Part shown: one piece after another, positions 1-36,191 of the stretch
How the letters are laid out: every line of letters starts with the position of its first letter
Numbering within the stretch: position 1 is the first letter of the stretch
Assembly: GCA_025800395.1 (NCBI GenBank)
Contig: JAOXRU010000152.1
Coordinates: 1 to 36,191 of the forward strand
Direction: 5' to 3'
Source: Flavobacteriaceae bacterium
GTDB lineage: Bacteria; Bacteroidota; Bacteroidia; Flavobacteriales; Flavobacteriaceae
DNA length: 36,191 nt
Notes under the pieces: model-generated
What the model was told of the DNA's origin: nothing
What the model saw: the letters and a program-made list of their open reading frames with translations, nothing else
The model's database searches: none
Position numbers and translations under genes: made by a program

Positions 1-57
1 AAACAGCAGACCAACAAAGAATATTCTTTTTTTTAATGAACTAGATTTTCTAGGCAT
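1..57 (-). CDS. N-terminus of an unidentified membrane or secreted protein (cut by window edge)
   Basis: An ATG at 57 (minus) opens a frame of 19 codons that runs off the left edge without a stop. The peptide starts MPRKSSSLKKR and turns hydrophobic (IFFVGLLF). That is the pattern of a basic N-terminus before a signal peptide or first membrane segment. The 105-122 inverted repeat lies about 50 bases upstream. Function cannot be told from 19 residues. It is transcribed away from the endonuclease gene's terminator, so it is a separate unit. Confidence 0.5.
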   Translation of the reverse strand, partial: MPRKSSSLKKRIFFVGLLF

Positions 58-104
58 AGTTTTCAAATCAAAACGTAGTCTAGAAAGTCGTTTAGTTTAT
101 ATTC

Positions 105-122
105 AAACGATAGATATCGTTT
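105..122. promoter_or_regulatory. Operator-like perfect inverted repeat upstream of the left-edge gene
   Basis: AAACGATA, then GA, then TATCGTTT: 8-bp arms with a 2-bp spacer. On the minus strand its end plus the next base reads TATCGTTTG, close to the Bacteroidetes -7 box but with three instead of two bases between TA and TTTG. A repressor site overlapping a promoter would look like this. No -33 TTG lies at the expected distance, so the promoter reading is weak while the palindrome itself is certain. Confidence 0.4.
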
Positions 123-161
123 TTTGTTGTAGGAATAAACTCAACAAAGCTGTAGATGCAA

Positions 162-189
162 AAAAACCCCATCTTTCGATGGGGTTTTT
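162..189 (-). terminator. Intrinsic terminator of the endonuclease gene
   Basis: The 12-bp stem AAAAACCCCATC / GATGGGGTTTTT is perfect and closes a 4-base loop. In minus-strand RNA the loop is GAAA, a GNRA tetraloop, and the 3' arm runs into a U tract. It begins 20 bases after the stop of the nuclease gene. Being fully complementary it would also work on the plus strand, but no plus-strand gene precedes it here. Confidence 0.9.
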
Positions 190-209
190 GGTATTTAAAT
201 TATCATAAC

Positions 210-1562
210 TTACTCCCAAGTATTCTCTGCAACATCTCCTCCCCAAATAAGGGTTGCTAAATAGGGATTGTCTATAAAAGGATTTCGATTTCCTTGGGCA
301 CCCATAATTACGGTTTGTCTTTGTTTTTCAAAATCCGAAACTGGGTCTTCTTTGTTCCACTTCAAAAAGAGATTCACATCGCCTACTTTGGAAATCACTT
401 CTCCATAGCGGATATGCAAATAGAATACCATACGAGCTACATCTCCTTTCCATTCGTCTCCGGGATACCAGCCATTGCTTCCAACCAGACTATAGCTACC
501 GCTGCCTTCTACAAAACTGTAGTTGCTACGCTGCGAATTGATGTCCGCATCGCAAGTACGTAGATGGTGCAAATCGGTAACTGCACCATCACTTTGCAAT
601 CTGCTTTGTGGAAATACGTGCTCAGTATTAAAAGTCTGTGGGCTATGGCTATTGCTGCCAGAGGCATACTCTCGTTCGTCTCTGCTCTCACTGGTATACA
701 TCAGTATTACATTGGCTGCATTGGCAAGGTCGGCATCGGCATCATAAAGATATTGGTGTCTTTGCCCATAGCTAAGTATCGTAGTATGTTTGCCACTACA
801 ATGATCTGTAAGTTGTTCTTTTACAAAACTGGGCACTTCGGCAAATGCAAGTCCGCTATAATAGCTTTTCAGCTCGGCAGGTATATTAAAGGCAATAGCT
901 TCCTTTACCGTAACGGTAACTGTGGCTGTAGCACAATTTTTTTCTGGGCTATCATCGTCGCAGAGCGTATACTCAAAACTATCGCTACCTACAAATCCGT
1001 CGGCTGGTGTATACCAGACCGATCCATCGTTGCGCAGTTCTACCTGCCCACCTTGTGAAGATGCAGATGTAACACTTGCTAGGCTAGAGTCATCTACCAA
1101 GTTATCATTTTCCGTAAGATTTTTTACTTGTATCGCACTATTTTGTACTGCCAATATGCTGTCATCATTGGCAATAGGCGTGCCTTCATCTGCAATATTC
1201 AAGGTAATTGTGGCCGTAGCGCATGCTTTCGGACTGGCATAGTCGCAGATGGTATAAGTAAATGTATCTGTACCTACAAATGCTTTTGGCGGTGTATAAG
1301 TAAAGGTGCCATTTCTATTGTCTAGGACACTTCCTCCTTTAGTTGTGGTCGTATCAAAAGAATTTAATCTGGCATTGTTTTCCAATGTATCATTATCCAA
1401 AAATGCTGTGATGATGTATTCCTCGTCTTCTGTAAGGGTATATTCATCATCTTTGGCCACTGGCTTGGCTTCGGTAGGCACATTGGGTTCACTAGGGCTA
1501 GGGGAATCTTTGCTACAGGAAAGAATAAATAAGATCCCTAAAATTACTATAATTTGCTTCAT
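210..1562 (-). CDS. Surface lipoprotein: two Ig-like domains plus endonuclease I domain
   Basis: 450 residues. The N-terminus ends in a lipobox (FILSC, Cys16), so the protein should be a lipoprotein. Two homologous Ig/cadherin-like repeats follow (about 33-123 and 128-220), each starting A(K/N)DD and ending in an acidic Cys-containing stretch before ATAT(I/V)T. Residues about 230-450 are an endonuclease I (EndA/Vvn family, beta-beta-alpha metal) domain: NTEHVFPQS with His315, DLHHL at 330-334, WKGDVAR at 371-377 and RNPFIDNPYL at 426-435. Family members are Mg-dependent, rather non-specific DNases/RNases. It is last in the unit after the TonB receptor and repeat lipoprotein, with a hairpin 16 bases upstream of its start that may lower its expression. 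Likely role: degrading extracellular nucleic acid at the cell surface; the substrate is inferred. No type IX secretion sorting domain is visible. Confidence 0.85.
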   Translation of the reverse strand: MKQIIVILGILFILSCSKDSPSPSEPNVPTEAKPVAKDDEYTLTEDEEYIITAFLDNDTLENNARLNSFDTTTTKGGSVLDNRNGTFTYTPPKAFVGTDTFTYTICDYASPKACATATITLNIADEGTPIANDDSILAVQNSAIQVKNLTENDNLVDDSSLASVTSASSQGGQVELRNDGSVWYTPADGFVGSDSFEYTLCDDDSPEKNCATATVTVTVKEAIAFNIPAELKSYYSGLAFAEVPSFVKEQLTDHCSGKHTTILSYGQRHQYLYDADADLANAANVILMYTSESRDEREYASGSNSHSPQTFNTEHVFPQSRLQSDGAVTDLHHLRTCDADINSQRSNYSFVEGSGSYSLVGSNGWYPGDEWKGDVARMVFYLHIRYGEVISKVGDVNLFLKWNKEDPVSDFEKQRQTVIMGAQGNRNPFIDNPYLATLIWGGDVAENTWE

Positions 1563-1577
1563 CGTATAAAAAGGTAA

Positions 1578-1605
1578 AACCTCTTGCCGAAATCGGCAAG
1601 AGGTT
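1578..1605 (-). terminator. Perfect hairpin between repeat lipoprotein and endonuclease genes
   Basis: AACCTCTTGCCG and CGGCAAGAGGTT form a perfect 12-bp stem with a 4-base loop, 29 bases after the lipoprotein stop and 16 bases before the nuclease start. On the minus strand only UUUU, counting two arm bases, follows before ACC. It may therefore be a partial terminator or an mRNA-stabilising stem that sets the ratio of lipoprotein to nuclease rather than a full stop. Confidence 0.7.
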
Positions 1606-1634
1606 AATTTTATAAAAATCTCTAAAAGAGAAGC

Positions 1635-2747
1635 TTAGTCTTGTAAAATGTAATCGCTTCCGCTTAGGATAACTTTCATTTCCCAAACACCAGCAGAACC
1701 GTTATAAATATTGTATTCTACTACAAATTTTTGTCCTTCTACTGCAGATGGGAAATTTGCCTTTAGAATGGTATTAATTTTCGCCAATCGTGCCTCCACA
1801 GACTCTTCTGCTTTTCCTCCACGAACATCAAAATTGTTATATGTTCCATTTCCTACAGAAGCGTAATCTGCTCCAGTCAACACATAACGAATAGTATTAT
1901 CTGGCACCCACGTATTTGCCTCGTTACCAAACTTCAAATCAGCATCTACCACATTGGAATATACGCTCCAATTCATTCCATCAAAAAGGAAATACTTCAC
2001 ATAACTATATACTGTTTTGTCTTCGGTAGATCCGTCACCATCAATATCATCTACATCGGTTACATACAATTTGTACATTATAGCCTCTATATCTCCAGCT
2101 TCTTTACTGTCGTATTTGAATTTATCCTTCAAGAAAACAGGAATCTTGGCTTCCGCCTCATCTTCGTTAGAAAAATTAGCATAACCTTCTCCCATAGCAT
2201 TGTATTCTTCCTCGGTAAATCCTTGAACAGTCATCCACTCCCCGTTCAACTTCAAAAATCCGTTGTTTAGTGTAGAAACAGTTCCACTAAAATACTTGTA
2301 AGTCAAAGAAACCAAAGTACGCTCTGCAGCATCTGGGTATTTTGTGTTTAAAAAAGTAGTGATGTGACCGCTATTGCTAAAGTTATCATACTGTGCAGTT
2401 TCCGGATTTGCATCATAATCTTCAGTGCTTACCGTATAACGGATCAAACTTTTCTCGTCTTTCTTTGGCGCGTACAATTTGTACATCACGTTTACCAAAG
2501 ACCCTTCACCCCATATTGGGAATTTCTCATTTAAAAACGCAGGAAGCATGGACTTTGCATCATCTTCAGAACTAAAGTTCCCATAAGACAATCCCAATGA
2601 TTCGTAATCGTCATCTGTAAGTTGGTATTCGGTATTTACAGAAATCTTATCGTTGTCTGTCGCTAATTCTTCATGGATATCATCCATAGGGCTACACGAA
2701 GTAAATGTAATTGCAACAGCTATCAGTAAATAAAATATATTTTTCAT
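1635..2747 (-). CDS. Lipoprotein with four divergent internal repeats, function unknown
   Basis: 370 residues with lipobox TFTSC (Cys18), so exported and lipid-anchored. I do not recognise a named family. Four units are visible at about 41-92, 103-152, 175-228 and 287-348. Each follows the scheme DY(x)n-G-Y-x-NF, an acidic stretch, FL-x-x-KFP or similar, then a strand ending V-x-Y-K-x-Y. Units are joined by segments with Trp (GEWMTV, MNWSVY, GVWEMKV), suggesting alternating modules. An Asp-rich stretch at 231-243 (DVDDIDGDGSTED) could bind calcium. Only 12 bases separate it from the TonB receptor upstream, so the two are co-transcribed. It occupies the place a SusD-like protein has next to a SusC receptor, although it is not SusD. 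A substrate-capture lid for the receptor is a reasonable guess, no more. Confidence 0.75.
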   Translation of the reverse strand: MKNIFYLLIAVAITFTSCSPMDDIHEELATDNDKISVNTEYQLTDDDYESLGLSYGNFSSEDDAKSMLPAFLNEKFPIWGEGSLVNVMYKLYAPKKDEKSLIRYTVSTEDYDANPETAQYDNFSNSGHITTFLNTKYPDAAERTLVSLTYKYFSGTVSTLNNGFLKLNGEWMTVQGFTEEEYNAMGEGYANFSNEDEAEAKIPVFLKDKFKYDSKEAGDIEAIMYKLYVTDVDDIDGDGSTEDKTVYSYVKYFLFDGMNWSVYSNVVDADLKFGNEANTWVPDNTIRYVLTGADYASVGNGTYNNFDVRGGKAEESVEARLAKINTILKANFPSAVEGQKFVVEYNIYNGSAGVWEMKVILSGSDYILQD

Positions 2748-2759
2748 TTTGTCGTAATA

Positions 2760-5297
2760 TTAAAATCTAAATTTAGCACTAATGTTAAATGTTCTTCCAA
2801 AACCATACCATACTAAAGCACTAGCGGCATCATGTCCGTTACCATCTATAGCATCAGCGATATACTCGGTATTGAATACGTTGTTCATTCTACCGATAAG
2901 GGTAGTGTCGAAGTTTCCTAATTTAAATCTGTAACGCAAAGAAGCATCAAACAGTCCGTAATCAGGAGCCTCCCAAGACTGTGGCTGTGCCGTAACACGA
3001 GCAGCAGGATCATATCTTGCATACAAATTGTCATAGTAGTTGTAATCCACTGTGATGTTTACATCTTCCATAAATTCGTAATCCAAACCTAATGAAGCAG
3101 TAGTTTGAGCTGCATCAGAAACCTTTAAATCTTCTATAAATAAGTTAAATGGTTTTCCAACTGGATTTTGATCTTCATCAAATATCTGTACATTTTCGAT
3201 ATTGTCGGTCCATGTCCAATCTCCAAGAGACAACATACCGATGATACGCAAACGATCGCTCGGTCGATAATCGAAGTCAAATTCCACCCCTTGGTGCAAT
3301 GCATTTACCCCTAGCAAGTTTGCAAAATAACGCTGTCCATCCGCTTGGAAGTTACTTGTTGTAGAACGGTCATTCCAAGCAGTGCGGTATAAGTTTACAT
3401 TTGCAGCCAACTTAGAACTACGGTATCCGTATCCTAATTCTACACTAAAGATTTTTTCGTTCTCCGCATCTTCGTTGATATCTACATTGTTAAATCTTGG
3501 AAAAACGGCTCTAAAGTTAGGCGCTTTTTCGAAGTATCCGATATTTGCAAATACATTGTGGTTTTCGTTTAGATTGTAGTTCGCACCACCTTTTGCACTA
3601 TAACCAAAGTAGTTATACCTGTCAGACTCTCTCAACGGATCGTTTGATGTATATTGGAAATAATCAATACGCTTGTAAGAAGTGTTCGAAGCAGCTACAG
3701 ATACAAATGCAGACAAAGCATCTTTAGAATATTCTCCTTGCAAGAAAACTCCTTGCCACCCTACTTTACCATCGTTGTTATAATCTCTCTTATCCCCTAC
3801 TTTTGCCAAACGGTTTGGATTGTTTACATCGCTATCTTCCAATACAAAGTCTCCACCCAACAAATCGGTGATTTCTGAAAAGTGAATTCCAGTATATGTT
3901 CTCAAATCAATACCTCCCAAAAGATCGATATCTTCAGTAAGCTCCGTTTTCAAAGTAGAAAGAATTCCATACCATCTGTGGTCGTTTCTAGATGCTCTCA
4001 AATAAGCCTCAGATCCCAATCCATTGTTTCCGTTCTCTCTGTTGATTTCTACTATATTGTCTAGATCTACTGGTTGATCATCTCCTCCAAGACGAACTTT
4101 AAACAACTCTGTGTTGGTTCCAGCAGTTCCTCCACCACCACCAGATCCCCAGGATGCGTAAGCAGCAGTAGACAACAAACTCTTCTCAGAAATAGTCCAA
4201 ATATGATTCAAAGAGGTTTGGTTCTTGTGGTAGAAGTTATCTTCTATATGCGTGATCTGACCGTTTTTGATACCCCAGTCTGGGTTGAAACGAATTCCAG
4301 AGTCTGCATTTCTATAATCAGCAATAGGACTCATGTTTTGTCTCTGACCATGACGCTGTGGTGCTCCAAAAGAAGTAAGCGATATCAAATGATTTTCTCC
4401 GATCTCTTTTGCAATGTTTACAAAGTAATTGGCTCCCTGAAACTGCGTTCCATCTACATATCCTTCTCCTGTTGTTCTAGAAGCAGACACTGTAGCAGCC
4501 CAACCGTTGTCCAATTTACCAGTAGAAAGGGTAAACCCATACTTCTGGAAACCGTCGTTACCAACTGCAGTGTAGATATTACCTCCTTTTTCCATATCGG
4601 TAGATTTGGTAAGAATGTTGATCGTACCCCCTACAGATGGTACAGCTACCTTAGAAGCTCCAAGTCCTCTTTGTACCTGCATATCTCCGGTTACGTCAGC
4701 CAATCCAGCCCAATTACTCCAGTATACACGACCATTTTCCATATCGTTTACTGGCACCCCGTTGATCATCACAGCAACGTTCTCTGAGTTAAATCCACGT
4801 AGGTTTACACGTCCATCTCCAAATCCTCCACCAGACTTAGTGGCATATACACCAGGAGTAGATTTCAAAATCTCAGGAAATTCTTGTGTTCCCAATTTGA
4901 TTTCGATGTCCTCTGCCCTAATGTTCGATACCGCTACTGGCGTTTCACGATCTTTCGCTACAGAAGCGATTATCACTACACCTTCCAATATAGAGGCATC
5001 GGGCATTAATGCAATAGTTCCAAGATCTCCAGATCCAGAGAAACTAACTTCCTTAGTAGTATACCCCATATAGGAAACTACCAATACCCCCGAAGATTTT
5101 GATGTAGTCAAAGAAAACTTTCCATCAAAATCTGCAGAAGCTCCAGTAGTAGTTCCTTTTACTAATACATTGGCTCCGGGAAGTCCTCCTCCTAGTTCAC
5201 CGTCTGTTACCGTACCAGTAACAGTTACTTGCGCAAAAGCAACAGCTGTAAACAAGAAGGCAGCCATTACCAAATACATTTTTTTCATTGCTCTCAT
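2760..5297 (-). CDS. TonB-dependent receptor of the nuclease locus
   Basis: 845 residues from the ATG at 5297; a second in-frame ATG lies at 5288. The longer frame opens only with a TTG at 5327 and has no signal peptide at its start, so I reject it. The signal peptide ends AFAQ. A carboxypeptidase-regulatory-like domain (VTVTGTVTDGELGGGLPGANV) follows, then the plug (LKSTPGVYATKSGGGFGDGRVNLRGF, MINGVPVNDMENG), then a beta-barrel ending in NISAKFRF with the terminal Phe typical of outer-membrane proteins. It is shorter than SusC receptors (about 1000 residues). It imports a ligand across the outer membrane using TonB energy. The ligand cannot be read from sequence, but the co-transcribed nuclease points to nucleic-acid fragments or their products. 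Confidence 0.9.
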   Translation of the reverse strand: MRAMKKMYLVMAAFLFTAVAFAQVTVTGTVTDGELGGGLPGANVLVKGTTTGASADFDGKFSLTTSKSSGVLVVSYMGYTTKEVSFSGSGDLGTIALMPDASILEGVVIIASVAKDRETPVAVSNIRAEDIEIKLGTQEFPEILKSTPGVYATKSGGGFGDGRVNLRGFNSENVAVMINGVPVNDMENGRVYWSNWAGLADVTGDMQVQRGLGASKVAVPSVGGTINILTKSTDMEKGGNIYTAVGNDGFQKYGFTLSTGKLDNGWAATVSASRTTGEGYVDGTQFQGANYFVNIAKEIGENHLISLTSFGAPQRHGQRQNMSPIADYRNADSGIRFNPDWGIKNGQITHIEDNFYHKNQTSLNHIWTISEKSLLSTAAYASWGSGGGGGTAGTNTELFKVRLGGDDQPVDLDNIVEINRENGNNGLGSEAYLRASRNDHRWYGILSTLKTELTEDIDLLGGIDLRTYTGIHFSEITDLLGGDFVLEDSDVNNPNRLAKVGDKRDYNNDGKVGWQGVFLQGEYSKDALSAFVSVAASNTSYKRIDYFQYTSNDPLRESDRYNYFGYSAKGGANYNLNENHNVFANIGYFEKAPNFRAVFPRFNNVDINEDAENEKIFSVELGYGYRSSKLAANVNLYRTAWNDRSTTSNFQADGQRYFANLLGVNALHQGVEFDFDYRPSDRLRIIGMLSLGDWTWTDNIENVQIFDEDQNPVGKPFNLFIEDLKVSDAAQTTASLGLDYEFMEDVNITVDYNYYDNLYARYDPAARVTAQPQSWEAPDYGLFDASLRYRFKLGNFDTTLIGRMNNVFNTEYIADAIDGNGHDAASALVWYGFGRTFNISAKFRF

Positions 5298-5356
5298 TAT
5301 TAATTTAGTTTGTTTTAAGCCCTGCAAAATTCACATAAAAAGGAATCTTGAGGATT

Positions 5357-5393
5357 AAGTTAATGTTAACTTTTTAACTTAAAACAAAGTTAA
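5357..5393 (-). promoter_or_regulatory. Promoter with a four-copy TTAACTT/AAGTTAA array, receptor-nuclease unit
   Basis: On the minus strand TAACTTTG (5392-5385) is a perfect Bacteroidetes -7 box (TAnnTTTG), about 88 bases before the receptor ATG. A TTA rather than TTG sits 18 bases upstream as a weak -33. Around it are four identical heptamers: AAGTTAA 5357-5363, TTAACTT 5366-5372, TTAACTT 5374-5380 and AAGTTAA 5387-5393. The first two form a perfect palindrome with a 2-base spacer, and the fourth overlaps the -7 box. This looks like a multi-site operator for a dimeric regulator. The core TTAAC resembles PhoP boxes of Firmicutes, which would suit phosphate scavenging, but that is analogy only. 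Confidence 0.6.
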
Positions 5394-5458
5394 TCAATAA
5401 GCGTTTTCCCTAAAATTTTGTTAAAAACTATTGATAATTTTAATCTGTCGTGGAACTT

Positions 5459-7099
5459 TTAACGTTTTTTTTGATAAATCTCTACCAAATTGGACGTAGA
5501 AGCATCAAATTCGCACTCCTTTTCCTTATTTAGATGCAGTATAATTTTATTGGCTAGCTGTTTTCCTAGCTCAACACCCCATTGATCGTAGCTAAATATA
5601 TTCCAAAGCACGCCTTCCACAAAAATCTTGTGCTCGTACATAGCTACCAAACTCCCCAAGGAGGACGGTGTAAGTTTATCTATAAGAATACTGGTGCTAG
5701 GGCGATTGCCTTCAAACACCTTAAATGGCGCCAGCAATTTTATAGCCGAATGGCTCAGCCCGCTTGCTTCCAATTCTGCTGTTACAGTAGAAAGATCTTT
5801 GCCGTGCAACAATGCTTCGGTCTGGGCTATAAAATTGGCCAATAGCTTGTCCTGATGTGCAGTTTGCCCATAAAGCGATTGGGCAAAGGCGATAAAGTCT
5901 GCTGGTATTTTTTTGGTGCCTTGGTGCATCAACTGAAAAAAGGCATGCTGGGCATTGGTGCCCGTAGCACCCCAAATAATGGTTCCTGTCTGGTAATTTA
6001 CCGGCTCTCCATTGCGATCTACCGATTTGCCATTACTCTCCATGATGGCTTGTTGCAAATAGGCTGGTAGCTTACCCAAATATTCGGTATACGGAATAAC
6101 AGCCTGGGTCTCGGCTCCAACAAAATTGTTGTTCCACACCGACAACAAGGCGAGTATTACTGGAATATTATCTTCAAATGCACTGTCTCTAAAATGGGTG
6201 TCCATGGTCGCAGCACCATCAAGCAAGGCTTCAAAATGATCGAAACCTACAGCTAGGGCTATACTCAGCCCTACAGCACTCCATAAACTAAATCTTCCGC
6301 CTACCCAATCCCATATCGGAAATATCTGATCGGAAGCGATACCAAAAGTATTCACCGCTTCCAAATTGGTAGAAACAGCTACAAAATGCTTGGCTATATC
6401 TTTTTCGCTAGCACTTTGCAAAAACCAATTCCTTACGGTTTGTGCATTAGCTAGGGTTTCTTGGGTGGTAAATGACTTGCTCACCACTACAAAAAGCGTG
6501 GTCTCTGGGTCGCACTTCTTGAGCACTTCCATCACATGATCGCCTTCTACATTGCTTATAAAAGCCACCTCCAAATGATTGCGATAAAACCCTAGCGCTT
6601 CTACTACCATTTGCGGTCCCAAATCGGATCCGCCGATGCCAATATTCACAATCTTTTCGATAGGTTTCCCACTATATCCTTTGTGATCACCACCAATTAC
6701 CGCCCCACATAGGCTTGCCATTTGCTTTTTTACCGCTTCTATATCCTCTGCAATATCCTTACCTCCTACTAGCAGTTGTTTTTGCCCACTACGCAATGCC
6801 GTATGCAATACCGCCCTGCCTTCGGTCTGGTTGATTGCTTCACCTCCAAAATAAGCTTCTATTGCCTTAGACAATTGCATTTCTTTTGCAAAATCCACCA
6901 ATATATCTCTGGTTTCTGGCAAAAGTTGTTGTTTGGAATAATCGACAAAAAAATCATTCCAATGCACGCTTAGTTTTTTTAGCCTTTGGCTATCTTTTGT
7001 AAAACAATCTGCCACAGTTAGGAACTGTAATTCTTCATATTGTTTCTCTAAGGCACTCCAGGCCTTGGTAGTAGTCGGATTGGTAGTTGGTAAATACAT
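5459..7099 (-). CDS. pgi: Glucose-6-phosphate isomerase
   Basis: 546 residues, the usual length of the long-form PGI family. Cytosolic enzyme converting glucose 6-phosphate to fructose 6-phosphate in glycolysis and gluconeogenesis. The sugar-phosphate site motif IGIGGSDLGPQM is at 153-164 and the SKSFTTQET loop at 207-215. The catalytic Glu354 (MESNGKS), His385 (TNAQHAF) and Lys513 (WGVELGKQ) are all present, as is the C-terminal family signature starting GNRPS at 464. Its ATG overlaps the stop of the upstream peptidase gene by one base (TAATG), so translation is probably coupled. It is the last gene of a four-gene operon, with no clear terminator behind it. Confidence 0.97.
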   Translation of the reverse strand: MYLPTTNPTTTKAWSALEKQYEELQFLTVADCFTKDSQRLKKLSVHWNDFFVDYSKQQLLPETRDILVDFAKEMQLSKAIEAYFGGEAINQTEGRAVLHTALRSGQKQLLVGGKDIAEDIEAVKKQMASLCGAVIGGDHKGYSGKPIEKIVNIGIGGSDLGPQMVVEALGFYRNHLEVAFISNVEGDHVMEVLKKCDPETTLFVVVSKSFTTQETLANAQTVRNWFLQSASEKDIAKHFVAVSTNLEAVNTFGIASDQIFPIWDWVGGRFSLWSAVGLSIALAVGFDHFEALLDGAATMDTHFRDSAFEDNIPVILALLSVWNNNFVGAETQAVIPYTEYLGKLPAYLQQAIMESNGKSVDRNGEPVNYQTGTIIWGATGTNAQHAFFQLMHQGTKKIPADFIAFAQSLYGQTAHQDKLLANFIAQTEALLHGKDLSTVTAELEASGLSHSAIKLLAPFKVFEGNRPSTSILIDKLTPSSLGSLVAMYEHKIFVEGVLWNIFSYDQWGVELGKQLANKIILHLNKEKECEFDASTSNLVEIYQKKR

Positions 7100-8373
7100 T
7101 AGGTTCTATCGGTTATTAGGTTTTCTTCTATTTTTGGTAATTCTGGAAATTGCAAACTATCCAATATGGCTCTTTTTTCTTTTACATGCTTCAAATAATC
7201 GTCCTTGAGGGTCGAATCTATTGGTTCTGCAGAAGGCAATTCTTCTTTTAAGGGATCTACTTGTACGCCATTTTTCCAAAAGCGGTAACAAACATGAGGC
7301 CCACCAGTATTTCCTGTCATTCCTATCCAACCGATTACATCTCCTTGCCTCACATATTGCCCTACGCGCACATTGCGTCTTTGCATATGCAAATACTGGG
7401 TACTATAGGTGCCGTTGTGCTTTATTTTTACATATTTTCCATTGCCACGTGTATAAGCAGCTTTTTCCACCACCCCATTAGCAGTAGACACTATAGGCGT
7501 TCCTATAGGTGCGGCATAATCGGTTCCTCTATGCGGTCGAACTTTATAACCGTAGTATTTTATCCTTCTTCTTAAATTATATCTAGATGAAATACGCACC
7601 CCACTAAATTTTACTGGCGCCTTTAAAAATGCTTTCCGCAAGGTATTGGCTTCTTCATCATAATAATCGTAGGCTTTGGTTACGCTATCCGTTTCATAGC
7701 GAAAGGCATAAAAGGGCTTGTCTCTATGTTCAAAATACACATGTTTTACTTGTTGTATGCCATCATATATCGTATCGTTGATATAACGTTCTTCAAAAAC
7801 CACCTTGTAACGATCTCCTTTTTGTAACCTAAAAAAATCTATAGACCAAGCATAAATATCCGACAATAAATAAGTCACTCGAAAATCCACCCCCTGATCA
7901 TCCAAGGATTCACTCAGACTAGTCTCTATACTTCCGGTTACCATACGTTCTTTGATACTAAGTGGCTTGCTCTTGCGATATACTTTGAGGCTATCGCGCA
8001 TATCAAATACTGTATAATGCTCTTTGGTGTTTTCGTATACCAAAATGCGAGCCTGCTCCAAGGAATCTTTAGACTTGAATACTGTATAGGGTTTGCCAAC
8101 ACGTATACGACGCACATCAAAGGTGTCCTTAAATTCTTCGGCTATTCTATATATAGTAGGGTAGCTTACGCGATGATTTAACATAATCTCTCCAAAGCTC
8201 TGATTCTTCTGAACCGTATCTTTCTCTATAAAGAACTCGCTCACATCAAAACCATACTCATATATCTTCACAATTTCGGGCTCTAATGGTGCTACTTGCT
8301 GTTTCTCTTCTTGCTTTTCTTTGCAAGAAACTCCAAATAGCAACAGGACTATTCCCAAAAAATAATACTTCAT
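7099..8373 (-). CDS. M23 family peptidoglycan endopeptidase, lipoprotein
   Basis: 424 residues with lipobox FGVSC (Cys17), so anchored in an envelope membrane. The first 250 residues are a less conserved, strand-rich region that probably positions the protease. The C-terminal LytM/M23 domain carries the complete zinc site: HRGTD with His281 and Asp285, YLHM with His329 as catalytic His, and GPHVCYRF with His360. Such enzymes cut peptide cross-links of the cell wall for growth or division. The family also contains inactive regulators, but all metal and catalytic residues are kept here, so activity is expected. It sits 30 bases after the dioxygenase gene and overlaps pgi by one base. Confidence 0.92.
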   Translation of the reverse strand: MKYYFLGIVLLLFGVSCKEKQEEKQQVAPLEPEIVKIYEYGFDVSEFFIEKDTVQKNQSFGEIMLNHRVSYPTIYRIAEEFKDTFDVRRIRVGKPYTVFKSKDSLEQARILVYENTKEHYTVFDMRDSLKVYRKSKPLSIKERMVTGSIETSLSESLDDQGVDFRVTYLLSDIYAWSIDFFRLQKGDRYKVVFEERYINDTIYDGIQQVKHVYFEHRDKPFYAFRYETDSVTKAYDYYDEEANTLRKAFLKAPVKFSGVRISSRYNLRRRIKYYGYKVRPHRGTDYAAPIGTPIVSTANGVVEKAAYTRGNGKYVKIKHNGTYSTQYLHMQRRNVRVGQYVRQGDVIGWIGMTGNTGGPHVCYRFWKNGVQVDPLKEELPSAEPIDSTLKDDYLKHVKEKRAILDSLQFPELPKIEENLITDRT

Positions 8374-8403
8374 GTTATGTTACTTGTTTAGGTTTTTTGG
8401 TTA

Positions 8404-9363
8404 TTATTTATCCGGGTTAAACATATGTTCTACCCATTGTTTACCCCAGTCTTCTTTTTCTTGTGGGCTCCAAATGTCGGGAAAAAAGATTATTTTTTGA
8501 AAACTTGGTGGTAAGTATTTTTTCCAATTTGTACCACCAGTAGCACCTACAGTACTCCCTTTTTCTTTTCTCAAATAGCGATAAGCCGATCCCATATGCA
8601 TCAACGGCCAATGAATATTGGCATTTACATCCAATGCTCTCATCGCTTTTATCAGTTCTGGGTTGGCACGCATTTCTTTTGGCAACTGACGGTATTTGGC
8701 ATTGATATTAGTATTCTTCACCCCGGTAGCTATACGCATAAAACGAGGCGTATATCGATATTCAAATTGTCTCAAGGTGAGGGTCTTCTCGCCAGTTTCG
8801 AGGTCGGTAGCGCCGCGCTTCCAATAAATCTCTTCGTACAATTCGGCCAAAGATTCTTCACCAGTCAATTTGTCCGTTGCACTAGGATGCACCAAATACA
8901 ATAGATCGGTAGCATACAATTCGATCATTCGAAACTGAGCCGACTGGAATCCACTGGCAGGCAACAAAGACATACGATATTGTAAAAATTGCTTGCGCTC
9001 CATCCCATTTATCATAATTCCAAAAGAAGAAATCAAGGCTTTATAATAATTGTTGATTCTGCCTATTCGGCTGATCAAAAAATCCACATTGCCCACAGTA
9101 TGATCTATGATTTGCTTTTGCTCGTGGATGATCAGCTTAAAGTACAATTCTGTTATTTGGTGATACATGATAAAAATCTCCTCATCTGGAAAATGTGTAC
9201 GTGGTATCTGTAAACTCAACAGCGTATCGAGATGTATATAGTCCCAATAGGTCAAATATCGCTGGTGCAGTAAACCATCGAGATACGACCCCAAATCTTG
9301 CCCAGAATGCTGAAATTTCTTGTCTAAGGCGACTATTTTTTTGGCTATATGGTCTTCTATCAT
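8404..9363 (-). CDS. Tryptophan 2,3-dioxygenase family protein
   Basis: 319 residues. The TDO family opens the indole ring of tryptophan with O2 to give N-formylkynurenine, using heme. Seen: MYHQITELYFKLIIHE (distal His68), the hallmark GFQSAQFR at 138-145, WPLMHMGSAYRYL with His256 as likely proximal heme ligand, and GATGGTNW near 273-280 where the family has its substrate Thr/Gly loop. Helical, soluble, no signal peptide. It lies 8 bases after the DUF3108 gene. No other kynurenine-pathway gene (formamidase, monooxygenase, kynureninase) is in this window, so its pathway use is inferred. It is somewhat longer than typical bacterial KynA because of an extra C-terminal segment. Confidence 0.88.
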   Translation of the reverse strand: MIEDHIAKKIVALDKKFQHSGQDLGSYLDGLLHQRYLTYWDYIHLDTLLSLQIPRTHFPDEEIFIMYHQITELYFKLIIHEQKQIIDHTVGNVDFLISRIGRINNYYKALISSFGIMINGMERKQFLQYRMSLLPASGFQSAQFRMIELYATDLLYLVHPSATDKLTGEESLAELYEEIYWKRGATDLETGEKTLTLRQFEYRYTPRFMRIATGVKNTNINAKYRQLPKEMRANPELIKAMRALDVNANIHWPLMHMGSAYRYLRKEKGSTVGATGGTNWKKYLPPSFQKIIFFPDIWSPQEKEDWGKQWVEHMFNPDK

Positions 9364-9371
9364 TTTTATTT

Positions 9372-10160
9372 CTACATTTTTATCTTAAACTGGTTTTTTA
9401 AACCGCTAAAAGCATGCAAATCTGCCTTCAAAGATCCTATACGCAGATCGGCTTGTATGCGAATCGGAATTTTGTTCTCATCATTAGACACCCAAAGGGT
9501 AAGACTCTCTTGCTCTTTAAAAATAAAGCCTTCTTGCACATAGGGGCGAAACTTGAGACATTCTACTTTTCCAAATTTCGATCGCAACACTTCTTTACCT
9601 AAGTATCGCAACTTGAACTGAAAAATCCCATCATCGTCAAACAGCATATCCAATTTTATTTCCTGTCCTACTTTTAGATCTTCGCCATTATAATTGTTTC
9701 TCAAATAATAAAAGGCCGAAATCAAATCTTGAATATCCACGTGGGTTTTATAATCTTTCTCCCTAAGGTGTTTGAGATCCTTCATCTTTGCCTTTTCTGC
9801 CTCATGATCGAAAAAAAACTGTATATGTTTGGTATAACCGCCTTCATTTATATCCCGATTAAACATATAAGGTCGCCCATCTTCTGTATCGAAATAACTC
9901 TCATAAAGATCATCTACCTTAAAGAACAATCTCGCCAAGCCGGTGGTTGAACCTCTGCCTTGTGCATGATATACGGTTTTTCCTTGGTATTGGGTTTTTT
10001 TTAAATGCAAAGTCGCAAAACTCGCATTGAAAATCCCATAGTGAATTCGAAATTTAAACCATTCTCCCGCCTTAAACGCATCGTACTTATATGCAGCCGG
10101 TTGGGCGTATACTCCTGTACAACCCATCAACACTACGGCTACCAATATCACTTTCTTCAT
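9372..10160 (-). CDS. DUF3108 domain secreted protein
   Basis: 262 residues. The N-terminus has a signal peptide, with either signal-peptidase-I cleavage at VYA-Q or lipoprotein processing at LMGC (Cys14); both readings are possible. The body matches the DUF3108 layout: GEWFKFRIHYGIFNAS near the start, G-RGSTTGLARLFFKVDDLYESYFD in the middle, DLISAFYYLRN, and a strand-rich C-terminus ending with IPIRIQADLRIGSLKADL. It is thought to be a periplasmic beta-clam or lipocalin-like protein of unknown function. It is first in the operon with the TDO, M23 peptidase and pgi genes. Neighbourhood to a wall peptidase supports an envelope role. Confidence 0.85.
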   Translation of the reverse strand: MKKVILVAVVLMGCTGVYAQPAAYKYDAFKAGEWFKFRIHYGIFNASFATLHLKKTQYQGKTVYHAQGRGSTTGLARLFFKVDDLYESYFDTEDGRPYMFNRDINEGGYTKHIQFFFDHEAEKAKMKDLKHLREKDYKTHVDIQDLISAFYYLRNNYNGEDLKVGQEIKLDMLFDDDGIFQFKLRYLGKEVLRSKFGKVECLKFRPYVQEGFIFKEQESLTLWVSNDENKIPIRIQADLRIGSLKADLHAFSGLKNQFKIKM

Positions 10161-10383
10161 CTATATTTGTTTTATATTGCTATTTACAAAAATGCTTTTA
10201 CCAACTTTATTGTTCATTTTCCATTTGTTGTCCTCAAGCAATTTAAAACATATCGCTTTTTGGCTATAAAATTAAACATTTGCAGGCAAACAAAACTCCT
10301 AAAATGTTGTTAATTAGCCTTCGTAAAACAATTTCTATACCAAAACTCTTTTTTTGAAATAGATTGGTGCTTTTTACCAGATA

Positions 10384-10425
10384 TAATACCATTTCTAGTT
10401 TAAAATCACCCCAATAAACAGCCCT
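10384..10425 (-). repeat. Dispersed hairpin repeat, copy 3 (minus orientation)
   Basis: Read on the minus strand this contains TTAAACTAGAAATGGTATTA preceded by GGGGTGATT. Over about 42 bases it matches copy 2 at 35083-35123 with three mismatches and one inserted base. Downstream, GAAAT is answered by ATTTC and GGT by ACC, so this copy can fold like the other two, with a larger loop. It is non-coding, sits next to the hpd terminator and is in opposite orientation to the two copies near the right end. Confidence 0.75.
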
Positions 10426-10471
10426 CTTTTCCTTTCTATTTCCACAAATCCCGAATTACGCATTAGATCAC

Positions 10472-10503
10472 AAAAAAAGACGCCATAAAAGACGCCTCTT
10501 TTT
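10472..10503 (-). terminator. hpd: Terminator of hpd, closing only in minus-strand RNA
   Basis: In DNA this is a direct repeat: GACGCC at 10479-10484 and again at 10491-10496. In minus-strand RNA the two GGCGUC copies pair with each other through four G-C and two G-U pairs. The flanking AAAAAGA pairs with UUUUUUU, giving a long stem with loop UUUUAU and a U tract. In plus-strand RNA the G-U pairs would be A-C mismatches, so the signal is directional. It starts 20 bases after the hpd stop. Confidence 0.75.
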
Positions 10504-10522
10504 CTGTTTTCAATACTTGGAC

Positions 10523-11683
10523 TTACAATGTCCCTCTGTTTTCTTGCTCCCGCTCTATAGCCTCAAACAAGGCCTTAAAATTGCCTTTACCAAAGGATTG
10601 AGCACCCTTTCTTTGAATAATCTCAAAAAACATGGTCGGACGATCCACTACCGGCTTGGTAAACAATTGCAACAAATAACCTTCATCATCTCTATCGATA
10701 AGGATACCGTGTTGTTTCAATACCTCAACATCTTCATCTATCTTTCCAACGCGCTCTAGCAAATCGTCATAATAGTTTTTTGGCACATATAGAAACTCTA
10801 CACCACGGTCGCGCATGGCCGATACCGTTGCTACTATATCGTTGGTAGCCACAGCTATATGCTGTACTCCTGCGCCATTATAAAAATCGATATACTCTTC
10901 TATTTGCGACTTTTTCTTTCCTTCCGCTGGCTCATTTATCGGAAATTTGATACGGCCATTGCCATTGCTCATCACCTTACTCATCAGTGCGGTGTAATCG
11001 GTGGATATATCTTTGTCGTCAAAAGAAATAATTTGCGCAAAGCCCATCACTTTTCCATAGAATTCGCACCATTTGTTCATTTCTCCCCAATCTACATTCC
11101 CCACCATATGATCTATATAGCGCAAGCCAACTGGTGATGGATTGTAATGCGACTCCCATTTCTCATAACCTGGCAAAAATATACCATTGTAGTTTTTTCG
11201 CTCTACAAATATGTGCACTGTTTCTCCGTAAGTGTGTATACCCGAACGAACCACATAGCCGTTGGCATCTTCTTCTTTGGCGGGCTCCATATAAGGTTTT
11301 GCCCCTCTTTTGGTGGTTTCCTCAAAGGCCTTGGTAGCATCTTCTACCCATAGGGCTACTACTTTTACCCCATCCCCATGCTTATCGATATGCGCATTGA
11401 TCTCTCCTCCTTCTACCATAGAAGTAGTAAGTACCAAGCGAATTTTGTCTTGTTTTAGCACATAAGACACTTTGTCCTTTACGCCAGTTTCTAGCCCTGC
11501 ATAAGCCTCGCTCTGAAAGCCAAATGCCGTTTTGTAAAAATGTGCAGACTGCTTTGCATTGCCTACATACAATTCTACATAGTCGGTACCCAACAAAGGA
11601 AGGAAATCTTCCGCTTCGTCAAACAACTTTTCTAAACCGTAATTGATATTTTGTAAATTCTCTAAATTCTTGATTTCTGCCAT
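10523..11683 (-). CDS. hpd: 4-hydroxyphenylpyruvate dioxygenase
   Basis: 386 residues. Fe(II) enzyme of tyrosine catabolism converting 4-hydroxyphenylpyruvate to homogentisate. Two vicinal-oxygen-chelate halves are visible (about 30-160 and 185-360). The iron ligands are present: His192 in YIDHMVGNV, His275 in GVQHIAVAT and Glu354 in MFFEIIQR. The C-terminal gate segment (QSFGKGNFKALFEAIE) is also kept. 4-Hydroxymandelate synthase is the only close alternative, but it is restricted to antibiotic producers. Homogentisate dioxygenase is not in this window. It is a single-gene unit with its own terminator, head-to-tail with the TDO operon, which groups two ring-opening routes for aromatic amino acids. 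Confidence 0.96.
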   Translation of the reverse strand: MAEIKNLENLQNINYGLEKLFDEAEDFLPLLGTDYVELYVGNAKQSAHFYKTAFGFQSEAYAGLETGVKDKVSYVLKQDKIRLVLTTSMVEGGEINAHIDKHGDGVKVVALWVEDATKAFEETTKRGAKPYMEPAKEEDANGYVVRSGIHTYGETVHIFVERKNYNGIFLPGYEKWESHYNPSPVGLRYIDHMVGNVDWGEMNKWCEFYGKVMGFAQIISFDDKDISTDYTALMSKVMSNGNGRIKFPINEPAEGKKKSQIEEYIDFYNGAGVQHIAVATNDIVATVSAMRDRGVEFLYVPKNYYDDLLERVGKIDEDVEVLKQHGILIDRDDEGYLLQLFTKPVVDRPTMFFEIIQRKGAQSFGKGNFKALFEAIEREQENRGTL

Positions 11684-12007
11684 GATTTGATTTTTAAAAG
11701 TGAATAATAAATAGATATAGCCCGTTTAATAGCAATCGAAAATCGGGATTTTCTAGTAGAAGCAGCTTTTGGCTACCACATGGCACGTAAATGAGGGGTA
11801 ATATCTACTCTGTTTGCTAACATTAATTCAACTGCTTTTTACAAATATCGTAAAATAATTGCGTTCCTAAAAAATGAAACTTGACCCGAAATCTCAATGA
11901 ATCACAAACGCTTTAAAACACCAAGTTATCCCTAGCGCTTTAGATAGCAAATCAAAAATCCGATCACATTTCTTACCCTCTAAAGACCAAGGGCTTATTG
12001 GTTCTAA
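11684..12007. other. Intergenic region upstream of hpd
   Basis: 324 bases without a supported gene. It contains the operator-like repeat at 11738-11753 and, on the minus strand, a near-match to the -7 box (GATATTTG, around 11844). Just after the patatin stop there is a weak hairpin ACCAA / TTGGT with a 7-base loop and no clean U tract. I see no tRNA or structured RNA here. Confidence 0.5.
11738..11753. promoter_or_regulatory. Operator-like inverted repeat in the hpd leader
   Basis: GAAAATC GG GATTTTC is a perfect 7-bp inverted repeat with a 2-base spacer, 54 bases upstream of the hpd ATG. Its geometry (short arms, 2-base spacer) matches the repeat at 105-122 but the sequence differs. It could bind a dimeric regulator of tyrosine catabolism. 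No evidence beyond symmetry and position. Confidence 0.35.
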
Positions 12008-14218
12008 TCAAAATCGAAATCCCGCACTAATATACAAATGGTTTTCTTTGGCATCTGGCGACCAAGCATATAAGATATCCACTGGACCTATAAAAGTTTC
12101 TAGACCATATCCTACACCAAACCCTTTGTGTCGTATCTCGCCTATCCAAGTTCTGTCTTCAAATATATCGTTCCCTATATTTGCTATATTGGCAATCGCA
12201 AACAAATGGTTTCTCTTCCAAAATCGATAGTCCAATCGGCTACTAGCCTGCACATAACTATCGCCAGAAAACGCCATAAAATCATACCCCACAAAACCTA
12301 CTTCGTTGTTGATTTTGATATTTCCATAGCCACCCATGATAAAATCGAGAGTACCCAAATCCCCTCCCTGCACGGTAAAACCTCCTTGGGTACTCAACCG
12401 CCATGATAGATGCGAACTTAGAGGAAAAGCTATGCCAATTTTGGCCTTGGCGACTGCAAAGGGCTCAAAATCACCCGTAAAATTGGTGGATCCAAAAAAC
12501 CAATGCATATTCCCGTCAAAATACACACCTTCTCTCGGATAATATTTATTGTCGTAAGTATCCAGTCTCAAAAAGCCAAATAAAGAACCGTAATTGCTAT
12601 CTTCAAACAGTATCTTATTGCCGTTGTTGTCTTGTATGGTCTCTGTAGCATAACTCAAGTATTTGTGTTCGATACCAGCGCCAAGCATAAATTCTTCCCT
12701 AAATACGGTTTCCAAATAAAACTGGTTGGTAAAATCCGAAACATCTAAGGTAAGCTGCCCAACTTGGATATTCCCCAACTGGAAACTATTGCCAAGCAAA
12801 GACGTTCTCACATTGTTGCTAAAATTAGTGTATCGAGAGTTGAGACCCACGCTCCAATATGCGCCTTTATCTATATAATAAGCAATATTGGTACGGATAT
12901 TATCCCCTATCACAAAATCCGCAGAAAACACATCGTCTTTGGTCAGCAATTTCTTATGGGTAATATTGAGTAAGACTCCTGTTTTGTATAAATTGTCGTA
13001 ATGTGCTGCCACACGCAGGGAAGTTCTACTTGGGTTCTCTTTGAGATCGAGATACAATACCGTTTCTCCCAATTCTTCTTGCAATCTATAACGAATGGTT
13101 TTAAAGTTGTTGGTTGAAATCAAATTGCTAATTCCTTGTTGAAATTTGCCAAAACTCAAACTATCTTTTAGTTTAAATCGCAATTTCCCTCGAATATAAC
13201 TCCTGGTGTAGTTTTTGTTTCCCTCCAATATCAAACGATCTATTTTTAGATTTTGTGCGACCGTGTTTTTTTTCTTCCTCTTGGGTTTTGCGGTTTTCTT
13301 TGCCAAGTCTTCTAATGCCTTCCATTGGCGCAATGCTGCTTTTTCTCCATAGTCGATAATCGTACGCCCCTCTTCAAAATCGATCACGCTATAACGCTGC
13401 ACTTTTGGCTGTATATAAATATCTGTAAGCTTCGACTTTGCTTCCATGGCCCTTACCGTCCGAAAATTGTTGATCTGCAAAAGTACCGATGTGGCTGTTT
13501 TTAACTCTTCTCTTTTAGCCAAACCATCTTGCACATCTACCCCTATCACAATTTCTGCTCCCAATTGTCGGAGTGATTCCACTGGATAATTATCTACCAC
13601 ACCCCCATCTATAAGCAGCTTACCGTCTATTTCGACTGGATCAAACAAGGAAGGAAAAGCACCACTAGCCGCTATCACCAACGGCAAATACCCCTTATCG
13701 TATTTTACCGCTTTCCCAGTTTCCACATCGGTTGCTATACAAAAAAATGGAATGGGTAAATGATTGAAATCTCTTACATTATTTACATGATGCAACAATT
13801 GAACAAGCAAATTATATACATTTTGTCCTTTGGAAATAGCAGAAGGCAAACTCATTCTAAATTGGTCAAACGGCAGGGATAACGCATAGCGCTCACTATC
13901 TTCTTTTTCATAAAAAGTTTTGGCAGACCTCGGCAGCTCATCCGCGATAAGTTGGTCAAAATTGATAGTTGTAAATATCGAATCGATAGCCTTGGCCGAA
14001 TAGCCCGAAGCATAAAGAGCCCCTACAATAGCACCCATACTGGTACCAGCTACATAATCTACCTCTACCCCAGCTTCTTCTATTATTTTTAAGGCGCCAA
14101 TATGGGCAAAACCCTTGGCTCCTCCTCCACTTAGCACCAAGCCCACCTTAGGCTTGTCCTGAGCAGCTACGAGCCCTAAACACAAAACACAAATTAAAAT
14201 AGCAATACGTTTTTTCAA
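12008..14218 (-). CDS. Patatin-like phospholipase with POTRA-like region and Omp85-type barrel (PlpD-like)
   Basis: 736 residues from a TTG at 14218. No in-frame ATG precedes the catalytic domain, and this TTG opens a clean signal peptide (KKR, then a hydrophobic stretch ending VAAQ). A TTG at 14266 would add 16 residues. Patatin domain: oxyanion loop GGGAKG at 31-36, nucleophile Ser60 in GTSMG, catalytic Asp204 in IDGGVVDNYP. A POTRA-like segment follows (about 325-400, LKIDRLILEGNKNYTRSYIRG), then an outer-membrane beta-barrel ending AGFRF. This is the architecture of PlpD-type (type Vd) proteins, which place a lipase outside the barrel. In Bacteroidetes such proteins are common and the substrate is unknown; phospholipid is the usual guess. 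It lies 156 bases behind uvrC. Confidence 0.88.
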   Translation of the reverse strand: MKKRIAILICVLCLGLVAAQDKPKVGLVLSGGGAKGFAHIGALKIIEEAGVEVDYVAGTSMGAIVGALYASGYSAKAIDSIFTTINFDQLIADELPRSAKTFYEKEDSERYALSLPFDQFRMSLPSAISKGQNVYNLLVQLLHHVNNVRDFNHLPIPFFCIATDVETGKAVKYDKGYLPLVIAASGAFPSLFDPVEIDGKLLIDGGVVDNYPVESLRQLGAEIVIGVDVQDGLAKREELKTATSVLLQINNFRTVRAMEAKSKLTDIYIQPKVQRYSVIDFEEGRTIIDYGEKAALRQWKALEDLAKKTAKPKRKKKNTVAQNLKIDRLILEGNKNYTRSYIRGKLRFKLKDSLSFGKFQQGISNLISTNNFKTIRYRLQEELGETVLYLDLKENPSRTSLRVAAHYDNLYKTGVLLNITHKKLLTKDDVFSADFVIGDNIRTNIAYYIDKGAYWSVGLNSRYTNFSNNVRTSLLGNSFQLGNIQVGQLTLDVSDFTNQFYLETVFREEFMLGAGIEHKYLSYATETIQDNNGNKILFEDSNYGSLFGFLRLDTYDNKYYPREGVYFDGNMHWFFGSTNFTGDFEPFAVAKAKIGIAFPLSSHLSWRLSTQGGFTVQGGDLGTLDFIMGGYGNIKINNEVGFVGYDFMAFSGDSYVQASSRLDYRFWKRNHLFAIANIANIGNDIFEDRTWIGEIRHKGFGVGYGLETFIGPVDILYAWSPDAKENHLYISAGFRF

Positions 14219-14374
14219 GGCAAACTTTATAAAATATAACACCAAAATAAATATTCGATTACACAAAAAGGCGCTAAATATGATTTATTTGTTCAAAACC
14301 CCAAGTTACAATTTATTATTCAAGATTGGATTCTGATTTTTTCAAATTGCAACAAGGCAGCTTATATTCCCCTC

Positions 14375-16195
14375 TCAATTCTTTGCATCCGAACCCCTTT
14401 CCTTATTATCGGGATGATAATAGAAATATACTTTAGCTGCTTTGGAAGGGCCTACCACCTCGGTTAAGGCGTTTTTTGAAGCCTCCTTTATTCGCTTTAC
14501 CGATTTAAAAGCTTGCAACAATTGGTTTGCAGTAGCCTTCCCTATTCCTTCTATCCTTTCGAGCTGGGTACCTACAGCTGCCTTACTCCGCTTGTTGCGG
14601 TGAAAGCTTATCCCAAAACGATGTGCCTCATTGCGAAGATGCTGTATGGTCTTCAACGACTCGGACTTCTTGTCCAAATATATAGGGATGCTATCCCCAG
14701 GAAAATAAATCTCTTCCAATCGTTTTGCAATACCGATAATGGCAATCTTTGAACGAAGCTCCAACCGATCCAAACTCTTTAATGCAGAAGACAATTGACC
14801 CTTACCACCATCGATAACGATAAGCTGTGGCAAAGACTTCTCCTCATCTAGCAATCGCTTGTATCTTCGATACACTACTTCTTCCATACTAGCAAAATCG
14901 TCGGGTCCTACTACCGTTTTTATATTGTAGTGTCGATAATCTTTCTTGTATGGCTTGGCATCTCGAAACACCACACAAGCCGCCACTGGGTGAGTCCCCT
15001 GTATATTACTATTGTCAAAACACTCAATATGGGTTGGCAATTGAGACAGGCGCAGGTCTTTTTGCAATTGCTGTAAAATTCGCTGGCTATGTCGTTCCGG
15101 ATCAGTAAGTTTGATTTGCTTGTATCGGTCCAATCGAAAAAATTTGGCGTTGCGCTCCGAAAGTTCTACGATCCGTTTCTTATCTCCCAATTGGGGAACA
15201 ATGCAGCGAATTTCCTCTGGAAGCTCCAAAGCAAAAGGTACCAAAATTTCCTTGGATTTGGCTTCAAATCGTTGGCGTATTTCCAATACTGCCATTTCCA
15301 ACAATGCTTTATCGGTTTCTCCTAATTTTTTCTTGAGCTCTATCGTATGGGAACGTACTATAGCACCAAAATTGATCTGCATAAAATTCACAAACCCAAA
15401 ATCCATATCCGACACGATACTAAATACATCCACATTGCTAATTTTGGGACTAATAATAGTGGATTTGGCCTGATAATTTTCCAGTATTTCTATTTTCTCT
15501 TTGATACGTTGCGCTTCTTCAAACTCTAAAGCCGCTGCCAATTCCTGCATCTGCTTTCTAAAGGTTTTTAGTGCCGCTCCAAAATTACCATTTAGTATTT
15601 TGCGTATCTGCTGAATATAAAGCGTATAATCTTCTGCGGTTTCCTTTGCCTCACAAGCCCCCTTGCAATTCCCGATATGGTATTCCAAACAAAGCTTGTA
15701 CTTACTGTTGTTTATTTTCTCTGGAGACAAATCATAGGTACAACTTCGCAATGGATACAAACCTCGGATGAGATCCATAAGGGTATGTACTGTTTTCATA
15801 CTGGTATAGGGCCCAAAATAACTCGAACCGTCCTTTACGATTCGCCTAGTGACAAAAACCCTGGGAAATCTTTCTTTTTTGATACATATCCAAGGGTAGG
15901 ATTTATCGTCTTTGAGCAAAACATTGTATCGCGGCTTATACTTTTTGATGAGATTGTTTTCCAATAGTAGCGCATCCGTTTCGGTATCTACAACGATATG
16001 TTCTATTCGCTTGATCTTCGAAACCAAAATGCGTGTCTTTCCATAGTCGTGTGTCTTATTGAAATACGACCGTACTCGCTTGCGCAAATTCTTGGCCTTT
16101 CCTACATATATAATGGTATCGGTTTTGTCGTAGTACTGATACACCCCAGGTGTCTGTGGCAAAACATCTATTTGTATTTTTAAAGCATCTTCCAA
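14375..16195 (-). CDS. uvrC: Excinuclease ABC subunit C
   Basis: 606 residues. UvrC makes both incisions in nucleotide excision repair after UvrA/UvrB mark damage. Order seen: GIY-YIG nuclease near residues 10-95 (TPGVYQYY, IIYVGKAKNLRKRV), a Cys-rich linker, a UVR motif for UvrB contact around 207-230, the RNase-H-like nuclease starting near 385 with IECFDNSN and later VIDGGKGQL, and a C-terminal helix-hairpin-helix (LERIEGIGKATANQLL). The start is a TTG: an in-frame stop lies upstream, and the first ATG would lose the whole GIY-YIG core. A well-formed promoter sits about 70 bases upstream. Confidence 0.97.
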   Translation of the reverse strand: MEDALKIQIDVLPQTPGVYQYYDKTDTIIYVGKAKNLRKRVRSYFNKTHDYGKTRILVSKIKRIEHIVVDTETDALLLENNLIKKYKPRYNVLLKDDKSYPWICIKKERFPRVFVTRRIVKDGSSYFGPYTSMKTVHTLMDLIRGLYPLRSCTYDLSPEKINNSKYKLCLEYHIGNCKGACEAKETAEDYTLYIQQIRKILNGNFGAALKTFRKQMQELAAALEFEEAQRIKEKIEILENYQAKSTIISPKISNVDVFSIVSDMDFGFVNFMQINFGAIVRSHTIELKKKLGETDKALLEMAVLEIRQRFEAKSKEILVPFALELPEEIRCIVPQLGDKKRIVELSERNAKFFRLDRYKQIKLTDPERHSQRILQQLQKDLRLSQLPTHIECFDNSNIQGTHPVAACVVFRDAKPYKKDYRHYNIKTVVGPDDFASMEEVVYRRYKRLLDEEKSLPQLIVIDGGKGQLSSALKSLDRLELRSKIAIIGIAKRLEEIYFPGDSIPIYLDKKSESLKTIQHLRNEAHRFGISFHRNKRSKAAVGTQLERIEGIGKATANQLLQAFKSVKRIKEASKNALTEVVGPSKAAKVYFYYHPDNKERGSDAKN

Positions 16196-16265
16196 ATCGT
16201 ATCTTCTACTTTTTCCGTTTTAATCTTCTCAACAAAATCATCCAGCATCTCTCAAAAGGATATTA

Positions 16266-16293
16266 CAAAAATACCTTTTAAAATCGAATACAA
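16266..16293 (-). promoter_or_regulatory. uvrC: uvrC promoter
   Basis: On the minus strand TTG (16293-16291), 17 bases, then TATTTTTG (16273-16266), a perfect TAnnTTTG. Both elements and the spacing fit the Flavobacterium sigma-A consensus. The predicted start is near 16259, giving a leader of about 64 bases before the TTG start codon. Confidence 0.65.
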
Positions 16294-16441
16294 AACTTGC
16301 TTTGTTTTTTACAAACCTTCAGACGATTCAATATCTCCTTGCGCTCTTTCTTACCTATGTGTTTTTAAAAGTCACACACTATACAGCTATTTACATTTAG
16401 TCGTGTAAGTTTTATCTGTCTATGTTGGAGAAATAGGAGCG

Positions 16442-16449
16442 TAGGTTTG
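16442..16449 (+). promoter_or_regulatory. -7 box for the leader-peptide / folate cyclo-ligase unit
   Basis: TAGGTTTG is a perfect TAnnTTTG match on the plus strand. A TTG lies 14 bases upstream (16425-16427), shorter than the usual 17-23, so the -33 element is uncertain. A transcript starting near 16456 would include the 32-codon frame and the hairpin over the ligase start. Confidence 0.45.
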
Positions 16450-16540
16450 TTTTTTTTATGCAATTAATCGTCAAAAACCAACATTTAATAGAATTATTAC
16501 TTATATTTAACACACTAAATTAATTAATAGTATAAACAGG

Positions 16541-16639
16541 ATGAACACTTATTTAACCATAATTGGGGTGTATGTTTTATTGATGGTAGTATCACATACC
16601 TTGTATCCCCTAATTGAAAAAAAGAAAATTACCAAGTAA
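16541..16639 (+). CDS. Possible 32-residue single-span membrane peptide or leader peptide
   Basis: An ATG at 16541 opens 32 codons ending with TAA at 16637-16639. The peptide begins MNTYLTIIGVYVLL, continues hydrophobic to about residue 25 and ends basic (EKKKITK), which predicts one membrane helix with its C-terminus in the cytosol. It is too short to be sure by composition alone. Reasons to keep it: it follows a -7 box, is in the same direction as the folate cyclo-ligase, and stops 15 bases before the left arm of the hairpin covering the ligase start. It could be a real small membrane protein, a leader peptide, or chance. Confidence 0.4.
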   Translation: MNTYLTIIGVYVLLMVVSHTLYPLIEKKKITK

Positions 16640-16654
16640 ATTCTAAAAACAAGC

Positions 16655-16706
16655 ATTTATCCATTATTTTAGCAAAAATCCCCAAAAATAATGGATAAAT
16701 CTTTTT
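16655..16706 (+). promoter_or_regulatory. Perfect 16-bp hairpin enclosing the folate cyclo-ligase start codon, with U tract
   Basis: ATTTATCCATTATTTT (16655-16670) is exactly complementary to AAAATAATGGATAAAT (16685-16700), with a 14-base loop. The ligase ATG (16691-16693) is inside the right arm, and CTTTTT follows at 16701-16706. The stem has only three G-C pairs, but sixteen uninterrupted pairs are unlikely by chance. In RNA it would hide the start codon, and with the U tract it could also act as an attenuator. In DNA it could be a large operator. Confidence 0.7.
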
Positions 16707-17251
16707 ACAGAAAACGGTACCAACAAAGACGCGAATCCAGCACAAGTCATCAGAGAGACACTTGGAGCTTAGAAATCGCAAACCGCCTTTTGGAACTTTC
16801 TATTTGGGATCATGTATACTATCACTTGTTTTTAACCATAGAAAGGAAAAAAGAAATAGACACTAGCTATTTACTCCATATTCTACAAGGAAAAGACAAA
16901 GAAGTGGTGGTATCGCGCTCCAACATCGATCGCAGTCTCACCAATATCTTACTCACCGATAACACCAAATTTGCGTACAACAAATGGAATATACCCGAAC
17001 CGCAAAATGGCGTCGAAGTACCCACCAACCTAATAGATGTAATATTTGTACCGCTACTGGCATTTGACCAAAACGGACACCGAATCGGATACGGCAAAGG
17101 CTATTATGACAATTTTCTGAGCAATTGTAGAGCAAACGCACTCACCATAGGACTTTCTTTTTTTCCTCCCATAGAAGAGAGTATCCCTGTAGAAGCACAC
17201 GACAAAACATTAGATTGCGTCGTTACTCCGCAGGAAGTGTATCGTTTTTAG
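16691..17251 (+). CDS. 5-formyltetrahydrofolate cyclo-ligase
   Basis: 186 residues, typical length. It uses ATP to turn 5-formyl-THF (folinate) into 5,10-methenyl-THF, returning a storage or inhibitory folate to the one-carbon pool in the cytosol. Seen: basic N-terminus (KSFYRKRYQQRRE) for ATP/folate binding, the IDVIFVPLLAFDQNGHRIGYGKGYYDNFL block that is the family hallmark near 135-165, and HDKTLDCVVTP at the end. The start is fixed by the family N-terminus although the ATG lies within a perfect inverted repeat. Its last 29 bases overlap the end of lspA on the other strand. The E. coli homologue is called ygfA/fau; I leave the symbol open. Confidence 0.95.
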   Translation: MDKSFYRKRYQQRRESSTSHQRDTWSLEIANRLLELSIWDHVYYHLFLTIERKKEIDTSYLLHILQGKDKEVVVSRSNIDRSLTNILLTDNTKFAYNKWNIPEPQNGVEVPTNLIDVIFVPLLAFDQNGHRIGYGKGYYDNFLSNCRANALTIGLSFFPPIEESIPVEAHDKTLDCVVTPQEVYRF

Positions 17252-17867
17252 TTTCTTTTTTGAATACGCGCTTATTAAACACTATCATGATACCTACACC
17301 AGTACTAATGGCAACATCGGCTATATTGAAAATCGGATCAAAGAAGGTAAAACGCTGCCCACCTTTGAAGGGCACCCAATCGGGCAACACGGTGTCTATC
17401 ATAGGAAAATAAAGCATATCCACTACCTTTCCATGAAATAAACCACCATAATTATTCTCTGCAAACATGGTGGCAACTTGCTTGTGACTGTGATCGAACA
17501 ACATTCCATAAAACATCGAATCTATAAGATTTCCCAATGCTCCTGCAAACACCAAACAAACCGCCCATATCAGCATTTTATCCGATTTTTTGCGAATCAC
17601 ATCATACAACCAATACCCTATCCCCATGATAGCAAACATGCGAAACACGGTGAGCACCAATTTACCGTTTTTCTCTGATATGGGTAAAAAATCTGATGGT
17701 TTTGCCCCCCAAGCAGCACCTTCATTTTCGATGAAGTAAATACGAAACCAATCGTGAAAGATAATGTCGTATTCGTGCAAAGAATAATGTGTTTTAATAT
17801 AGATTTTGCTTATTTGATCCACCAACAAAATGACTAAAACAAATAAAGTAGCTTTTTTAAGATTCAT
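17223..17867 (-). CDS. lspA: Lipoprotein signal peptidase (signal peptidase II)
   Basis: 214 residues, longer than the roughly 165 of E. coli. Inner-membrane aspartyl protease removing signal peptides from prolipoproteins after lipidation. Seen: four hydrophobic segments, Asp17 in LLVDQISK, IENEGAAWG at 46-54, and the two catalytic Asp residues, Asp116 in GNLIDS and Asp184 in FNIADVAIS. The extra length is an insertion between the catalytic Asp motifs (about 120-170), which I recall as usual in Bacteroidetes enzymes. The window encodes several lipobox proteins that would be its clients. Its 3' end overlaps the convergent cyclo-ligase gene by 29 bases, so the two mRNAs are complementary there. 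Confidence 0.96.
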   Translation of the reverse strand: MNLKKATLFVLVILLVDQISKIYIKTHYSLHEYDIIFHDWFRIYFIENEGAAWGAKPSDFLPISEKNGKLVLTVFRMFAIMGIGYWLYDVIRKKSDKMLIWAVCLVFAGALGNLIDSMFYGMLFDHSHKQVATMFAENNYGGLFHGKVVDMLYFPMIDTVLPDWVPFKGGQRFTFFDPIFNIADVAISTGVGIMIVFNKRVFKKETKNDTLPAE

Positions 17868-17971
17868 CTTTTATATAATTCTAACCGAAAACGTGTTTGC
17901 GACAAATCTTTCCAGCATCTACTGTTTTGATCGTATCCCAATTTCGCCTTCCTTTCTAGCGCCTAAAAATA

Positions 17972-18604
17972 CTAATATATTTCGGTTTTCGGATTAATAA
18001 ATATATTCCCTTTTACGGCATATAGCTGTATGCTTGCAGATTTGGAGGCAGTATATCTCCCCATTACTTTACCATATTCGACTTGTACATCTGCCACAGG
18101 ATCCTTTTCTCGCAAGACTATGTCTCCTTCAAACGATTTTACCGAAATAATCCCCTCTACCGATCGCAAGCTGCAATTGCCATCACCCAATCGGATACGA
18201 AGCATTTCGTATTGGCCCTTCACCCTTACATCTGTGGAACTGCCTTGCACAAGCAATTGTAAATTTTGGGGCAAAACTACTTCCAAAGCTATAGACAATA
18301 CTTTGTGCGCACTCAGTTTGTCGTTGGGCATCACAAACATTTTTTGTTGCTGGGCTCTCACCACCAAAGTATTCGCCTGTTCTTCAAAACTAATTAGAAA
18401 ACGGTTCTGATATTCGCCCTCCATATACGCATTTACCTCTATAAACGGACTTTGATGTGTCTTTACATCCAAACGGTACACATTGTCGGTGGCAATTTCC
18501 ACAAAATGCAAATTGGTATTCCATATCGTTTTCTTGCTTATATACTGTGCCGATAACAACATAAAACCCAAACTATACATCCATATAAAGCAAACAATTT
18601 TCAT
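17972..18604 (-). CDS. Secreted beta-helix protein, GIN/DUF4097-like
   Basis: 210 residues with an N-terminal signal sequence ending LLSAQ. After a degenerate first part the protein becomes a run of short alternating strands (LQLLVQGSSTDVRVKGQYEM, LRIRLGDGNCSLRSVEGIISV, KSFEGDIVLRE, ASIQLYAVKGNIFINPKT). This is the pattern of the head-GIN / DUF4097 putative adhesin families, which form a right-handed beta-helix in the envelope. Family assignment is by pattern only. It lies behind the terminator of the ileS unit and 104 bases before lspA, so it may share a transcript with lspA. Function unknown. Confidence 0.6.
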   Translation of the reverse strand: MKIVCFIWMYSLGFMLLSAQYISKKTIWNTNLHFVEIATDNVYRLDVKTHQSPFIEVNAYMEGEYQNRFLISFEEQANTLVVRAQQQKMFVMPNDKLSAHKVLSIALEVVLPQNLQLLVQGSSTDVRVKGQYEMLRIRLGDGNCSLRSVEGIISVKSFEGDIVLREKDPVADVQVEYGKVMGRYTASKSASIQLYAVKGNIFINPKTEIY

Positions 18605-18620
18605 TGGTTCTTTCTATAAA

Positions 18621-18648
18621 AAAACACCTATATTGCTATAGGCGTTTT
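18621..18648 (-). terminator. Terminator of the ileS-dksA-like unit
   Basis: AAAACGCCTATA / TATAGGTGTTTT in minus-strand sense forms a 12-bp stem with loop GCAA (a GNRA tetraloop) and a tract of seven U. One pair is G-U in minus-strand RNA and would be an A-C mismatch in plus-strand RNA, so the signal is better in the transcribed direction. It begins 22 bases after the stop of the DksA-like gene. Confidence 0.8.
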
Positions 18649-18670
18649 ACAAAACTAGAGTACTTCTAGC

Positions 18671-19054
18671 TTATTTTTGCATGTTCTTTGCCTCTATGCT
18701 AAGCGTAGCATGTGGAACTAGCTTCAATCGTTCTTTGTTGATCAGTTTTCCAGTTACCCGACAAATTCCATATGTTTTGTTTTCTATTCGCAACATGGCA
18801 TTCTTCAAATCGCGAATAAACTTTTCTTGCCGGATTGCCAATTGGGTATTTGCCTCTTTACTCATGGTTTCAGACCCCTCTTCAAAAGCTTTAAAAGTCG
18901 GAGCCGTATCTTCTGTACCATTATTGCCATCGTTCATATAAGAACTTTTTAGCAACTCCAACTGCGATTGTGCATTTTTGATCTTCTCTTCCAACAAATT
19001 TCTGAAATCCTCCAATTCGCTATCCGAATAGCGCACTTTAATGTCTTCACTCAT
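18671..19054 (-). CDS. TraR/DksA-family protein with degenerate zinc finger
   Basis: 127 residues. An N-terminal coiled-coil hairpin (about 10-95) leads to a C-terminal globular end, as in DksA, which inserts its coiled coil in the RNA polymerase secondary channel. Aligning YGICRVTGK and PHATLSIEAKN with E. coli DksA, only the first zinc Cys is left (Cys98). The other three positions are Thr101, Ser119 and Ala122. At the coiled-coil tip the two-Asp signature is reduced to one (EDTA, Asp49). It probably folds without zinc; whether it acts with ppGpp on transcription is open. I recall such degenerate proteins as widespread in Flavobacteria. Four bases separate it from ileS, so they are co-transcribed. 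Confidence 0.85.
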   Translation of the reverse strand: MSEDIKVRYSDSELEDFRNLLEEKIKNAQSQLELLKSSYMNDGNNGTEDTAPTFKAFEEGSETMSKEANTQLAIRQEKFIRDLKNAMLRIENKTYGICRVTGKLINKERLKLVPHATLSIEAKNMQK

Positions 19055-19058
19055 CTTT

Positions 19059-22000
19059 TTAATTTTTTAAGATTAGCATTTTGGTTTCAATATTATCAAA
19101 AGCAATTTCCGTTCCATCGTTCAGTTTGGGCTCAAACTCTAGCGCCGTGGCTAAAGTTTCCGACAGTATATACTTCTTGTTTGAAGAAACTGCTTCTTCT
19201 AATAAACTATTATTTTCGAATTTTATTGTTATCGTATTCGTAACCTCCAATCCAGAAGACTTTCTGAGGTTTTGAATACGATTTACCAATTCTCTCGATA
19301 TTCCTTCATTACGCAATTTTGGGCTAATGGTTACATCTAATGCAACCGTCAACGAACCAGCACTTGCGACTAGCCATCCTTCTATATCCGAGGAGGTGAT
19401 TTCCACATCTTCTCGCTTTAATATCAGGCTATTTCCTCCTATGTTCAAAGAAATTTCGCCATCTTGTTCTATTTTCTGGATATCCGCTTGCTCAAAGCCA
19501 TTTACTGCGGCTGCTACTAGCTTCATATCTTTTCCAAATCGAGGTCCCAAGGCTTTAAAATTTGGTTTGATTTGCTTGACCAATATACCCGAAGCATCAT
19601 CCAACAATTCTATTTCTTTCACATTTACCTCCGACTGAATCAATTCGGCAACTTCTCTGATGGCTTTTTCCTGATCGGCATGTAAAATTGGTATCATTAT
19701 TTTCTGGAGAGGCTGGCGAACTTTTATCTTTTCTTTGGCACGCAAAGACAATACCATAGAAGAAATCTGCTGCGCCAATTCCATCTTGTTTTCCAATGCT
19801 TCTTGGATCATGGTTTTATCACAAATTGGAAAATCTGCCAAATGCACACTTTCTACACCCTCTTTACCAGTAATTGCTATCAAATCTTTATACAGACGAT
19901 CCATATAAAACGGAGCTACTGGCGCACTGAGCTTGGCAACTTCCAACAGACAAGTATACAATGTCTGATAAGCCGATATTTTGTCCTGACCGTATTCGCC
20001 TTTCCAAAAACGCCTTCTGCACAATCGCACATACCAGTTGCTGAGATTTTCTTGCACAAAATCCGAAATCGCTCTGGTAAGCTTGGTAGGCTCAAAATCG
20101 GCATAATACCCATCTACTTTTTTGATCAAACTATGAAGCTCCGACAAAATCCATTGGTCGATCTCCGGTCGCTGGTCTATAGGTATGTTTTCCTCTGTGT
20201 AAGAAAAAGAATCGATATTGGCATACAATGCAAAAAACGAATAGGTATTGTACAAGGTGCCAAAGAATTTTCGACGAACCTCAGCCACCCCTTCTAGATC
20301 AAACTTAAGATTGTCCCAAGGGTTGGCATTCACCATCATATACCAGCGAGTAGCATCTGGCCCATACTTTTCCATAGTCTCAAATGGATCTACTGCATTG
20401 CCCAATCTCTTAGACATCTTTTGCCCATTTTTGTCGAGAACCAATCCATTGGAAACCACATTTTTGTAGGCTACAGAATCTTTTACCATAGCAGATATGG
20501 CATGTAAGGTATAAAACCAACCTCGGGTTTGATCTACTCCTTCACAAATAAAGTCCGCAGGATATACCTTCCCATTATCGATCAAATCTTTGTTCTCAAA
20601 CGGATAATGCCATTGCGCAAATGGCATAGATCCACTATCAAACCATACATCTATCAGATCACTTTCTCTTCGCATTGGTTTTCCCTCAGAAGAACACAGT
20701 ATGATTTGATCCACTATGTTTTTATGCAAATCTACTTTATCATAGTTTTCTTCAGACATATTTCCTATTTGAAAATCGGCAAAAATATCTCGCTCCATAA
20801 GGCCCGCAGCTACACTTTTGTCCATCTCTTCTTTGAGATCCGCTATAGAGCCTATTATCTTTTCTTCTTTCCCGTCTTCGGTTCTCCATATAGGCAATGG
20901 AATTCCCCAATATCTAGAACGAGACAAATTCCAATCGTTTGCATTGGCCAACCAGTTTCCAAAACGTCCTTCTCCTGTGGCTCTCGGTTTCCAATTGATG
21001 GTTTCGTTTAGCGCAAACATCTCGTCTTTTATTTCGGTTACCTTAATAAACCAACTATCCAATGGATAATATAAAACAGGCTTATCGGTTCGCCAACAAT
21101 TGGGGTAAGAGTGCACATACTTCTCTACCTTAAAGGCTTTGTTTTCTGTTTTTAATGCAATTGCTATTTCCACATCTACAGATTTATCTGGCGCTTCTCC
21201 ATCTGCATAGTATTCGTTCTTTACATATTTTCCTGCCAAATCACCCAATTCTGGACGAAATCTTCCTTGCAAATCTACCAAGGGCACCGGATTGTTGTTT
21301 TCATCCAATACCAACATAGGTGGTACTTCCGGATCTGCTTGCTTGGCTACCAAGGCATCATCCGCACCAAATGTAGGTGCCGTATGCACGATACCTGTAC
21401 CATCTTCCGTGGTTACAAAATCGCCCACAATTACACGAAATGCATTTTCCGCATTTTCAAAAGGCAAGGTATATGGCAACAACTGCTCATAACGAATGCC
21501 TTCCAAATCTCTTCCCATAAAAGATTCTCCAACGAAATATGGGATTTTCTTAGCACCAGACACATAATGGGCTAGAGCGCTTTCTTCTTCTACTGCTTCA
21601 AATTTGCCAGCAAACTGCTTCCCTACCAAATTTTTGGCCAATACTACTTGTATAGGCTCAAAAGTGTACTGGTTATAGGTTTTTACCAATACATATTCAA
21701 TTTTTGGACCTACCGTAAGAGCGGTATTTGATGGCAAAGTCCAAGGAGTGGTTGTCCATGCCAAAAAATGAACATCCCCTTTTCCTTGCAATGCTGCTGG
21801 CAAAGTTTCCGACAAGGCTTTAAACTGCGCTACTACCGTGGTATCGGTTACATCCTGATAGGTGCCTGGCTGATTCAATTCGTGCGAACTCAATCCAGTT
21901 CCTGCCTTTGGAGAATATGGTTGTATTGTATATCCTTTATACAACAGTTCTTTGTCATAAATTTGCTGCAAAAGCCACCATACCGTCTCCATATATTTGG

Positions 22001-22457
22001 ATTTGTAGGTGATATACGGATCTTCCATATCTACCCAATACCCTATCTGACGGGTCATTTCGTTCCATACATTGGTATAGCGCATCACCGCTTTTCTACA
22101 GGCTGCATTATAATCTTCTACGCTTATTTTCTTCCCGATATCTTCCTTGGTAATTCCCAATTCTTTCTCTACTCCCAATTCTATAGGCAATCCGTGGGTA
22201 TCCCAACCCGCTTTTCTGTTTACCTTATAGCCTTTCATGGTTTTATATCGGGGGAAAATATCTTTTATGGTTCGCGCCATCACATGATGAATACCCGGCA
22301 ATCCATTGGCAGATGGCGGGCCTTCATAAAAAATATAACTAGGTTTCCCTTCGCGTGTAGAAATACTCTTTTCAAATATCTGGTTTTCTTCCCAATATTG
22401 AAGAATTTCTTTAGCGATTATTGGTAGATCTAATCCTTTGTACTCTGCAAACTTCAT
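19059..22457 (-). CDS. ileS: Isoleucyl-tRNA synthetase, IleRS2 type with GXHH signature
   Basis: 1132 residues, the long eukaryote-like form rather than the roughly 940-residue E. coli form. It charges tRNA-Ile. The first signature lies in PPSANGLPGIHHVMARTIKD: residues 55-58 are GIHH (22284-22295) where class I enzymes normally have HxGH. KMSKR is intact near residue 679. The CP1 editing domain lies about 200-400 (LAWTTTPWTLPSNTAL, GTGIVHTAPTFGADD), so mischarged Val can be removed. IleRS2 enzymes are intrinsically mupirocin-tolerant, and the swapped GXHH form has been described as hyper-resistant. It is followed by the DksA-like gene after 4 bases. Plus-strand open frames inside it are shadows. 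Confidence 0.97.
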   Translation of the reverse strand: MKFAEYKGLDLPIIAKEILQYWEENQIFEKSISTREGKPSYIFYEGPPSANGLPGIHHVMARTIKDIFPRYKTMKGYKVNRKAGWDTHGLPIELGVEKELGITKEDIGKKISVEDYNAACRKAVMRYTNVWNEMTRQIGYWVDMEDPYITYKSKYMETVWWLLQQIYDKELLYKGYTIQPYSPKAGTGLSSHELNQPGTYQDVTDTTVVAQFKALSETLPAALQGKGDVHFLAWTTTPWTLPSNTALTVGPKIEYVLVKTYNQYTFEPIQVVLAKNLVGKQFAGKFEAVEEESALAHYVSGAKKIPYFVGESFMGRDLEGIRYEQLLPYTLPFENAENAFRVIVGDFVTTEDGTGIVHTAPTFGADDALVAKQADPEVPPMLVLDENNNPVPLVDLQGRFRPELGDLAGKYVKNEYYADGEAPDKSVDVEIAIALKTENKAFKVEKYVHSYPNCWRTDKPVLYYPLDSWFIKVTEIKDEMFALNETINWKPRATGEGRFGNWLANANDWNLSRSRYWGIPLPIWRTEDGKEEKIIGSIADLKEEMDKSVAAGLMERDIFADFQIGNMSEENYDKVDLHKNIVDQIILCSSEGKPMRRESDLIDVWFDSGSMPFAQWHYPFENKDLIDNGKVYPADFICEGVDQTRGWFYTLHAISAMVKDSVAYKNVVSNGLVLDKNGQKMSKRLGNAVDPFETMEKYGPDATRWYMMVNANPWDNLKFDLEGVAEVRRKFFGTLYNTYSFFALYANIDSFSYTEENIPIDQRPEIDQWILSELHSLIKKVDGYYADFEPTKLTRAISDFVQENLSNWYVRLCRRRFWKGEYGQDKISAYQTLYTCLLEVAKLSAPVAPFYMDRLYKDLIAITGKEGVESVHLADFPICDKTMIQEALENKMELAQQISSMVLSLRAKEKIKVRQPLQKIMIPILHADQEKAIREVAELIQSEVNVKEIELLDDASGILVKQIKPNFKALGPRFGKDMKLVAAAVNGFEQADIQKIEQDGEISLNIGGNSLILKREDVEITSSDIEGWLVASAGSLTVALDVTISPKLRNEGISRELVNRIQNLRKSSGLEVTNTITIKFENNSLLEEAVSSNKKYILSETLATALEFEPKLNDGTEIAFDNIETKMLILKN

Positions 22458-22549
22458 GCGCTATGTTCCTTAACAAATTTTGGAGAACGAAATTACTAAA
22501 TTTCAATCAATTCCTTGTTGCTATTTTATAAAAAAACACACCAACATAT

Positions 22550-22581
22550 TTGTTAATTCGGAGAAAAAAAACTACATTTTG
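22550..22581 (+). promoter_or_regulatory. Possible promoter of the TPR histidine kinase
   Basis: TTG (22550-22552), 20 bases, then TACATTTTG (22573-22581). The second element has TA-N3-TTTG instead of TA-N2-TTTG, so it is imperfect, but spacing and position (about 20 bases before the ATG) fit. Confidence 0.35.
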
Positions 22582-22602
22582 TTCCCTTAAATAGTTCCCT
22601 AT

Positions 22603-24537
22603 ATGCGAATTTCGCTTTTTACCAAAATATGTTTTCTCCTATTGGTATGCTGCTACGCACACCCAGACTTCTATGCTCAGGAATTGGCAGATGACTCTCG
22701 GCTAAGACAAATATATGCCAACACCCATGACAATTTTGAATCTACTTTTCGCAAACTTCAGATGTATTGCAATAAAGATCCAAAAAAAATCAACCAGCTA
22801 CGGCGCTTTAGTCAAAAGGAAAATTACCGACTAGGTATGGCCTATGCTTTTAACTCGCTAGGTATATACGAACGCAATAGTGCCCATTATCAATTGGCGA
22901 TCAATCACCACAAAAAAAGTATCGATCTGGCCGATTCGATACCCGAAATGAAAATTACGGCACTCAATAAGCTAGGCGTGGTATACAGAAGGATGGATGC
23001 CGTACAAACCGCATTGGATTTTCACCAACAGGCACTCAGTATTTCCGATACTTTGGTGCCCAAAACCAATTTTGTCAAAAAATCTATCGCTATTTCTCTC
23101 ACCAGTATTGGAAACGTATATCTTACCCTCAAACAATATGACTTGGCCGCTACGGAGTTTGAAAAATCCTTGAAAATAGAAATCGAAATGGATAGCAAAA
23201 AGGGGATGGCTATCAATTTTCACAATTTGGGAAAAACCTACGAACATCGTGGAAATCTGTATAAAGCCAAACAGTACTTCATGAAGTCCTTATCCCTAAA
23301 TGAGGAAATAAATTCTGATCTAGGAAAAATCATTTGTAAAAATAGCATCGCACAAATCCATCTCAAACAAGGAAACCACCAAGAAGCACTAGACGTATTG
23401 CGTTCTATCATGCAAAAAGCCGAATTGTTCGGTGACGATTATTATCTGACTATGGTATATATCAATTTGGGCTGGGCCTACCGTGAACTGAACAAGCACA
23501 CTCTTGCCGAAAAATACCTACAAAAAGGCCTATACATCGCCCAACAAAAAAGACTAATGTCTTCTATTGCGGACGCCTATGAGCAGCTCAGTGAGCTACA
23601 AAAGAGTCAAAAAAATTACGCCTTAGCTATGCACTTTCTAGAAGCACAATTAAAAGCCAAAGACCAGTATTTGAATGAGAAAAACTATCAATACATATCC
23701 GATTTACTCATCAAATACGACGCCCAAAAAAAGAAAAATCAAATCGAATTGCTGCAAAAGGAAAATGAAATTGTGCATATAAGACTTTCCAAAAACAACA
23801 ATATATTATTTTTCTCCATACTCACCATCTTATTGCTTCTGCTACTTTTTCTTATCCTACAAGAACGCTTCAAATTGCGCAACCAAAAAGAAATAATAGA
23901 AACCGAACAACAATTGCTTCGAACCCAAATCAACCCACACTTTATTTTCAACTCCCTACTGTCCATCAAATTGTATATCCAAGGCAACAACAAACAAGAT
24001 GCTTTGTTGTTTCTCGATCAGTTCTCCAAACTAATCCGTCACATCTTGTCGAGTTCTATGGAAAAGTATATTCCTTTGGAGGAAGAACTAGAAATTTTGC
24101 AATTGTACACCAATATAGAAAACACCCGACTAGACAACGATATTGAATATAGCACCGATATCGACCCTCGTCTGAAAACTCGTATAATAAAAATTCCTGC
24201 GCTTACATTGCAACCTTTTATTGAAAATGCCATTTGGCATGGGTTATCTCCCAAAAAAGAAGGAGACAAAAAAATCCGTATATCGGTTCACCCCGAGGGC
24301 AAAAATCATATTCTTATTGCTATAGAAGACAATGGTATTGGCAGGAGCAAATCCAAAAAACAGGAAGCAGAGCTTCCACACAAAAAGCAACGCTCGTTGG
24401 GCATATATCTCACCAAAAAAAGACTGCAACAATTTAGCGATAGTCTAAAAAATCATTATGATCTAAAAATAATCGACCTCAGGCAAAACCAAAAACCCCT
24501 TGGCACAAGAGTAGAACTTTTGTTGCCAATTGCATAA
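22603..24537 (+). CDS. TPR-containing sensor histidine kinase of the LytS/YehU (His_kinase) type
   Basis: 644 residues. Signal peptide (ends FYAQ), then a periplasmic array of tetratricopeptide repeats (about 60-370; AFNSLGIYERN, NKLGVVYRRMD, NFHNLGKTYEHRG, YINLGWAYREL), one membrane helix (about 400-423), and a cytosolic kinase. The phospho-acceptor region RTQINPHFIFNSLL has His446, the N box LQPFIENAIWHG has Asn542, and EDNGIGR is the glycine-rich ATP motif. In this family the partner is normally a LytTR response regulator. None is adjacent, so the kinase is an orphan here. The gene is a single unit between ileS (divergent) and a TonB receptor (convergent, 9 bases between the stops). The signal sensed by the TPR region is unknown. 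Confidence 0.93.
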   Translation: MRISLFTKICFLLLVCCYAHPDFYAQELADDSRLRQIYANTHDNFESTFRKLQMYCNKDPKKINQLRRFSQKENYRLGMAYAFNSLGIYERNSAHYQLAINHHKKSIDLADSIPEMKITALNKLGVVYRRMDAVQTALDFHQQALSISDTLVPKTNFVKKSIAISLTSIGNVYLTLKQYDLAATEFEKSLKIEIEMDSKKGMAINFHNLGKTYEHRGNLYKAKQYFMKSLSLNEEINSDLGKIICKNSIAQIHLKQGNHQEALDVLRSIMQKAELFGDDYYLTMVYINLGWAYRELNKHTLAEKYLQKGLYIAQQKRLMSSIADAYEQLSELQKSQKNYALAMHFLEAQLKAKDQYLNEKNYQYISDLLIKYDAQKKKNQIELLQKENEIVHIRLSKNNNILFFSILTILLLLLLFLILQERFKLRNQKEIIETEQQLLRTQINPHFIFNSLLSIKLYIQGNNKQDALLFLDQFSKLIRHILSSSMEKYIPLEEELEILQLYTNIENTRLDNDIEYSTDIDPRLKTRIIKIPALTLQPFIENAIWHGLSPKKEGDKKIRISVHPEGKNHILIAIEDNGIGRSKSKKQEAELPHKKQRSLGIYLTKKRLQQFSDSLKNHYDLKIIDLRQNQKPLGTRVELLLPIA

Positions 24538-24546
24538 AGAACAATC

Positions 24547-26952
24547 TCAAAACCCGTAATTCAATCCCAATATAAAGTTTAGACCAGGTGCTACAATACC
24601 CGAACTATAAGGACGATATCTCTGATCGGTGAGGTTCTCTAACAAAAGTAGGGCTTTGATGTTTTTTCGAATCTGATATTCGGTTTTCATATTTATGGTA
24701 TACCAAGAAGGGGAATACAATTCTCCTTTGGCATTGGTGGCATAAATAAAGGATTTTGCTTTTTCGGAGGCTGCCAATTTTTCTGAGGAAATCGCTCCGT
24801 TAAAATCCGAAAACACATCAAATTTTAGGCGGTGATTTTTCCATACCAGATGCACATTTCCAAACAAGGGTGCCACATGCCTCAATGGCGAATCTGGCCC
24901 TATTTCCTCATACACCGCTCCCTTGGCATAGCTCATTCGTCCCAGTAGAGAAAATTTGGAGTGTAAAAACAAATCGAAGCCCATTTCCAACCCGTACACA
25001 TATGCTTTAGCACCATTTTGCACTGCCTGCACTTTGCTCATTACTCCATCGTATTCGATGGTAGCCGCTCCGTTAAAGGCAAAGTCATCTCGAACCAATA
25101 TATCTACTATATGACTGTAAAACAAAGAAGCATCCCAAAACAAGAATTCATTGAAGTTTTTCTTAATCCCTATATCAAAATTATATGCATACTCTGGCTC
25201 TAAACTCGGGTTGGGTACGACTACTGCTCCGGGTTCCGAATCAAATACTTTACCAATATCATCTATATTGGGCGATCGAAAGCCTGTTGCCGCATTGAAA
25301 GTAAGCTGCCATTTGTTGCCCGGAAACCAACTCAAACCAAGACTGCCCGTAAGCGCACCATTGCTGAGATTGGCTTCTTCAAACGGAAAATCAAAAAATG
25401 TATCTTCAAATCTGGCTTTTGCAAAAACATGACTATATCGTGCTCCAGCCAACAAGGTTAGATTTTCGTATGCCTTGTATTCGATATTGGTATAGGCTGC
25501 AATAGTTTGCCAACTAGAACCTTCTGGATATCGCGATTGCGAAGTTGTTTTTTCTTGGGTATTTATATGGCGCAAGAAAGCCGAGGAATGTACCTTATTA
25601 TATACGTATTCTAGGCCGTAAAACAATTTGGTTTGTGTATTCCATTGTTTCTCAAAATCCAAATTTACAGAAGGCGCATGTATTTTTTCTGTTCTCGATC
25701 TGAGGTCGGTAGCAGCAAATTTTCTATCGTGCCGGCTCTCTTCAAAAAACTGATATGCCGCAGTGAGCTTCAGCGCATCGTGCAAATCGCTATTGCTTTT
25801 GCGAAATAGTCTAAAATTGACCATTCCCCATCGTTGTGGGCCATAATACCATTGGGCATATTTTAGTTGGTCGTTTTCGTATTCCAACAATCGGTCATAG
25901 CGGTTGTAATCGCTGGTAGCCGAATAATACAAGCCCAAATCCATTTGCAAGTTTTTTTGGGGAACATATCTTAATTTTTGCAACAAACTCCACTGGTCGT
26001 AGCCCATGTTTTTTTGCTTTCGTGGGTTGTCGTTGAGCAATACCACATCTGCACCTTCTATATTGCCCGCATATTCCTTTCTCAAATAAGATTCTGGACC
26101 ATTTCTACCCATCAAAACATCCTCAAAGCTATTGTAACTTACACTTCCAAAATACGCCCATTGCTTCTTTCCAATATGTAGTTCTACATGCCCAGTTCGC
26201 TCGTTGTTGGCTGTGGCATGCCTTATGGCTACACTGCCATCTACCTCCATATGTTGTGTGCTACTCAACTGTGGGTCTTTGGTAAAAAAATTCATGACTC
26301 CTCCCATGGCATCCGAGCCAAAAATGACGGATCCGGGACCAAAAATGACCTCTGTATTTTTGATGGTGTAGGGATCTATAGAAATGACATTCTGAACGTT
26401 TCCACCCCTAAAAATGGCGTTATTCATGCGCACCCCATCCACAGCAAGCAACACCCGATTGGTAGCAAAGCCACGTATCATCGGGCTACCACCTCCAAGC
26501 TGGCTTTTTTGAACAAACACAGCGCCACTTTTTTGCAATACATCTGCTGCAGTTTGTGCTCCAGATCCCAAAATCTCTTGGGCTCCTATGGCGTGTATTT
26601 TGTGTGGAATATCTTTTTTTTGTTGCTCCCATTTGGAAACCGACAATACCACCTCATCGAGCTGTTGTGAAGTTTGGGTAAGATAGACACGTGGTCCCTT
26701 TTTTAGCATTTGATCTTTGGTAATCCTTCTCGAAATAAAGCCCTCTGCAGTCAAATATATGGTTTGTCTCTTATCAAAAGCATCTAAAATCAGTACCCCA
26801 TTTGGATCGGATACCACAGCTACAGATTGGTCTTTGTTTGCAGCCAAAACATTGGGTATAGGAAAGCCTGTATCTAAATTCAATACCGTAATTTGTTGGG
26901 CAAAAACAAATTGTACACACAAGAACACAAAAATTCCAACAAGCTGCTTCAT
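24547..26952 (-). CDS. TonB-dependent receptor, heme/hemoglobin receptor-like
   Basis: 801 residues from the ATG at 26952; a TTG one codon upstream is not needed. Signal peptide ends FVFAQ. A short carboxypeptidase-regulatory-like domain is followed by a plug of the HmuR/HutA kind: GGGSPMIRGFATNRVLL, VDGVRMNNAIFRGGNVQNV and a VIFGPGSVIFGSDAMGGVMNF stretch. In the barrel, TGFRSPNIDDIG and NPSLEPE (about 560-585) resemble the FRAP and NPNL boxes of heme receptors. The barrel ends in LNYGF. Likely cargo is heme or a heme protein; a siderophore or other metal chelate cannot be excluded. It is co-directional with recO 25 bases upstream. No hemophore or hmuY-like gene is adjacent. Confidence 0.85.
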   Translation of the reverse strand: MKQLVGIFVFLCVQFVFAQQITVLNLDTGFPIPNVLAANKDQSVAVVSDPNGVLILDAFDKRQTIYLTAEGFISRRITKDQMLKKGPRVYLTQTSQQLDEVVLSVSKWEQQKKDIPHKIHAIGAQEILGSGAQTAADVLQKSGAVFVQKSQLGGGSPMIRGFATNRVLLAVDGVRMNNAIFRGGNVQNVISIDPYTIKNTEVIFGPGSVIFGSDAMGGVMNFFTKDPQLSSTQHMEVDGSVAIRHATANNERTGHVELHIGKKQWAYFGSVSYNSFEDVLMGRNGPESYLRKEYAGNIEGADVVLLNDNPRKQKNMGYDQWSLLQKLRYVPQKNLQMDLGLYYSATSDYNRYDRLLEYENDQLKYAQWYYGPQRWGMVNFRLFRKSNSDLHDALKLTAAYQFFEESRHDRKFAATDLRSRTEKIHAPSVNLDFEKQWNTQTKLFYGLEYVYNKVHSSAFLRHINTQEKTTSQSRYPEGSSWQTIAAYTNIEYKAYENLTLLAGARYSHVFAKARFEDTFFDFPFEEANLSNGALTGSLGLSWFPGNKWQLTFNAATGFRSPNIDDIGKVFDSEPGAVVVPNPSLEPEYAYNFDIGIKKNFNEFLFWDASLFYSHIVDILVRDDFAFNGAATIEYDGVMSKVQAVQNGAKAYVYGLEMGFDLFLHSKFSLLGRMSYAKGAVYEEIGPDSPLRHVAPLFGNVHLVWKNHRLKFDVFSDFNGAISSEKLAASEKAKSFIYATNAKGELYSPSWYTINMKTEYQIRKNIKALLLLENLTDQRYRPYSSGIVAPGLNFILGLNYGF

Positions 26953-26977
26953 CAAACTATCCTGATTGTAACTGAAT

Positions 26978-27700
26978 TTAATTATCTACAAACAATTGCC
27001 GCAAAACATCTATAGATTTTGGAGGGCGAAATCCTTGCAAATGTAGTTCAAAATAAACAATTATTTTCTGTAAAAGCGAAACCCTTATTTGTTGGTTTAG
27101 CCTCACAAAAGCTAAGGTATCAAAATTTGTGCCCAAAATGATTTTGAAGGCCTCTAATTCCTCATTTTTTAGCAGCGGATTATTGTTTGGAGTCCTAATA
27201 AAATCTGCTTCTAACATATCGAAATAAGGAAGATTTTCTTGCTTTAACTGGGGATAAAAGCCCAAGTATTTGGTAAGCTGCAACATAAAAAACAAATGAA
27301 AATTGGTAGGCTTCTCCTGCTGATCGAAAAACTGAAAAGACAGGCTCAAAAACTGAAATAGATCTTTGTTTTGTTCTTCTTCTTGCAGGCTATATTGCAA
27401 CACTTCTGCCAAAAACATAGCTATGGCTCGCTTTATAGGATCGGCATATATTTCTTGATAAGGGTAATCCAATTGAACATCTTTTATATGTTCCAATTTG
27501 CCATTTTTTCGAGTCGTTCCCACTATTTCTAACTGCATAAGAGGTTGGAAATAAGCAGCTTTGAGTTTTCCTTTTTTGGAACCCAACACGCCTTTTAGCA
27601 TATAGGTTACCAAACCCATTTCTTCGGTATACGCCTTCATTATCAGGCTGGTGTCGGCATATTTAATTGCAGACAAAACTATGGCTTTTGTTTTTATCAT
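26978..27700 (-). CDS. recO: DNA repair protein RecO
   Basis: 240 residues, normal length. RecO with RecR loads RecA on SSB-coated single-stranded DNA and anneals strands in the RecF pathway. Seen: N-terminal OB-fold beginning KTKAIVLSAIKYADTSLIMKAYTEEMGLVTYM and the following KKGKLKAAYFQPLMQLE, then the helical C-terminal part (AEVLQYSLQEEEQN, LTKYLGFYPQL). I see no Cys pair of the C-terminal zinc motif found in some RecO proteins. Its ATG overlaps the upstream M14 peptidase stop (ATGA), so translation is likely coupled. Confidence 0.94.
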   Translation of the reverse strand: MIKTKAIVLSAIKYADTSLIMKAYTEEMGLVTYMLKGVLGSKKGKLKAAYFQPLMQLEIVGTTRKNGKLEHIKDVQLDYPYQEIYADPIKRAIAMFLAEVLQYSLQEEEQNKDLFQFLSLSFQFFDQQEKPTNFHLFFMLQLTKYLGFYPQLKQENLPYFDMLEADFIRTPNNNPLLKNEELEAFKIILGTNFDTLAFVRLNQQIRVSLLQKIIVYFELHLQGFRPPKSIDVLRQLFVDN

Positions 27701-28923
27701 TTGGACTGCAACAAGATGTGCATCAATGCTTTTGCAGATGTTTCTCCTATGATTTGAATATGGTCTCTGGGAGTCTCATCGCCTATTTCGTAGGTAATTC
27801 CCACCGCCCGGTGGCCGTACAACAGCCAGCCTTTGGACACGGGAGTGGTGCTATTGCTCGCTTTTTCGTTTACTTTATAGCCATCTATCTCGCTCTCCAA
27901 GGCCGAGAACCACTGGTCTATAAACTGGGGATAATGGGTGTCTGCTCTGCTTTCGTTGGTATAAAACACATCATACCAAGTGGAATGAAAGTCTATTCCC
28001 AAAATCAATTTGGCGTCATTTTTTTTCAGTATTTTGCTTAGGGTTTTCACGACATTTCGAACCTCTGGCTGCCTGTATTTGGACCAATCTCTATTGAGAT
28101 CTACTCCATTTGCATTGTGCCTCCAATGGCCTTGGTCTACACCATCTGGGTTCATAATTGGAAATACAACTACCCGATAGTTCTTAAAGAAGGTATCCCT
28201 ATTGGCAGATTCTTTCAAAAGCGCCTCCATAAAACGTTGGAAAGCCAAATAACCCGTCACTTCTGGTGGATGCTGTCTGGTAATAAACAAAATCACTTCT
28301 TTCCCTTGGGGATCTCCTTGGTACATATCCAAGTATGGCATTTCTTGCCCCATTACCGTTTTTCCTGCTACCAAATCGCGAATCCAGCTTTCTTTACCCT
28401 TAATTAGTTGCTTATACCACTCTTTTACCGCATCGGAACTATGAATTTCTTGGGCCGCTATCAGCTGAGGTGTCTTGCTTAACTTGGTTTTGATATAGAC
28501 TAAAGAATCTTTTTTAATTACTCGTGTACTATCTATAAACTCCCATCCTTGATTGGTTTTTGTTTTCGGCCAGTAGCGATGTTTTATTTTTGGCGGGTAG
28601 TTCATTTTAAAATACACTGTTTTTTCCTGATCGGACCAACATTTGAATGCGTAATACGGACTAGGATTGATGGGGGTGTTTTCTGCAATAATATGTACAT
28701 TCACCACCGTATCATTTTCATAAGAAAAGCCATTTAACCTAGCACCTTTGAACTGATTGGAAGCATACACGCCTAACTGAGACACTTCAAATTGTTTTTT
28801 CTCTTGCAGAACAATTGGTTTGTCTGTAGTGTCTATTGGTTTTGAGAAAGCCACTTTTTTCACACTAGTGCATGAGATAGTGGTGGTTATAAGCAGTATG
28901 GTGAGGTATGCATGTTTTTTCAT
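27697..28923 (-). CDS. M14 family zinc carboxypeptidase, lipoprotein
   Basis: 408 residues from the ATG at 28923. A longer reading frame exists, but its extra 20 residues would bury the signal peptide. Lipobox TISC gives Cys18, so lipid-anchored. An N-terminal beta-sandwich region (about 45-150) precedes the catalytic domain, as in cytosolic carboxypeptidase/M14_6-like proteins. Zinc ligands: His218 and Glu221 in RQHPPEVTG and His313 in DFHSTWYD. HRHNANGVDLNRDW is the usual substrate block (here HWRHNANGVDLNRDW), and catalytic Glu379 is in TYEIGDE. All are present, so an active carboxypeptidase in the envelope is expected; the substrate is unknown. First gene of a unit with recO and a heme-type receptor. 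Confidence 0.93.
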   Translation of the reverse strand: MKKHAYLTILLITTTISCTSVKKVAFSKPIDTTDKPIVLQEKKQFEVSQLGVYASNQFKGARLNGFSYENDTVVNVHIIAENTPINPSPYYAFKCWSDQEKTVYFKMNYPPKIKHRYWPKTKTNQGWEFIDSTRVIKKDSLVYIKTKLSKTPQLIAAQEIHSSDAVKEWYKQLIKGKESWIRDLVAGKTVMGQEMPYLDMYQGDPQGKEVILFITRQHPPEVTGYLAFQRFMEALLKESANRDTFFKNYRVVVFPIMNPDGVDQGHWRHNANGVDLNRDWSKYRQPEVRNVVKTLSKILKKNDAKLILGIDFHSTWYDVFYTNESRADTHYPQFIDQWFSALESEIDGYKVNEKASNSTTPVSKGWLLYGHRAVGITYEIGDETPRDHIQIIGETSAKALMHILLQSK

Positions 28924-28945
28924 ATCCAAGTTCGTTTCGTTAGGG

Positions 28946-28976
28946 GAAAGATAATGAAAAGACTGGTGTGCTGCAA
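28946..28976 (-). promoter_or_regulatory. Promoter of the M14 peptidase-recO-receptor unit
   Basis: On the minus strand TTG (28976-28974), 20 bases, then TATCTTTC (28953-28946), seven of eight positions of TAnnTTTG. The start codon follows 22 bases downstream. Confidence 0.45.
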
Positions 28977-29078
28977 GTAGCAAGAAATAAGACCATTTCT
29001 ATGAGGTTGCGACAAGAGCACACTGGGCTTTGGTATATAAAGTAAGTTTGATATAAAACAAGTTGTTTTGGCGCTGAT

Positions 29079-29205
29079 TTCTTCGCTGTTTGCAATAGGG
29101 ATTGAACGGCATGTTGGAGCTCTTTTTTATCTGTAGCCTTAGCGAAAGATAAAAAAAGCGACTAGTGAAAGCCCGACCCCGTTTTTGCGGGGGATTGCCC
29201 AAAAA
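29079..29205 (+). repeat. Candidate flavobacterial interspersed non-coding element with two hairpins
   Basis: Order on the plus strand: TTTGCAATAGGGATTGAACGGCAT, an 11-bp hairpin at 29122-29158 (CTTTTTTATCT / AGATAAAAAAAG with the loop between), GAAAGCCCGACCCC, then a CCCCG / CGGGG hairpin at 29177-29192. From memory, many Flavobacteriia genomes carry intergenic elements with the order TAGGGATTGAA-GCGGCAT, hairpin, AGCCCGACCC. This looks like a diverged copy. It may be a mobile repeat or a structured RNA. The family link is recollection, not a search result. Confidence 0.45.
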
Positions 29206-29220
29206 ACAACGCTCTTTGAA

Positions 29221-29255
29221 AAACCAAAAAAAACCACCTCCAGAGGGAAGTGGTT
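29221..29255 (-). terminator. gdhA: Terminator of gdhA
   Basis: In minus-strand sense AACCACTTCC, loop CTCT, GGAGGTGGTT, then a T-rich tract. Ten pairs including one G-U that exists only in minus-strand RNA; the plus-strand equivalent is an A-C mismatch. It lies 50 bases after the gdhA stop. Confidence 0.85.
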
Positions 29256-29304
29256 CTTATGGCTATATGCTATAGATACGCGATATGGTATCTCTGCAAG
29301 ATGT

Positions 29305-30645
29305 TTATACGACTCCTTGGGCAAGCATGGCATCGGCTACCTTTACGAAACCTGCAATATTTGCTCCTTTTACATAATTGATATACTCTCCTTCTTTTCC
29401 ATATTCGATACAAGAATCGTGTATATCGCTCATGATACTTTTCAATTTTGCATCCACTTCTTCTCTAGTCCAATTGAGACGTAAAGAGTTTTGGGACATT
29501 TCCAAACCAGAAGTTGCAACACCACCTGCATTGGATGCTTTACCTGGCGCAAACAAAATTTGAGCTTGGTGAAACTCGTGAATGGCCTCTGGAGTAGAAG
29601 GCATATTTGCTCCTTCTGCAACAGCAATACATCCATTGGCAACCAATGCCTTTGCGTCTTCTTGGTGCAACTCGTTTTGTGTAGCACAAGGAAGGGCTAC
29701 ATCACAGGCGGTATGCCAAGGTGTTTTTCCTTTGTGGAATTCTGCCGATGGATATTTTTCTGCATATTCGTGGATACGACCGCGTTTTACATTTTTGAGT
29801 TCCATGACGAAAGCCAATTTCTCCACATCGATACCATCTTTATCATAAATATATCCTGAAGAATCTGAAAGGGTAACTACTTTACCGCCCAATTGGGTAA
29901 CTTTTTCGGCTGCAAACTGTGCCACATTACCAGAACCAGAAATAGTTACTGTTTTACCAGCCATGCTATCTCCTTTGGTTTCTAACATACTTTGCGCAAA
30001 GTATACCGTACCGTACCCAGTTGCTTCTGGACGAATTAAAGATCCACCCCAGGTAATTCCTTTACCAGTAAGCACCCCAGTAAACTCGTTTCGAAGTTTT
30101 TTGTATATTCCAAACAAGAAACCAATTTCTCTTGCACCAACACCTATATCTCCAGCAGGAACATCTGTATTTGGACCAATATGGCGATTTAACTCGGCCA
30201 TAAAGCTGTGGCAGAAACGCATGATTTCGTTATCTGATTTCCCTTTTGGATTAAAGTCCGAACCACCTTTACCACCTCCCATTGGAAGGGTCGTGAGACT
30301 ATTCTTGAACACCTGTTCAAAGGCCAAAAACTTCAAGATACTCATGTTTACCGACGGATGAAAACGCAATCCGCCTTTGTATGGTCCAATAGCAGAGTTC
30401 ATCTGGATACGGTATCCTCTGTTGACTTGAATTTCTCCCTTATCGTCTACCCATGGGACACGGAACTGAAACGCTCGTTCTGGTTCCACCATGCGCAACA
30501 ACAAATTTTTCCCACTATAGATTTCTTTTCCTTCTATAAAAGGGATTACCGTTTCTGCAACCTCTTGTACAGCTTGCAAAAACTCAGGCTCATGGCTATT
30601 TCTAACCTTCACCTCTTCCATGAAATTCTTTATTTTATCTTCCAT
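29305..30645 (-). CDS. gdhA: NADP-type glutamate dehydrogenase (hexameric)
   Basis: 446 residues, the standard length of the short hexameric family. Cytosolic enzyme linking 2-oxoglutarate plus ammonium to glutamate. Seen: GLRFHPSVNMSILKFLAFEQ, the active-site block PMGGGKGGSDFNPKGKSDNE with its catalytic Lys, PAGDIGVGAREIGFLFG, and the Rossmann motif SGSGNVAQFAAEK near 235. NADPH preference is inferred from family membership; NAD use cannot be excluded. It has its own promoter and terminator, so it is a single-gene unit. Confidence 0.96.
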   Translation of the reverse strand: MEDKIKNFMEEVKVRNSHEPEFLQAVQEVAETVIPFIEGKEIYSGKNLLLRMVEPERAFQFRVPWVDDKGEIQVNRGYRIQMNSAIGPYKGGLRFHPSVNMSILKFLAFEQVFKNSLTTLPMGGGKGGSDFNPKGKSDNEIMRFCHSFMAELNRHIGPNTDVPAGDIGVGAREIGFLFGIYKKLRNEFTGVLTGKGITWGGSLIRPEATGYGTVYFAQSMLETKGDSMAGKTVTISGSGNVAQFAAEKVTQLGGKVVTLSDSSGYIYDKDGIDVEKLAFVMELKNVKRGRIHEYAEKYPSAEFHKGKTPWHTACDVALPCATQNELHQEDAKALVANGCIAVAEGANMPSTPEAIHEFHQAQILFAPGKASNAGGVATSGLEMSQNSLRLNWTREEVDAKLKSIMSDIHDSCIEYGKEGEYINYVKGANIAGFVKVADAMLAQGVV

Positions 30646-30693
30646 AAAAAATTATAACTAGGTGTGAATTTAGATTTTTAATAAAATATTTTG

Positions 30694-30727
30694 CAAAAAT
30701 ATATATTTCCAACAATAGAAAACGCAA
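30694..30727 (-). promoter_or_regulatory. gdhA: gdhA promoter
   Basis: On the minus strand TTG (30727-30725), 21 bases, then TATTTTTG (30701-30694), a perfect TAnnTTTG. The leader would be about 42 bases. The TTG lies in the T tract of the terminator of the gene upstream, so termination and re-initiation are packed into about 70 bases. Confidence 0.65.
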
Positions 30728-30762
30728 AAAATAAGGATTTCGTATTCCATTATAAAATCCTT
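30722..30762 (-). terminator. Terminator of the cystathionine gamma-synthase/lyase gene
   Basis: In minus-strand sense AAGGATTT (30762-30755), a 14-base loop, AAATCCTT (30740-30733), then ATTTTTT. The stem is 8 bp and AT-rich, 59 bases after the stop codon. Moderate strength only. Confidence 0.55.
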
Positions 30763-30820
30763 GCCTATTTTATAGTGAATTTTCAGTTTCCTCTTACAAA
30801 AAAAGTCGTAAATAATGCGT

Positions 30821-31969
30821 TTATAATGCCTGATTCAAATCGGCAATTAGGTCGTTTTGGTCCTCAATACCAACACTTAAACGAACCAAGCCATCTACTA
30901 CTCCAATTTTGACCCTCATTTCTTGTGGAATACTAGCGTGTGTCATAGAAGCTGGGTGTCCTGCCAAACTTTCTACTCCTCCCAAGGATTCGGCTAGTGT
31001 AAACCACTTGAGATTAGACAAAAACTGGTGTGCTGCTTTCTCTGTATTGTTTTTTAGAACCAAAGATAGCATGGCGCCAAAACCTATCATTTGTTTTTTA
31101 GCTATATGATGATTCGGATGCGAAGCAAATCCTGGCCAATACACCTTTTCTACTTTAGGATGCTCTTGCAAAAACCGGGCAATAACTTTGGCGTTTTCAA
31201 TATGTCTTTGCATACGAACGGCTAAAGTTTTAATGCCCCGCAGGGTTAAAAAACTATCCATAGGTCCTGCAATTGCACCAGATGCGTTTTGGATAAAATA
31301 TAGTTTTTTGGCCAAGCTTTCCTCTTTTACCACAAGTGCACCAAGAACCACATCGCTATGCCCGGCCAAATATTTGGTAGCAGAATGCATCACTATGTCT
31401 ACCCCCAATTCTAAAGGTTTTTGCAAATATGGTGAGGCAAAAGTATTGTCTACAGCGGTTAATAAATCATAGCGTTTTGCCAAAGTCACCATTGCCTCTA
31501 TATCTATAATATTTAATAATGGATTGGTAGGTGTTTCTATCCAAAGCAATTTTGTATTTGTGCTAATGGCTTTTTCTACTTTTTCTGGATTGGTCATATC
31601 CACAAACTCAAAAACTATCCCAAAGGGTTCGTATACTTGTTTAAACAATCTGTAACTCCCTCCGTACAAATCGATTGTGCTTAGCACCACATCTCCTGGC
31701 TTTAGCAATTTCATTACGGCATCTATTGCTGCCAAGCCACTACCAAAAACCATGGCTGCAGTGCCGCTCTCTATGCTAGCCAGTGCATCTTCTAATGCGG
31801 TTCTGGTTGGGTTGCCCGAACGAGAATACGCATAGCCCTGATGCATTCCTGGTTTGCTATGGGCATAGGTAGAGGTTTGATAAATAGGCGGCATAACGGC
31901 GCCATAAGCTTTGTCGGGTTGTTGTCCTCCGTGAATGACCTTGGTATTGAATGCTACTTTTTTGTTCAT
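30821..31969 (-). CDS. Cystathionine gamma-synthase or gamma-lyase (Cys/Met metabolism PLP enzyme)
   Basis: 382 residues from the ATG at 31969; an upstream TTG would add 12 residues that match no family N-terminus. Pyridoxal-phosphate enzyme: AYSRSGNPTRTALE, FGSGLAAIDA, WIETPTNPLL, Asp174 in AVDNTFASPY for the ring nitrogen, and Lys199 in SATKYLAGHSD forming the Schiff base. C-terminal ESLGGVESLAGHPASMTHA and VRLSVGIED are typical. Gamma-synthase (methionine synthesis, metB) and gamma-lyase (cysteine from cystathionine) share all these motifs and cannot be told apart here. No other methionine gene is next to it. Confidence 0.93.
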   Translation of the reverse strand: MNKKVAFNTKVIHGGQQPDKAYGAVMPPIYQTSTYAHSKPGMHQGYAYSRSGNPTRTALEDALASIESGTAAMVFGSGLAAIDAVMKLLKPGDVVLSTIDLYGGSYRLFKQVYEPFGIVFEFVDMTNPEKVEKAISTNTKLLWIETPTNPLLNIIDIEAMVTLAKRYDLLTAVDNTFASPYLQKPLELGVDIVMHSATKYLAGHSDVVLGALVVKEESLAKKLYFIQNASGAIAGPMDSFLTLRGIKTLAVRMQRHIENAKVIARFLQEHPKVEKVYWPGFASHPNHHIAKKQMIGFGAMLSLVLKNNTEKAAHQFLSNLKWFTLAESLGGVESLAGHPASMTHASIPQEMRVKIGVVDGLVRLSVGIEDQNDLIADLNQAL

Positions 31970-32002
31970 TAGAAAATGCTTTAGAATTTTGGGCTTCCAT
32001 TT

Positions 32003-32010
32003 CAAATGTA
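32003..32010 (-). promoter_or_regulatory. -7 box of the cystathionine gene
   Basis: TACATTTG on the minus strand is a perfect TAnnTTTG, 33 bases before the chosen ATG. This supports the ATG at 31969 over the TTG at 32005, which would overlap the box. No -33 TTG is found at 17-23 bases. Confidence 0.5.
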
Positions 32011-32116
32011 ATTATTAATTTTGAATTGTTTGGGTGGCATTTTTTACCCTAAACAGAAACAGAATCTAAGCAACCAACTTCCTAACTAATAAATAACCAA
32101 TAATTTTTGCGCACTT

Positions 32117-32851
32117 ATGGAGGTCTTTAAAAAAACTGTATGTATTTTCATTCTTGGAGGTTTGTTGTTTTCTTGTAAAGAAGAAAAAGCAGTACCAGAA
32201 CAATTTCATTTAGAAAGCAACGGATGTAGTAGTTGTCCAACTGCTTCTGTTAACTATCAATATATACGGAGCAACGAAAAATCCTTACAAAAAATTCATG
32301 CGGATATTGATAAAAGAATTATCCGTTTTTTGGTTAGAGAGGGGACCAATGCACCAACAGTAGCGCAGGCTATGGCGACCTACACCAAAGCTGCAGATTA
32401 CAAACAAAAGTTTCCCGAAGAGGATATTTCTAATTGGAACATTACTATAGACGGAGAAATCCGCTATCAAGATGCTGATTTATTGAGTTTTGAATTTGAA
32501 TTTTATTCCTATTCTGGTGGCGCTCATGGTTATGGAGAAACCGTTTTACTCACCTACAATACGCATACAGGAGATCTCTTAGATCTAAATGAAATACTAC
32601 TCAACAACGCCCATTTTATGCAATTGGCGGAAGAAAAATTTAGAAAACAAGAAGACATCCCATTAGATGGCAACATCAACGATACCGGATTTATGTTTCC
32701 AGACGAAGTCTTTGTATTGGCCGACAATATAGGTCTAAACGACAAGGGATTGATAATGATCTACAACCAATATGAAATTTCGGCCTATGCCGAAGGAAAA
32801 AAAGAATTGGAAATCCCTTGGGACACCATCAAAGCTTTTTTAAAAATATAA
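32117..32851 (+). CDS. DUF4163/DUF3298 domain lipoprotein (RsiV-like fold)
   Basis: 244 residues with lipobox LLFSC (Cys20), so a lipoprotein. The part around 75-140 (WNITIDGEIRYQDADLLSFEFEFYSYSGGAHGYGE) has the DUF4163 pattern, whose SGGAHG is the best marker. The part from about 165 on (AEEKFRKQED, FVLADNIGLNDKGLIMIYNQYEISAYAEG) matches the DUF3298 end. This fold also forms the extracellular part of the anti-sigma factor RsiV, which binds lysozyme. Here there is no membrane anchor domain or sigma factor, so that role should not be assumed. The stop is 2 bases from that of the convergent DinB-like gene. Confidence 0.85.
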   Translation: MEVFKKTVCIFILGGLLFSCKEEKAVPEQFHLESNGCSSCPTASVNYQYIRSNEKSLQKIHADIDKRIIRFLVREGTNAPTVAQAMATYTKAADYKQKFPEEDISNWNITIDGEIRYQDADLLSFEFEFYSYSGGAHGYGETVLLTYNTHTGDLLDLNEILLNNAHFMQLAEEKFRKQEDIPLDGNINDTGFMFPDEVFVLADNIGLNDKGLIMIYNQYEISAYAEGKKELEIPWDTIKAFLKI

Positions 32852-32853
32852 TT

Positions 32854-33330
32854 CTAGCTTGCTACTCGTTCTGTTTGAATTGCTCTTTTTAGCGCCAATA
32901 CACTTCCAAAATGTAGTCCTTCGTGGTATAAATTATAACTCATAGCCTGGGCTAAATTACTAATAGTAACTCCGGCACTGGTGGTATAAGGGTTATAGTT
33001 TGTAAATGTACCAGCTTCTACATCTGCCTTGGTTTGTTCTATAGTACTAAATAATGCCTCTTTAACCAACTCGATTTCTGCCGCATCTACTAGTGCTTTT
33101 GGTTTGGTTCCTTTTCTGTAAGCTTCTATAAATGCTTCTGGCAACAGCATATCTACCCCACTTAAATTGTAAATTAACAATTGTTGGGTGGCAACTACAT
33201 GTGCTATATTCCAATAAATATTGTTGTTAAAGCCCTTTGGCACTTGCATTAAATCTTCGAACGCAATGGTGTCTAAAAAATCTAACAAAAGTTTTCGGGT
33301 TTGCAGTGTTTGGGTTAAGATATGTTCCAT
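32854..33330 (-). CDS. DinB-like metal-binding protein
   Basis: 158 residues, an all-helical four-helix bundle of the DinB/YfiT superfamily. The expected metal triad is present: His44 in WNIAHVVATQQ, and His136 and His140 in LYHEGLHFG. Family members are thiol S-transferases or of unknown activity; the DNA-damage name comes from Bacillus dinB and does not imply a repair polymerase. Soluble, no signal peptide. Single gene, divergent from the ArsC-like gene. Confidence 0.88.
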   Translation of the reverse strand: MEHILTQTLQTRKLLLDFLDTIAFEDLMQVPKGFNNNIYWNIAHVVATQQLLIYNLSGVDMLLPEAFIEAYRKGTKPKALVDAAEIELVKEALFSTIEQTKADVEAGTFTNYNPYTTSAGVTISNLAQAMSYNLYHEGLHFGSVLALKRAIQTERVAS

Positions 33331-33506
33331 AAATTGTTTTTTTGTTAAAAATAGGCCTTTTAAATTTATTTAAACTTACTTTGTTTCTCCTTTTGGTAAT
33401 TCGCTCGTATTGGGAGGCATAAAGAGCACATATTTTATCGGAGCAGCAAGAGTATTTCCTATTTCAAGGGAACATACAAATACCGCTACTCTAAAATGGA
33501 AAGAAC

Positions 33507-33854
33507 ATGAAAAAAATCTACTATTTAAAGACTTGTGATACTTGTAAACGCATTATTAAAGAACTTAATGGATTAGAAGGTTTTATTTTTCAGGATATTA
33601 AATCGGAAGCCATTACTGTAGAACAAGTTGAAGAGATGCAAGCCTTAAGTGGTAGCTACGAGGCACTCTTTAGCAAAAGAGCAAAACTATACCAAGAACG
33701 CAATTTAAAAAACGAAACCTTAGAAGAAACCGACTACAAGGCATTTCTCTTGGAGCACTATACCTTTCTTAAACGTCCTGTAATTATAACAGACAACCAG
33801 ATATTTATAGGCAACAGCAAAAAGGTTGTAGCGGCAGCCAAAGCAATACTATGA
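33507..33854 (+). CDS. ArsC/Spx-family thioredoxin-fold protein
   Basis: 115 residues, typical for the ArsC/Spx/YffB family. The N-terminus has a CxxC motif (Cys10 and Cys13 in KTCDTCKR), followed by the family's helix and the FLKRPVIITDNQIFIGN block with the conserved RP. Real arsenate reductases of this fold use one Cys with Arg residues. The CxxC here is more like Spx/MgsR, but Spx is a Firmicutes transcription factor. No arsenic genes are nearby, so the substrate is open. The stop overlaps the next ATG (ATGA), so it is coupled to the EamA transporter. Confidence 0.85.
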   Translation: MKKIYYLKTCDTCKRIIKELNGLEGFIFQDIKSEAITVEQVEEMQALSGSYEALFSKRAKLYQERNLKNETLEETDYKAFLLEHYTFLKRPVIITDNQIFIGNSKKVVAAAKAIL

Positions 33855-34753
33855 ATAACCGTACACTTGCATTATTAGCTGCTTTTGGAGCAACTACAAT
33901 TTACGGCATTAACCATACGGTTGCCAAAGGCATTATGCCTAATTATATGACCGCTTTTGGATTGGTGCAATTGAGGCTTGTAGGTGCAACCATCTTGTTT
34001 TTTGTAATGGGATTTTTTGGTCCCAAAGAAAAAATAGAAGGACGAGACTGGAGGTATATCTTAGTTTGTGCCTTTTTTGGCATGTTTGTAAATATGTTTT
34101 CCTTTTTTAAAGGATTAGAATTAAGCACGCCTATTAATAGTGCCGTACTGGTTACTACTTCTCCTATTTTGGTGGCTGCTTTTTCTGCTTTGCTTATTAA
34201 AGAAAAACTATCTCGGTACAAAATTATTGGTATTCTTATGGGTTTTGTTGGTGCCATACTTTTGGTGGTATATGGTGCAGAAGTAAGGCAAGACGCTCCT
34301 AATATTCCCTTAGGAAACGCTTTGTTTTTGCTTAATGCCGCAGTATACGGCTTGTATTTGGTGCTCGTAAAAAGACTATTGCAAAAATACCACCCCTTTA
34401 GTATTATGAAATGGTTGTTTCTGGTGGGCTTTATATACGCCCTACCTATAGGACTGCGCGATTTGTTACAAACCAACTGGCAAGCCATACCTTTAGATAT
34501 TGCATGGCGTATTGCCTTTGTGGTAATTGGCACTACTTTTTTTACGTACCTATTTAATATTTTTGCATTAAACCAACTTAAAGCTAGTACGGTAAGTGCT
34601 TTTATTTATTTACAACCAGTATTTGGTATTGTATTTGCGCTGGCAAGCGGAAAAGATGCTTTGTCTCCCATAAAACTTGGTGCTACAGCCATGGTATTGG
34701 TTGGCTTATATTTGGTAAGCAGTAGAAAGCTTAACCAACAGGCGATCTCGTAA
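33851..34753 (+). CDS. EamA/DMT-family transporter
   Basis: 300 residues with about ten hydrophobic helices in two homologous halves (EamA domains, about 5-140 and 155-290). Seen: ATTIYGINHTVAKGIMP in the first helix, GLELSTPINSAVLVTTSPILVAAFSALLIKEKLS closing the first half, and LNQLKASTVSAFIYLQPVFGIVFA with KLGATAMVLVGLYLV closing the second. The inner-membrane DMT superfamily exports metabolites such as amino acids; the cargo cannot be read. The start overlaps the ArsC-like gene by 4 bases. Confidence 0.92.
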   Translation: MNNRTLALLAAFGATTIYGINHTVAKGIMPNYMTAFGLVQLRLVGATILFFVMGFFGPKEKIEGRDWRYILVCAFFGMFVNMFSFFKGLELSTPINSAVLVTTSPILVAAFSALLIKEKLSRYKIIGILMGFVGAILLVVYGAEVRQDAPNIPLGNALFLLNAAVYGLYLVLVKRLLQKYHPFSIMKWLFLVGFIYALPIGLRDLLQTNWQAIPLDIAWRIAFVVIGTTFFTYLFNIFALNQLKASTVSAFIYLQPVFGIVFALASGKDALSPIKLGATAMVLVGLYLVSSRKLNQQAIS

Positions 34754-34812
34754 AAAAATAGGTTTTTGTAGTACGCTATACTCCCATTTTTAGTGAAATG
34801 GCTACTTCTTTT

Positions 34813-34841
34813 AAGGGCATTTTAAACTAGAAATGGTGTTA
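34813..34841 (+). repeat. Dispersed hairpin repeat, copy 1
   Basis: Contains TTAAACTAGAAATGGTGTTA, differing from copies 2 and 3 by one base in this core. The following bases ATTACCTATTT pair back: AAAT with ATTT and GGT with ACC. So the stem is kept although the loop sequence has changed. Confidence 0.7.
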
Positions 34842-35082
34842 TTACCTATTTAGACGTTAAGATGTGTCCTCCTTGTTAAACTGCACAAAATTACCCATTA
34901 AGTACAAATTTATTTTGTTTTTTTGCGTGGTATCATACCTAAAACCGCCCTAAAAGGTGGTTAGCTAGGCTAGAGAGGCAGAAGCTCTATTGTAGGCCTT
35001 TGGGTCTAAGTGTTTAACGCGAGTTCGATATAACTTACGCACACAGTTTATTTTGATTTTCTTAGGCTAGGCGTGGCTTTAA

Positions 35083-35123
35083 AGGGTGTTTCTTGGAGTG
35101 ATATTAAACTAGAAATGGTATTA
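35083..35123 (+). repeat. Dispersed hairpin repeat, copy 2
   Basis: Contains GGAGTGATATTAAACTAG followed by AAATGGTATTA. GAAATGGTATT is answered just downstream by AATACTATTTC (to about 35135), giving an 11-bp stem. One of its pairs is G-U in plus-strand RNA. It ends 5 bases before the stop of the 35129-36067 gene, so the stem overlaps the end of that gene. Confidence 0.75.
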
Positions 35124-35128
35124 CAATA

Positions 35129-36067
35129 CTATTTCCGTTGTTTAAATGTTTGTATTACTGCTAATATATCTTTTCTAGCCTGAGGAAAATTGTTGTTATA
35201 AGTTCCTAAGAAAATATAATATCCCCCAGACTGATCCAATAAAATAAGCTGCAAAATAGATTCTTTCGGATCCATTTGTTTGGTAGCTTCTAACCGATAG
35301 CCTTCCAAGCCATCGAGTTGTACCGCTTCCGATTTACTATCGTTTATAATATAAGCATCTGGATATTGTTCCATGCGTCTTTTGCTAAACAATTGCAAAT
35401 TGGCAACAGTACCTTTGGCAAAAGATTTATCCATAATTAGACTTAGCTTATCTGGACTTTTGGTTGGAATTTCTTGGTCTCTATTTAACAACATTCCATT
35501 GCCGACTACAGAATGAAATTTCATATTTCCAATCTCTTCGTTTATGGTAAAAGAAAGTGCCTTTCGTGGATCTACATCGAGACTAGTATCGATGTAGGTG
35601 GTATGTATTGCAGATTTTATAGCATCGCCAACAACTTTGTCTTCTTTGGTATATATCCCATTAAGCATAGATGAAGAATTTTTGTTTCCATATACAAGTA
35701 TATACTTAAGAAAGTCGATTCCATTGGCCTTTTGCGCTACTTCTAAGGTTAGGGCATCTAAGCCAGCAATCTTATGTTTTTTGCTATGAAGTAATGTCAT
35801 CCCTTGTGCTTCCATGCGTATAGGATCGAACCCTTTTACTACTTCGTTAAACGGGCCTGGAATTTGCATATACATAATTATTTTACTGGCATCTTGTTGT
35901 TTCACGAATCCTTTATACATTGTAGAAGGTTCGAAAGATGCAGGTGGCACAAGGAATACATTGGTACCCTTTATTTGTTGATGGTCTTTTGTTTTTTTAA
36001 TAGGAAATTCTTGTGCAAAAACACTTAGTGCACAACCAAGTACCAAGCACAGCATTATATTCTTCAT
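35129..36067 (-). CDS. Secreted protein with two PsbP/DUF1795-like halves, function unknown
   Basis: 312 residues with a signal peptide ending VFAQ. I do not recognise a firm family. The protein seems to be an internal duplication. Around 100-160 it reads AGLDALTLEVAQ, FLKYILVYGN, GIYTKEDKVVGDAIKSAIHTTY. Around 253-310 it reads DGLEGYRLEATKQ, ILQLILLDQSGGYYIFLGTY, then a helix QARKDILAVIQTFKQ. Both halves thus have GL(D/E)-x-x-x-LE, two strands, then a terminal helix, the layout of PsbP/Mog1-like domains. Probably a periplasmic binding or scaffold protein. It is a single gene with its own -7 box. Confidence 0.6.
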   Translation of the reverse strand: MKNIMLCLVLGCALSVFAQEFPIKKTKDHQQIKGTNVFLVPPASFEPSTMYKGFVKQQDASKIIMYMQIPGPFNEVVKGFDPIRMEAQGMTLLHSKKHKIAGLDALTLEVAQKANGIDFLKYILVYGNKNSSSMLNGIYTKEDKVVGDAIKSAIHTTYIDTSLDVDPRKALSFTINEEIGNMKFHSVVGNGMLLNRDQEIPTKSPDKLSLIMDKSFAKGTVANLQLFSKRRMEQYPDAYIINDSKSEAVQLDGLEGYRLEATKQMDPKESILQLILLDQSGGYYIFLGTYNNNFPQARKDILAVIQTFKQRK

Positions 36068-36103
36068 AATTAATGTTTAAAGATAATTTGTTGGGGTGGG
36101 TTA

Positions 36104-36111
36104 CAAATCTA
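36104..36111 (-). promoter_or_regulatory. -7 box of the duplicated-domain secreted protein
   Basis: TAGATTTG on the minus strand is a perfect TAnnTTTG, 37 bases before the ATG. No TTG is found 17-23 bases further upstream. The remaining bases to the window edge show no gene. Confidence 0.5.
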
Positions 36112-36191
36112 AGAAAAATTATATTCTTTAAGATAGTTGTCTGTTCCTGAAGCAAAAGATCTAAAGCGAAGTTAAAAACCCTATTCCAAGA

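What the first reader, a model, noticed from the sequence alone, without database searches (positions are those of the whole stretch)
16541..16706. Start codon of 5-formyl-THF cyclo-ligase buried in a perfect 16-bp hairpin, with a possible leader peptide just upstream
Seen: arms 16655-16670 and 16685-16700 are exactly complementary over 16 bases. The ATG at 16691 is in the right arm, and CTTTTT follows. A 32-codon hydrophobic frame (16541-16639) stops 15 bases before the left arm, close enough that a ribosome at its stop could reach the stem. Inference: translation of the leader, or a ligand or protein, decides whether the stem forms, giving control of folate recycling by start-codon sequestration or attenuation. 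I know of no described element like this for this enzyme.
Basis: partly seen in the sequence, partly recalled or inferred. Interest (0 to 1): 0.75.

Follow-up and report, generated by a model that had tools for sequence, protein, structure and literature searches.

The report
Peptide leader hiding folate-enzyme start codon
In one branch of the Flavobacteriaceae a conserved gene for a peptide of about 28 residues, probably membrane-spanning, sits just upstream of a folate-recycling enzyme gene whose start codon is predicted to lie in an RNA hairpin, an arrangement that would hold back the enzyme and likely tie its translation to that of the peptide.

Summary
Shuffles do not give such a hairpin.

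The frame belongs to a gene family. A 28-aa homologue under purifying selection lies directly upstream of FCL in all 66 other strong matches among 397 family genomes; the window's copy is divergent (leave-one-out E 0.002, best of 1032 frames). The 16-bp stem is particular to this genome, but concealing the FCL start is not: in 68 other loci, and again in 58 held-out ones, spacers pair on average with their own FCL start better than in any of 5000 swaps, although 17 of 69 loci do not show it. FCL genes without the small ORF, and three other gene starts, do not either. A second, replicated helix joins small ORF and spacer.

Best reading: an operon whose start-codon hairpin likely makes FCL translation depend on ribosomes leaving the small ORF. 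Peptide and pairing rest on comparison; repression, coupling and signal are inferred. A Streptococcus "fthC" uORF candidate on the same enzyme is in print, with a terminator instead. Verdict: new variant of a known kind.

The parts
16541..16639 (+). small ORF, 32 codons plus stop (MNTYLTIIGVYVLLMVVSHTLYPLIEKKKITK); divergent member of a 28-aa, probably single-TM peptide family
   Evidence: leave-one-out profile E 0.0022, best of 1032 six-frame segments of the window
16561..16568 (+). 5' side of helix 1 (AATTGGGG, codons 7-10 of the small ORF)
   Evidence: MFE; the family-wide helix 1 signal is
16607..16615 (+). 3' side of helix 1 in this genome (CCCCTAATT); here it falls inside the longer small ORF rather than in the spacer
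16640..16690 (+). 51-nt spacer between small ORF and FCL
16655..16670 (+). left arm of the start-codon hairpin (helix 2)
16671..16684 (+). 14-nt loop; contains most of CCCCAA (16680-16685), an alternative partner of UUGGGG 16563-16568
16685..16700 (+). right arm of the hairpin, containing the FCL start codon 16691-16693
16691..17251 (+). 5-formyltetrahydrofolate cyclo-ligase, 186 aa
14375..16195 (-). uvrC, divergent upstream neighbour, present in all 68 linked loci
17223..17867 (-). lspA, convergent downstream neighbour, present in all 68 linked loci

Best explanation
The conserved small ORF and the cyclo-ligase gene are likely one transcript in which a predicted RNA hairpin over the cyclo-ligase start codon would keep that gene nearly silent unless ribosomes that have just finished the small ORF move on into the spacer and open it. 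Shown by comparison: the peptide family is conserved and selected as protein; in every strong match it is directly upstream of FCL; on average the spacer pairs with the first 30 nt of its own FCL gene in a species-specific way; and the first half of the spacer pairs with codons 7-15 of the small ORF. Inferred: co-transcription, repression by the hairpin, and release by post-termination (scanning or re-initiating) ribosomes. In this model helix 1 would fold the leader shut when the small ORF is idle, and its melting by translating ribosomes would leave the spacer as a track towards the FCL start. What modulates the small ORF is unknown. The peptide is probably also a small membrane protein in its own right.
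For: Linkage: 66 of 66 strong matches outside the window, and 2 of 7 weaker matches fetched, lie directly upstream of FCL on its strand, with the order uvrC|smORF|FCL|lspA. Of 80 named GTDB loci, 76 have FCL with an ATG next, 2 have FCL but no in-frame ATG near the aligned start, and 2 lie too near a contig end. Peptide selection: M1, Y4, Y11 and M15 in 69 of 69 sequences; median pN/pS 0.25 over 92 pairs with pS 0.05-0.6. Helix 2: own spacer with own FCL start -5.82 against -3.99 kcal/mol swapped, 0 of 5000 swaps as good; without the window 0/5000; 58 held-out loci 0/5000; 91, 70 and 45 de-duplicated representatives 0/5000 each. Controls: at smORF, lspA and uvrC starts native pairing is weaker than swapped; FCL without smORF, n=54, z +1.2. 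Opening cost 6.39 (n=126) against 4.74 kcal/mol (n=54), p 9e-6. Helix 1: 0/5000, 0, 0 and 1 of 5000. smORF starts themselves are open (mean z +0.44). RNAalifold puts a hairpin at the FCL start in three hand-picked clades treated separately. In SD-less F. johnsoniae, structure around the start tunes initiation (PMC6847099, abstract and passages).
Against: No RNA or protein data. With a profile built without it, the window's own peptide scores only E 0.0022, though best of 1032 frames, and its pN/pS against the others is near 1 (up to 1.18). Masking the small ORF in silico hardly changes the mean opening cost (6.79 to 6.66; 6.55 with a ribosome at the stop; 6.05 with 25 nt of spacer masked), so unfolding by the translating ribosome alone is not supported. 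The spacer (21-73 nt, median 45; 51 here) is long for coupling, which a review calls most efficient at small distances (PMC12548453, abstract and passages). The signal is a mean: 17 of 69 own spacers rank below the middle and 5 show no interaction. Double compensatory changes within a clade are few: 1 pair of 10 in A4, and 41 of 500 shuffles reach the covariation score. An internal FCL stretch folds almost as well (z -0.90 against -1.19). No transcript start is mapped; 18 of 69 spacer regions hold a weak Bacteroidetes-promoter-like match, the window's not, but a sigma-70-type match lies at 16614-16642, at chance level (15 found in the region, 15.2 expected).
Confidence: 0.47

Rival explanations
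1. Static dampener: the hairpin simply fixes a low FCL : small-protein ratio in an operon. There is no coupling and no signal; the peptide works as a membrane protein.
For: Conserved residues are spread along the helix with a possible face Y4, Y11, M15, F18; the smORF start is open and the FCL start closed; masking the smORF does not release FCL.
Against: Does not explain helix 1 between small ORF and spacer, nor why concealment goes with the small ORF and is absent from FCL genes without it.
Confidence: 0.25
2. Stall-dependent translational attenuator (erm/cat type): ribosome pausing in the small ORF or at its stop, from amino-acid or fMet-tRNA shortage or nascent-chain arrest, masks segment 1 so that the spacer halves pair and free the FCL start.
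For: 1:2 and 3:4 helices both found; weak 2:3 pairing in the discovery set (p 0.03 and 0.013) and de-duplicated sets (80, 98 and 30 of 5000); 58 of 69 peptides end in Lys/Arg-Asp/Glu directly before the stop; folate status bears on fMet-tRNA, as suggested for the Streptococcus motif.
Against: 2:3 pairing absent in the held-out set (2097/5000); residues 22-26 vary; no run of one amino acid; masking the small ORF does not lower the opening cost.
Confidence: 0.15
3. Ligand, protein or temperature control of the hairpin without any role for small-ORF translation (riboswitch, autogenous repressor site, AU-rich RNA thermometer).
For: AU-rich stem (2 G-C of 16 pairs) whose predicted stability falls from -22.7 at 10 C to -13.3 kcal/mol at 37 C.
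Against: No conserved primary-sequence core: stems and loops differ in sequence and register between clades; no Rfam match at E up to 1 in 16100-17300.
Confidence: 0.06
4. The window's hairpin is an accident of AT-rich sequence or a DNA-level element (operator, cruciform), and FCL has its own promoter in or near the repeat.
For: The perfect stem is unique to this genome; TATTTTAG in the left arm resembles a Bacteroidetes -7 element by my reading; a sigma-70-type match lies at 16614-16642 (chance level).
Against: No supporting -33 element in the window's spacer in a relaxed scan; 0 of 40 shuffles gave 16 bp; the family-wide RNA pairing signal also holds without the window. A start set by the 16614-16642 match would still leave the hairpin in the mRNA.
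Confidence: 0.07

Closest known systems
fthC motif, uORFC-39-1 (Streptococcus), PMC11109978 (section 13 read)
   Same: A conserved short upstream ORF with hairpins before a 5-formyl-THF cyclo-ligase gene; proposed to control it.
   Different: Streptococcus only (69 representatives); its third hairpin looks like an intrinsic terminator. Here: Flavobacteriaceae, no terminator called, hairpin over the start codon itself, and a hydrophobic peptide of about 28 aa conserved as protein. No homology between the two was tested.
mgtQ of Salmonella mgtCBRU, PMC8092293 (abstract and section headings)
   Same: A small ORF in an intergenic region whose translation is reported to free a start region held in an inhibitory stem-loop.
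   Different: mgtQ has 8 codons and its stem-loops overlap it; here the peptide is about 28-32 residues and the window's stem lies beyond the stop. The acidic residue 2 of this family (68 of 69) recalls mgtQ Asp2; no test.
RNA-unfolding or re-initiation translational coupling, PMC12548453 (abstract and passages)
   Same: Inhibitory structure at the downstream start, upstream gene on the same strand.
   Different: Coupling is described as most efficient at small distances; here the upstream gene is a tiny conserved peptide, the median spacer is 45 nt, and the phylum lacks SD sequences (PMC6847099).
Translational attenuators of erm/cat genes (recalled)
   Same: Leader peptide plus tandem helices 1:2 and 3:4 with the start in segment 4.
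   Different: The defining alternative helix 2:3 is not reproducible here.
Folate (THF) riboswitches; 6S RNA-ygfA operon (recalled)
   Same: RNA elements tied to folate or FCL genes.
   Different: No Rfam match in 16100-17300; no conserved aptamer-like core seen.

Membership tests
5-formyltetrahydrofolate cyclo-ligase (PF01812) | Pfam profile match above the curated cut-off | tested here: met
   114.2 bits against 27, residues 3-180
28-aa smORF family upstream of FCL (defined here) | position directly upstream of FCL, same strand, between uvrC and FCL | tested here: met
28-aa smORF family upstream of FCL (defined here) | sequence match of the window's peptide to a profile built without it | tested here: met
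   weakly: E 0.0022, 13.7 bits, best of 1032 six-frame segments, next 0.057; the stronger values come from profiles that include it. It carries M1, Y4, G9, Y11, L14, M15
fthC motif (uORFC-39-1) | intrinsic terminator as third hairpin | tested here: not met
   no terminator called at the site; 2 G-C pairs of 16; the stem holds the FCL start codon
fthC motif (uORFC-39-1) | uORF with conserved start and stop before FCL | tested here: met
fthC motif (uORFC-39-1) | match to its covariance model | not testable with these tools
   the motif's alignment is not held; no Rfam family matched
Translational attenuator (erm type) | start of the target gene sequestered by helix 3:4 | tested here: met
   (predicted structure)
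Translational attenuator (erm type) | alternative helix 2:3 that frees the start | tested here: inconclusive
   p 0.013-0.03, 2097/5000 held-out, 30-98/5000 de-duplicated
Translational attenuator (erm type) | ribosome stalling in the leader | not testable with these tools
   needs toeprint or ribosome profiling
Translationally coupled gene pair | downstream translation depends on upstream translation | not testable with these tools
   needs reporters
Riboswitch | conserved ligand-binding core | tested here: not met
   no Rfam match; stems and loops differ between clades

The most novel reading that the evidence does not exclude
An undescribed family of 28-residue membrane peptides in one clade of Flavobacteriaceae doubles as the sensor of a translational gate on one-carbon recycling: translating (or inserting) the peptide opens a start-codon hairpin on 5-formyl-THF cyclo-ligase. 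The hairpin drifts freely in sequence and register while the pairing is kept, and it evolved independently of the Streptococcus fthC uORF that sits on the same enzyme.
Probability: 0.3. Interest if true: 0.75.

Novelty: new variant of a known kind. Interest (0 to 1): 0.6.

Why it matters
It would be a second, apparently unrelated lineage in which a short upstream ORF sits on 5-FCL, suggesting that cells repeatedly need to tie folate recycling to translation status. It would also give a compact natural test of start-site occlusion and coupling in a phylum without Shine-Dalgarno sequences, and it adds a conserved small membrane-type peptide with no match in the scans made here (window peptide against Pfam; six members against NCBIfam). 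The comparison used (own spacer against swapped spacer) can find such drifting hairpins where column-wise covariation is weak.

Tried and rejected
Terminator reading: none called at the site, and the stem is AU-rich. Riboswitch or known RNA family: no Rfam match. Dispersed repeat or REP-like element: no other exact copy of the arm in the genome. erm-type switch: 2:3 helix weak in discovery, absent in held-out, weak again in de-duplicated sets that overlap both. Direct unmasking by the ribosome at the stop: not supported by the masking calculation. Internal promoter in the spacer: window negative in a relaxed Bacteroidetes scan, 18 of 69 spacer regions with a weak match; a sigma-70-type match at 16614-16642 at chance level. 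A TAnnTTTA-like element 20-24 nt before the small ORF is the best match in 18 of 69 loci, not in the window; not pursued. Column covariation within clades is too weak to carry the case alone. Literature searches: PMC library only; apart from the four papers named in the report I saw listings.

Full report
Observation. The inverted repeat is exactly as described: 16 of 16 pairs, 14-nt loop, FCL ATG 16691 in the right arm, CTTTTT after it. It is the longest perfect hairpin (loop 3-30 nt) of the window (next 12 bp), and 40 dinucleotide shuffles never reached 16 bp (maximum 14, once). The wider 231-nt leader is not exceptional as a whole (z -1.77, 11 of 200 shuffles fold as well). The downstream ORF is PF01812. 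The 32-codon frame at 16541-16639 is there.

The small frame belongs to a gene family. Of the 30 FCL loci returned (46 of 60 genomes had a match), 5 besides the window's own had a 28-aa frame of the same pattern at the same place (alignment A1). Searching 397 family genomes with A1 gave one strong copy (E below 1e-8) in 67, the window's included. I fetched 73 places: the 66 strong ones outside the window and 7 weaker ones picked from the listing. All 66, and 2 of the 7, lie directly upstream of FCL on its strand, start to start 108-160 nt in these loci and the window together, with divergent uvrC before and convergent lspA after; the other 5 weak ones do not. An order-level search of 296 genomes found 10, all in the same family. 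A scan of GTDB genomes found 208 relatives, of which 80 were kept; names include Muriicola, Robiginitalea, Zeaxanthinibacter, Eudoraea, Croceivirga, Croceitalea, Flagellimonas, Maribacter, Ulvibacterium, Arenibacter and Cellulophaga. Of those 80, 76 have an ATG-started FCL next, 2 have FCL without an in-frame ATG near the aligned start, and 2 lie too near a contig end. M1, Y4, Y11 and M15 are identical in 69 of 69 sequences, G9 in 65; median pN/pS is 0.25 over 92 pairs with pS 0.05-0.6; 58 of 69 end in Lys/Arg-Asp/Glu. Pfam (window peptide) and NCBIfam (six members) gave nothing.

The window's own peptide is divergent and four residues longer. The E-values come from profiles that contain it. 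With a profile of the 68 others it is the best of 1032 six-frame segments of the window, but only at E 0.0022, and its pN/pS against others is near 1, so its membership rests on this plus the identical position. No same-genus relative was returned.

The FCL start is concealed where the small ORF is present. For 69 loci the -45..+40 region has mean folding z -1.19, against +0.44 (smORF start), +0.47 (lspA), +0.60 (uvrC) and +0.08 (21 FCL genes without smORF); an internal FCL stretch is similar (-0.90), so it is as a start region that this is unusual. Because stems differ between clades, I tested whether each spacer pairs with its own gene better than other spacers do. Native -5.82, swapped -3.99 kcal/mol, 0 of 5000 swaps as good; without the window 0/5000. 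At 69 smORF, 68 lspA and 68 uvrC starts native pairing is weaker than swapped. In 58 distinct held-out loci (of 76 usable, after removing those identical to the first set or to each other) the result repeats (0/5000). With representatives below 85, 78 and 72% identity (n = 91, 70, 45, window excluded) it is 0/5000 each time. The effect is a mean: 24 of 69 own spacers rank in the top 10, but 17 rank below the middle and 5 show no interaction. For 54 FCL genes without the small ORF there is no effect (4392/5000 swaps as good, z +1.2); those 54 are 33 of 40 loci picked by hand from the best FCL matches plus 21 of 24, the rest dropped for lack of an in-frame ATG. Opening cost of -10..+12 is 6.39 kcal/mol with smORF (n=126) and 4.74 without (n=54), p 9e-6, phylogeny not corrected. 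Eight of the 40 have FCL near divergent uvrC without the small ORF; the six with an ATG cost 1.8-6.1 to open.

Anatomy. The signal maps to the second half of the spacer with FCL nt 10-27 (0 of 3000 swaps; 0/5000 held-out). Two groups of registers dominate: stems such as GTTTAATCG/CGATTAAAC with the ATG in the loop, and stems such as TCAACAT/ATGTTGA or CGTAAAT/ATTTACG with the ATG in or near the stem. The window's 16-bp stem is another register and the strongest: of 127 spacers its own pairs best with its FCL start. RNAalifold chose a hairpin at the FCL start in three hand-picked clades separately (16, 13 and 11 sequences). Column covariation within a clade is modest: in A4, 92.5% of cells paired (5 of 500 shuffles as high), one pair changed on both sides, and 41 of 500 shuffles reach the covariation score. 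An unbroken strong stem over the start is in 70 of 127 loci, against 46.9 (maximum 68) from swaps. A second helix joins small-ORF nt 19-45 to the first half of the spacer (0/5000; 0, 0 and 1 of 5000); CCCC is in 46 of 69 and 43 of 58 spacers and can often pair with the Gly-9 codon region. Small ORF and FCL start do not interact beyond swaps. In the window the corresponding partner CCCCTAATT lies inside the longer small ORF.

Mechanism. In F. johnsoniae, which lacks SD sequences, structure around the start tunes initiation (PMC6847099, abstract and passages), so concealment should repress FCL (inferred). Masking the whole small ORF, or the small ORF plus 13 nt, changes the mean opening cost little (6.79, 6.66, 6.55), and in the window, of the masks tried, only 25 nt past the stop opens the start (16.6 to 4.5). 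A ribosome halted in or at the end of the small ORF is therefore not enough; one that moves into the spacer after termination would be. The alternative 2:3 helix of erm-type switches is weak and failed in the held-out set. I therefore favour coupling by post-termination ribosomes, with a static dampener as main rival and a stall-dependent switch third. I have no transcript, structure-probing or translation data.

Known relatives. The nearest published element I found is the Streptococcus fthC motif: a uORF and three hairpins, the third terminator-like, before the same enzyme (PMC11109978, section 13 read). Salmonella mgtQ (PMC8092293, abstract and headings) and translational coupling in general (PMC12548453, abstract and passages) work similarly. 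I saw no paper on this Flavobacteriaceae element in the listings (PMC library only).

Noticed in passing
L123 (G280:C2:19828-19890, minus strand): A second, shorter copy of the peptide (MTYFIALGTYLILMFIFKVYFHYNH) with no FCL, uvrC or lspA match in the 6.1 kb fetched, in a genome that also has the linked copy; it hints at a function of the peptide in trans or a decayed duplicate.
   Followed up: partly
spacers of the 69 + 58 loci: CCCC occurs in 46 of 69 and 43 of 58 spacers, often able to pair with the Gly-9 codon region of the small ORF; in some loci it sits in the hairpin loop just before the ATG.
   Followed up: partly
small ORF codon 2 and last two codons across 69 sequences: Asp or Glu at residue 2 in 68 of 69 (Asn in the window), reminiscent of the Asp2 reported for mgtQ; 58 of 69 peptides end in Lys/Arg-Asp/Glu before the stop, the window's in Thr-Lys.
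   Followed up: no
L100, L106 (and L180, L183): FCL aligned starts read TTG in L100 and GTG in L106; in L180 and L183 no in-frame ATG was found near the aligned start.
   Followed up: no
L218, L220, L221, L224, L231, L236, L254, L255: FCL lies near divergent uvrC without any recognisable small ORF, so the gene order alone does not bring the peptide.
   Followed up: partly
L101, L103: The otherwise nearly invariant Gly-9 is Val in these two small ORFs, and their spacers have no CCCC.
   Followed up: no
G000: The window's genome is a 667-contig assembly with 7.7% estimated contamination and no same-genus relative returned; its FCL is at most 58% identical to the other matches listed.
   Followed up: no
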